Source of the DNA: Clavulina sp. PMI_390
Taxonomy: Eukaryota; Basidiomycota; Agaricomycetes; Cantharellales; Hydnaceae
Reading direction: 5' to 3'
Assembly (NCBI GenBank): GCA_015039315.1
Contig: WIDE01000046.1
Span: forward strand, 184,886-248,885
Length of the DNA: 64,000 nt
The translations under genes and the position numbers were made by a program. Below the pieces are notes generated by a model, which searched no databases, was not told the origin of the DNA, and worked only from the letters and a program-made list of their open reading frames with translations. Shown here in pieces: positions 1 through 64,000 of the stretch. Numbering within the stretch: the first letter of the stretch is position 1; every line of letters begins with the position of its first letter.

Positions 1-13
1 CATGCTGGACAGC

Positions 14-20
14 TATAAAT
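14..20 (+). promoter_or_regulatory. TATA box of the lipase gene
   Basis: TATAAAT lies 80 bp upstream of the chosen lipase ATG at 100, a usual distance for a fungal core promoter. No other TATA-like word is nearer. Confidence 0.5.
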
Positions 21-99
21 CCCAAGGACTTCCGTAGGCCTATGTCTATCCAGAGCCTTCTTCCATTTGCCCCTGCTTCCGAAATCCCTGCTCGCTGAA

Positions 100-1481
100 A
101 TGCGCTGGTCAGCCGCCACACTCCTGGCCCTTGGCGTTGCCTCGGTATCAGCTGCCCCTTCACCCACCGTGAAGCGCGACGATGCTACATCAACTGTTGC
201 TGCCGCCACGGAGTCTGCGCTTACTATCTACGCTGAGTTTGCTCGGGCTGCATACTGCGGTGTCGATAGCACTTGGACTTGTGGAGGTGAATAATTATAT
301 CTGATACTCATATGCCATTAGGTAGAAGGCTTGATGCATATTTTTCATTAGGAGCATGCTCAGCTCTTCCGGGCTTCGAAGTGTAAGTAATCGAGCTTTC
401 CTACCCTTGAAACTGTGAGGGCGAGCGATATCCATTAGGTATGCCTATGGTGGCGATGGAGACTCCGTCCCTATGTGGTTCGTTGGCTACTGGCCGACGG
501 AAAATGTCGCTGTAGTTGGGCATGAAGGAACTGACCCCACTCAGGTACGTTGCTTCTTGTTATACTACCCAAAAACCCACTAAAATGATGAAATCTCGTA
601 GTTTCTCTCTCTACTCACTGATGCCGAAGTCGTATTCGCGAATCTCGATTCAACTCTCTTCCCTGGTATCTCTAGCAGCATTGAAGTCCACGGTTTGTCC
701 CCCCTCCTCTGCTCACAAGTTTTAATTGTTCTGACTGAGATCTTCAAGACGGATTCGCCACAGCCCAAGCAGCTAGTGCCGCTCAAGTCCTCGCCGCTGT
801 GGAACAGGTTTTCTCTGATAAAGGGATCTCATCTGTCACCGTCACCGGCCACAGCTTGGGCTCAGCGGTCAGCACAATCGATTTAGTCTACCTCCAGCTT
901 CACCTCCCCAGCACGACAACCTTTAAAGCTGTGCTCCACGGTACACCCCGTGTAGGGAACCAAGATTGGGCCAACTATATTGATGCGAACGTCAGTCTCT
1001 GCTTCCCACTGTACTCTCATTCCTTCGAATGGCATTATTTGCTAACATGGTCCTGCTTTTCCCCTAATAGTTCTCGGACTTTACCCGCATCACTAACGAT
1101 AATGACCCCATCCCAGTCGTGCCAGGCGAATTCCTTGGATATCACCATGCGTCTGGCGAGGATCATATTCAACCTGACGAGACTACCTGGATTCATTGTG
1201 ATGGTGAGTCACTGCTCCAAATATCTCTCTATATCCAAAGACACTAATCGCGTATCACAATTGCATTATCGGACGTGTACGAATCGTACCAGGCCAAGAC
1301 AACCCGAGCACGCTTTGCAGCACTGGCTACGTACCTGACATCCTATTCTCAAATATTATTGATCATCTTGGTCCTTATAATGGTATCTGGTACGTTTGTA
1401 TACGCTTCAATACCGGACGCCACCCAAAAGTATCTAACTGAACTTTTACGTCTGTGCAGGATCGGCACGACTTTCTGTTAG
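100..1481 (+). CDS. Secreted class 3 lipase (triacylglycerol lipase family)
   Basis: Secreted alpha/beta-hydrolase of the fungal lipase class 3 family, expected to hydrolyse acylglycerol esters outside the cell. The ATG at 100 (MRWSAATLLALG...) opens a hydrophobic signal peptide followed by a KR propeptide-like site. An ATG-less extension to 67 would need a TTG start, so I reject it. The nucleophile elbow GHSLG is encoded near 850. The catalytic Asp is expected in NDNDPIP (about 1100) and the His in IDHLGPYNG (about 1360). At least five short introns interrupt the gene. The last one splits ATC TG|G and leads to the final codons IGTTFC before TAG. The three triad regions recover in one frame only after splicing, so the gene looks intact. 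Substrate is not readable from sequence; feruloyl esterases share this fold. Confidence 0.88.
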
Positions 1482-2056
1482 AAAAGGCCCGGTGGAGCTA
1501 CTCTTTTTATTCGGGGTTGGATCTGTACAGCTTTTCATGTACATGTTATCTGTGAATGTATTTTTGTATATTGCCGCATGTGTGAGACGTACAGGCATTG
1601 TATTTTCCTCTCAGAGTGCTAGACTCGAGAGGAAGAGTTTATAAGAAGCAGGTTTAGTCTCCATCGATCCGGATCTGCTGAGCCGAAGCCCGGAGATTTC
1701 CAAAAGGAGGCTTGAACTGAGACTAGCTTCCCTGCGAGGGAAGACGCAAACTCATCCATTCCATGGCCATCAACCACAATGTTTACGGTAAATGAGGATA
1801 GGAATGGGTATACTGAGCGAAACAGTGCATATAATACAGAAATGGTGACATGAGGAGTGGCGGCCACGACATTTGTGGACCAAGGATGGGGAGCCATGTG
1901 AGGAGATGAGATGCGAGCAACAGTGAGAGAAACCTAGTCAAGCAAAGTACAAGATGATGGAGCAGCAAAATCCTACACCAAGGGACAAGAAATATACAAG
2001 TGGTATAGCGGGGTGAAGCTGGAGAAACAGAAGGAGATAAAGCTATAAGAATGAAG
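1482..2056. other. Intergenic, convergent 3' flanks of lipase and GPI10
   Basis: The short ORFs here lack homology that I recognise, and the sequence is AT-rich. I see only 3' untranslated sequence for both genes. Confidence 0.5.
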
Positions 2057-4572
2057 TTATGGCCAAAGCCAAGACAAGGCTTCGAGCCCTAATAACCGTG
2101 TTGGTCTTAGGCTTGCTCGCTCTTCCTCCGGCCCCATCAATACTGTTGGCGTTGAAGCGGTGGAATTGCCTTCACTCTCATTCCCGACCCCGCTCCATCT
2201 CCACACCTTAACCTCTCCTTTCTTTCTCTTATCCGGCTGGAACCCATTCCAACCAGACGTCCATACTTCGACGTATCCCAGTTTGAGCAGCAACCCCCGC
2301 ACGGTTTCATTCTTGCGCGGGTCTTCACTTTCATTCTCGGATTCGTCTTCATCACGGTGCCAGTGGTGATGGTGGCGACCGCTGCGCACATGCAGAAGAG
2401 CATCGAACAATACGAGGTGTGAGGGCCACTCATGCTCCCATGCCTTACGGGTGTTGTTGCCACGTTCCGGATGCTGGTCATCATCCCAATCCAATAGAAG
2501 AGAACCGGAGTATGCCTCATTGAGCGAGGGAGGCGCCTCTCCTGGAGGAGTCATAGGTCTCGTAGAGGGAGGGAATGACGGGTTCACAGTTGGTGGAAAG
2601 AATGTTTGGAAATACCGAATCGGGTCGTGGTAGAAAATTTGTGTGTGGTCTTTGTAAGTGGACAGTTTTTCGTGCCTATTTTTTCGTTTTGTCATTGGTT
2701 CGATTTAGATCGATCAATGTTATGTGGAGGTGGAGGTTTCGGGAGAGGGAGGGGTTCAGCAAGGTTGGTCAAAAATGATGACGTGATACGGACCGCGTAA
2801 GCAAACATACCGTAATGGAGGCTCTGAACCCAGGGCCCATAATCGGCCGCCCTCGAGCGCGGGCTCATGCAGGTAAGCCTGCCACGGGGTCGAATGACTC
2901 GGCATGACAAAGCCCACGGAGTTCAGCTCCCCGGGCGATCGTGCTATCCGCCTCAAGTAATACATGACCCCAATCTGCCCTCGGCCATGATACCGCATGG
3001 CGTAGATGGCGAGTGGAAGACTGAGCATGAGCAAAGTAACATGCGTCTTGCGCACAAAAAGCTTGTGAGGGACGCCTGCTGTTGTCCCGTTAGCCGCTGA
3101 TGCCCAGCGCGCGAAGCTCGCACCTGGACTGGTCGGGGAGCTTAATCCCGAGCCCGATCCAGACCTTTCCCCGTGGAACGGCTCGTGCTTGACTTTCTCA
3201 GCGTCAGATTGAGCGTGGCCACGCCGACTAGTGAAATAGAGATCGACGAGCACTTTGGCGGTCAGCACGTGCAGGATTGGAAGAATGGGATGGATGAAGC
3301 GCCATTCCTTGTGGCCGACACTGGAGTAGATGGCAAGTGGGATGCATACGAGGATAGCCAATCTGCGCACTTCGTGTCCGTATGAGCCACGAATAGCTTT
3401 GTACCACCCAATTAGCGCAAAGGGAAGGGCTGTAAAGAGTAGGAGAGGGAGCGACGCAAAGTAGAAATACCATGGGCTCTTCCCGTAGAAGACCGAGACG
3501 TTGAGGTTGGTGTGGAAGAAATTGAGGGCGGTGAGGATCGGTCGACCAAAGTAGATAGAATCTACCGCAAAGAGGGTAACGAGTGCGGGGATGCTGTATA
3601 TGGTGTGGGTGTTGTACCGAATAGAGCGAGATGATCAGCGAGGGAAAGAAACAGTGACGTCATATAAGAGGAAAAGCAGGGGACACGCACGCGACAGGGA
3701 GAGCAGCCGTTGCGAGGCTCAAGAATGTCTCGTGACCGTCCAAGTAGTAAAGGAGGAAGAACGCGGCCCAGATGATGGCGTTGGTGGGCCGAAGAGCGCA
3801 GGCGACCGCGGCGACGGAAAGACATGGTCGAAGTCTGGAGAGTTATCCAATACAGATTGCAAATCATCAGCAGCTGGCCTCGTTTCGCAGTGAAGAAGGG
3901 AAGGAAGCTCTAAGGAACAGGGGACATGATAAAAGGATATTCACGTTCGAGCAGAACCTTGCTCCCATGGAAAGTACGCGAGGGCGAGCACTGTGAAGGA
4001 GGTCTCGACTGAGTTACTCAGACTGCGAGACAGCGACCACACGTTGAAGAATGACGTGAGGGAAAGGAGAAGCTGTTGGATAAAAGGTTGAGTAAAACAG
4101 ATTGACAAAGCAGGAAGGATAGTGTGCTTACGGCGGCTGATGAATATGCTTGTCCTAAGACGGCGGATGCAAGATGGTAGACAGAGTAGTCTGTGACCGC
4201 GGCAAAGGCAGCGGCGAGGAGTTTAGGTGCCCATATCTGTGGGGTAATGTCAATCAACCTGATTGCATTGAGTAGAGATCGGTGACAGACCAAGGCACGT
4301 GTGGTGTCAAGTCGAAGGAGTTTGAGGAGGTAGAAGACAGGGACGTATACGGCGGGAAAGAGAAAGGATCGGATGGGCTGGGGTGCGATCCACTCCCAAG
4401 TGAGGTCTCCGTAGCCAAAGACGGCATGATGTGCAGGCTCAAGCGACTGGTAGTACTCGTCGGCGACGAAGAATGTGCGGGTTAATAAAGATATACAAGT
4501 GCGGACGACGAGGGGGATCCAAATCTCAGGTGGGATGGCATGCGAGTGGGTCGTGAGTGTCGTTAATCTCAT
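2057..4572 (-). CDS. GPI10: GPI mannosyltransferase 3 (PIG-B/Gpi10)
   Basis: Adds the third mannose, alpha-1,2 linked, to the GPI-anchor precursor in the ER lumen (GT22 family, dolichol-phosphate-mannose dependent). The start at 4572 gives MRLTTLTTHSHAIPPEIW. The early block TRTFFVADEYYQSLEPAHH is typical of GT22 enzymes and holds the acidic DE pair. GYGDLTWEW follows. RPTNAIIW lies near 3780, IYFGRPILTALNFFHTN near 3530, and the HKEWRF motif near 3310. Several hydrophobic helices are evident. The reading frame changes repeatedly because of introns; for example GCCTTG|GTCTGT splices to CAG|ATATGG to restore IWAPKLLAA. The C-terminus (2057-2700) has a His/acidic low-complexity patch between conserved HDPIRYF and a hydrophobic end. 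Family assignment is firm. The choice of PIG-B over PIG-Z/ALG9-type members rests on these blocks. Confidence 0.88.
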
Positions 4573-5701
4573 TGCTCAAGGGGAGGGGTTGGTTTGGTGC
4601 CAAGAGCCAAAGGGAGAAACACAGGGAGCGGTGACTCATGAGATATATAGCTATTCTAAGAGCACGGCGCCCGGTGCGCGTCAGCATGCCGTTTTCACCC
4701 CTCGATTGCGATCTCCCGTTCTCACGTGGGCATGATTACGATTTGGTGGAAGCCGAGTTACTGCCAGGAGCTCCTAAGATAGTGTGTCTAATCTGGGCGA
4801 TGTGTAGTCACTGGCCACACCTCATGGCAAGATTGAGCCGCCAGGATTGTTGGCAGGCGGCTTTGACACGAGCGTTCACACCACAGGTGTGTGCCTGCGT
4901 CATCGAAAATAAATGCAGCTCTCCGAATTACTTCCGATTCGTTGAGCAAGCGATTCCGCCTCGTTGTCTCAACGATGGCATTGTCTCAGTAATGTGGAGG
5001 ACTGGAGTGAAGAAGTGTTTGGCAATGTTTGACTCTTGGCTGGAGGTCGCACGACCAACCATTCCCCCTCTTGTAAGCAATCTCTACACAAGATTTTGCT
5101 CCTTGAGTTGTTGGCCGCCTTAGTGCAGCTGGTTCCATCGTACAACGCTATGGAGGGAACCCTTTGTTGGATATTTCCCACGCCTCCACACGCTTCCCTC
5201 TTCCCAACTTCGCCCACAAGATTCGAACGTTACCTATACGAAATAAAGGTCACCGGGGCATATTTTCTTGGGGAGAGATTTTCCAGCCATAAGGGTGCAT
5301 CCACCTTCCCTTTCCGAAAGTAACTTCTCCATCGGCTCATTAGTCATGACCCTTTGTGCTTCATCGGAGGCCCCGTCGGAAGACCACGGATGCCCGTGGT
5401 CATTACCCCCCACGGCGTCAGAAAAGCTTGATCAATTCTCACATCAAAGCGACAAGGAAAAAGTAACGGTTACAGCATATTCGACTAGCGGTGTAGGATT
5501 GGAGAGACAGCAATAATATCCCAGAACATTGAGTTAACTTAACCAACAGAATTGCTAACAAAGAAGGAAAGGAAAACAAGATTCCAGTAAGAAGGTAGAG
5601 ATGGTACAATGGGAGTAGTGCGATGCCGAATAGAAAATATGGTGATAGCCAACCAGCAGCTAGAGGAGTCCACGCAGAGGGATCCAACCGACATTCAACG
5701 A
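4573..5701. other. Intergenic upstream of GPI10
   Basis: About 1.1 kb between two minus-strand genes. The promoter of GPI10 should lie in its left part. The ORF at 5439-5726 (-) is hydrophobic but follows the in-frame stop of the coiled-coil gene and is probably 3' UTR. Confidence 0.4.
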
Positions 5702-8700
5702 CTAGAACTGATTGCTTCGTGCCCAATCCTCTTGCGCCCGTCTCGGAGGATGTGGATGCGAATGGGCCAGACCGTCGGCGCCATCCATGTCCGTATGGGG
5801 CGTTACGGCGGAAAGAATGCTGGACATCATACTCGTTCCTGCCCGACTAGAGCTTGGAGACATTCCCAATCCCGCTGCTCCACCTGCTCCTCTAGATGAC
5901 CGAGGGCGTGAGGGAGAGCCAAAGCTAGTCGGAGATGCAAAGGATACAGAACCAGAGTGTGATCGAGCATGCTGGTGAGCTGACCTAGACATGGAAGATG
6001 GGATCGGTCGGGGCGGGGACGATGCGGTTGGTGATGTGCCCGTCGGTAGGGAGGACGGTGGCGTTGTCGATGACTGTGGGGTCTCGCTGGCGGAAACCGA
6101 CGCCGACGTTTCATCGTCATCTGTGGGGGGTTGCGATGGCACTAACATGCCAGCCCCGAATGGCAGCATGGATGACGCAGTGCCTGCAGCAGGGGCGTAA
6201 TAGTTCGCAAAGCTCTGTACCTTCTTGCTTAAACTCGTCAAGACGCTCTGGCGATCAAATGCTCCGAATGAACTTCCAATCCCAAACGCACTGGTACTTG
6301 TCGTGTCTGTTGACGACAAGGCTAGGCTCGCAGGGGTAAGGAGACGATTCACAGGCATGCCAGAACCATCCTCTCCTCCTGCAGCAAGGAATGTCGATCG
6401 AATAGACGAATCTGACAAGCCACGAGATCGGAGGGTTCTTGCACTACGCTCAAGCAGGGTCTGTTGGAAGTCAGGTTGCTGATTGCTTCCATCGCCGTCT
6501 TGCTGTTGTTGGTCTTCCATAGAATCAATGGCATTAACATTCTCGTCCTCTTCGCCTATGATACTATGACGCTGGCCAATGGTATCCACGATAGCATCCA
6601 CATTCCTGGAGAGACGATGTCGGCCCCGTCGAGCACGATACTCTGCAGCAGCAGAGGAAGACGACGAGGCGCTAGCATTGAGCAGCGCGCTCGACGCCGC
6701 ATTGCGCAGCTTGCGGGAAGAAGGGTCGCGAGGCAAAACAACCCATGATTCCCCATTGGACACTGGCGGAGGTCGCACAGGCGCACCAGCGAAGATGCCC
6801 AAGAGATCATTTCTCCGAGGGTTTCTTCCGGATGCAGAAGCAGATGCACCGAGAGTCCCTCCGCTAGGACCGTCGCTGTCCGAAGATGCCACGACTGTTG
6901 ACGACACGGCCCTTCTTGATCGTGAGCTCGCAAACTCGACGTTGACCGTCGTTGCTGACGACGATACAGCGGCCGCGAGCTTAGGAACCGCTCGCGGAGT
7001 AGTAGGACGGCGCTTTAGTGTCCCCGCGTTGATTCCAGATAACCCAGCAAGGGCACTGAGTGTAGGCGACTCCCTCAGTGTGCCAGGCCCATCGCCAGTA
7101 GGCTCTCCAGCAAGCGGAGTGCCAAAGAGCTTCGTAATGGGGGCAATCCAACCACTACCCACACCACCGCGCTCTTTATTTCCTTGCTCGGAACTCGGTA
7201 ACGCTGGGCTAGTCAACGTACTTGCTCCACCAGGACCTGTTGAGCCCTTCTTCATGATCGTACCAGTCTCATCCATGCGCTGCTTTTCCGCCGCCAGTAC
7301 CTTGCTTGCATTGCTCGGATCCAGCTGCACATCATTCAAAATGCCCCTCAGCCTGCCCAGCTCCGCGAATACATCTTTCGCGAACCGCAAGAGCGCCCGA
7401 AGATCCTTGCGCGTCATCTCGAGCGTTCGCTCCACCTCAAGCGCGGTACGGAAGTGCACGCGCAGCTGCGCAACATCTGCCTGGATATGCGCAATTGACG
7501 AGTGAGAGAGATGCCCGATGTCTGAGCCAGCAAGAAGGTTCTGGCGTTTGAGCCGTGCGGTAAGTGACTCGACGGTCGTTTGATTGAGTCGTGTGAGTAA
7601 GGCATTGAGTCGCTCGATCATTTCAGGCAATGGGGCAGTCATGGAAGTGCTGATTGCAGTTCCTGAGAGCGAGGAGGTTTCGGAAGTATGGTCGGTGATG
7701 GAAGGCAAGTCGCTGAATGAGGGACGCTGGGAGTGGCCGCCGCCTGGGCGACGAATAGGATTATGCGAGCTGGGGAGGGCTGAGAGGAAATCTTCTGGTT
7801 CTTCAGGGTCAGTTTGTACACCTTTAGAACGACTGAGAAGCATGAGGGTCCGCTGGCGTTTTGGACGAGGTGGAGATACTTGGATTTGGGACGAGTCGGC
7901 ATCGGGACCACTTTCGGACGGGGCTTCCGCGTTTGAGGATTCAACAGTCACTGAGGACTGAGCCCCTGGACTAGGCTCACGCTAAAGGTGTTCCATATCT
8001 GAGTAAGGAGATAGTTTGGTGTATGTCATGCCTACACGTACCACAAAACGCCCTTCAGGATCATCCAAGGTTGCCAGTAACATTCTTGGAGAAGTGTTTC
8101 TGGAGAATCCAAAGTTTTGTGGTGGGGGAGAGTTTGGTTGGGATGGGGAGCGGAAACCATTCGTGTCCGCGCGTCGTAGGGCTACATTAGGGTGAGTCGC
8201 ACTTGATAATGATAATGAAGGATTGCGTCTGCGATCGAAATGATAAAAATGTGGGGTAGTTGGCGGAGATATTGATTTTAGAACCGTATCTAATAGGGAT
8301 TTGGAAATTAGTTGGCGGCGCAGTTGTGGCACAAGCGTGCAAACACACCAGGGTGAGTAGGACTCATAGTCGCGTTGGCACGTAATTCTTGAACCTCATC
8401 TGACAATGAACGAATTTCAGTTCGAGCTTCACCAAGGAAGTTTCGAAGTTCCGCATTGTCTCGCTTGAGCGCTTCGTTGTCGGCGACCAAGGATTCGAGG
8501 AGAGTGTTGACCTCAGAGCTCTCAGGCTGAGCAGTCAACTAAAAGAGTCATTCCATAGATAAATAAGCTTCTTCTCGAGTTGAATTAGACAATTACTCAC
8601 GGAGTGTTGTAGCATATCCAATCGCGCGCGGGCATCACGCAAGAGTTCTTCGGATAGCTCGCGTTCTGGGGAACGACGCGCGTGTGCATCGAGTTGATCG

Positions 8701-9728
8701 AGTAGCCGCTTGACTTCCGATTCCAACGAAGCTATAATTGCAAATATCAGCACGTGGTGCGGTATGTGCTTCCACACTTTCTGGTGTACTCACCACACTT
8801 GTTGGTCAATGAACTAACTTTCCCCTCCAACGCTTTCGTCCTCCCCTCAGCGGCGTCCCTTTCTTGCACAACATCGTCCCGCTCAAGCCTCACGGCTTCT
8901 AGCTTCTCTTCTAGCCCTACAGCACGTGCTACCTGACCTGCCATCCTGCTCAGTTGAGTCCGATCCTCTTGGACCTCTCGAAGCAGCGTGCGATTCGACG
9001 CCTCAGCAACATCAAGATTCAGCCGCGTCTGGGCTAGGCGTTTCTCGGAGTTGTCAGCGGCGCGGATAAGCTCTGAGAGGCGCGAGAGGGCTTGGTCGTT
9101 CGACCGCTCGAGAGAGGTTATGCGGTCGTGTGCGATCGAGTGGCTTGCGGACTGCTCGGCAATCTATGATAGAACAAGAGGATGGAAGCAGACACAAAAG
9201 CACGAGATATTCAGGTTTGGACGCATATGTCGAGAGAAAAGCAAGAGGAACAGTCGCCAGTCAGTGGATCGAAATGTCCGGGAAGTGCGGTGTGATAATG
9301 AAGGATCGAGTAGAGGAAACCCCCCTAACAGGGCTACGCACATAGGCTTCATGGCGCTCTAGAAGAGCTTGACCTATCTCTAACAGCGATAATCCAGGGG
9401 TTTGTCGGAGAAAGAAACGAACGCGTTTGGTGGTGAGTTGAACGGAAATGTTAGGTGGCACCATCATCCATACGCGAAGCTCACCAGCACTCAACACCAG
9501 TCTGTCGACCAGCTTGCTCCGATCCTGTTGCCACGCTTTCTTTGTTGTGCATGTCTCGTTGTCGCAACATGAGCATACTGGTACATCTACGTTGAACGGT
9601 TCGAGTTCTGAGCTCGTGGAGGCAAAGTCGGACAGTCCCTTGGTGATTTCATCAATGGTTGCGGTGGCACGCTGGAGCTTGGTATTTGTAGAGCTCGAGA
9701 GTTTGGGGGAGAGGCCCCCAAAGGACAT
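5702..9728 (-). CDS. Large coiled-coil protein, fungal, function unknown
   Basis: I assemble one gene of at least seven exons. Exon 1 (9728-9485, MSFGGLSPKL...) carries a cysteine cluster CSCCDNETC. The splice GCTG|GTGAGC to TTAG|AGATAGG rebuilds SAEIGQALLERHEAY. Exons near 9164-8350 encode long heptad-rich coiled coils (LEEKLEAVRLERDDVVQERD, ESEVKRLLDQLD, SEVNTLLESLVADNEALKRDN). The next join gives PTHPDTVLKS, and GTTTTGTG|GTACGT to TTTAG|CGTGAG gives GRFVREPSPG. The last exon (about 7970-5702) encodes a basic and Ser-rich region with another helix (PLPEMIERLNALLTRLNQ) and a long low-complexity tail. This architecture suggests a cytoskeletal or spindle-pole scaffold, but I do not recognise the family with certainty. 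A weak resemblance to afadin/alpha-actinin-binding (ADIP)-type coiled coils is only a guess. A short upstream coding exon cannot be excluded. Confidence 0.75.
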
Positions 9729-10429
9729 GTAGACGCGCTGGTCGTTGACCTCGGTGGTGAAACGCGCAAGTTGTCGCCGATGAAGTGGGTGGGGGTTGTT
9801 TCAACTGTTTTGAATTGGGGAAGGGACGATGGCGTCGCAGTGGCTGTGCAAAGGCGCCAAGCGCTTTCCCAGAACGGTAATCGAGAGAATCGAACATCAA
9901 AACATGCTCCTTCTGCTTTCTCCGCTCACTCATCGCGTTGAACAGCTTAGCTCCCCGTTATTCTCGAGTAGAGTCGCTTCAAATCACAAGCTCCTCAACC
10001 AACCCCAAACAAGCCATTCCCACCACATACATCCCTCGTCGATAGCCGCTCTGGGCGCCGTGCCCGGTGTATCGGCTCCCACAAGGCGATATTGCTCATC
10101 CAAACTTGTAAATACTAGTATAACAGCAACATATCAACGTGTCTCAACTGGGTTGGCTCTTGTGTCATCAGTGGCCGCGGCCTTCACCACCCCCGCATCA
10201 GTGTGGGGATAAATGAGCTGGGCTCAGTTTAAGTGTACAGTGTACGAAGATCAACGACTCACGCTGCCTTGCACGCCAGCATGCCTTCCGTGCGCCTATT
10301 TTCTTGTTGACGACAATGCGCGGCTGATGGACTCGGGCAGCCGACGCCGCACCGGTTTCCTGCAAAAAGTGCAGACATGGCTGACGTTCGCCTCAAACCT
10401 CTCTTGTCCAACAACTGGCACAAGCAAGC
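9729..10429. other. Divergent promoter region
   Basis: About 700 bp between the starts of the coiled-coil gene (-) and the F-box gene (+). The ORFs here do not show recognisable protein features. It presumably holds both promoters. Confidence 0.45.
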
Positions 10430-12189
10430 ATGGAAGGGCTGCCTTTCATCTCAGAATCCTCCATAAACCAACACCTTTCTGCAGTGGGGGATTTCAAGGC
10501 AACCCTGGAGGGATCCATCCAAACTCTATCACGCCTGCCCCATGCACTCGAGTTTTCGCCCTCACATCGACAAGCGTATCGGGATAATTTAAATGGGATG
10601 CTTGTCGAGAAAATCAGGATCATATCTTCCCTTACACAACTTCAGCTGACCCTAGCCAAATACGAGGCCCAACTGCGTCTCAAGACTGCACCTATTGGAT
10701 CCCTACCACTTGAGGTGCTGCAACAGATCATTCTTTATACTGTTCAGCCCAAGGACCGGAACGAGATTATTCAACTATCCAAAGTCTCTTCACAGTTCTA
10801 TTCGGCTGTCCTAGGCCTCCACGTCCTCTTCACAGAGGCCGATTGGGGCGCTACCCCACCTGCCATGATCGAGGCTTGGTGCTCCAAAGCCAGGAACCAG
10901 TCCCTGACCGTCAGGCTCTCCTCTCAGGCAATTAATCGCATTGCAACATGTGTCTCCTACGAGCGGCCAGGGGCTAATAATGCTCTTTACACGACGTCCG
11001 AACTTGTTGACGGCGCTCACTTCCTCAGGCTCCTCCGAGAGTCTCGTTCCCAATGGTCCACCCTTGACCTCAGGTTCTCGGGCTCCTCTAATCCCAATGA
11101 GCCTGATGGCGTCCAAACACTCCTATTTGGCTCACCACTACCACAACTGCAAACTCTCATCATATGTTCAGATTCCGGGATATGGGAACAGACATTAGAC
11201 ACTCCTCGTCTTCGGAACCTCACGACACATCTCGTGGTGCCAAGATTTCGTACCCCAGTCCCGCACCTGAGTGGAGTGCGCATCTCAGTCCTCAGCCTTT
11301 CAGGTATCTTTGGCACGACAGCATTCCCATCAGGGCCAGCGAGCCTCTTGGGGCCACAGATATCAGGAAACCTATGGGAGATGGCACCAAATATCGAGGA
11401 CTTAGCAATCGACGGTCCACATGGCGATAAGATTGGCCCTTCTGTTACCTTTACTTCTCTTCCCTCTGTGACAACCTTACGATTGAATGCATCGAACGAG
11501 GGGAAAATTCTGACCCTCGTGCCAAGGTTGGAGCTCGCGAACACTCAAACCGTCGAAATACGACATTGGTGCTTCGAAGGCCTGAGTAAGTCTGCCATGA
11601 AGCAACTGCTACAAGGAATCGTACGTTCCGCGTCTTTCCTTGTGTATCCTCCAGAGCAATGCTGAACATTCAAACCTGTGGTATATACCCATAGACCCGC
11701 TTTCCTTCCGTTAACCGCTTGTGCTGGTATTTCCAACCCTCTTCTATCATCAAGGCTGCCCAAGCCATCCTCCTCATTCTCCTTGACCCTGCCATCGTTC
11801 CAGGCCTGAAAACAGTGGATTTCATCCTTGACGCAGAACTAGATCCTAACCTGACCACTGACCCAAAGAAACTGTGGAGCGAGGAGCGTCGTGCCAAAAT
11901 AGGCCACGCTCTAGGTGCACTGGCTCGAAGGCGCGAACATATATCTGTTGGAATCCCTGAATGTTTGCTGCCGCCGAGCGAAAGAGGAAATGTTTGTGGT
12001 GCGGACGAAAGTGTAAGCCAGTTCTCGATTTGAGACTACCATCGCCCCTGACACCCACTTCAGAGAGATATCGATCTCGAAGAATACTTCCAACGCGACA
12101 ATATCAGAATGGACGAAGTTGATGCGAGGGAGATAACGGCTACTGCAATGGCAAGATGGTTGAAAAACCACTTTGCCCTTGGCCTATGA
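10430..12189 (+). CDS. F-box-like protein (544 aa)
   Basis: Predicted substrate adaptor of an SCF ubiquitin ligase. Three exons (10430-11620, 11695-12012, 12064-12189) have lengths 1191, 318 and 126, all divisible by three, giving 544 residues. An N-terminal helical stretch precedes the F-box-like motif around residues 95-140 (IGSLPLEVLQQIILYTVQP ... LSKVSSQFYSAVL). The rest looks like a degenerate leucine-rich repeat region (LQTLIICSD, LRNLTTHLV, VTTLRLNAS). Without splicing the frame would stop at 11665, but the ORF 11719-12033 carries on the same protein. These F-box/LRR families are strongly expanded in Agaricomycetes; the target is unknown. A second, unrelated-looking F-box gene lies at 22353-25281. 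Confidence 0.8.
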
Positions 12190-12841
12190 AAGATGCATCA
12201 CTTTTACGACGGATTCTTACGAGTATCATCCCCTAGAGAAGCTTTGTTCCCTCACTTTAACCTGGCTTGGCCAATATTTACCAGGAATGTTACCCATAAT
12301 CGCCGCTGATGATTCGAACTGGCTGAACGGATCGTTCCGGGAGGGATCTACATTCTCAGAGGCGTGTTTGATTGGATAATTCCCAACTCTCATACCCGAA
12401 CGCTATGTAGGGCTGAAGCTTTCTCCTTCAAAGGGAATGTGCGCGTGGAGAAAGCCATCCATTCTTCTATGCGTCCATGTCATATGACTCAACAACTCTA
12501 TCCGCCTTCCTTTGCTTTTGCGCTATGACCCGCTCTGAGCAAGATCTCCAACACGCATACTCATCACTTCCCAGATTCATCACGGCGACTCCCTTGAACG
12601 AAATGTCCTCTTCCATTTCAGATCCCAACCATGGTGACGTCGACTTGGAATTGAATCCTTCATTAAGATTTATGGACCATGAAATAAATCCTTTCAAAGA
12701 CCTCGCTTGTCTTCCATCCCTGGATTGGTTCACTATTCTAGAGTGCCTAGTTCGGCCTGCTTAGCCTCTGCATAATTCCTCATCCCTCCAAAGCTATGCT
12801 CAGACGCTGTCTGTTCATATACCCGTTCTAGTAAAGGACGG

Positions 12842-12849
12842 TGACGTCA
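12842..12849. promoter_or_regulatory. CRE/ATF-like palindrome TGACGTCA
   Basis: Perfect 8-bp CRE about 770 bp upstream of the first CsbD-like ATG. Such sites bind Atf1/CREB-type bZIP factors that act downstream of stress MAP kinases in fungi. Function here is inferred. Confidence 0.35.
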
Positions 12850-13178
12850 ACGCGAACCCCGTGAGCTACTGAACTCAGAATGTCTGCAATAGGCGAGCAA
12901 GGCTCTTCTTTCCACGGCTCTCGTTCACATATGGGCTCTTTCAGCACAGTTCCTCGCCATTGGGATTGTTCTGAGACCAATCGCGAGTCCCGTGACCTGG
13001 TTGTCTATTCCCTATCTCGGTCTGTGGACGCCGCGCAACGCCCATGCGACGTCCAACGAAACAATCGTTCCTGGTCCAAAATACTGGCATCTGTGGCCTC
13101 AATTGGGGATCCAATGCAACGTCTCAGGTACAAGGCCGAACGACCGGGGATCGGGGTAGTAAGTCCCACGCGCGGTCA

Positions 13179-13186
13179 TGACGTCA
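13179..13186. promoter_or_regulatory. CRE/ATF-like palindrome TGACGTCA
   Basis: Second perfect CRE, about 430 bp upstream of the ATG at 13613. A near match, CGACGTCA, follows at about 13314-13321, and another stands upstream of the neighbouring paralogue (14727-14734). Confidence 0.4.
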
Positions 13187-13489
13187 TTGTCCCCGTACTT
13201 GCTCGGACATCAATCCTTGGTTTCACCGTCGTGGCCCATCGTGCACTCACTAGAAACTGTTCTTGGCATTTTTGGGATTTTTATAATGCGTCCACGGCCT
13301 TAAGAGATGTCGCCGACGTCAGTCTTACCGGGGTCTATGAACCGAATCGTTCCGTGGCTATAGAAAAAAGGGTAGCCATGTGCTCCGATGACGCGCAGTT
13401 CAATCCTGCCTTCGACAACATTCGAGTTCATTCACCGCCTCATTACCATGTGCCTCGTGAGCAAGATAAGAACTTAGTGAGCCTTTGGG

Positions 13490-13497
13490 TATATATA
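13490..13497 (+). promoter_or_regulatory. TATA box of the first CsbD-like gene
   Basis: TATATATA lies about 120 bp upstream of the ATG at 13613. Two AGGGG words (stress-response-element-like) follow at about 13503-13515. Confidence 0.5.
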
Positions 13498-13612
13498 GGT
13501 CCAAGGGGGAGGGGTCGGAGGACCACACTTCTCCAGAAGACCTCCCCCGTTAACAACTACTCCACAAGCAAACCTCTAAACTCCAAGCTTCGAGCTTCTT
13601 TTATCCAAAATA

Positions 13613-14100
13613 ATGTCGACTACCGCGTCCGCAGTGAGTCTCTCTCCACACGCTTAACTTTCGGGTTTTGAGAGCCACTCTTTATGTTTCCCGCCCTGGA
13701 TGTACTGACAAAATGAATCTTCTTACTCTATTCTTCCCTCCAGCCTACCGCAGCCCACGACCCCTACGCCGAGCAGGCTAAGAAGGAGTCTATGATCGGC
13801 AAAGCCGAGATAACCATTGGCAAGGCCGTCCACTCCGCCAAGCTTGTCGCTAAGGGTGAGGCACATCTCGAGCACGCCGCCCTCATCGCAGAGAAGGGTA
13901 CCAATACCCCTGGTGCTCATCCCACCGCTAACGAAGTCACGGAGCAGAGGGCAGGATTGGCCGAGGCCCCCTCGATGGCGGGTGGCGCAGAGGCGCTCGG
14001 TGGCCCTAACACGGTCGCAGACCCTGTTGTTGCTGGACCTGGCGGCCAGAGCGGCGTGACAATGCCTGCACAGGGCCCGGGCAAATTCAACGTTATCTGA
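13613..14100 (+). CDS. CsbD-like small protein (125 aa), paralogue 1
   Basis: Small hydrophilic Ala/Gly-rich protein. Exon 1 (13613-13633, MSTTASA) is 21 nt; exon 2 runs 13744-14100. The sum divides by three and gives 125 residues. The core block GKAEITIGKAVHSAKLVAKGEAHLE resembles the helix pairs of CsbD-like stress proteins, which basidiomycete annotations often call mismatch/cruciform DNA recognition (Hmp1-like) proteins. That name is by family resemblance, and DNA binding cannot be seen here. It is followed by a paralogue at 14872 with the same block and the same ...GPGrxxV C-terminal flavour (GPGKFNVI against GPGRYDVV). The promoter has CRE palindromes and a TATA box, consistent with stress induction. 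Confidence 0.75.
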
Positions 14101-14871
14101 TCGGTTGAATGTGGAGGGTGCAGATAACCTGCCACAATAGAGGAATTGTGTAACTTGCCTCAAGCTGGTATCCTTCACTCCCCTGGGCTGTTAGTTGGTG
14201 ATACCCCTATGTCTCTTGTCTTCTGTATAAATTCTGTAATCTCCATTTAATTCAAGTGCTGTTTCCCTTACATGTGCCTTGCAAATGTTGAGAATTATTT
14301 CGATCACACTCCTCCATTGCGTTCCTAATCGAAGCGGATAATTGCAAGCTGATGAGTTCCTAGGATAACGGCTATCAGCCCGCGAATTCGGATTTATGCT
14401 TGTGACTGGTCAACCCCAGTGGTTAGGGCTATGTATTGAATTGCATGCGTCACTGGTATGCGCTCAGAAACGACAGCGATTGCTGGTCGGACTTCCCGGA
14501 CACCACATATAGTCGTCATAGCGTCCCCTTGGAGACTACGGCCTATACAATCATGATCGTGTTCGCTAGCTATAGTGATATTTGTCATAAATGATGAATG
14601 TCGACACTATGACGTGGTGTTTGGTTCCTCCTGAGAGTCATAAGCCGGTTCGACGAAGAATAACCCACCCATGACAGATGCATTTCTAGGAACGGTAATA
14701 AAGTGGCGCACCACATGCCCCGCTCGCGACGTCATGTTGACACGCTGGAGTATGAGGTAGACTCTGGATTCCGCTCACTGGTATAAGAACGCAAGAAACT
14801 TTGCCCGTATCTTTTCCCCTCTAATAATTGAAACCTCCTCCGCTTTTGAAACCCGACATTCTACAACAAAA
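14101..14871. other. Intergenic between the CsbD-like paralogues
   Basis: Contains the 3' UTR of paralogue 1 and the promoter of paralogue 2. CGACGTCA is at 14727-14734, TGACGTGG near 14609, and a TATA-like TATAAG at 14782. I see no gene. Confidence 0.45.
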
Positions 14872-15579
14872 ATGATGTCTTCTTCTGCAAACAGAACCGC
14901 TCGCCACGAAGATACCCTCGTACGTCCAACCCGCGTATTTGTAAGGGAAATGTGCGATTGCGATTGTTCTAACTTCAGGATGGGTCTCTTTCTCTTCGTA
15001 GATGGATACGAACACTGCAGCTACCACTTACGATAACTCGCAGCCCACTACACAATTCAATGATGCGGCTCGAGGAAACCCTACCTACCAGTCAGGTAAA
15101 CATCATCTCACGAAAATCTATAGAGAACTTTCTGGCTGACTGATGACGCAACTTATCCTTCCTCACTCCATTCTCGATTCATAGGGGCCTTCCCTGCCAC
15201 TGGTGCCACCACCTCCCCATCCACAGGCGCAAATTTCCCCCCTACCTCTGCTACACAAACCAATACATCCACCGACCCTTCATACCCCTCCATGAAGACT
15301 GCCAAGCACGAAGCGCGCGTTGGAAAAGTTCAGACGACAATTGGCAAAGTGTTCCACTCGTCTTCGATGAAGGCCAAGGGCGAAGCCCATCTCGCGAACG
15401 CTGATGCTTTAACGGGCCAATTCGAGAATCTGCAAGAGGCAGAGGCCTTGGAGGCGCAGGCGAAGGTTCATCGTGATCGCGGAGAGGCGCACCGTATGGC
15501 AGCCGACGCAATCACCGGTTCTGGCGGCGAGCAAGGGCCGGGGAGATATGACGTTGTGAGGACCGGAGGTCAGGCTTGA
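14872..15579 (+). CDS. CsbD-like small protein (178 aa), paralogue 2
   Basis: Tandem paralogue of the gene at 13613. Three exons (14872-14919, 15002-15095, 15185-15579) sum to 179 codons including the stop. A second ATG lies one codon further on. Residues 75-130 hold the shared block: ARVGKVQTTIGKVFHS then MKAKGEAHLANADALTG. It is longer than paralogue 1 through a Thr/Ser/Asn-rich N-terminal half with PTYQSGAFPATGATT-like sequence, and it adds an extra helical stretch EAEALEAQAKVHRDRGEAH. The divergence suggests an old duplication. The role is inferred as a stress-induced hydrophilic protein. Confidence 0.75.
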
Positions 15580-15882
15580 GTCGGGTGACGAGTGCCTTGG
15601 CCTTCACCCCTGAGCAGTCGTGATTGACTATTTAATATACCCACTTCCGCCTGTAACAAGCCTAATTGGCCCATAGTAGTCGTCTGTATGATAAGAAAAT
15701 CCAATGTTTGTATTTTTTCCACTATCATCAACATCCGGTATGATTCTTTTGTACAGAATGTATAAGTATATGAGAAAAAGTAGACTGACGACTCGGAATA
15801 CGCCTTGATATTCTCCAGTCGTTAACTAGCGAGATTATTCCCTGAGCACCGAATTAACCTCCTATTCCACCATGAGCGGTCA
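15580..15882. other. Short convergent intergenic
   Basis: 3' flanks of CsbD-like paralogue 2 (+) and the GMC oxidoreductase (-). Nothing else seen. Confidence 0.45.
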
Positions 15883-18445
15883 TCACTTGGAGTATGCAGC
15901 CTTGATGAGGCCAGACGCGCGCTCTGCAAAGGCATACACTGCCGCTTGTGGATGACCAGCCAATATATCAGGCTAATGGGAGCCAAATCCTTCGTTAGCG
16001 CTCTCTTTCGGATGATGGATGAACGGCTCGCTAAGGGTAAGTTTGAATCGACGTACGAAAACGCTAGCGTCCACAATACGGAGCTTCGCGATACCCTTCA
16101 CTGTCAGATCGGGATTCACCACGCCGTCGTTGGTGCCTTTCTTCCCCATCGCAGCTGTTCCCATTGGACTATGGTGATCAGGGGAGAGATAAGTCGAAGG
16201 ATCTTTGGAGGATCGTAATCATAAACGTACTGCCAAATGGTCGTAGCATAGTTGCTCATGTAGGTGTCCATTGCAGCTGGGGTGGAGGTGTTGGCAAAGT
16301 CTCCCCAGGTGCCATTGATAAACCCATGCATGGGAGGGGCAACCACGAGTTCCTTGAGTTTATTTAACCCTAGTGGTAAAATGTCGATATCAGCGATCCA
16401 GGAAACCATTGAGCGACTGGATATCGGATGAAGGCTCCTGGTCATCACTTACCAGAGGATAACAAATATCGATCATACTCGTTCGAGAGGAAGTTTGTGT
16501 CGATAATAGGGTTGTCCCACACGCTGGCGCTCGCTAACTTGACTGAGCCCGCCGATTTGGGAGTCAATAACACCGTACTAATACTCCAGAAGTTTCCGGA
16601 CGTCGCCTGCGGTCCGAAGCTGGCGCCGAATCCACCTCCAACAACGATCTCATAATGAGGAGCATCAGGACCCGATGAGGTGTCCGTGTTGGCATCCAGA
16701 ATACCAGCTTTGTAGGGTGCACGACCAAACATGATGGTACCAGCGACAGCAGCCGCAAAAATACCTGTGATGGCAATCGAGTCCCGTCAGACAAGAGAAT
16801 TCGTTGGAAGCATGGGGCAGTAACAAGACGCACCAGTATGGTTGCTCGTCCAGAGTGCCATTTGTTCGGCTATCTCCCATTGATCGCCAAGGAAGTGTTA
16901 GACGACAGTATTCATTGATGAGATTCAGGCGCGTACAACGTACCAGCATAGGTAGCATTGTGATGGAGGGTGTCGAATGTATCAGTGGCTGTAGTCGAGA
17001 AGTCCCTGGATTATGGAGAGTTAAGCTCTGTTTTTGCATCAACACATGAGGATTTACTGTGATGTCCAAGGGTGATCCTAAATGCCAGGTGGGTCAGGGA
17101 ACACGGAGGGCCAAGATGAAACACAGTATGGACGCTTACCTTCAGGTTGGCTCCGACGTTTGGATTCGAATACCTGACCGTAATACCATTACTCGCAAGC
17201 TCTGCAGAATTGCCAATTCCTGACAACATGAGCAGTTGAGGAGTATTGATGGAGCCTGCGGACAAAATCACTTCTTTCTTTGCGGTAAAGTTCCAAAGCT
17301 GACCTGCGAAGAGTTTGAGCACCACGTAAACAATTATCCAGATTGAAACTCACCAAACTGAGCTTGCTGGACCTGCACGCCACTCACTGCACGCGAGTTG
17401 TTCCCCTGGAATGTCAGTGTTGAGACACGAGTGTCGATGAGGAGGTCGATGTTGGAGCGTGACGCAAGAATGTCATCCGTCAAATAGTTCATGGACGTTG
17501 AGCGAATACCGCCTCCAGTGGCAGCGGCGAGATAGCCTATAGATAAATGGTCAATATGTCGATTCTGGTACATAATAAGAGCAATACCCACTAATTCCGA
17601 GAGGGTTGCCACTGTTGTAATCTTGATTGTAGGGCATACCAGAGACATAGTGGCCTCTCCCAACTGCAGCAAACTTTGGGCCAACGCTCTGATTGAAATT
17701 ATCTAGAGTGACTTTGATTGGCCCAGCTGTGCCAAGGACGCCGGGGGTAAAGTCGCCAGTGATATCGTCCCCATCCACCGGTGTAACGAAGCCTTCCACC
17801 TAAGAGTATGCCATCAACTAGAGGAAGAGCTTAAAAACATAGCCATAAACATACTTTTTTGAAGTAAGGCACAAGGGAACTCCAGCTCCACCCTTTGTCC
17901 CCTGACACTTTCGCGATGCGGTCGAAGTCGTCCTTTGGTCCACGGGTCCATAAACAGTAGTCTAAGGAGTTTACGGCCGTCAGATGGCGCATTCTCATCA
18001 TAGATAGCCCCGCGTACTAATGGCGCTGCTGCCTCCGGTGCCGTAGCCTCTAGGATAGGGAATGGTACGCCCGCCTAGATGAGGATTTGCCACTAGCGTG
18101 TAGTTCCTATCAACAGGCATTAGAGATGAGCGCTACGCGTCAGGGTAGATATCCTTTCCGGGCTCACCAGTTATAAGACTTGTTAGGATGCGCCTGGGGT
18201 GCATCGAGAGGAATCTCAATCGTCGTAATCCCTGCGAGAGAACCTCCAGCCTCTACAAGAAGCACCGAGAAGTTGGCGTTCTCCGAGAGACGACTCCCAA
18301 GAACAGCGCCCGCAGTTCCCGCGCCGACAATAATAAAATCGTAGGACTTGGTCGCGATGGAGGAAGGGTCGGTGTATGTTGCTCCCGAGACGCACGAAGC
18401 AAGCAAACCAAGGGCAGAAACGGCTGTCCAGTAGGCTCGAACCAT
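15883..18445 (-). CDS. Secreted GMC oxidoreductase (aryl-alcohol-oxidase-like, AA3)
   Basis: FAD-dependent secreted alcohol oxidase or dehydrogenase that can supply H2O2 to peroxidases or electrons to LPMOs. The start at 18445 gives a signal peptide ([21 protein letters not shown]). The dinucleotide-binding motif [18 protein letters not shown] and LLVEAGG follow. Splicing ATTA|GTACGC to CTTAG|ACTACT rebuilds [19 protein letters not shown], the GMC signature 1 region. The second signature region ([15 protein letters not shown]) is near 17230. The C-terminus has [11 protein letters not shown] and, across another intron, [17 protein letters not shown], which supply the His pair expected in the active site. 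The protein ends AAYSK before TGA at 15883-15885. About nine introns are present, and I found no disabling lesion. Substrate class (aryl alcohol against glucose) is not certain. It faces away from the AA9 gene at 20859. Confidence 0.87.
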
Positions 18446-20858
18446 CTCGCAAGTCTGAAGAGAGATGCTACGGATGATGCGATTCGAGTTGAAGATCAGA
18501 GGGGGGCTTTATGGGTGGAGTGGTTGAGATGGATCGGTGGGAGAACCAAAGCGCCATTGAGTTCGGGATTGCTAAGTATTAATTTTGTTGCCGACGTGCC
18601 CAGCAGGGTCGCGAGTATTTTAGCGATTTAATGAGTCGCAGAGGGCAATAATTAAAAGGCCGAACGGTCAAACAATTGACCAGAAGGCAAGTCGTGCTTC
18701 AGGATCTGCGTTCATAGGGGCAGCGTAGTAGCGGAGTCCAAGGGATCGATTATAGGTTGCTATGGGACATGAGGGTTGATAGTATATGCCTGAAGCAAGA
18801 TACATCCTGGGAGGAGGAGAGCTCGCCAAAGAACCGTGGTGCACGAGCGTGAGAAAGTGCGTCACATCCACTGTGGCCGCATCCTCAGCTTGTTGGCGAG
18901 CTACTCACTATCGCGTTTGTGCACGAATCTCTGTGGCGTACATCCTCGGACCCAAAATGGCTATTCTCCAGGGGACTTCAGCTAGATTTTGGATCACTCA
19001 CTCCTAGCTTCCACTTACCATGAAACGGTAATACTTCACCCCTCGAGTCACACTTCCCTCTCGCTTGCCAGAGCCATATGATGCAGTTTGCTTCACCCCA
19101 ATGAAATTGCTTCCTACTCTATCGGATAAAATAGTCTCCGGTGCCAGACTAGCCGCCCTTCGCCCCTTTTGATGTTGGTCCGCTGACAAGGCTGGCCACT
19201 TGCTCTTGTCATGCTATCCCTCACACGAGATCCGTACAGCCGCACGCAGGGTATCAGATCTGTTCCTGCCAAGGCCTACAGACGATGCAAGGGTAGACAA
19301 TAGCATCTTGTCAGATGGATATTACTATCCCCACGAGGGTGACCAAGTGAGCAGATCTCTCCCATTACCGTCCACATCAGAGTGTGTTCTCAAGGAGCAG
19401 TCGAACCTTTTTAGGATTTATGCCAAGCACATCAGATACTTTTTTTTCAGAATTCTTTTAAGCTATTGTTAGGTTTCTGCAACGAATCTATCCATGCCAA
19501 GACTACCACGCACCGCAGTAGTTGAGAGCAGCTTTTCTCGGCTCGGAATCATGTTCGCCTTGTCTCGAGCTCTGCAAAGGTTGCACGCCGTACAAGACTA
19601 TCTTCCCTCCGGGATTCTAGCATATCTTACAAGACGCCGAAGTTGCTTCATTTGACACAGATGGCAACCCATATTATGTCCAAAAGTCAGGATCTAATCG
19701 TATCGGTGTTGGTGCACTGGAAGTCCTCTCAATGTTACTCATTATTGATTCCTCATAGATTTTAGCCGTTCCTCTTTCCGAATTCCGCTCAACACTGTAG
19801 TTGCGGCGGGTCATGCAGCGATTGTACCCACCGACTACAGTTACTCCTTGAATCTAACTACGATCTCTATGATCCTGGGAGTCGACCGACCCAGATTTAG
19901 GTTCTATGGCCCACCTTACTACTAGGAACAGCTCAGTACCCTCGGTGTTATCACGCCTTATTCCGTGAACTTGAGTCTCGCTGGTTCTAATACATCCGGC
20001 CCATCACTTGCTTATCTGTGTAACCAAGCGGGGGATGATGGGGGGTATCGTGATGTGTAAGAACCCCGCAATCGCTCGACATACCGTTTACCAAATGGGC
20101 ACTCGTTCGGACTGCAGCCTTCTTCTCACTCTATCCTCAACGCCGTGTGCTGACGACCTTGGTTCGATCGGTAACTCTGCTCGCTCATCGTGATCTTACT
20201 CAGCCTTCGAACGGCAAAACCTAGCCCACGGCCTCCGGGTTCGGGTCGAAGCACTACAGGCCAATGAACCATCACCAAAGCTGGATCTGACTTTGGCGCG
20301 GTCTCTTCATGACGTGGAGCGTCATGGATATCATGAAAACGAGATGCCGGCCTTGGTATATCCATTTTACTTACTCCAAAGAATGTTTTGTTTACAGATA
20401 GAGCTGAGATATCTCGCGTTGTGCGTTTGGAGTAATGTCGGTGGCGCGGCGTCATGTCGGTCCGGTTCGTTGCAATCTTCTTGGCAACGTCAGCTGAGGC
20501 TCTGATCTAGAAAACTCCAGGTAACAGCTCAGCCCCATTTGTCGCCGAAACCCAAATTTTGCTCACTTCGACTTCGGGGGACACTGTCCCACGCCCTTTG
20601 TGTCTGTTGCATCTGGGGGATTAACAATGCAATATTACGTGTCAATTAAGCTTGCCGGAGAAGTGTCAGTCTACCGAAGATCTGGCAGTCCTCCCGAAGA
20701 AATTCTCCCGTCGCTGCCAAGAGATTTGCGACCTCATGTGTGCCAAGCCACATTTGACCTGTATCGAGCCATTGGGCCAGCTGATGTCGTCTTCCACAGG
20801 GGTATAAAGGACACATATACTTGTCAAGCGATGCCAGCACTCAAGCTAGTCCAGCAAA
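18446..20858. other. 2.4-kb gene-poor region with possible decayed coding sequence
   Basis: No intact gene recognised. At 19560-20060 short stretches read like protein (for example PTDYSYSLNLTTISMILG, then LGVITPYSVNLSLAG), but in frames broken by stops and without splice sites that I trust. The right end holds the promoter of the AA9 gene. Confidence 0.35.
20803..20809 (+). promoter_or_regulatory. TATA box of the AA9 gene
   Basis: TATAAAG lies about 55 bp upstream of the ATG at 20859. Confidence 0.5.
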
Positions 20859-21961
20859 ATGCGTTTCCTTTCCGCCCTTGCCATCGGCGCTCTCATTAGC
20901 CAGGCGTCAGCCCACTGTAAGTAGAGTTCACATTGGCATCTGCGTTTGGGTTCAAGGTTTTCGTGACGCTTTCCTCCCTTAGACATCTGGACTACGTTCA
21001 TTTCCGGCAGCACAACCAGCACCGCTGCCGTTCGTCAGCCCGTCAACAACAATCCAGTGACCGATGCTGCCAGCAACTTGATCCGTTGCAATAACTTTAC
21101 CGCCCTTGGATCGGCGACCGTTTCTGTCGCTGCTGGATCCACGGTTCGTATTTATTCCATCTCGTAGCCATGGGGTACCAACGATCGATTATTCCTCGTA
21201 GATTGGGTTCAACCTCGACAATACCCTCTACCACCTAGGCCCAGCTGCTATCTACCTCGGTATGTTACCCATTGTTGGTCTCTCACACGGTGATAGCTCA
21301 CCATGACCTTGGTGATCGATGATTATAGGGCAGGTGCCTTCTGGACAGACGGCTGCTACATGGGATGGTTCTGGAGCTGCTTGGTTCAAGGTGTGTCGAC
21401 TTGAACTGCAACAATATATCTGCCTAACCTCGAAAACCTTCCAAGATCGCACAATGGGGTGGTGTCTTCGGCTCGGGCACCTTCTCATTTGCTGACTTCA
21501 ATCTTTCGCAATTGACTGCTACAATCCCGAAATCGGTCCCAAGCGGACAGTATCTCGTCCGTATCGAGCAGATCGGTCTCCACGTCGTGGGTATGTACTT
21601 GGCACGATTGAATATTTACTCCTCGCAAGTATACTGATTATCATGCCTATCCCCATAGATGCGCCTCAGTGGTACATCAGGTACGAACACTCGAACCGAA
21701 TCGAGGTAACATTCTGACTCACGGGCCTGTAAACCTCTAGCTGTGCTCAGGTCGCGATCACTGGTGGAGGAAGTGCGAACCCCGCCAAGGTGTCATTCCC
21801 CGGCGCATATAGCATGACTGACCCTGGCCTCACGGTCAACATCTACTACCCGAGTATGTTTCTGTACTTATCCGCTGATTGTCTCCCTCTAACATGTCAT
21901 GTTGTTGCGTATAGTTCCCACTTCCTACACCGTCCCCGGCCCGGCCGTCTTTACTGGGTGA
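20859..21961 (+). CDS. Lytic polysaccharide monooxygenase, AA9 family
   Basis: Secreted copper enzyme that cleaves cellulose or hemicellulose oxidatively. The ATG at 20859 starts a signal peptide (MRFLSALAIGALISQASA) whose cleavage exposes the N-terminal His of the copper brace: HY, then IWTTFISG after the first intron (GCCCACT|GTAAGT to AG|ACATCTGG). The second His is in YHLGPAAIYLG (about 21230). The helix GQYLVRIEQIGLHV, then APQWYISCAQV after two splices, carries the conserved Gln and the axial Tyr. The protein ends PGPAVFTG before TGA at 21959-21961, with no CBM1 attached. Roughly eight introns interrupt a short protein. All AA9 hallmarks can be found, so it looks functional. Regiospecificity cannot be told. 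The GMC oxidase nearby is a plausible electron or peroxide partner. Confidence 0.9.
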
Positions 21962-22352
21962 GAACCCGATTCCCACCTTTGAGCTGTGCGCCTTGGGTAG
22001 CCTGCAGAACAATGGCAACAGCCATAGCCCGGCCGATGTTTTCCCTCTAGCACCCGCTAATGAGGCTCCCTTTTCTCCTCATATGTTGTTGATCAGCGCT
22101 TCTGTAATACATTGTCAGAATAAGATTACTGTTATACTGTCCGCTTCGCCCCGAAGAGTGCAATGTTTGTGCCACAACAAAGGATGGTAGTACTAGAGAA
22201 CCCGGTCCGCACGGCTGGTAGCTGATCATGACTGAGATGACAGGGGTGTCTTCTGACACCTTCGATTTGTACATACTAGTAAATTTCTTAATTATTGTAT
22301 ACACAGGTCCAGCCGCGGCGGGGCTATGCTTGTGCTTATCATAATTATCCGT
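21962..22352. other. Convergent intergenic
   Basis: 3' flanks of the AA9 gene and the large F-box gene. No feature recognised. Confidence 0.45.
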
Positions 22353-25281
22353 TCATGCTTCAAAGGTGTCCAGATGACTGCGGAACCACTCTTGAAGCTC
22401 CCCCGGTACAGTGAAGTCCCCAACAACCCTAGGTGATATCGTGATTCTCAATTGGCGTAGAGGGCCTACTCCATTCGTAGATGCTCTACTCGAGACCACA
22501 TCCTTGAGGACAGCAAGGACATGTCCATAAATCCTTCTTGCATCCCTCTCGGAAGTGGGATAATACCATTCTCCATGAATACCAAGGAGTGAGGGATCTG
22601 AGCGAGCGTCAGAAAGCGTCATGGAGGTATCCAAGGCCGAAGATGAGCAAGCGGCAGCCCATGCAGGATCTTCGTCATCGTCATAACCGTCTTCTCCCGT
22701 TGCCATAGCTTGGGGTTCCACGTCATGATCCGAGCTCGGCTCAGCTGCTGAGGGTTCATGAATATCTTCTGCTGGCTGGTCGACTGGGAGTGAAGTCATT
22801 TGCTCAGCTGACGCATCTGCGGCCAGGGCTTCTTCACCCTCCACAAGCTCTCCCTCTTCGTCCTCTGCATTTGACTCGCCCGAGGATTCCCACTGGCTCG
22901 AGTTCGAATAGTATTCCGCAGTATCGTACTCCGTCGACATCTCATCGGCCCACAAACTGCCCGTGTCATTAGGATTATCCTCATCCTCATCAGGGTCATT
23001 TCGAGGGTCCGAGTGGTAATACTGAAGACCAGGAAATAGCCAGCCATTTCTATCTCCCCACAAGGAGAAGTGAAGGTGGATGCTGCGCAATTTGGGGAAC
23101 AGAGGGACAGACTTATGAGCGGACGATGTGGAAGTGGAGGTGGAGGGCTCGTCAGGCTGTACTCCACGCTCGTCGATAAGCTCACGAAGGAAGAAAAGCT
23201 CGTCCAGCATGAGGCCAGCGTCAGGATCCAGGCAAATTTTGAGGTGCTGGACCTCTCCCAGAGCATCTAGCTCGGCTTCAGTCCGGTTCAGCTTTTCCGC
23301 GCTATGCAGAATAAGGGATTCTGCAGTACTGAATTGGGTGTATGGGTTATGAGAGGGGATCCAGCGGTGCGCCACAGAGCGAATCTCGAGTTGTCGAATG
23401 ACAGGCGTGTGCATGAAATTGGGGAGTTTGTCCCCGGGTGAAAGTGATACAGAGGAGAGCCGGGGAAAGGTTGCGCTATCCGCCCAGGTCCCAAAGTCCA
23501 CTTGAGGAGCTTTCGAACCGGGTCCGTCCACAGGGAGAGAACCACGGCGCCGAGCGATTGGTTCATAAAGCTCAAGGGTCTCGAGTGAAGGAGCATGATG
23601 GAGGATGAATCGAATAACAGCTACTCGAAGTGCAATGTCGAGAGGCTCTCGGAACGACACACCGCCCGCAGTGGCTTGAGTCATGTTGAGGGAGACAGCG
23701 TAGATGGTTAGTTTACGCAGCTGGGGTGCCGCGATGCGAACCAACACGGTTGAAACTTCCTTCACAACTAGCGTCTCTAAAATCGGGAACGATATGGTGC
23801 CCATTTGTTCTCGGTAGCTTTGCTGCATAAAAGGCGATAAGTTAATGAGCACAGGGCTGGCAGGACAACACGTAGACCCCTATACGTACGAAAATATCGA
23901 GATTGGTCAACTCGGGGAGGTCTTGGACATTCATTAGCCCATTAAGCTGCAGGTATTTCAGCTTTGGAGCGTCTTGTATGCACCACACGACGGCATCCCC
24001 AAGATATGAGTCTGAGATAAATGACTCGAGAGAATGAAATACAATCTCTCGAGATTGCGATATAGGCTGATGCACAGGGGTGGGGTTCGCGATGGGATGT
24101 TGGTGGCTATATGAGACCGTGGCTCGTCTGAGGGAATGCGAGGCCGCCGCAAAGAATGCGCATATAGCATCGGCGGAGATGGCCCAGTATACGTCAAGAT
24201 CAACTTCTACGAGAGAGATGGCTTGGATGGTTCGTAGAATCGGCGTAGTGTGGGCATATACAAATGCTGCCTTCATGGTTTGTAAGGATGGGAACTCGGT
24301 CGGGTTGGCAGTAATCGCCGGCTTGATGTTGTCAGAATAGCAAGGCATGTCCAGCTGTGTTATTGAGCGAGCATGGCACTCCAGAAAGCTCTGAATAAAC
24401 TGAGGGTTGATGTTTTTATCCCCAGAGAAGTCAAGCACAACCTCTCGTAGATTAGGGGAGTGAATAGATGGGAGCAGACGGGATATCTCGCCACGCATAG
24501 TGACATGTCGCAGGCGAGGAAACTGAAACGGTACGATTTTGGGTTCCTGAGAACCTGGGGGGGAGAACGTTCCGAATAGTTGTAATTTGAGACTAGAGAG
24601 ACGCTCTAAAGGCGCTAAGGCATGGGCTATTTCTGTAGGAGGCAATTGCCGATCCATCGTTATACTCAAATCGAGACTTTCGAGCGACCCTTTCAGCAGC
24701 TCTAGAGTGTCGGCGAGCCCATTCAAGCCCCCATGTTCCACCTGAAGATGCTTTAGTGGAGTAGCTGAAATCCAACGAGGAAAGGGAGATATTTGGTTGT
24801 TCTGTGGGTCAATCACAAAATCTTGCAGCGTCAATGGAAGGGGTTGACCGGGATCTGGGCCCCATAGCATGGCCAAGAAGTGGGATAATCCTTCCATACG
24901 CTGGGTAGGATCGTGACGGAAGAGAAGATATCGGTTCGAAGCCCAGCCCTCGTAGTGTCTCAGACTGAAAGAACGGACACGGTGGAAATGTGGCGATATG
25001 CTGGTTGCTATCAACGTCAACCGCTCATATTCGAACGGGAAGTCTCGTGTGATGTCCATCTCTATATATAAGGGGGCGGATGCGCTACGCTCTAGCCCAA
25101 CGAGCATTCGAGGAATATCGCGATCATCACCATAATAAATGAAGGACCATAGGTCTGCAGTGTTTAGCACAACATAGCGAATCGAGCGATTGACTTTTGA
25201 GAGCAACTCGGGAGGGACTCGGTAGCGCTTGGTGCATTCAATAAGAATGGCTGCGACAAGTTCGAATGGAAGACGATCCAT
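22353..25281 (-). CDS. F-box/LRR-like protein, 953 aa, two exons
   Basis: Predicted SCF substrate adaptor. Two long ORFs overlap by a few bases in different frames, but the splice ATTTTC|GTACGT (exon ends at 23890) to ATGCAG|CAAAGC (exon starts at 23822) joins them in phase 0. Exon lengths of 1392 and 1470 nt both divide by three. The F-box is at the very N-terminus (MDRLPFELVAAILIECTKRY ... LLSKVNRSIRYVVL). Leucine-rich strands follow in both halves (LKHLQVEHG, LESLDLSITM, LETLVVKEVS, LRKLTIYAV). A strongly acidic and Ser-rich insert (about residues 750-870: DPDEDEDNPND, then AEDEEGELVEGEEAL) precedes the C-terminal helix. The acidic insert is unusual for the family and may be a disordered linker or degron region. 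It could be misread as two separate genes. Confidence 0.8.
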
Positions 25282-25727
25282 GGGATTGTTCGTCTAACAT
25301 GCACATGAGTTTCTGCAAGCGTATCCATCCGCTAATTATAGAAGCAACCGACGATGTTGGGGTACTCACAACGATTGTTGAATAGGGCAAGTCGAGTATA
25401 TTCCACTAAGTAGGATATGTTGTAGTGGGCGACTTATTCCCAACTGGTGCAAGTCTGGTCTGACTCGAAGAGTGTGTCTGTTTGCAAGAGTGGTGTCAAG
25501 TTGAATGAGGGCTGCACCCGAATGGCGACCGTGACTCAGAGGAGCGACCGCGTCACGGTGTCACGCCTACGTAAGCAGTGACGACCTTCGGCTTCGCACC
25601 GCACATCGCCATTCCAAACTGCGGGCAGCGCTCAACATCGCCTTGGATTTTGTCTCTTATCTTCTCTCAACTACCACTATCTGGGCAGCACAAAACAAGT
25701 CCCATAATCTCGTCTAACTTGTGAACC
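25282..25727. other. Divergent promoter region, F-box gene / verprolin
   Basis: 446 bp between the two start codons. No ORF of note. Presumably both promoters. Confidence 0.45.
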
Positions 25728-28692
25728 ATGGCAAGCTCAGAGCTGCTCAAGCAGATCCAGGCAGGCAAGGGTCTTCGGAAGACTGTCACAGTCGACAAGT
25801 CGAAGCCGATGATTGATGGTGTCAAAACCTCAATCGGGCCTAGTGGGGGAGGCGGTGGAGGTGGAGGTGGTGGAGGTTCGGAAAGTGGTGGTGGAGCATC
25901 CTCGTATTCCGGCGGAGGGGGTGGAGGCGGACCTCCTCAACTTGCTGGTCTCCTCGCTGGTGGAATACCCAAATTGAAGCCTGTTTCTGCTAGTCCGGCT
26001 GGTGAGTCTTCTGAATACTTTATCGTCCTCGAGCAAACTGACCGTTATTCTTCATCGATCGCAACAGCCAAACCAACAAATTTAGCAAAGGTTCCTACTA
26101 TACCCAAGCGGACCGCAACTAGTGCGCCTACTGCACCTCCTCCGCCTCCACCACCTGTACCTCCTACATCAGCATCTCCGGCACGGGCTCCTCCTCCAAG
26201 ACCTCCAGGGGCACCTCCACCTCCTCCTTCAGCATGTACGTCGTATGTCAACTTTTTGATACCAGAATACTAAAGGGAAACACCTTTTAGCGGGTCGTGC
26301 GCCTCCAGCGCCGCCGCCTCCTCCTCCTCCTCCTACCGCAGGTGTGTTTTAGCTGTTATTCAGATTGATATTGGAATCGTAGCTGAAATATGATCATAGC
26401 ACCGCGAGCCCCTGCCGCTCCTCCTCCGCCTCCACCAGGGCCATCTCCCGCATGTACGCATTAGCTTATTCACTCCTTCTTATTTCCAGTGTCTAATTAT
26501 CATCGTTCAGCGCGCGCGTCAGCTCCCGCAGCTCCGCCGCCACCTCCACCTCCACCACCTCCTCCAGGACCATCCCCAGCAGGTCAGTTGTGATCTTATG
26601 CCTCGATTTCTTTTGACTTAATCTTGTGTTCTATCAGCTCGGGTGTCAGCTCCTGCAGCTCCTCCTCCACCACCGCCTCCACCTCCGCCTGGTCCCTCAC
26701 CAGCAGGTAAGTTTCTTGATCACGTCTTGTTCGTACTGGTCTAATCATTCTTGTAGCTTCTCGAGCCCCAGTAGCACCCCCTCCGCCACCGCCTGGTCCT
26801 TCCCGAGCTGGTAGGATGATTTGCCCATCTTTCTCAATGCGTGATCTTAAGTCCCATTATAGCGACTCGCCCTCCTGTTGCCCCTCCTCCTCCTCCTCCA
26901 GCTCCATCTCCAGCTGGTGAGTTCTAATAAACCATTAAGCTTTGTGCCCAACTCATTTCAATCCCACAGCTCGCCTTCCGCCTCGAGCTCCCCCACCTCG
27001 ACCCTCGCCCACCTTGTCAACACAAGCGCCACCAGCACCTCCGCCTCCGCCGCCCGCGCCTCCTGTGTCGTTGTCGCCGGCGACTCCCGCTCGTCCGCCA
27101 CCTGCTTTGCCCAGTCGAACAGCCCCAACCTTACCAGCTAGGGCCGCCCCTCCGCCTCCGCCTGCAGCGCCTCAATTACCCCGACGTCCGGCACCAAGCT
27201 TGCCTAGTAGACCTGCACCCCCGCCCATTAGTCCTGCCGTAAGTTCCAGACTCGAAGTAGAACCTCCCGCCAGACCAGGTTAGTCTTTATACGCTCTGCT
27301 TCTTTATGCACTAGATGTCACTCTTGACATGCTGTCGTTAGCTTCTGCTGGGCCTCCAGCTCTTCCAGCTCGACGACCCGCCCCAGAGATTCCGGCTCGG
27401 CCATCGAGTGGAGCACCTGGCCGCGCTGTTCCGCCGCCTCCTCCTAGACCGGCTTCTGCAGCCGCATTCTCGTCTCCTTCGCCAAGACCAGCATCACCCG
27501 AGTTTTCCGCTCCCAGCGCACCCTCGCGAGCAGTCCCACCTCCTCCGCCAGCTCGTCCTGTCCCGACCCCAGGCGGAGGATCGGCCCCAGCAACGCCAAC
27601 CAGAGGAGTCCCACCTCCACCTCCTGTTCGAGCAAGCCCAGCAGCCCCTGCTGCCCCTCCTCCACCGCCTCCTGTGGCTCCCAGGGCTCCCCCTCCTGCG
27701 CCTCCTGGGAGTGCTCTTGGCACACCGCCACCTCCTCCAGTGGCTCCACGACATCGAGCTGCCAACAGCCTTGGGGGTGGTGGTCCTCCCCCTCCGCCAG
27801 GTGGTCCAGGTGGCAGGCGAGCTGTTAGCATGTATTCTGGGAATGGAGATGATAGTGCAAACGTGAAGAGAGGAAAGAGTGCGTGTCTGATTTCATCCTC
27901 TTTTTCTATGCTTTGCGATCGAACTTGTTTTATGATATGTCAACGAACCGCATTGCATTGTTCCGTCGCGGTGTTTCGTATTATTACCCTCGGTTGCCGT
28001 TTCTCATATCGGTGTCTTCGGGTGTCACTGGACAACGTCGTCGGCGACGGGAGACATTGATGTTCATTGCTTTGATATATTGTCGATTTCGATTCGGACT
28101 TTTCATGGAGTGTTGCTTGCTGACTGATTCATCTTACTCTTTCGGACTATCTGCGGGCTGTTCTTGGCATCAACTTGTCGACTTGTCGTGCATGCTTCGC
28201 GGAACGTGGATGCGGATGGTTGGGTGGATCGGTTCCGACGTGGCGTTGTTCGTGTGGCTTGGCTCACGTCGGATGATCATCCTCCACGCTTACTCTTTTG
28301 CCAACGTAATTCGCCGTCCCGCAATTACTGTATGCATTGTCGTGGGCATTGCAACTTTGTCACCTTGGTTGACTCCACGGTGTGCCCTGGCGGCTCCTAC
28401 TGGTCCGCTGGCGTTTACCTCCACGCATGACCAACACAATAACTGATGGGTGAATCCCCGTGGATTGTGCTCACGAATACACTCATGAACACCCGTCCAT
28501 CTCCACACTCTTGGGGTCCTCATGGGGGTCTCTGATTGGATCTGAATAGTTCCTGAGCCTGCGGCTCAGTCAGGTCAACACACCTTCCCCACTAGGGACC
28601 AGTTCCCGCCGCCGCGTCCATTCGTCAAGGGGGCTAGACTGTATACGAGTGGCTCGCAGCGAGGGTCTCCGTTTGATCTGAACACGCTCTAG
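25728..28692 (+). CDS. VRP1: Verprolin / WASP-interacting protein (WIP homologue)
   Basis: Binds actin through an N-terminal WH2 motif and WASP through its C-terminus, promoting Arp2/3-driven actin assembly at endocytic sites. The start at 25728 gives MASSELLKQIQAGKGLRKT, a clear WH2 (LLxxIxxGxxLRKT). A poly-Gly run follows. Then comes an array of short exons (26291-26916), each encoding a unit of the type A-R-x-x-A-P-P-P-P-P-P-G-P-S-P-A, all separated by phase-1 introns. Larger Pro-rich exons follow (26970-27280 and 27340-27876). The last exon (about 28549-28692) is too short for ORF callers. It encodes HTFPTRDQFPPPRPFVKG and ends YTSGSQRGSPFDLNTL, matching the WASP-binding end of verprolins. 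The join NVKRGK|IPEPAAQ is proposed. It implies an intron of about 670 nt, far longer than the others, so an unseen exon is possible. Confidence 0.85.
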
Positions 28693-29104
28693 ACGTCAAG
28701 ATGTTGGTGTGGTGATGGTAGATGGAGATGGTGATGATGGGGCCCGCAGTAGAGATAGGCGGCCGTGATGCTCTCTCTTTCGTTCTATCTCTCTTGACAA
28801 AGCTCGGGCGGGTCGTAGATTGATCGACGTAGCATTCATTATGTATTATATCCGGGCTCTCTTTCTAAATCGATACGTGATGCATTACGATCAATAAAGA
28901 GCGGGCATTTGTGTTTGGTGCCGGCAGATTCGGTGTGTCGACGTGTCGGTGGCTGTGGCCCCTCAACATAAAGGTCACAAATCAAAACTCGCCAGCGAAT
29001 CTCAAATCTTTCCCTCCACCTCCATCCCTCTCTCTCCCTTCCCTACCTTTTGACCTACCCTACCTACCCTACCTTCCTTCCCCAAAACCTCGACCAAGAG
29101 GAAC
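28693..29104 (+). promoter_or_regulatory. Verprolin-PDI intergenic with pyrimidine tract
   Basis: Just upstream of the PDI ATG is a long CT-rich tract (about 29005-29090) with repeated CCTACC units. Such tracts are common before highly expressed fungal genes. No other feature seen. Confidence 0.35.
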
Positions 29105-30941
29105 ATGCATTTCACGACCCTGTTGAGGTCTTCGGCCCTCCTTGCTGGCCTTGCCGCACCTTGGTGAGTTGGCACCGCTGGCTCTTAGTCAGACGCGTCT
29201 TTCGAGCAAAAAGAACTGCCCAGCTCATCATACATGCTCTCCTTTCTTCACTGTATCTATTATATGCAGGCTGGCTGCGGCGTCGGAAGAGTCCAGCGCA
29301 CCACACTTTGTCACCGAGCTCAACTCGGAGACCTTTGATAACTTTGTGAACGAAGACGGCCTCAAGCTCGTCAAGTTCTATGCGCCGTGGTGCGGGCACT
29401 GCAAGGCGCTTGCTCCCGAGTTCGAGGCTGCTTCCGTTGGCCTGAACGAGAAGGACATCAAGCTCGCCAAAATCAACTGTGATGACAACTCTGAGGTCTG
29501 CCAGGCACACGGTGTCCAGGCTTACCCGTCAGTAGCATTTTTGTTTTCAATAAAGAAATGCTATGGAGAGCTGACCATAATGCTGTCCTTTTTTTTTGTG
29601 TAAATAGCACCCTGAAGGTGTACAAGAACGGGTCGGAGACGCCCTATGGCGGCAACCGCAAAGCGGAAGGCATCGTCTCGTACATGGTCAAGTAAGTCAA
29701 AAAAAAAAAAAAAAAAAAGAGAGACGCTGCCTTCATTGTCGAACATAGAAGCTGACCTTTTCACTCCCTAAACCCGCAGGCAATCCCTCCCCGCCGTTAC
29801 CCCCGTCACCGCTGAGAACCACGAAGAATTCCAGACCGCCGACAAGATCGTCATCCTGGCCTACCTCAACACTCCTGAAGATGCCCTCGCCAAGCCCTTC
29901 ACCGCCGCCGCTGATACCCACCGTGATGACTACCTGTTCGGTCTGACCACCGACGAGGCTGCCATCAAGGCTGCTGGTGTCACTCCCCCCGCTCTTGTTG
30001 TCTACAAGAAGTTCGATGAGGGCAAGAACGTCATGACCGCTGAGGAGGTTGAGGCCGCGACTGCTGGCTCCATCACTGCCTTCATCAAGCACCACTCTCT
30101 CCCCCTGTTCGATGAGGTTTCCGGCGAGAACTACCAGATCTACTCTGCCACCGGCCTCCCCCTCGCTTACCTCTTCATCGACCCCACCGACCAGGAGGCC
30201 CTCACCAAGACCGTCGACTCGCTCAAGCCTGTTGCGCAGAAGCACAAGGGCAAGCTCAACTTCGTCTGGATTGATGCTGTCAAGTTTGTCGAGCACGGCA
30301 AGAACCTCGGTCTCACTGAGGGACAGTGGCCCGCTCTCATCATCCAGGATGGCCAGACCCACCTCAAGTACCCCGTGTCCCAGTCCATCGAGCTTACTCC
30401 CGCTGTTGTTGAGGCCCACGCCGACTCGTTCGTCGCTGGTGAGCTCGCCCCCACTCTCAAGAGCGAGGCCAAGGTTGAGGAGCAGACCGACTCCTACTAC
30501 CGCATGGTCGGTTCCGAGTTTGAGGACAAGGTTTACGATGACGAGAAGGACGTCTTTGTCCAGTTCTTCGCCACCTGGTGCGGCCACTGCAAGCGTCTCG
30601 CTCCTACTTGGGAGACTCTTGCCGAGAAGTTCGCTGGTGATGACTCTCTCCTGATCGCCAAGATGGACGGTGAGAAGAACGACCTGCCCGCTGGCACTCC
30701 CTTCTCGATCGAGGGCTTCCCCACCCTCAAGTTCAAGCCTGCCGGTTCCCGCCAGTTCATCAACTACGAGGGTGACCGCTCGCTCGAGGATCTCCTGTCG
30801 TTCGTCCAGAAGTGGTCGAAGAAGACCCACACCCCCAAGGCTGATGCCCCTGTTGAGGAGGCTCCTGCGGCTGAGACTGGCTCAGCTGCGCGCCCCGCTG
30901 CGACGGAGGAGGCCGTCCACTCTGAGCACGATGAGCTGTAA
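29105..30941 (+). CDS. PDI1: Protein disulfide isomerase, ER lumenal
   Basis: Catalyses disulfide formation and isomerisation during folding in the ER. Four exons: 29105-29163, 29270-29527, 29608-29691 and 29780-30941. The start MHFTTLLRSSALLAGLAAPW is a signal peptide completed across intron 1. Thioredoxin domain a has APWCGHC near 29385; the b and b' domains follow (IVILAYLNTPEDALAK, then the middle of exon 4). Domain a' has ATWCGHC near 30580. The acidic tail ends HDEL, the ER-retrieval signal. Length (about 500 aa) and order a-b-b'-a'-c are standard. Exon 4 shows strong codon bias (C-ending codons such as CTC, GTC and AAG), which fits high expression. Intron 3 starts with GTAAGT followed by a run of about 20 A. 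Confidence 0.95.
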
Positions 30942-31202
30942 AGGCGCTTTTGTGTCGTTGTGGTTGTGGTTTTTTGGATGGTCGTCGTGCTTTCCTTCTA
31001 GCTTGCGTATTTCCATGTAGCATCTCAGCTTGAATACCAATAATATTTCTGCATCCCCTCTATCTTGTGTCTGAGCGTGTGTCGAAACGAATAATATCCT
31101 CTGAGCATGGACTGTCTAGAGAGTAGTGTAAGATTAGGGATAGTGGAGACTCGTGCGAAACAACTGCACACAAGTAATCAACTCCCAACACCACCTCTCA
31201 TC

Positions 31203-32084
31203 ATGCCCGTACGTTTACATGAGCTAGAAGACAGTGCCTGCTGTCAGCCTGTTGATAATGTGATCCCTCTAGGCCTATCACTCTGCTTTCAATGAAGACC
31301 CAAATGCGCAGGTTGTTGGAAACATGTCGGTGCTCCCGATCAAGACCAGAATAAGAGGTCCTTCGGCACCTGGTGCGTGTCCTATGTCTAGCTGGCCCAT
31401 TCGTCAGGGATATTTCGCCAAGCTCGTCTAATTATTTGACTTGTCAACCCTACTTTCGTCTCTTCGATGCTTGACCCCTACGAAATTACTGCGACGTACA
31501 CCCAGCCGATCCAAACACTGCGGACATCATCGACGAAACACTCGACCTCTTCCGCGCCAACTCGCTCTTCCGCAACTTTGAGATCAAAGGCGGAGCAGAC
31601 CGCCTGCTCATCGTGCTGATCCTATTCGTGTCAGACTGCCTTGCGAAGATCCAGGATGCCAAAACTGTGCCGGCCAAGATCGAGGCTGGCAAGCTGCTCA
31701 GCACGCTTGCTGTGGGTAATTTCCCGCTGCCTGGGGATGTTGGCTTTGTGCTGAACTCGCATTATGCGGCGCCTGCGTCGAGGGTGGATGCTGGTGAGTT
31801 CTTGTGTCGCTGTTTCCACCTTTGATCGATCGTCATGCCTGGCGTCGCTCGCCCCCTTTTCTATGGGTCTTGCTCGCGCTATTGAAATTTTGATGTGGTA
31901 CTGTGTTCTAACTAGGACTTCGTGTATGAATTTAACGTGTATAGATTTCCTGCGAAGCTATCTGGTGCAGGTTCGTCAAGAGCTTGCAGCTCGCCTGATC
32001 GAGCGCCTCTACGCCGATGGGACCAACATCCCTAGCAAGTGGTGGATGTGCTTCACCAAGAGGCGTTTCATGAGCCGCAACTAG
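31203..32084 (+). CDS. ARC18: Arp2/3 complex subunit 3 (p21-Arc)
   Basis: Structural subunit of the Arp2/3 actin-nucleating complex. Exon 1 is only six nucleotides (31203-31208, Met-Pro). Exons 31273-31372, 31506-31793 and 31945-32084 follow. After splicing the protein starts MPAYHSAFNEDPNAQVVG and has LPIKTRIRGPS, DIIDETLDLFRANSLFRNFEI and the C-terminal KWWMCFTKRRFMSRN. These are the ARPC3 hallmarks, and length (about 177 aa) is standard. It lies 260 bp after PDI on the same strand. The verprolin gene 2.5 kb upstream belongs to the same actin pathway. Confidence 0.93.
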
Positions 32085-32714
32085 ACGGCAAAATTATGCT
32101 AGACATGTCGCGCTCACGATTTGTGTTACATCGTCCATCTCATAATGTGATGCATTTCCTCACGTCAACAACCTTCGCGCCTCGATCGACGCCTAGCCTC
32201 ATTGTTACTGCATAAATTTGAATAGTATGGGGTTGAAGATGAATCTACCTGCCTCCACGCACTGCTTTCTTAGCGATAACCACCATGGAATGCGTGCGCG
32301 CCTGGTGAGCCCACTCACGCAAGTTGTCACAACGATTGTTCTTCTTCTGTGTCGTCGGACGAGAGACGTCTCCGTCCTTTAAAATAGAGGCATCATCACC
32401 ATATCTAGAGCGTTTCTACCCTAGAGCACATAATCTCATGGGCAAAAGAAGGGTAATATTCGTGCAGCACGGTAAAGGTGAGGAACCCACTTAGCGTCCC
32501 TGCAGCTCGAACTTTTCCAGACACCGGGTGAGATGCAAATAGTAGAATTCCTCAAATGGTTTATCCCTAAAAGTTTTTGTGACACCTTCCGTGTATTCTT
32601 AATCATCCTTCCAACATGTCCAGCCAATTGGCAAATCGCCGACTCTGTGACCGTTCAGGAACGCGTGACCTCTCTCACCTTCTGTTCATCTGGAGAAACC
32701 CCTCCGAGACCGCC
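32085..32714. other. Intergenic upstream of the Yvc1-like gene
   Basis: Contains an in-frame upstream ATG at 32616 that would add 33 residues to the channel. Otherwise nothing recognised. Confidence 0.4.
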
Positions 32715-35700
32715 ATGGCAGACGCAATCGGTGATGAGGCACCTCTTCTTAACGGCAGCGGTGGCGCACGACCTCAGCCCGAAACTATCGACAGTACGTC
32801 TGTCTCATTTGTGCTCAACGAGATATAGTGGAATGACGTCGTTGTTCGTGGTTCTCGCGTACAGAGATTGTCAAGAGGCTTAGGGCTTTAACACTCAAGC
32901 TGCTGCCTCTGGAGGTGAGATAAGAGTTTCCTTTCGTGCTTGCGTCCTAATGGTTCCACTCATAAGCTAAACGTCTGTTGTAACTCTTAGGTTGACCCTG
33001 AGCTCATTGCTGAGCCCAACTCTCGCATTACCACACCAGCTGTCGTCAAGGCGTACTCGAAGGCTGCAGGAGACTTTGAAGATGCCGTAAGTCCCTATCT
33101 AATGGGAACACGCCTGCCATCCCCAGTCAAGATGATCGAGCCCTAATATTGCCGTCATATCAGCTTCCGTACTGTCTCCTCCGGGCAAGGCAGACGTTCA
33201 TGTACGATGCAAACCATAATCCTGCAGACTTTGGCGAGAACATCGCCAGAGGTGAGTCCCTAAAACTTAGCTCTGTCTCTCCTCAGTGTCACTAATCTTC
33301 TTAAACCAGCGACTGCTTGCGAGGTCATCGCTCGTCGTATCATTCATAGTTCCGAACCGTCAAGGCTTAATGATATCATGTCATCGCGTTTTCGCCATTT
33401 GGACAGGGATGGGGATCCTAGTGCCATTTCTTCGGCTCTTGAACTGGCTGTTGACCAGCACTGGTATGGTGTTCATATTGTCAGTGTTCCACACGGTCTC
33501 GCTCAAAGTTGTTCTCGTAAAGCACGATATTCTTGTCTTCCACCGAATCCCAATCAGGTAGGTAGAGATGCTCTACAGCGATCGCTGCTATGCCATTATA
33601 TTGACGCGAAGACTTTAGTGGTAAATAGTCTTTGGCGGGGCGATTGGGTTCAGCGAAACAATGCAAATGAGGATATCGACTGTATGTATCACGCATCCCC
33701 CTCTCTGGATAGCTTTAGTGAATATCGGATATGGCAGATATCCCATATGGCGAGCTCAAGAAGCGCGGGGAGGTTTCCTACTTTGATCCGTCCAGAATCG
33801 CGGTTCCAAGGTTGTGCCTATATTCCCTTATAGCTGTTTCCTTCACTGATTCCTCTCTTCTCCAAATAGATATCAGAACTGGCTGCGCATGGTCATTTGG
33901 CTCTTCTTCTTATTCGTCTACTCCCAGTCTGTTCAGCAACCAGTCGAGCTGCAGAAAGATCCACATTTTGATGCTTGGGAAGTGATCCTCTATGGAATGG
34001 GATTGGCCTACACCATTGAAGGTGAGCCACGCGACTAAACTGTTACTCCAAGAAGGAGAGGGCTTACAATTGTAATCTGGTGAATAGACCTCTACAAGGT
34101 TCGTCCCCGCAAATCAAGCTGGGGTGAATCGTTTCTTACTTCCTTGTTGCATTCTAGCTATACAAGATCTTCCGGTTCTTCACCTGGCGTTCTCTTGGTT
34201 TCTGGAACTTCATTGGCCTCCTTACCGATGGCCTTCTCACGTGGGCTTTCACTCTCCGCCTGATTGGATTGTTGCAACATGATGAGCACATGCAAAAGAT
34301 GTATAAGCTGCATAGCTTCCAGATTCTCAGCACCGTTTCACCGCTTATATGGATGAGTAAGTCTTTGTTCTCCTCTATTCCGACTATCCTTGGTTGATAG
34401 TCATAATGTATCCTGATACGGAACCTTCCTTTTTGCAGAACTTATTACGGTCCTGGATGGCTTCAAGTATATTGGCACCTTGCAGATTTGTGTGTCGAGG
34501 ATGATGCAGGAGAGTGCGATCTTCTTTTGCGTGAGCTCTTTTTAGTTGATATCTTCTCTTTCGTAAACTAATGCAAGGACGTGAACCAGTTGCTTGCTAT
34601 CCTCGGGATCGGTTTCGCGCAGGCAATGTATGCGCTTGATGCATCGGATGGTCAAACTGAGCATGGACCGATCGTAAGACTGTTTACTTTATAAAAGGCA
34701 GCTCACGCCTGACTCATCTTGACGCACCCATCACTCTCATCCGATATCGCAGGTTATCAATCAACTTGTCCAGGCTCTCTTGCAGTCAGTTTTCTTATCC
34801 AGACATGTATTGCACGGCGCCTGGCTAATTTTCTGGTGGCTAGGTCTCCCGACTTTGAAAGTGCCTCCGAAAGCCCCGTTGGGTTGATCTTGTACTACTT
34901 GTGAGTCAAGTCGGTTCATGTTGCAGGGCTGAAGAATTAATCCGTTAACAATCCCAGCTGGTCGGCGAGCGTAACTGTCATTCTCCTGAACGTGCTCGTG
35001 TCTCTGTTTTCCTCTGCGTACTCTGACGTAAGTTTGTTGCGTCATGCAGCAGGATCCTGAAGCTGGCCAACTGACGACATCATTGCAAATGAATATAGGT
35101 CACGGACGATGCAGCTGCAGAGTTCCTAACGTTTTTCGCTGAGAAGACTGTTGGTGGGTGCAATTCTTTCGTCTGTCAACTTGTGCATATCTAATCAAGG
35201 TCTTCACAGGGATGATCCGTGCTCCTGATGACTATGTGTTCCCTGCACCATTCAATTTGGTTGAAGCAGTGATTGTTGTTCCTCTTGGGTGAGCCGAATA
35301 GGAGCTGTACTGGATCGTACAGGTGCTCATCATGGGTACCATTGCAGAATGTTTATGTCTCCAAAGCTTTATGCACAGGTGAGAGGAAATTATCCATGCG
35401 GGTGCCCGTGATGAGCTCAAGCTGATGCCCCCCGCTGCAATCTGCCTCTAGTGGAGCCGCGCTGTTATGATCGTGTTGTTTTTCCCCGCGTTGGCATTCA
35501 TCCACGTCTTTGAGAGTTACATTGACACTCCCCATAACCGCTACATGCGGCAGTTCTTCCCCGAGTCTGACGATGGGTCCGAGGACGACCCAAGTGTACA
35601 GAATCCCGTCCCTGGAGAGGAAGAAGAGGGTGGGAGAGAGATCAGTCGGGTCAAGTTTGCCGAAATCGTGCGGGCATTCCCGGATCCTATGTCGGTGCGT

Positions 35701-35871
35701 GACCGGATTCTTTTCTTCTGATTTGCACATTTGCTAAAATACTTATTCTTTATATCTGTATCGTTCTAGAGCATGGAAGGAAATATCTTGAAGCAGATTC
35801 AGCTTCTGCACGAGAAATTGGATGCTATCAAGGGGGGAGAGCTGAACAGAGCCAAGAAGGAAGAGGATTGA
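32715..35871 (+). CDS. YVC1: TRP-type vacuolar cation channel (Yvc1/TRPY1-like)
   Basis: Calcium-permeable channel expected in the vacuolar membrane, releasing Ca2+ on osmotic or mechanical stimulus. I chose the ATG at 32715 (MADAIGDEAPLLNGSGG) because family members start close to a PLL motif; 32616 is the alternative. The N-terminal cytosolic block (TTPAVVKAYSKAAGDFEDA, then PYCLLRARQTFMYDANHNP) is typical. A 35-nt micro-exon at 33523-33557 (CACTG|...|C ACG ATA TTC...) restores HCTIFLSSTESQ before VVNSLWRGDWVQ. The later exons give about seven hydrophobic segments (WLRMVIWLFFLFVYS, WNFIGLLTDGLLTWAFTL, AIFFCLLAILGIGFAQAMYAL, TVILLNVLVSLFSSAYSD, AVMIVLFFPALAFIHVF). They are followed by an acidic tail and a C-terminal helix (MEGNILKQIQLLHEKLDAI). 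About twelve introns. Assignment is strong at family level. Confidence 0.87.
33523..33557 (+). other. 35-nt micro-exon of the Yvc1-like gene
   Basis: Flanked by GTAAAG on the left and GTAGGT on the right. Its inclusion is the only arrangement I found that keeps frame and gives the family motif TIFLSSTESQ. Confidence 0.65.
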
Positions 35872-36372
35872 TTCATGAATATGGTAGTGATCTCGAAGGG
35901 GCAGTTCAGTTGAGCGACTCACTGCATGATTGACTTCTGTTGGTTAGTTTCTTCATGTAGCACGGATGGATTTTGTCAGCCTCATACTGCATGCGAATCC
36001 TCACACTATTGGAACAAGAATAAGCTCCATGGACTAACAGCTCCCGTAGTGAAATTCCAATACATTGACAATTGAAGTAGCCAGTTATGATGACCAGCTA
36101 ACCCTTCAGCCCTATCGATGTACGTAAACCCCCATCGTATCAATCTCAGCCCAACTCTTACTAGCTCCTCTCCGAACAAGGAGTCAAACCATGTATCTCA
36201 TGGCTTTCTAGACTTATATTATGAAAATCAAATGTAGGGCCTTTAGGTCAGTCCCGTCCGGCAGGGGGGGCAGCTCTTGATTGTGGTAGTTAAATGGCGG
36301 ATAAAATTATGGAAAGCTACCGCACTCGGTTTGATGGGGGCATACTGTGAGATTATTCTATCTATCAAAGCT
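35872..36372. other. Convergent intergenic
   Basis: 3' flanks of the Yvc1-like gene and the tandem-kinase gene. A short G run near 36265. No feature recognised. Confidence 0.4.
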
Positions 36373-39300
36373 TCAGGCTTCTCCCGTTCTTCCGCTGACA
36401 GCAGAATTCTCCTCGGTCTGACTACTTCCCTCGCTGGTTGGGGTTTCGGCTGAAAACACGAGCTCTAACCTCTCGACAACCTCACCACTCAACGGGCGCT
36501 CCGCAGGATCATGCGCCCACATGTCCTCAATCAATACCCAAAGCCGTGTCCCACGCCCCTCAAGTGGGGATAGGGGAGCAGTAACTTTGGGATGCTCCGG
36601 TCGTCCCTTGTTCAGCAAGCGTGTGAGGACCCCCTCCTCATTCGCGATATCGGAGAACGGTTTTTGACGAGACCAAGCGTAGAGGAATGTCATAGCGAGC
36701 GAGAAGATATCACTTTCTGTGCTGGTATGGAAGTGTTGTTCTATCTTTTGTCGAAGTTCGGGAGCCATGTAGCGATAGTGGCCACCTTCTTGAGATGCGC
36801 ACAGAGACTTCACTGTCGTAGTGTTATAGCACATGTGACTCAGGCCAAAATCACTGAGGTACGGGTGACCGGACCGCTCAACAAGCACATTTCCCTGAAG
36901 GCACCAGCGCACCAAACAAATCAGCTCAAGCTATGCAGGTGAAGATGGGATGCTTACAGGGTGCAAGTCTCCATGCACGACGTTCAAAGAGTGTAGATAT
37001 TCCACCCCGCGACTGATACCAAGAAACTAACCAGTTCACAGAAACGTAATGAGTGCCTGGAGTCAGACTCTCGATCAAGTTCCACGAAGATAGGCGTTTA
37101 GCAAGCTTACAATCCGTTGGAAGCGCCCTAGGTGCAATGGCTTTGCTCGTTCTTTGAAGATGTTGTCGAGCGATCCTCCCTCGACGAACTCCACGACGGT
37201 CATAGGAGGGGAGTCAGGGCTCGAATGACATATTCCAAGAAGCGGAAGAATATTCTCGTGATTCGCCTGTATGTGTATGAAAGCTTCAGATAACACACCC
37301 TGGGTGAGATGAGTCAGAAAACACCTTGTTTACAGATAAGATTCAGTTCGCACCTTGAAGATTTTTCTTCCCTGTCTACTGCTCCACTCCTTCTCTGTTA
37401 ACACTTGCACAACCTCACGAACCACTACGTGAAGATCCTTCAACTGGCCATGGTATACTGTCACTTGGCCTCCTCGCGCCAGAATGTCTCTTCTTTTGAA
37501 GACGACGCCAGGTACCGTGAGGCTCTTGGGAACATAGCAGACGTGAGAGCACACATCTTGGAGGAATTGCACAGTATTTGCATATGCAGAATATCCCCAT
37601 GGCTGGCTTTGCAGATCCTGGACATTACAGTGCGATGCTCAAGAGCGTCAGTCGGTTGTCATCATTACGAGAAGGCGCACTAACGTCATAGACTTGGTCA
37701 ACGAGGTTCACAATATCGGCGTGAGTCATCCGCGACAACATCGACCGAGACCGATTGAGCCTGAACCTTGTTAGAATTTCTGGAGGTATTGCAAGTTCAG
37801 GGTTTTGAACTGTCATTGATGTTGGTAGGGTAATCTCGCGGTCAAACCGATTCCATCCCTCTCTTACTAGGGTGAGTGAGGATGGTCATTGCGCATCAAA
37901 AGCCGGAGTCGAGAAATTAAAACTGATTACCTTGAGCCTCGGCAATACTATGAGAATGTGGAGGTGTTCCGGTAGGGTCAGGAGTGGGTTGGGGCTTAAT
38001 GCCACCCCATGCGGCCTCGAACTGCTTCAACACGTCCTGAATTCCTGGACGACGATGAGGGTCATGATCCCACATCTCATGCAGAAGTTTCCAGAGGAGA
38101 TCTTCCACTCTATTTGGGAGAGTAACCCGATTGGCAGTATGTGCAGGTCGTTTTGGCCGTTCACCATTTACGACGGCTATACAAACCTGCCACTCAAACT
38201 TAATGCTGGAAAATGGTCTTTCCCCCGACCATACATTGAAATATAGCATAGCAAGCGCGTAGATGTCACTCTCCCAAGCGGTGCGGAATCTTGTCTCAGG
38301 GCTGTCTGAGAGTTCTGGAGCTAGGAACCGAACCCTGCCGCCATCCTGTCGCTGCGTCCGCGTTCGAGAGACTTCGTGACGAATCCGACTCAGCCCAAAG
38401 TCACATATACAAGGGTCGCCATCTTCGTTGAGCAGAACATTTCCCTAGGAGCACTTTGTTAATTTGCGACGAGATGAGCTAACGGCAACCGGATCGCAAA
38501 CTCTATGCTTACAGGGTGAAGGTCGCCATGGATCACGGGTGGTTCAAGTGAGTGGAGATATTCGATCCCTTTACTGATGCCCAGAAGCTAATGGAACGAA
38601 GTTATGATATGACCATAGACATTCAAAGGAAAGTGATGACCAACTGACAATCGACCAAAATTCATTTTTATCGAGCAATTTTCCAGAATTTAGTAACCTC
38701 TGGAGTGAACCTCCGTTGATATACGGCACGACCGTAAGGGGAAGTGAATCACCGGTCTCATGATGAATTCCGAGGAACGGGAGAACGTTAGGATGATGTA
38801 GTCGGGACTGAGTGATGGCTTCACGATGCACCATCTGGGCCAACGTTTGTGAGACACATAAAGGTAGAACTTGAAACAAAGGGGCATATTACCTTGGCAT
38901 GTTCCCTGCCACCCGGCTTATCCCAATGTTTGCGAAGCCAAAGGTATTCGCGGATGACTACCCGTTGTCCACATCCTTCGCCCAGATAAAGAGTGCTCTC
39001 GCCGCCACGCCCTATCACCCGTGCCCTCGTGAAACTGACGTCGTGAAGCTTTAACGCAGTCGGGAGGGAGCTGAAGTAGTAGCAAAAATCTTGAAGGCAC
39101 CGAAGATATGTAGGACGCTCCTGAGGATGAATTTGAGTCTGTAGCTTCTGCGAGTCGGAGAGAACGTCAAATCAAATTTAGCTTTAAACCTCCCCAACAT
39201 ACATCGTAGATGAGGTCCAGGAGAGTTGTTTGCTCGTTTTGAGAGAGCTTCGAGACGTCGAGGTCCCCATCTAGCCACGAATGGTCGGACCAATACCAGG

Positions 39301-39642
39301 ATAGGCGGGGTGGTCGATTTCTCCAATATTCCATAGATGAGAGACCTTCCCCAGCTGAAAGGGGTTTTTGGTATGTCGAGGCGCCAAAAAAACTATCTGA
39401 ATAGACATTCTCTCCTTCCGGAGCGGATACATCAACGGGTTCGAGCTCGTCACCGTCTGAGTTCTAAACGTTCATATTCCAATCTGCATATCACCGCTGT
39501 GCTAAAGTTAGAGGCAACATACCTCCGCAATGATTTGGTCAAGGACGGTCGGTGCTTCAGTGGGTGGTTTGGAACTGGGAGAGGGTTTAGTCCCTAGAAA
39601 CAAGCGGCGCAGAGCCCTCCTAGCTGCTGAGAGTGAATCCAT
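36373..39642 (-). CDS. Tandem protein-kinase-like protein (two kinase domains, TKL-type)
   Basis: A single minus-strand gene that encodes two successive copies of a module (helical N-terminal part plus kinase). The start at 39642 gives MDSLSAARRALRRLFLG. Module 1: LSQNEQTTLLDLIYDV, then Gly-rich VIGRGGESTLYLG, VVIREY, VIHGDLHPGNVLL, CDFGLSRI, FLAPEL and WDHDPHRRP. The splice GCTCAAG|GTAATC (exon ends at 37931) to CCCTAG|TAAGAG (exon starts at 37866) continues in frame into EGWNRFDREI and module 2: NLVDQVYDV, ILARGGQVTVYHG, VVVREV, VVHGDLHP|GNVLV, SDFGLSHM, YMAPEL and WAHDPAERP. In both domains the VAIK lysine is Arg and the catalytic loop reads HGDLHPGN, so the usual HRD Arg and Lys are replaced; the DFG and the catalytic Asp remain. 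About twelve introns. Role unknown; signalling or a pseudokinase scaffold are both possible. Retention of the 64-nt linking intron would end the protein after module 1. Confidence 0.75.
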
Positions 39643-40456
39643 CAACTACTCGGCCTTTCCAGACTATTCAGGGGTCTTGCGCGGATTGATTGACTGTTCC
39701 TAAGGTTGCGTTTACGTGAATTGAGTGGTGGAGGGAGTTTAGAGTTCTCTTGAAAGGATACCCAATGGTACTGTGAATGGCTGCACAAAGTGGTTAATAT
39801 CTGGTTTGAAAGAGGGCGGGGAGTGAGTTCTGTTATATACCACAACAGCGGCGCCAGCACAGCTTTAGAGCACAGCAGTTTAGGGAACTAGACGCTGAGC
39901 GTTCTGAGCTACAAGTGGGTCCATTAAATTCGAACTTCTCTGGAAGACACTGGAAAATCGCACGAATAAGTGACGAGTATGAGGCTGTGCCCAGACTAAG
40001 ATCGTTTCTACTATTAGGCCGCCCAGCCTCAGCGCTAACCTGATTAAGAATTCAAGGATCGCGTCGATGCGACGAGGCGGCAGGTTTGCTATTTATCGTA
40101 ACGGGGTGCATGGTGGGAAGTGATTGTTCGGCATATGCTTCTGTTGCCAAAGAGCAGAGCTAGCCTCGCAGGACAAGGCACAAAGATCTGCCATACAGCG
40201 CCTCACAGAATCTGCTCAGCTGAGCGAGTGCGTCGTCGAGTCGCGGGACATCCCCAACTAGATCCCGCTACCCTCCTTTGATAATGAATTCCCCGCCCAT
40301 CCCATATTCAGACAGTTCCTTTTGTGCCACACAGCCAGTCATTTATCCCTGATACCGCGGGAAAGAGTCACGTGCTCCTTTGGACATTGTTCACCTCTTT
40401 GTGTGTGGCAGTTGCTCACGGCTTAGGGCGACGTCCAGCCTCCTGCAAACGCTGAC
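39643..40456. other. Divergent promoter region, kinase gene / Sds3-like gene
   Basis: 814 bp between two start codons transcribed away from each other. No ORF or RNA gene recognised. Confidence 0.45.
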
Positions 40457-43400
40457 ATGCGCTCACCAGCGTCCAGTGAGCCCCTTTCATCACCATCACC
40501 ATCTCCACCACCGCCCTCTCTGCCTCGTGCCACGTCCAGCGCACCCACAACGTCTCGCATGACGAACAACTCTGCTTCCGCCGGCGCGAGACCTGCCTCG
40601 ACGCTCTCTGCGCCTGGTCCTGCCTCATCCTCAAAAATGACCGCAGTGGCAGAGGACTCGAGCGACCTGTCTGATCTCACTGACGAGGATGACGGTCATA
40701 CCACGTCCCGCCTGCTGCGTCGGTCATCTTCCTCCAAGCCCAACTCGTCCACTGCTAAGCGCACTCGCCGGCGAGGTGGCATCATCCCTGAAAACATGTG
40801 GGACTGGGCATACAAGAAGAAGGCCAGCACCAGCCGCAGCGTCAGTGCCCAGCGCCGCGACTCCGATGTCAAGCAGGAAGAAGAGAGCGACGAGGACGAC
40901 GAGGATGAGGGTGATGATAATGATAACGGCGACGATGCCGCTGAAAACGATGTCGACCACGACGCCGACGATGACGATCATCACCCACAGAAGAACGGCT
41001 TCCGCACAGCCAACAATCTTCAAGACGATGACGAAGAAGAAGCGGAGGACGGCGAAGAGCCTTCCGAAACCCCAACCACTGTTCTCTTCTCCTCCTCTAC
41101 CACGCTCCGCAAATCATCCACCCCTGCTACCTCGCGACGCGACAGCAAATCCATCCCCGTCCCACCACCTCCGCCTGAAAGCGAAAGTGAAGGCGAGGAA
41201 GGTGAAGAGGAAGAGTCTCGCGAAGAAGGCGAAATCGACGAAAACTCAGACGCCGAGGAGCCTCCTGTCCCCACCTCCAAGCCATTCGCCCCTTCCAAAC
41301 GCAAGGTCATCCTTGATGAGGACGAGGATGAAGATCTGGAAGAGGGAGAAGAGCCCGCAGATGCCGACGATCTCGAAGACGAGACACCCAATATCTCTCG
41401 TGTTGTCGATGATGTTGACGAGGATGTTGATATCGAGGAAGAGGACGAAGAGGAAGAGGAGGATGAAGATGCAGCTCCTGCTGCCTCTACTGCACTGGGC
41501 ATCAACGGCAACGTTGAACATGGTGACGATGAGGACGAAGAGGATGATGATGATGCACATTCCCTCATTGCTGGCTCAGATGACGATAGCATCGACGTTG
41601 AGTGGGCCACTCAGGTTGAACCAACCCGGCCACATCCTGCCCAAGACGACTCCCCCGACTTTTCATTCCTTCCCCGTCGCTTCGCCATCGCTCGCACGCG
41701 CCTACTTGCTCGCCATGCTGCCGCTAAGCTCCGAGGCGAGGACGATGCAGATGAGCCAGCCGACGAGGATGAACTCGCGACGGCACGCAAGCTCGCCCAA
41801 GCAGAAGCCAACGTTCTCGCGACAACCACCCTCGCAGGCAATGCCCTTGCCCTCACGGACCAAGCTGTTGCTGCGGATACCTCGACTCTTCCTACTCCCG
41901 TTGACGATGAACCTGATACGGAGGCTCCGCTCGCTGCAGACGAAGATGTAGACGTGGAAATCGATGGCGAGCCGGAGGCCGAAGCCGAGGGTGACGACCC
42001 CGCTGCTGAAGACGAGGAAGAAGAAGAGGCGGACGTGCTGGAAGCGGACACTGACCTTCAACCTCCCCAGCGCGCCGAAGCCCTGGACATCCTTGCCGGC
42101 ATCGAAGTCAAGTTTGCTATCCTCCGCGAGCGCATTTACATCGATAAGATGGAAGAGATTGCTGCTGAAGAGGCTATGATCCTTAACGGCACTCACCCGG
42201 AACTACTTCACTTCCTTTCAACCCTGCAAGAGCGCAAGGAACGCCGAATCAAGCTTGCGTCAACCAGGAGGGATATGGACGAGGAGTGGATTCGGCGCAA
42301 GAGGAAGGCAGACGACGATGCGATCTGGAGCTGGTGGCGCGTTGAGAGGGAAGGCTTGATGGAAAACATGATTACGGAAACTAATGGCAAACGGCGCAAG
42401 CTCGAGCGCGAAAAGCGTACTCTCGATAACAGGGTGCCTGGTGAGTCCCTGCTTGACATGTTTGATTCGCCTCATGAGTGTCATGACTCACGCCCGTGCT
42501 CCTTAATTGTGCAGGCCGCCCTTATTTCCCTCTTGATACCCCGCTTCCTCCCATCCAGAGCGTGAAGCAGATCCTGAAAAAGCATCAGCGACCTACTGCA
42601 TCTGTGGAGTTCTCTACCCATCTCTCCCTGCCTGAACTCCCCCCGCTCGCCGAGATCGACGTAGTCTCAGATATTGAGAACATTCGCAGAACCAATCACC
42701 AGCGAATGTTTAATCAACAGCAGCTCCAGGAGCAGCAGCGCCAATTGCAACAACAGCAGCAGCAACACCATGCATCCATCATGCCACCGATGGGGTATCC
42801 TGCTCAAATGGACCCATTTGCTGGCGTTGGGCCTGAATATGCTATGATGGACGGTCCCCCGTATCCCAACAACATCCCCTCCCTTCCTCATCACCAGCCC
42901 CCTCCCTTTCCTGCTCCTTCTCCCTCAATCATGACCGGTAATCCTCCACAACACCGCCAGTCGCAGAGCAACGCACCATCTATGCGAGGGTATCGTAACT
43001 CGAATCCTCACCACCCGTCTCCTCCCGAACCTTATCACATTCCGTCTGGGATACCCCCTCCACCTGGTGCCATGCAGGATCGCGCATTTGCCACGTCCCC
43101 TGTGTCGTATGGGCATCAACAACAGCCATCTGCACCCATGCCACAAATGCCTCCTCGCAAGCGTTCGATGTCACCTCCCAGCCGTCATGCGAATCCCCCC
43201 GCACATCTCGGTGGAGGATGGGATGATGTCCCGCCACACATGGCATCACAGCATCCTAGTGGGAGCGGAAATTATCCGGCTCACCGAAAGAGCAAGTTGC
43301 CTCCTCGGGGTGATCTTGATGGTCCTGGTCTTCCTCCAATGCCCATGGACCCTCATCCCGATGATTGGTCGCATGGCCATGGAGGTCCTCCACCTCCCGT

Positions 43401-44511
43401 ACATAACCCTCCTTCCTCCCTCGTGAACTCGCTCTCTGCTCCTCCTGTTGACCGGCGTCGCGAGCTGCCTCTTCCCCGGAATATGCCCCGTCCACCGCTC
43501 GACCAATATCCTGTTATACCTGATGCGCTGGGGTTTGAGCGTGATAGGGAGAGGGAGCGAGAGCGAGATAGAGGTCGTCCGCCGCCGCCACCCCCTCCTG
43601 GGATGGGCGATTTCCCAAGCGACAGACCATATCTGCCCAGTCCAGCTGCCCTTGTGGGTGAAGGTGTACCATGGGATGTTCCGATGCGCGGACCTGGTGG
43701 GCCAGGACCTGGACCAGGGCCGGGATATTGGCATGGTGCGAATGGGAGTGGGTCGTCGGGGCGGAGAGATCGGGAGAGAATGGAACGGGAACAGGAACGT
43801 GATCGTGAAAGAGGTGACAGAGGTAGGGACAGAGATCGGGATCCTTATCGAGACGAGTTCCATATGAGTAGTGGTGGTGGCTTGCCTCCCCCACCTTCTC
43901 GGCCGTCATCCCAACCGCAATCCTCGGGTAATCGCCCTCCTTCCCCGACGCATTATCGCCCAACGCTACCACCTCCACCGGTAGGCGGTGGTAGTAGCTC
44001 GAGAAGAACCCCTCTGCCTCCTGCTAGTGGTCCGGGTGGGCCAGGCGGGAGTGGGAGTATGCTGCCTGCCTCGCCTGCCCTCTCTCATTCCTCACATACA
44101 TCCAAAAAGCACAGTATCAGTGGTGGTGGCGGAAGCTTGTCACCGCTGTACAATCGCCTCCCTACTCCTAGTGGCATGCGCAGTGGCTCGCCTCCTCCTG
44201 GGGCATCTCCTCCTTCCCTCCTTGCTCCTCGTCCTCACGCAGCGTCCGCCATCCCTCCTCCATTACCGCGCCCTAAATCCATTGGCGCTAGCTCTAGTGG
44301 AGGTGGAGGTCCTGCAGTCCCTCCCTATCCGCTTCCCCCTCTCTCCGGTTACTCGAATAGCTTGAACAATATGATGTTCTCTGGACCTACGGCTGCTGCG
44401 GGGAGCGGGAACAGTGCTCCGAACAGTGCGAGTCCGACACCTGGGCTGGGAACGCCTGGCATGGGTGTGAAGGCTAGTGGGAAACCACTGACCGCCTCTG
44501 GCGATGATTAG
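40457..44511 (+). CDS. Sds3-like subunit of a Sin3-type histone deacetylase complex (1326 aa)
   Basis: Predicted chromatin repressor subunit. Two exons, 40457-42440 and 42515-44511, with a summed length of 3981 nt divisible by three; the splice GTGCCTG|GTGAGT to GTGCAG|GCC rebuilds VPGRPYFPLD. The N-terminus is Ser/Pro-rich, followed by RRRGGIIPENMWDWAYKKK and very long acidic runs (about residues 140-540). The Sds3 region is about residues 545-660: FAILRERIYIDKMEEI, MILNGTHPELLHFLSTL, then KERRIKLASTRRDMDEEWI with WSWWRVERE. After it come poly-Gln (42715-42770), a Pro/Gly-rich tail and a charged RE/RD stretch (43530-43860). The two low-complexity halves around a short conserved core are typical of basidiomycete Sds3/Dep1-like proteins. 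The partner (Sin3) is inferred from the family. Confidence 0.82.
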
Positions 44512-45210
44512 GTGTGCATCGTGTTAGCAAACCAAAACACACAGGGTGTTTGTGGAGTGATAGATGGAGATGGTTGATTGATTGATTTCTTTACTATTTA
44601 ATGTAGCTTGTTGTACCCTCACGACTCTTCCTTTCTTTATTTTTTTTTTAGCTATGTGGTTGCCCTGCGCCCTAAGAACGCTACGACTTGTATTCCCCCA
44701 ATGTGTCTCGCTGTGTTCTTCAAAATTGTCATTTGTGCTCTCGTGCTGCAAAGCTTACCCATATTTTACCACCCTAATGACGAGCCCCTTGTGCATCATT
44801 GACTGATATCGATAAGTGTACCTCGTCGCGGGAATTGCAATGCTTTTTAGAGGAACAGAGTCGATTGATATTTGGGTTATGGGTATGCTACTACTTGTAC
44901 ATGAGACAACATTACTGTGATATGTGTGGGTGATGGGGGAGTTAACTGGGGATGATGACAGTTCAAATGCGAGGGGAGTTTCGTGATAGTGGGGGTGGGT
45001 GGGTGAAACATTGGGATATTGTGGGGTTGGTAATTTTTGGATGAGGACATGATAATTATACGAGTCGTAGCGGGTGCGGGGAGTAAAAGAGCGCGTAAAA
45101 AGAGAGAGCCCTATGAAGGGCAAATTTTGGTTTTTGAAGCAAACAGAAAGATTCCGGATAGATCAGCAGAGTTGTTGAGCAGATGGAGGGGGAAGGCGGT
45201 GAGGAGGCTC
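44512..45210. other. Convergent intergenic
   Basis: 3' flanks of the Sds3-like and DUF2828 genes. A T-run (44640-44648) and a GGGTGGGTGGG stretch near 44990 are the only notable strings. Confidence 0.4.
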
Positions 45211-47955
45211 TCAGTCGATGACCTTGAGCCCGTCATAACTCTTCTTTGACACGGCCTTGAGCATGACGTCCGTAGGGGTCATACCAGGTTTCTTCTCCAC
45301 GCCTGGGATTTCCACATCGTTGCCTTTCTCGTCCACAATGGCCATTTCCTCCAGCAGCTTGCGCATCTCCTCTTCATCAGAGTCCATGAACACCTTTAGG
45401 AGGTTCGCGCTCCAGCCACTAAGCAGAGCCGTACCAGGGGTATCTCCCAGAACGGGCTTGGAGGCGTTCGCATTCCCAGAGAGGTTCCAGTAGACGATCT
45501 CGGGTACGTCGTAGCCTGCCTTCTCGTATGCGATCTTGATGGCATCGTGGTCCGTTGTCCAAGTGGTAGATGCACCTTGGCGAGCTTCGTCGAACTGCAT
45601 GTCGGAGAACACGAAGAGGCGCTTGATCATGTCTTCTTTTGGAACCTTGTTCTTCACGGCCAGAGGGAGGATGAGCTTGAGGAAGACGGCCTGGAAGTCT
45701 GTGTTCATTCCCCACGAGGTACCGACCATGTGCTGCGCGACATTGACCAATCCGGCACTAGGATCGATAGAGACAATCTCGGGGCTCTCTGAGAAGGTGA
45801 TGAAGGTGTTTTGGAAGGGCGGCTTGGCGAGCTGAGAGACGATGATAGAGAGCGCTATCGCAGGGTAGATCGGCTGGGCGTACGCTTGCCTGCGCTTCGC
45901 TCCTGTGCCGCCGTAGTACGAAGCATACTCGATGCTACCCATCGAACCCGACACATCGCACAAAGCCATGCAGTTACCCAGAGCGGTAGTTCCATCAGCG
46001 GCAGCGCTGCGCAGCTTGTCCACAAGCGAGTTCCATTGTCCCTCGATGACCTTCTGCTCCATCTCTGCCTCGGGGTCACTCGAGTTAGAGTTGGAAGAGG
46101 ATAATGTGACGGCTTCGCCAAGGAGCTCATTGGGAAGCAGCGTTCCACCCGCAATGCTCTTCTTGCCCTTGGACACATCTTCGAGATACGCCTTGAACCG
46201 CGTCTCGTCGTGCTTGAAGAACAGCTTCTTGGTGTTACGCATGCAGACAGCAGGGACGCGCGAGTACTGGATACGACCCCACTGGTTCAGCCCCATGTAC
46301 GTCTCGGGCACGCCGATTTGGCGACGTAGAGGCGAGATGATCCAGCGTCGGTAGTACGAGCGGATGGTCATCGCGTCCGCTACAGGGAGCACTGCGTTCG
46401 GCGCAAGGGTGTTCCCAGCAGCCAGAGAAGGGAGCTTCAAGCCAGGCATCTCCCCGGCAACGAACAGCAGCTGTGAAATAGCCGTAGCTATGTTTGATGT
46501 GCGGTCGTGCGATGCACCAAGTGTAGGAGCCCATTTGCCTGCAAGGCCAATCTTGAACTTGGCCAGGATGCGCTCGTCATCGGTCATGGTCTCGATATTC
46601 GCCTCGAGGTGCTGGAGCGCACGGACATCCTCGGAGAGCTGCTTGGCAAACTGCCGAGCAACGGCGATGTACAGAGCGCGAAGCTTGGGTTCGGCGGACA
46701 AGCGAGTGACGAGCTGGTCATACTCCTTTTTGGCTGCTGTAGCCTTGAGCTCGGCAGGGGTCGGGGCTTTCTTCAGCTCAACACCCTGTTTTGCAGCTTC
46801 GGCAGCCAGGGCGGCTTTGCGCTCCTTCTTTGTGGGCAAGCGCTTGACTGGGGTATCGAGAGGAGGAAGACGCTCAGCAGTGCGTGAACCGCGAGGACGA
46901 CGGGATCGTTCGGAGGTGGTGATCTGCTTGAGCGAGAGCTCTTTGCGCTTGCTCTCCTCTTCATACGACCACCAAGGACGCTCCGAGTAGAGGGAGGTGA
47001 ATGTGGAGCTAGCGACACCAAGCTGCTCGGTCACACCGAGAGTGAGAATGTTGAGTAGGTCCTTGTAGTAGCCTAGAGGAGGAGCGGGGTGAGTGAAGGG
47101 TTCAAGGCAAATTATCAGACAAGATATAAACGTACCATGACTGTAACCCGGCAATTGGAGTTGTTCCTTCTCGACTTCCTCCCAATCCTCGTCCATCTTA
47201 TCCTCCTTGGCTGTTTCATCCTCTGTCGCGTTGTCCTTCTTTTGCTTTTTGGGAGGACGGTCGATGACCGGTTCAACGAGCATAGGAAGATTGGCGATGG
47301 CGGTGCGAGGGTGTTTCTTCCAGAGCCAGCCAAAGGCATGGTAGAACGTGTTCTTCTCGGATTTTCCGTCGTGGATGGAGCGAAGGCAAAAGATGAGGCG
47401 GAGCGTCAGTTCCGGGTTGGCAGCCCAGCTCTTGTGAAGGAGATTGTGCACATCTTGTGAAGGAGAAAGATAAAGCGTATCAGGATTGTGCCTCACCAGT
47501 GAGTGACGAGGAAGAGATAGACTTACCTGAACCCTCCATGTTGGGCGAAGCGGAGAAGACGTCAAGGGCGGGATCGAGGGTGGATTTGAAGGCAGGGGAC
47601 CCGTTGTCGGTCAACATCTTGTTACCCTCGGCTTTGAGAGCCTCCATGAAGGCATTCTTGGGGACCTGGGCCTGCTCCTTGGTGATCGTTGGGTCGGCAG
47701 CAGCGGCAGAGGGAGGGAGAATGACATCAAGGAAGTTGGCGTCCTGTAGTAGAGATCGATCGAGGTCAGTTATGTTCAGCAACGTCTACGATGGATAGGA
47801 CAACTCACGTAGAGCTCGGGGAGGGCAGGGAGTGTGACGATGTGGCTGGAATCGGAGAGCGAGGTCTTGGTGTGATTTGTGGTGGGGGCCTCGAATGGCT
47901 TGAAGGGCCCGCGCTCTGCCTTGGTCGTTGTGGACGCGGTGGTAGTGCTCGCCAT
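45211..47955 (-). CDS. DUF2828 / TROVE-like protein with C-terminal vWA domain
   Basis: Cytosolic protein of the DUF2828 family, which pairs an alpha-helical, Ro60/TROVE-like part with a von Willebrand A domain; the function in fungi is not established. The start at 47955 gives MASTTTASTTTKAERGPF. Exons 47955-47809 and 47743-47527 join to DVHNLLHKSWAANPELTLRLIFCLRSIHDGKSE..., and a further intron near 47130-47070 is removed at SHG|YYKDLLN. The middle has LDTPVKRLPTKKERKAALAAEAAK and the helical LRALYIAVARQFAKQL. The vWA MIDAS motif is ALCDVSGSMGS near 45940 (DxSxS), with FSDMQFDEA later. The C-terminus ends KSYDGLKVID. The long ORF call starting at 47565 reads through an intron; its first 30 residues are not real. 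Confidence is high for family, none for role. Confidence 0.85.
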
Positions 47956-48428
47956 TGTTTCGCTCGAGGACAACAACAGCTGGGTGGTCCTGCTACTACT
48001 ACGAGGGGATGAAGAGAAAGAGAGGGCGCGAGTCAAGTTTGTGAGGTTTTGTACTCGTCCAAGTCTTCGGTTCCTCAATTGAACGAGTTGACAGGAGGAC
48101 CACAGCCTCGAGGCCGACCCATACGACATGACTCGCTCTAGAATCATGGGGTAACGAGCAGCACTGCCTCTCAATTAGGGCTCATAAATTACTTCAAAGA
48201 AAAGAACGAAAGAATTAGGTGGGTATAACGATATATGGGACTGAAGCGGTGGGAGAGACTGTTTTGTGGGATGTGTTGGTCGTGTGTAGGGCCGGAAAAG
48301 ATGACTCCGAGTTGACTCGTGTTGCGGTCCAGCACAGCATTTAGGACCCATTTTTTCTGCGTGGGCAACCGCAGGACGAGGAGGGGTAGAAAAACAATGG
48401 ATACAAGATATATATAGCACACAGTCAT
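47956..48428. other. Intergenic between DUF2828 gene and eIF3f
   Basis: Holds the promoter of the DUF2828 gene and the 3' UTR of eIF3f. Open frames here are continuations of unspliced sequence. Confidence 0.4.
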
Positions 48429-49710
48429 TTACACAACAAGAGCAAGCCGTGTCGATACCTCCACTTGCGACCGCACCAAGCTGGCAAGATACGACACCAT
48501 GAGTGTGTCCTAAACGCGTATTGTTAGCCCCATATGTGTAAGATAGTGCACAAGAAAACGAAATGCCCACCTGCAGATGCGAGTTGAACAGCACATCCAG
48601 CTGCTGGCCCTTTTCTAGCCCTGAACCATCCGTCGTCTCATTCAGCGCATCCAATAATGCCCGCCCAATCTTTTCGTTCCCTTCTACTTCCCCACTCACC
48701 ACCTGCTTCACGTACCCAAGCACGCGATCGATCATCTCGATCACAGATTGAAGCGTCTTCTCCATTGCTGCTAACTCGTGTGTTCGCGAGCTCGTGTTGT
48801 TGGGAGATTTTGAGGCGTTCAAGAGCAGTTCCACTAGTGTGAGACAATCACTTTTAGTAACGAGAGTGAAATCGACCTCTCGCGAGCACTTACATCCATT
48901 ACGCTCGGTCTGGTGGAACCGGAGTTCGCATGGGACCGGCACAAATACACAGTTTTCTGACCTTGGGGTGACCCCCACAGGAGCACTGGATTCGAATAAC
49001 GATTACTACTGATAACGCTCTCACTATTTAGCAATAAACATACCTGACGAATGCCTTTACGCCCAGATCGCTTCCCTTTTGTGCTGCGGTGCCAACAAGC
49101 AAGTGGACAGCCTGGACCGGAGCAGTGTGGTCCGAGAAGAAGTTTTGGAGCAGGGCAGAGTACGAGTTGAGATCGGAGCCAGTAGAGTACCTTTAGGTTG
49201 TTTCACAATATCCTAGTAAGCGAATCGAAGAGAAATATTGAGAAACTGAGAAACTCACCACCCCACAATAATCTCTCTTGGGTTCACCTTCTGGTGCAAG
49301 TCGAACATCGCTTTGAGATACTCAAAGTCAACCTCGAACTGCTCCGCGCTCTCCTTGTAGGGTACAGCGAAACTCGACTTGATCTCGACAGTGTTGTCCG
49401 AACGAGAGCCTAAAAGTGTGCCGATCACTCTGTCCTCGTCTTTTCTCCGCCGAAGGAAATGATCGAGGATAGAAAATAGTGCTACGGGATGAACAGTGAC
49501 ATTTCCAACAGACCGACTCCTGTAGACCATATTGTTGGCATTGATGGGCAAAGCAACAAGTCATGATAGAGTCAAAGAATTTATGTAGAGCAGAAAGAAA
49601 CATTGTCAGGATCGATGACTCAAGATTAGAAGTCATAAGTCGCAGGTTTATACAGACGTTTGTGGCCCTGCCGATTGGGGTTGGAGATAGAGTGCGCTGG
49701 ACTTGAGCAT
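48429..49710 (-). CDS. Translation initiation factor eIF3 subunit f (MPN domain)
   Basis: Non-catalytic MPN subunit of eIF3. I propose exon 1 at 49710 (MLKSSALYLQPQSAGPQT) joined to SRSVGNVTVHPVALFSILDHF; the donor GTCTGT is non-ideal, so this short exon is the least certain part. The MPN core reads RVIGTLLGSRSDNTVEIKSSFAVPY, then FEYLKAMFDLHQKVNPREIIVGW, YSTGSDLNSYSALLQNFFS and VHLLVGT. Like other eIF3f proteins it lacks the full JAMM zinc motif. The C-terminal helical part ELAAMEKTLQSVIEMIDRVLGYVKQV is followed, across the last intron, by DTLMVSYLASLVRSQVEVS and ends with LALVV before TAA at 48431. It is divergent from TOM7, 136 bp away. Confidence 0.9.
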
Positions 49711-49846
49711 CGTCGCGATGTGTAGAGCAAGTCTCTACTTTTCTTTGTTTGGTCACACTAGCAGGTTTGTTGTGCTCGAGGGCTGCTTCAGTTCACTTTC
49801 AGCGCTAAACTTTTCGTGTCACTCGACTTGACTTTCGCAAATACCA
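49711..49846. promoter_or_regulatory. Bidirectional promoter between eIF3f and TOM7
   Basis: Only 136 bp separate the two proposed start codons, which point away from each other. Both UTRs and core promoters must fit in this interval. Confidence 0.5.
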
Positions 49847-50185
49847 ATGGCTTCGGAAGAGACTCAGGTGCGTCTCTCAGTGCTGTGAGACTGTGTTCAT
49901 AGGCTGACGTATTTTGGCTTGAATAGGAACGCATCCTCAAGGCCATTGAGCTCGGCCGCGTGAGCACCACCACCTCTGGTCCTGTGGCATTCCTCAAACC
50001 GACTCACCTTTTTCTCATTAGACTGTCTTCCATTATGGCTGGATCCCATTCGTCATTTACGTGGGCTACTCGAGGAGCTCTCCCCAGCCCTCTCTCATTC
50101 GGTGTGTTCTTGTTCGAACGTCATGTCCCTCACCGCTCCAGCTAATTACCTCGCCCGCCTCAGCCTGCTCACCCCACTAGCATAA
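49847..50185 (+). CDS. TOM7: Mitochondrial import receptor subunit Tom7 (51 aa)
   Basis: Small tail-anchored subunit of the mitochondrial outer-membrane TOM translocase that modulates complex assembly. Four exons, 49847-49867, 49927-49959, 50022-50101 and 50164-50185 (21, 33, 80 and 22 nt), sum to 156 nt, or 51 residues plus stop. Every junction is GT-AG. The protein begins MASEETQERILKAIELGR; the membrane segment is HYGWIPFVIYVGYSRS, and it ends PQPSLIRLLTPLA. The HYGWIPF...GY.RS.PQPS core is diagnostic of Tom7. All exons are too short to show up as an ORF. It lies 0.8 kb from the assembly gap. Confidence 0.92.
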
Positions 50186-50990
50186 ATTACCTCTAAACGG
50201 GGTTCTACAGCTCCCACTACCTTTTTTTCGTGCCATATACTAAGTTATTTATTGCACTACACCAACTTTCCCTCCTGTCATGCTATCGTACACAGTAATT
50301 CTACACTCAAGCATTCCCTTCCTCTCATATGCGTGTTCGACGAACTTTGTCGTGTGCTCACCGAATCATCGTTCATCCACCCGCTCTATGAGTTTTGCCT
50401 CCATTCTGACCAGGGTCTCTAGACCGTGCGCCACACAACCCGCCATTCAGCCGTCCTTTTGGTGAGTTCTATCCCCCGTTCTTTCACTTTTTCTCTTCTT
50501 TCTGTCCCTGGACTTCTCCCCGTCTACGTCCAACGTCCGTAACCATGATGATTCTCGTGGTGTGCCATCCGTGGCACTCGAAGCACGATGGCAGCAACGT
50601 TGCCTCCCTTACTTGGAGTTGTAACCGCTTCGGCTGCGTCACAATCCACATGAGCTTTGGGATGGTTTCGTTGTTGCTCCTCTCACCTTTTTGTGTGACG
50701 AGGTAGTCGCTCTTGAGATATTTTCAATGAGGCCCGATCTGAACACTCGCTATGTCTTTCATATTCTCATTTATTCGGGAGCCCTCGTACTCTTTTGGAC
50801 ACCGTGTAACTGATGGAATGTGTCGGTTTGATAGTTTAGAATCGCATCGATGAAGGAAACATCAGCAGAGTCAGAAAGAACCCTCACTCGCCAACCTCAC
50901 GAATGTATTGACTGTAAGAATGGGCAACCTAATTTTCATCATATTCTTCCATAGAATGACTCCGAAGCTGCAAACCCCTTAGATATGTGA
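50186..50990. other. Intergenic up to assembly gap
   Basis: T/C-rich sequence after TOM7. I see no gene. It ends in an assembly gap, so any inserted-element flank on this side is lost. Confidence 0.4.
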
Positions 50991-51000
50991 NNNNNNNNNN
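50991..51000. other. Assembly gap (10 N)
   Basis: Ten ambiguous bases. The sequence to the right starts exactly at the outer end of the inverted repeat, so the true size of the gap and the left boundary of the element are unknown. Confidence 0.99.
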
Positions 51001-51196
51001 CAGACTCCTACCCAGCCGCTCTGCTCCGTTGCTTGCTCAGTAAGCGGGGCAGGTGAACTTAGTCTAGGTATCCGGGTCGGTGTAAACAAGTGTACATAAG
51101 CGCTTAGGGTAATTTGGGCTCGCTCGCAACTCCGCAGAGCGACTGGCGCAATTCGTGTAGTCGTCTGTTTGTCACGAGGGCGCGCCTCATCCTCGA
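51001..51196 (+). repeat. Left terminal inverted repeat, 196 bp
   Basis: Reverse complement of 56427-56622 over its whole length. It ends 20 bp before the helicase ATG (51217). It may extend further left into the assembly gap. Confidence 0.9.
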
Positions 51197-51216
51197 AACT
51201 CTCCTTTCCGCGTCAT

Positions 51217-53893
51217 ATGCCCTGCCCAACGCGCGTTAACACTGTCTCTAACAACAACGTCACTCCTTCAACTGGTAGAGAGTTAAACGAGACGCAACTA
51301 CGCGCTTTAGTGGAGGCTCAGCTCCCATTCACGGTCCATCTCTGGCAGTTGCACATTGCGTGCGTCCTTCTCGAGAAACAAAAGAAGGTTGTCATATCCA
51401 CAGCTGCTACGGGAGCTGGTAAATCCATCACGTTCTTCCTCCCACTCCTTGCTGGCGAGGATGGTATCACCTTCATCATAGTCCCGCTCACTGTACTCGG
51501 CGAGCAGATGGTCGAGACGGCTAAGTCATATGGAATCACTGCATTCAATGCCAGCAGCGAAAGTCTTCGGGACAAGAAAGAGATGGAGGTGCAGTGCTCC
51601 TGTCAACTTCATAGCTCAGGCGTTTACCTTCTGTCTCAGGAACTCGCGCAGGGCTCCTTTCGTGTGATTGCGATATCGCCCGAGCTCTTGCTCGACCCTC
51701 GCTTCTGGAAGTTATACCAAACTCCGTTGTTCCGTAGGCGTATCTCGCGTATCATCCTTGATGAAGCACACTGTGCAACACTGTGGGGCGAGTCATTCCG
51801 TGCCAAATACCTCGAACTTGGTCGCCTGTACCTGTATCTTGCCCACCATGCCAGTTGGGTGCAGTGGTACCTCACCTCTGCCACCCTTACGCTTAAAGCA
51901 GCATCAAAAGTCCTCGAGACTCTGAGTATGCCCGTCTTGAGTCTTCAGTCATCCACACATCATAGTCATCCTACCCAGCTCATACAACGCTCCAATGATC
52001 GACCCAATCTCCACTATGCAGTCAAGCGAATGAAATACCCTGCGTCATCATACAAGGATCTGGCTGCCCTGTTATGCCCTCACTTCATTCAGCAGGGAGG
52101 TGTGGTGCCGCAAACTATCATCTACACTGAGAGTCGCAAGGAGGCTGAAAATATTGAGCACTACCTCCGAGTCACAGCAGCGGAGAACCACAGGCGTGGA
52201 GAAGTCTCATTTGACTATTCGGAAAGGATTGTTTATGTTCATGCGGGAATGTCAGACCTTCACCGCCAGGAAGCAGCGGTGGGCTTTGCAAATGAGACAA
52301 TCAATATCGTGATCGCAACTGAGGCACTGGGGCTGGTATGTGCTTCTCAGCAGGTTTGGACAGCAGTCTAACCCTTCTCAAACTGTAGGGTATTGATATC
52401 CGGAACGTTGCTGTTGTTGTACAGTATGGGATCGTGACCTCGATTGATACCTTTGCTCAGCGTTCGGGTCGTGGCGGTCGAGTGAAAACCATGCCAGGAT
52501 TGAGCATATGGTATGTGCCAGGCAAGTACTTTGCCGACGAGCAAGCAAAGAAAGCCAAAGCTGCCGCTGCATCTGCAAAGCGACGAAAGACCAACTCAGG
52601 AAACACACCGTTGTCTAATCCCCCAATTGAGGATCCACCTCCTGCTCCCGAAGTGCTTGATGACAACAATGGCGAAGAATATGTTCCTGTTTTGGAACCT
52701 GACCAAGATCACAACACTCTGAACGCGCCCGCAAGCGTCCAGCTCGAGACGCTCCCTGACACTCAGATCACATCGCGAGGGCTGAAGCGCAAGCGGGCTT
52801 CGGCAAAGGACAGTGTTTCACCCGAGGTCAACGCATTCATCAATGCCGACCAGCTAGGTGAGGATGACGAAAGAAAAGGCTGTCGTCGAAAGGTCCTGCA
52901 TAAGCACTACGGTCTGAAGCACATTCGTAAGTCGTCACTGAGTTGTGACGCTCCCACACCTTTGCTCATCCACCTTCTCCCACACCTTCTGCCTAAGGCG
53001 TGCCTCGCAACTGCTGCCCTCACTGCACTCTGCTCGACCCTACTGAAGGGTGCTGTGACCTCTGCACTCCGTCCATAGTCAAGGAGATATTCAGCGGCGC
53101 TCCGTCTCTGCCGAACAGCAAACAACCTCGCGCCGCCAAACTGGATCCTTTTGACTACAGCAAAGATGACACCAAACTACGTTCTCGGCTGACACGATTC
53201 AGATCAAAACGCGTGCATGATCTCCTGCCTCAGGGGATGGCACTTTCCGAGTCTCTCCTCACTCCCCAATGCTTCATGTCCGACACACTCTTGCAGCAGA
53301 TCGTATCGCTAGCACATCACGGGAAGCTCGTAACAAAAGGCGACCTGATATCAAACTTGAAGTGGGGCTGGCGACATCGCTATGCTGATGCGATACTCAA
53401 ACTCGTCCATCGCTCGCACCCGCTGCCCCCACCTCCACCACCTCCTTCCGCCGCTTCATCTATCCCTTCACGCACTCAAGCCAACATCGATCCAGTTGCA
53501 GATGAAGAGAGAGCATCAGGCTCCGCGACTACTCTTGTTACACCAGTGGCTCCTGCTGCACCGAAGCGCCTATATCGATGCTCGTACTGCAAGCAGACTG
53601 GACACTACATGTCAAGCTGTAGTACGTCCTATTCTGCTCCTAGCTGCGAAGAGATGCTCACTAAAACTCCAGAGTCTCCTGGAGCGCCACCAGCCAAACC
53701 AAGAGCGCCACGACAATCTAAGGCGTCTGTGGCAACCGAAACTGGGAATACTCCCATTGCTGGTCACGATGGAGAACTAGTAGATACCCAGGTCTGTACC
53801 ATCCAGAACACCTTCTTCGTCATCTTCTCCCTCTGCAATCGCATCTATGCTTCCTCCTCCGCCCTCGACGTCTTCCACAGCGCTTGCAACTGA
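51217..53893 (+). CDS. RecQ-like DEAH helicase of the mobile element (about 850 aa)
   Basis: SF2 helicase predicted to unwind DNA in an ATP-dependent way. The ATG at 51217 (MPCPTRVNT) is preferred over the TTG at 51169, which lies inside the repeat. Exons 51217-52335, 52389-52926 and 52998-53893 (1119, 538 and 896 nt) keep frame. A fourth, in-frame intron at 53622-53672 is optional. Motif I is STAATGAGKS (about residue 70), motif II LDEAHC, motif III LTSATL; after the first splice ALGL|GIDIRNVAVVVQYG and motif VI QRSGRGGR follow. A basic/acidic linker precedes a Cys cluster (NCCPHCTLLDPTEGCCDLC) like the RecQ zinc-binding region. Then come a helical region, poly-Pro and a CCHC knuckle CSYCKQTGHYMSSC. 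The C-terminus overlaps the convergent DUF6589 gene. Similar RecQ-like proteins include telomere-linked helicases, but nothing subtelomeric is visible here. Confidence 0.88.
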
Positions 53894-56387
53894 CGGATCT
53901 GTTTCCTCCACACTCAGAATGTCATATAGAATCCCATACCCAGTTGCCAATTGATCTGCAATCACTTCAACTGGCTGAGACCCCGCAACTTTCCTCGCTT
54001 CAATGCCAGCTCTGATCCGCTGAGCAAGGAAAGCAATGTCTGCAGCCATATCGGCAGGTGCGTGACGGATAGTGCGAGACCTGATCTCGAAGTTGTCCTC
54101 GATATTTTCGTGGCAACTTCGGAGCAGCTCAATGATCCCCGACTGGCTGAGGATGTGCTCGATTGTCTTGTTTGGGCCGCTCCCTGAATACACTGCCTAC
54201 AGATATCGGTGAGCGCAGACTCGATGGACAGGTGGCATGCTGCTGACCTTGAGATACAGGTTATTCAGCTCAATGACCCAGTCCACTGCGCGAAAGCCGT
54301 CATGACGTCCTGTCGGATTCAGGAGCCAATTGAGCCGGATTGCTCGAGCAAGCTCTGGGGGAAGCGACGAGAGGCGCGTAAGGAAGTCCAACAGGTAAGC
54401 GGCATATTTGTGCTTCCTTGTCGCCTTGAATATGGGTATCCAGTACCAAAGGACGTCCTCCACGGTTCCAACTGCGCCGTGCTTCATTGATACGGCAAGG
54501 ACCTGATAGAGAAGCGCATCACGAACAAACAGTCGGCTGTTCTGTTTCGCTTTCTCCTCGTTCGACAATTTGGCCTCCTCCGTCTCCACCAAACTGCCCG
54601 AGGAATCAGTCTGAGCATCGGCGTCCATGTCAATGTCCGATTCCAACAAGCTCGCATCGGCGCTGAGCGCTGGAGCATGCGCAATATACTCGTTGTATAT
54701 GGCTTTGGCAAGCAGGTCGATCTCCTCGATTTTGAATGTCCGTTCCTCAAGCTCATTGGCCGACAACAAATTGAGGATCTCGCGTGCGTACTCTAGGAGA
54801 TGGGCAAGAAGGGTGTGCTGTAGCCCGTCATGGAGCATCCTGAAAGGTGCGTTTGACTTCAACTTGGCATGATCCTTCGGGTACAGGTGGGCGAAATGCT
54901 GATACACTCCATGCAGGTCTTTCTGCAGCGACTTTGGCTCAAGATAGGTACGCCACACAGCGTTAGCAGCGGCCATCAGCGTGTGAAAGAGACCAGGCGC
55001 CGCTTCGATGTACTCGAACGACTCCCAGTCCGTACGCTCGCGTGCACGCGTCTTGAGAATAGCGCGAACACGCTCAAGCACCCCCAGGTCACCGTGTACC
55101 AAGGTAATCGTGTTCTTTGTGACCTCCTGGTCAATCCCCGTCTGTTCCATCCAGTTCCTGAGTACGCTGATGTTTCCGTCGGTTGTAGAGCACTTCTCGT
55201 TGATGGCAACGACGGGCCGATATGGGGTTCGGACAGCCGGGAGCTGCAGCTTCGAAGGTATGTCTCCCAGCTTCTTGTCCAGTTCCTTTGCGTTTTGGCA
55301 CATGCTGATGAGTAGCTTTTTGATCGACCAGAGCATCGCCGGGACCACCTGACTCTGAGGTCGAGGATTAAGGGAGTCGATTGTAGGCTTTGGAGTGACA
55401 AACTGATTTCTCTGACGTTGTATAGGATAGGGCTTATCGATGGAAGTGCCAGGCCTGGCCATGTCGCTAGCTTCCACGTGAAGTAGTTGGTGCGTAATCC
55501 CAGTTGTTATGCTGGTAAACGACGCTTGATTACTCTGCGTACTTGTGCCGACACCAAGCGAAAAGTCCAAGTTATCCCACCCCAGCGCAGTCAGCAAGCT
55601 CTGACCTAGTTTCTTGAGCAGCAGCGCGGCCTCGCTCTGCGCGGACTGCATCATCAGTCGCTGAGTAGTTTCCGCCACCACAAGTCCAACTCGCGAGCAG
55701 AATTCGTAGACGGAGGAGGGGGTCTGCTTCGACGTCAAGTAAAACCCGCAGGCTACTTGAAAGAGGTTGCATCGCATGTTCATCTGATGTGCGATGATGC
55801 ATATGATCACCACTGCTTTCTGTAGGCTTGGGTTTCAGTATCATGACAACTGAGTGTACCGGAGGCATTACCAGAGGAGCCAGACGTCGCTTTCGCGTCT
55901 GCGGAGGAGTTTGATTGGGAGTTGGGTTTTCAGTGTCGGTGCGACGCTCCGATGTAGACGGTGGAGTCTCATCATGTTCTGCCGCCTCTTCCTCGTCCTT
56001 ATCATCAGGATTGTCTGGTAGTCTACCGAGCAAGGTGTTCATAAGGCCCCACAAAAGGGGCACCCCTTCAGATATCTTCTGGCGCAGGTTCGGTATCGAG
56101 AACGACGCGATCTGATCGGCAGCAAGGTGGCTAGCGTTCGCGTGAAGACCGAATGTTTCTGAGGTAAGGTATCGGACTTCCCCTTGCAATAAACTCGCAG
56201 CTGATGACATGATCCATCTATGACTAGCAGTTCTGAATGTATTGCTCAGTACGGAGAAAATTGGTATCACATCGGTACTTGGGAGTAGCCCAGGATAAGT
56301 TGTAAGGTTGGATAGAAGAAGTGTCACCAGGGTGAGCACAGTGATACCATTGCGCTGCATTGCCCGAAGGCAGTCATCCGGCAACAT
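53777..56387 (-). CDS. DUF6589 protein of the mobile element (835 aa)
   Basis: Three exons, 56387-55872, 55819-54248 and 54196-53777 (516, 1572 and 420 nt), each divisible by three, join in phase 0 to 835 residues. The start MLPDDCLRAMQRNG is 40 bp inside the right repeat. The DUF6589 signature is clear: LTALGWDNLDFSLG near residue 245, ITLVHGDLGVLERV near 400, PGLFHTLMAAANAVWRTYL, HLYPKDHAKLKSN, HTLLAHLLEYAREIL, YWIPIFKATRKHKYAAYLL, AIRLNWLLNPTGRHDGFRAVDW and, after the last splice, AVYSGSGPNKTIEHIL. An acidic C-terminal tail ends the protein. Biochemical function is unknown. The DNxD and HGDLG Asp positions would suit an RNase H-like nuclease (transposase) core, but that is inference. It is convergent with the helicase, with which it may act. 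Confidence 0.85.
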
Positions 56388-56426
56388 GGTCGTAAGTAGA
56401 AGGAACCCAACTTGACCCAGAACGCC

Positions 56427-56622
56427 TCGAGGATGAGGCGCGCCCTCGTGACAAACAGACGACTACACGAATTGCGCCAGTCGCTCTGCGGAGTTGCGAG
56501 CGAGCCCAAATTACCCTAAGCGCTTATGTACACTTGTTTACACCGACCCGGATACCTAGACTAAGTTCACCTGCCCCGCTTACTGAGCAAGCAACGGAGC
56601 AGAGCGGCTGGGTAGGAGTCTG
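56427..56622 (-). repeat. Right terminal inverted repeat, 196 bp
   Basis: Mirror copy of 51001-51196. Divergence starts immediately inward of 56427. The base after 56622 cannot be compared with the left side because of the gap. Confidence 0.9.
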
Positions 56623-57780
56623 CTGCCTTCCGTGGTCGTTTGCTCACTCGATGAACGACAACTTTCACCACCGCTCTGTGTATTGCAAAACTCAATGCAC
56701 ATTCCCCGGCTCAACCGCTGGCGCCAACGCGTCCCTGATGGAAAGAAGCTCTTCAGCAATGACATCCGATCTTGCATCGTCCATGGTGACCGCTGTTCTT
56801 CACGTGAATTTCCGGGACGCGCATATTCGACGTAGAGCGACCAAGACTAACCCCATCGACCCACGGGCCCTTCACCATGATAGACAGAATCAATTTCAGC
56901 ACACCCTCTGTCGCTGGCGTATCAAATCCCTCCTCCTGATCACCTCTTGCCGTGAAGATCCTGCCCTACATTGGTGACATGTGAGTGCAAGTGGGGTGAC
57001 CAGATGAGTGATCATTATGTGCCCTGCCAGCGTGCTCAAACCCTGGTCGTTTCTGCCTCTCTATCATATGCCGATATTCCTATACTATTCCTCCAATCGT
57101 ATTTTACCCTACTGTGTCGATATCCTTGTGTCCTTACACTCGTGCGTGAGTAATAATGATTTCGGTTCAGAGGTGGCAGCCCGTGCACCGGGTGAAACAC
57201 TGAACATATCATTGATTGGACTATTTAATCAAGGGAAAGCTGGGGAGAAAAGAAGAGGAGTGATACGATGGAAAATTAGAATGATCTAAAGGATCGAAAC
57301 ACAGAATAATGAGGTATACAGTGAGTCGCGACATTCATTGGAGCCATGCGCGAATTGCGACGATAGATTTCCGAACTTAGAGATCCCGAGACCAGCTCGA
57401 GCAATCAAGCAAAGGGGTTATCGAGCGTGCGCTGTAGTCGTCGGTGTATGTTTGCGGTGCCTGGAACGGGGACGATGAGGCGGACGGCAGGAAAGGAGTG
57501 TGTGGCTCAGATGAGCAAATGAGAAATATGTCGATCTAAGTGTCTTGCCGGCTAAGCGTCATTGCTGTTTCAGTCGTTGTCGTTTTGGCTGCTATTGCTG
57601 CGTGTCGAGTATACGGTCGGTGAGCGCAAGAGGTGTGCTGGCGCTTTATTGGAGGGACGAGAGGACCGAGCTACCAACTTGGGGTCCTGAAGGGTGGGTA
57701 GCGGACGCGGAAGGGACGGGCAAGATGCAGCAGCTATAATGAGCCGTTAACACAGTTTCAGAGGTGAGGCGAGAGTCCTC
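56623..57780. other. Right flank of the element, no gene seen
   Basis: No recognisable protein, tRNA or repeat. The short ORFs lack any conserved pattern. Confidence 0.4.
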
Positions 57781-59415
57781 TAGGCATCAGAAGCGATCTT
57801 GGGCGGTTTGGAAGGAGAGGATGCAGTCCATTTTGTTTTCGGCTGTGTCGATTGTCACATGTCACACCTCTCCTGCACTTCCAGAAAGAGAGGGAAGAGA
57901 ATGTCAGCACTCGATCAGATCACTCGAATGAGGAGGATCACCGCTCTCGCTTTTGCTCTGTTGCGACGTGTCAACTCTCTTGTCAGCCCATAGGAAGTCT
58001 AGCACCGAAAGGCTGTCAATTTCGATGCACCCCTGGCCTCCCACCTATCCCTTCGCGCCACATATCTCCATCATAACGATAGATCCGTGAAGTCGACGGG
58101 GCTGAGGGAAATCCTGTGACTAATTCGGCCCCCTCTGCCTGAGCCTCGTCACGAGCGCCACCGACTCCTTAGATATCGAGGCCGGCTTGTCCTGCATAGA
58201 GGCACCTTCTTGGCGATGGTCGTACCAGCAGCGTTAGCGGCTAGTACATCATCACCCGCGATAATGCTCCAAACGTCAGCCAAGTCACTGGCCACGGCGG
58301 TGAGCTACATGAGCTCTGCGATGGTGATAGTGTGTACGTCTCTGGCACTGTCACTCGCTCCTTCCTCACCTCATACATGCCGACTATCCCTATGCTATCT
58401 CTCTTCATTACTTTGGCACCGTAGCCTCGCCACCTGTTCTCTCCACATTCACCAATCGCAAATAGCTTTCTCCCCTCCACGCCCGCCGCCCCTATCGCGC
58501 TCGCCGATGGGCCGCAGTTGCAGAAGCTGCATGACTTCTCTGGGAAGTCAAATCGTGAGTTTCATTCTTCGACTCTCCCTACTGCTTTGTTTAATGCTTA
58601 TCATTTCTTGACCCACCATTTCAGTCAAAATATTGCCGACGACTACATACCTCTTATCCGGGAAACACGAGGGATGCTTTCGTCAAATGACGGTCCGTTG
58701 GCCTGATACTCTTGCCATGCTTCTGAGGATCCATTCAATAACTGATTGACTCGGTCTCTTCCTCCATGTCTTATGTCCCGCCCGATCCAGGTTACAACCA
58801 CGGGGCTTCATTCTTGGCGCCTGCGTAGGAGGCATATTTGGATGTTAACTAGATTGTTTCCCATCGCCGGTGGCGCCCATTCTTCCTAATCGACATTCCA
58901 CACGCAATCAGAACAACTGAGCGCACCGATTCTTCACGTTGACAGTGGACCGTCGGACTCGCAGCCCACGCCCTCTCCACCTGGATTCGCTCAGTTGGCT
59001 TTTGCCCAGGTGAGGCCGCTATTCAGTCGGACGGAATCGAGCGATCGAGCTGTTGAATATCGTGTGAAGGGTAAAGGGACTTTTCTTGACTGACGAGATT
59101 CCCTGGTACGTTCTCTATCCTCGTGGCACTCTATTTCGAAACGCAGAAAACTGACAGGTGGAATGGTATGTTCCTCTAGTGTTGCCCGAACGTGTACTCC
59201 TGCCCCCCATGTAACGATCAGGCCCCTCCCCTCTCTGGTCTAGCCGCGAAGGACGAACAACGAACGACGTCACTGCGACCATTCCCATGCGTGATGGCTC
59301 CAACGTCAATGATTAGAACCTTTGCAAAAGCATACTTGTCGGTGTTGCGACCTGGAGTCGTCTGCCCACATCTCGCCTGATGGTGTCAAGCAATATGACG
59401 ACACGCTGCTATCTC
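57781..59415 (+). pseudogene. Decayed glyoxal-oxidase-like (copper radical oxidase) relic A
   Basis: Matches relic B at an offset of about 3.8 kb, including the shared upstream sequence (AGGCATCAGAA at 57782 and 61622, TCACATG-CACA near 57858 and 61695). The coding remnant reads VDGAEGNPVTN, a TGA at 58140-58142, RHLLGDGR, then near 59280 a degraded form of the SAAIPMCGGSN..NDW block. Stops and frameshifts occur throughout, and similarity is lost after about 59415. It is non-functional. It would once have encoded a secreted H2O2-producing oxidase of the AA5_1 type. Confidence 0.6.
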
Positions 59416-61620
59416 ATCGTCACACAATCGGCGAATTCACATCTTCCTCGCGTCACGCTCTCCCAGCCTTATGTGATTAAGGTGGGTGTGGTCAGATCCG
59501 GAACGCAGGACTAGCAGTTTGGCGCCGACTCGTAGGCGATCCCATCACGACACGCCTCTGCTGGCTGAAGGTGTCGCGCTTGTTGACAACTCGACTCATC
59601 CTCATGCGGGCTAGTACTCAAACGACAAGACGTGCACGACAGAATACTGCTATAAGCGCCGTTCTGGGCCCCATCGTCTTCCCTCCATTCCGTCCTGGGT
59701 AGGTCGTACGTTGACGTCGCCTTGTCAAAGCCCGTAGTGCGATTACTCAAACAGGTGCTTTCGTTTCGTTTTCTCTTCCTTCCTGTAACCTACAAAACAT
59801 AACTTCCATCCGGACATTGCATCTTTTGTCTGATATCCGTCGTACATGTAATTACATATGCGACTAGAGAGTGATATCATTGGCTTTTACTGGCTAGTCG
59901 GCGAACACCCACGTCCCTGAAACGTAGACCACTATCAACTGGGAATAGTGGGGGGAGGGGAGGATGAATGGCATTCTGCCTTGATGGGCTTGTCCCCCAG
60001 GAACTATGGGAGCATGGCCATTGTTAGGGAACCTTGGACTATCCAGCATTTCCTCCGAGTTGCTCCGCGTCCAGGATTGGGAACACTCCCTTCTCGTCGC
60101 CGGCGAATCTGCTTCGTGGTGTATAATGAGCTGAGCGGAACTCCGACGAGAAAATATCAGCATCCAGGAGAATTGATTGTAGATGGCTCGATCGCGCGCC
60201 GTATCCATCCATCTTGTGACGCCAAAGGGAGCTGCGCTTGGGGCACACGCACACTACTACTCCTCTCTGGTAAGCACATCTAATCAAGAGATAGACTTAG
60301 TGTCTCGGATCGCACAGGCACATAACCGCATAGACACGTACGGCTCAGCACATTCACCATCCAAATCGAAATTAACCAACATAGCTGATCTCACTTTGGA
60401 AAGCCTCCCTCCATGTGCTCCAGCGCGCCCGGCGGACCAAGGATTCAGAAGAGGGAGAGGAGGGGGTTATGCGCCACCATCGCGGTTAGGCGGGCTCAGT
60501 CTTGGATCGAAGCGCGATTCTGTGTGCATCATCGAGCCAAGGAAACGCTAGCACCACAAGAAAGGGGAGTGATATCAGGGGTACGAGGGATGACGGCAAT
60601 GGTGGTTTCGGATAGGGCAGCACGACGAGCGAACGGCTCTAGGAGTATGCAGCTGGGCGCCTGTGGCTAACAGGGCAGATGGAATGATCAGGGTTCCATA
60701 GGATGGACGACTGTTATGATTCCAGACAGCCCTTGTCAACGAGGACCTCCCATTGGGGGGACTGCACTCCGACAGATTGGCTCGACGAGCTACGAATGCT
60801 ACCCTGCTCACGAAGCATATCGTCGCTATCGCTGTCGCACCACGCGCACAATAGACTCCGGGATTCATCCGTTTCAGCAGCAGCAGTTGACCTGCCTGCT
60901 TTGGAGTCTCTCCACACGCCGACAGTAGAGAGTCAAGTCACGGACCTGGAGGACGAGCGAGCAGCGCACGAATTGGCATAGAATGGAACCCCCCGCGGAG
61001 GGAGCGAGACAGGGAGCGTGTGTGTGAATGGCATGAGCGAAGGAGCGCCGGTGGGTGCTAACGAAGCGAGACCGTGTTGACGTGAGCGACGAGCGCTGGA
61101 GTAATGCGGGGACGAGTGAGATTGAGAGGATGAATGGTTGTATGAGGGAGAAGGGTGATTTGCAGGCAGGGATCCAAGGATGGAGTGGCTTTTTGCTGAG
61201 CACGACGGGATAATACTGGTAGAAGAGCGATGAACGTGGAGTTTCAGAGGGGGGAGTGCTCAATGCTTCACACTCATCGAGGCGAGCACAGCAGCATGAC
61301 TCACCTCCTCACAGTTGTCTGCTTGTCTCTGCCTGCGAACAACTTGCACGGATCGATAAAACGAAAAGTCACAAATGCCTTCGAAGATCCAACATGGGGC
61401 ATGATTCATGCAGGAGGGGCGAAATCTCCAAGGCAGGCCGTTTCGATGACGGGCGTACATCTCCGCTGAGAAGAGGTGCTTGACGGCAGGTATCTTCATA
61501 CGTCACACGAGAGGATTGCGTGGGGGTTAGCGATTGCTTCGAGGAGTATGTGACAACATCCCAGCGATGGTATCGGATGGGAGTGCGACGATGGCAGATG
61601 GTTAAAGCGATAAATCCTCG
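59416..61620. other. 2.2-kb region between the relics
   Basis: Many ORFs of 60-130 codons, none with a domain or plausible splicing. No RNA gene seen. Possibly older repeat debris. Confidence 0.35.
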
Positions 61621-64000
61621 AAGGCATCAGAAATGAGGTCGAGGCTTCGAGGAAGAGAGGGCTGGCATTTATTTTCCCAGGCCTCGTCAATTCTCACATG
61701 CCACAACTTTTCAATCAAGTCCCTCATCCGTCCAACAACACCCTCTGGTGTCAGTGCACAGCACTTGGGCACTGAAGAGACTGTCAGTCCATATCACCAC
61801 TATCTCAACTCGACCCCCGCATCTCATTCTTCATTCGTGAAATGATAGATCCATGTCGTCGACAAGGCCGAAGGCAATCCTATGACTGCCGCTAGCCTCC
61901 CTGCCTGAGCTTCTGATCAACCTTGTAACAGTCAAAAGTTCGCGCCATGGAAATCGAGAGCAACTTGTTCTGCTCTGGTGGCGACTTACTCGGCGGTGGT
62001 CATATACTCAATGTCGGTGGTAATCAGACCAACACCGCAACAATGCTCCATCCAACAGCTAGCCAGCCTCGTACCGTGGTGAGCCCTACGAAGACTATGA
62101 CGGCGGAAACACGTACGTCTTTCATGGTCATTTTTGTTCCTGCTCCTCATTTCCCTGCATATGCTGACCGTGCGTCGCGTTCCCCTTTCTGCACCTTTGA
62201 GGCTGCGATTTCGTTTTGGCCCTCCCTTCTCTTCGCTTTGACCGATCGTCAAACCAGGGGGTACGAATACTCACCTTTGCGCCAATCGTACTTGCCAATG
62301 GAGCGATACAAGTGCCAACTACATGACTTCTTGGTGGTGGCACCCCACTCCGTACGTTGCCCTGTCCAGCATTCTCTGTTGCTTTGCTCGGCGCCCACAT
62401 CAGTCTTCTTCTCCCCTTCGTATCATCCGCAACAGTGAAGCCCTTGCCGAAAGTTCCATGTTCAGTGGAGAGCTAATAGACGGTTAGCACCGGTTACGTC
62501 AATGACAGTCCGTTGGCATCGTGCCCTTTGCTCGATTCTCCTTGCATTCATCTGACGACGCGACCGTTCTCCATAGTATCACTCAGCGCACCACTTTTAC
62601 TTTACGGCACAATCATGGTAATAGGCACTGAACTATCTTTGGCGCCAATGCTGGGCTCATTATCGGATTCATCACCACTCCCCGACGCTGTGCCCACTGC
62701 TGCACGTTTACCCCCAAATTAATCCAACCACATCAACACCCACACAGATTCTCAAAATAACCCGACGTACGAATTCCTCCCATCCTCCTGTGGACCCTAT
62801 GACTCGCAGCTGCTCGAGCAGACCCTCCTTGCCAACTCGCGTCCACTCACATGGCTCATGCCCGGTGGGAACTTGTGTATGCAGGCAAGCTGGGCGACCG
62901 AGCTGCTGAATCTGGTGACTGTGAAGGAGACCCCTCTACCCAACGTTCCTTAGTATGTGCTTTCCCCCTCGATTTCTGGGATGATTTATGTCTGAACTCA
63001 CGGGAAATGTTCCTTTGCCGTCCGAACGTACCCAGCCTCTGCTGCGATTATCATGCTTCCCTTGACTGTTGCGAATAACCATTCCGCGGCGATCCCCATG
63101 TGCGGTGGCTCCAACATTAATGACTGGAATCCCAACGATAACACGATCATTGACATCGCCGCCTCCAAGTCGTGTGTGCGCATCGCACCTGATGAGGAAC
63201 AGACTTGGCATGACGATACCCTGCTGCCGAGGGTCCGCAGGATGCGCAACTTTACTATCCTCCTCGACGCCACTCTCTTCCTGCTCAGCAGTGGTGGTAT
63301 GGGCGCAGATGGTTGTGGTCCTCAGGGCAGGAAGATCGACGAATCGTGTGCCACGGACCCAATCACGACTCCTCTCATCTACTATCCTACCAACTGCACG
63401 TTGACCCGTGCCGGGCTCCCCAACTCGACGATCAACTGTCTGTACCATTCAACTGCGCTCCTGCTTGCTGATGGTGCCGTGTTCGTTGCTGGCCCGAACC
63501 CCCATGCGGATTATGCCCCCCCGACGCGACGTACCCTACCGAGCACCGCACCGGATGTTTTACCCCTGTTACTACTTTGAGCGCCGTCCCGAGCCCGCGG
63601 GTCTCCTCTCCTCCGTCCTGTCGTACGACGGCTCGTACTTCAACGTCACTCTGCCAAACAACGACATGAACGGCAACCCAGCAACCTACGCTTCTCAGAC
63701 TAAGCCTGTGCTCATCCGCACGGGATACTCTACACACCGTCTCAGATGGGCCAGCGCTACCGCGAACTCAACTCGACACGCTCGATCAACCTCACCCCCA
63801 TCATCTCGTAGCTCCCGCCCAACGCAAACCCGTTCACGCCACGCCAAACAATGATCCATATCGTCGTGGCGGGCGTGCCGAGCGTGGGCAAGATGATCAT
63901 GGTGGGCAGTGGCGTGATTGAGACGCAGACGCTGAATGCTGTCGTTCCTCTGCCGCCCAGCGGAGTCGAGCAGAACACGACGAGCAACAATAATGGGACT
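61621..64000 (+). pseudogene. Glyoxal-oxidase-like (copper radical oxidase) relic B, runs off the window
   Basis: Better preserved than relic A but still broken. Recognisable parts in order: HVVDKAEGNPMTAASLPA, a TGA at 61906-61908 where a Trp is expected, MEIESNLFCSGGDLLGGGHILNVGGN, MTSWWWHP, GTIMVIGTE, NNPTYEFLPS, LTWLMPGGNLCMQASW, then SAAIPMCGGSNINDWN (63090), FLLSSGGMGADGCG, NSTINCLYHSTALLL, AVFVAGPNPHADYAPP, FYPCYYFERRPEP and HIVVAGVPSVGKMIMVGSG. At least four single-base frameshifts separate these (near 61910, 61930, 63515 and 63555), with another near 63735. Some breaks could be sequencing errors in this region; the shared TGA argues against that for at least one lesion. Confidence 0.65.

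Follow-up and report, generated by a model that had tools for sequence, protein, structure and literature searches.

Introduction

The founding paper on the AcademH transposons, which belong to the Academ superfamily, is said to be that of Kojima in 2020. In the available part of one paper (PMC3627910), a RecQ helicase is mentioned in Academ transposons, citing Kapitonov and colleagues. The text available from another (PMC10045372) gives AcademH a helicase and target-site duplications of 9 or 10 bp, and AcademX duplications of 3 or 4 bp. Other sources, likewise consulted in part, report a low copy number for AcademH in Basidiomycota, Ascomycota and Mucoromycota (PMC10799480), a mean length of 5565 bp for bivalve Academ elements (PMC10294476) and putative non-autonomous Academ and MULE insertions that are widespread in Marasmius oreades (PMC8290104). 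Kolobok transposons, according to an excerpt of PMC9587614, duplicate TTAA, and their KolobokH variety is fungal and carries a RecQ helicase.

We describe here an apparently intact and genuine element in a 64,000-nt window of the genome of the coral fungus Clavulina sp. PMI_390 (contig C243). It is very probably a DNA transposon of the AcademH kind, with a DUF6589 protein as its DDE transposase and a RecQ-like helicase as an accessory motor.

Overall organization of the element

The entire element occupies 5622 nt (positions 51001–56622 of the window, with no strand assigned). It is bounded by a left terminal inverted repeat (51001–51196, plus strand), which begins at a contig edge with the terminus CAGACTCCTACCCAGCC, and by a right one (56427–56622, minus strand), whose outer boundary is backed by a paralogous flank. 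The two arms are 196 nt each with zero mismatches, which is a weak sign of youth, since an assembler could place a single repeat copy twice. Between the arms lie two convergent three-exon genes, one for a RecQ-like helicase and one for a DUF6589 protein. Both predicted genes begin just internal to the repeats and converge until they overlap tail to tail at 53777–53893. The mismatch-free repeats and both open three-exon models, which the initial sequence-only reading of this DNA had described, were thus reproduced.

Recurrence of the gene pair

The genome contains three DUF6589 loci, represented by five exon matches (both counts are lower bounds): the window and two sister loci, on contigs C236 and C74. 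A RecQ-like helicase gene is present on the opposite strand, in convergent orientation, at all three, and every pair lies between inverted repeats. These repeats are imperfect at C236 (84% identity over 171 alignment columns) and at C74 (73% over 125 columns, or 81% over the best 68). Five helicase matches were found in the genome, consisting of the three loci, a 41-residue piece within the right repeat of the window element, and a gene on contig C291. The latter has a RecQ zinc-binding match and is without a DUF6589 match, which fits a host RecQ. Scans of viral and prokaryote contigs, two collections not meant for fungal genomes, returned 33 and 47 pattern matches, respectively, and no relative.

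Mobility of the sister families

A search of the 39.4 Mb assembly, in which very common words are skipped, recovered no copy of the 196-nt repeat beyond the two arms. The repeats of C236 and C74 have 13 and 9 genome matches, respectively, themselves included. Short non-autonomous relatives of these repeats were observed on C2, C202, C29, C299, C104, C109 and C254, with one-ended copies on C262 and C11. The seven two-ended short copies are 321–1259 nt long, a non-autonomous size; another two-ended copy, on C164, spans 7 kb and has an interior of N.

Ten two-ended copies (the seven short ones, C164, C236 and C74, with the window copy outside the count) were scored for target-site duplications, with their ends set by the analyst, flanks in view, at TAG/CTA (symmetric TA...TA). 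Exact duplications flank eight of the ten, namely six of 9 bp, one of 8 bp (C236) and one of 11 bp (C202), and their length changes in places when the ends are shifted: with asymmetric ends it would be 9 bp at C236 and as much as 11 bp at C164. Five of the seven short copies are among the eight (9 bp in four, 11 bp in one); the remaining two, C104 and C254, have no exact duplication. In a control with the same ends, 90 mismatched flank pairs reached at most 3 bp. A tandem copy of the flank also holds the duplicated target of C236, TATCAGCC, without interruption and provides an analogue of an empty site. At this place (C236, about 353471–353637) the target of the element belongs to a local tandem duplication with a spacing of 114 nt, so that an intact target copy stands beside the insertion.

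The recurring pair, the repeats and the duplications of the sister families bear out the earlier proposal of a mobile DNA element, and the adjacency of helicase and DUF6589 genes, whose absence elsewhere would have spoken against it, holds at all three loci found in Clavulina sp. PMI_390. The same reading had regarded an inverted repeat confined to this locus as an argument against its proposal. On this point the outcome is divided: the search described above yielded no copy of the 196-nt repeat elsewhere in the genome, which speaks against a multi-copy family for the window element, and the repeats of both sister families are multi-copy.

The RecQ-like helicase

The helicase gene model (850 aa, three open exons on the plus strand) is identical across all 850 aa to the public Clavulina sp. 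PMI_390 protein P0011. It matches the Pfam families DEAD and Helicase_C. RecQ-family profiles score best, yet under their curated cut-offs, and the best relatives of solved structure include RecQ1 and RecQ5. The Pfam profile search lists neither an RQC nor an HRDC match. Exon 1 (51217–52335) encodes Walker A, DEAH and a WGESFR stretch, which we take to resemble the RecQ aromatic loop. Exon 2 (52389–52926) encodes motif VI, and exon 3 (52998–53893) a Cys-rich stretch with weak, sub-cut-off zinc-finger matches. All three loci carry Walker A, DEAH and motif VI; at C236 and C74 these motifs are split over two reading frames, which may reflect introns or damage. Of the 224 proteins that matched the helicase in a protein search, the 120 best are its own record and 119 others at 23–31% identity; those among the best 120 for which an organism is named are bacterial.

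The DUF6589 protein, a predicted transposase

The DUF6589 gene model is open over 839 aa in three exons on the minus strand (exon 1, 55860–56387; exon 2, 54248–55819; exon 3, 53777–54196), and its main exon matches the Pfam DUF6589 profile with 254.9 bits (E-value of 1.5e-75). The public record of this gene, P0009, is partial, with 448 aa compared to the 839 aa of the three-exon model. Protein searches identified 10 DUF6589 proteins (eight and two more, one of these two being the window's own record, P0009).

The predicted model of the protein (pLDDT 74.6) adopts a fold like those of the P element and Hermes transposases, with a helical insertion; a second predicted model is of low confidence. 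Structural alignments of the model to these two transposases have 8–11% identity, and Foldseek gave no PDB match at an E-value of 0.001 or less, the best being 9.3e-3. The predicted RNase H-like core in exon 2 contains three conserved acidic residues, D258, D420 and E693, which are candidates for the catalytic triad. E425, E437, D261 and D689 are conserved equally, which weakens this choice, and the third acidic residue in C236 falls outside the profile alignment. The predicted fold together with the conserved acidic residues supports the suggestion, first made from the sequence alone, that the DUF6589 protein is the candidate strand-cutting enzyme. On this model, the DUF6589 family very probably includes the cutting enzyme of AcademH.

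An alternative is that these elements form a separate, undescribed superfamily, resembling AcademH in its RecQ helicase and duplications of about 9 bp, with DUF6589 as an unrelated transposase. DUF6589 is without a Pfam name that ties it to Academ, no paper in the literature library searched names it, and the sister copies include duplications of 8 and 11 bp. We nevertheless consider this alternative improbable, as the length of the duplications, the RecQ partner, the host phylum, the low copy number and the size all agree with AcademH or Academ in the published descriptions, as far as their available parts go.

Boundaries and assembly of the window copy

The start of the left arm coincides exactly with a contig edge, where a scaffold gap of 10 N (50991–51000), unmentioned in the sequence-only reading, conceals the left junction together with whatever target-site duplication may lie on that side. 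By analogy with the sister copies, the putative right-hand duplication of the window copy would occupy the 9 nt at 56623–56631. The 152 nt of left flank at 50839–50990 recur without change at the start of contig C95, whose sequence then takes another course; outside those 152 nt, the first 10 kb of C95 have no match to the window. Since the left flank also runs into C95, the scaffold join at the gap is doubtful and, together with the gap itself, leaves the left junction of this copy unproven. The shared segment (C95:1–152) could represent such a doubtful join or a branch between haplotypes.

The window terminus, CAGACTCCTACCCAG, and the C236 terminus, TAGTCTCGTACCCAG, are identical at 12 of 15 positions without gaps, and the end of the C236 element is fixed by a target-site duplication. 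On the right, the likeness of the flank to the paralogous contig C104 ends 6 nt short of the repeat, with 80% identity over 377 aligned positions beside the element and 91% over 1413 farther out. The C236 end alignment and the C104 flank on the right lend independent support to the contig edge as the likely true left terminus. Window positions 56629–58882 have a paralogous or allelic copy on C104 (about 5.3–7.2 kb, minus strand), and beyond the insertion point C104 consists of non-element sequence. Upstream of that point the C104 paralogue has no match to the left flank of the scaffold; this part resembles C21 (77%) as well as a second stretch of C104 (76%), neither of which fixes the true left flank. 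An empty site carrying both flanks of the window copy was not found.

The gap at the start of the left arm, the continuation of the left flank into C95 and the failure to find a further copy of the repeat in the assembly would also suit an assembly artefact, in which a copy of the right repeat, chimeric or misplaced, makes up the left arm at the end of a contig and the helicase and DUF6589 genes simply happen to lie side by side. This is very unlikely, since C236 and C74 carry the same gene pair within assembled repeats, with duplications, and the contig edge sits on the very terminus that C236 predicts.

Proposed mechanism and implications

In the AcademH-like transposon that we favor, the DUF6589 protein would be the DDE transposase, its RNase H-like core holding the candidate triad D258, D420 and E693. 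The helical insertion predicted to precede its last acidic residue is like that of the P element and hAT transposases. The protein may bind the terminal inverted repeats, cut the ends and join them to a target whose strands are cut with a stagger of mostly 9 bp; this would generate the 9-bp duplications. The probable task of the RecQ-like helicase is to unwind the ends or to make the DNA accessible for strand transfer and repair. We infer such catalysis and such a role for the helicase, and the element may be active at present.

On balance, we lean towards a wider interpretation, in which DUF6589 is a family of P/hAT-type DDE transposases and many of the DUF6589 genes annotated in Agaricomycetes represent transposons, or else domesticated transposases that formerly moved together with a RecQ helicase. 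If this is true, DDE transposition aided by a helicase would constitute a mode of its own, testable in these low-copy elements. The intact copy offers a two-protein system suited to testing whether a DDE transposase makes use of a helicase. A Pfam family of unknown function is linked here with a probable enzymatic activity and with a mobile element whose ends and duplications are defined. In annotation, pairs of DUF6589 and RecQ-like genes could be treated as candidate transposons.

Comparison with known systems

The predicted fold with its helical insertion is common to DUF6589 and the P element and hAT (Hermes) transposases. The duplications of P element and hAT transposons are 8 bp long. 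The Clavulina elements differ in their helicase partner and in their mostly 9-bp duplications, with 8 bp in only one of the ten two-ended copies.

KolobokH is likewise a fungal transposon with a RecQ helicase (as described in part of PMC9587614), and it is a scarcely credible identification here, since TTAA is absent from all eight duplications found and the helicase and DUF6589 genes of the window are separate and convergent, on opposite strands.

AcademH, in the parts of its published descriptions available to us, resembles the Clavulina elements in being a DNA transposon with a RecQ-type helicase, duplications of about 9 bp and a low copy number in Basidiomycota. The Clavulina elements have both the RecQ-type helicase and terminal inverted repeats, and six of the ten two-ended copies have 9-bp duplications; the single 8- and 11-bp duplications fall outside the 9–10 bp given for AcademH and count against the match, as do the two copies that have no duplication. 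The window element, at 5622 nt, is similar in size to the bivalve Academ elements (mean of 5565 bp in the text available). The sequence-only reading knew of no described transposon class with this gene pair. In all likelihood that was wrong, since a RecQ helicase in Academ, and a helicase with 9–10 bp duplications in AcademH, are already in print in these partly consulted sources. Judged by the published descriptions of the class, the element is most likely an AcademH transposon. The transposon class is known; its members in Clavulina and the probable function of DUF6589 are new.
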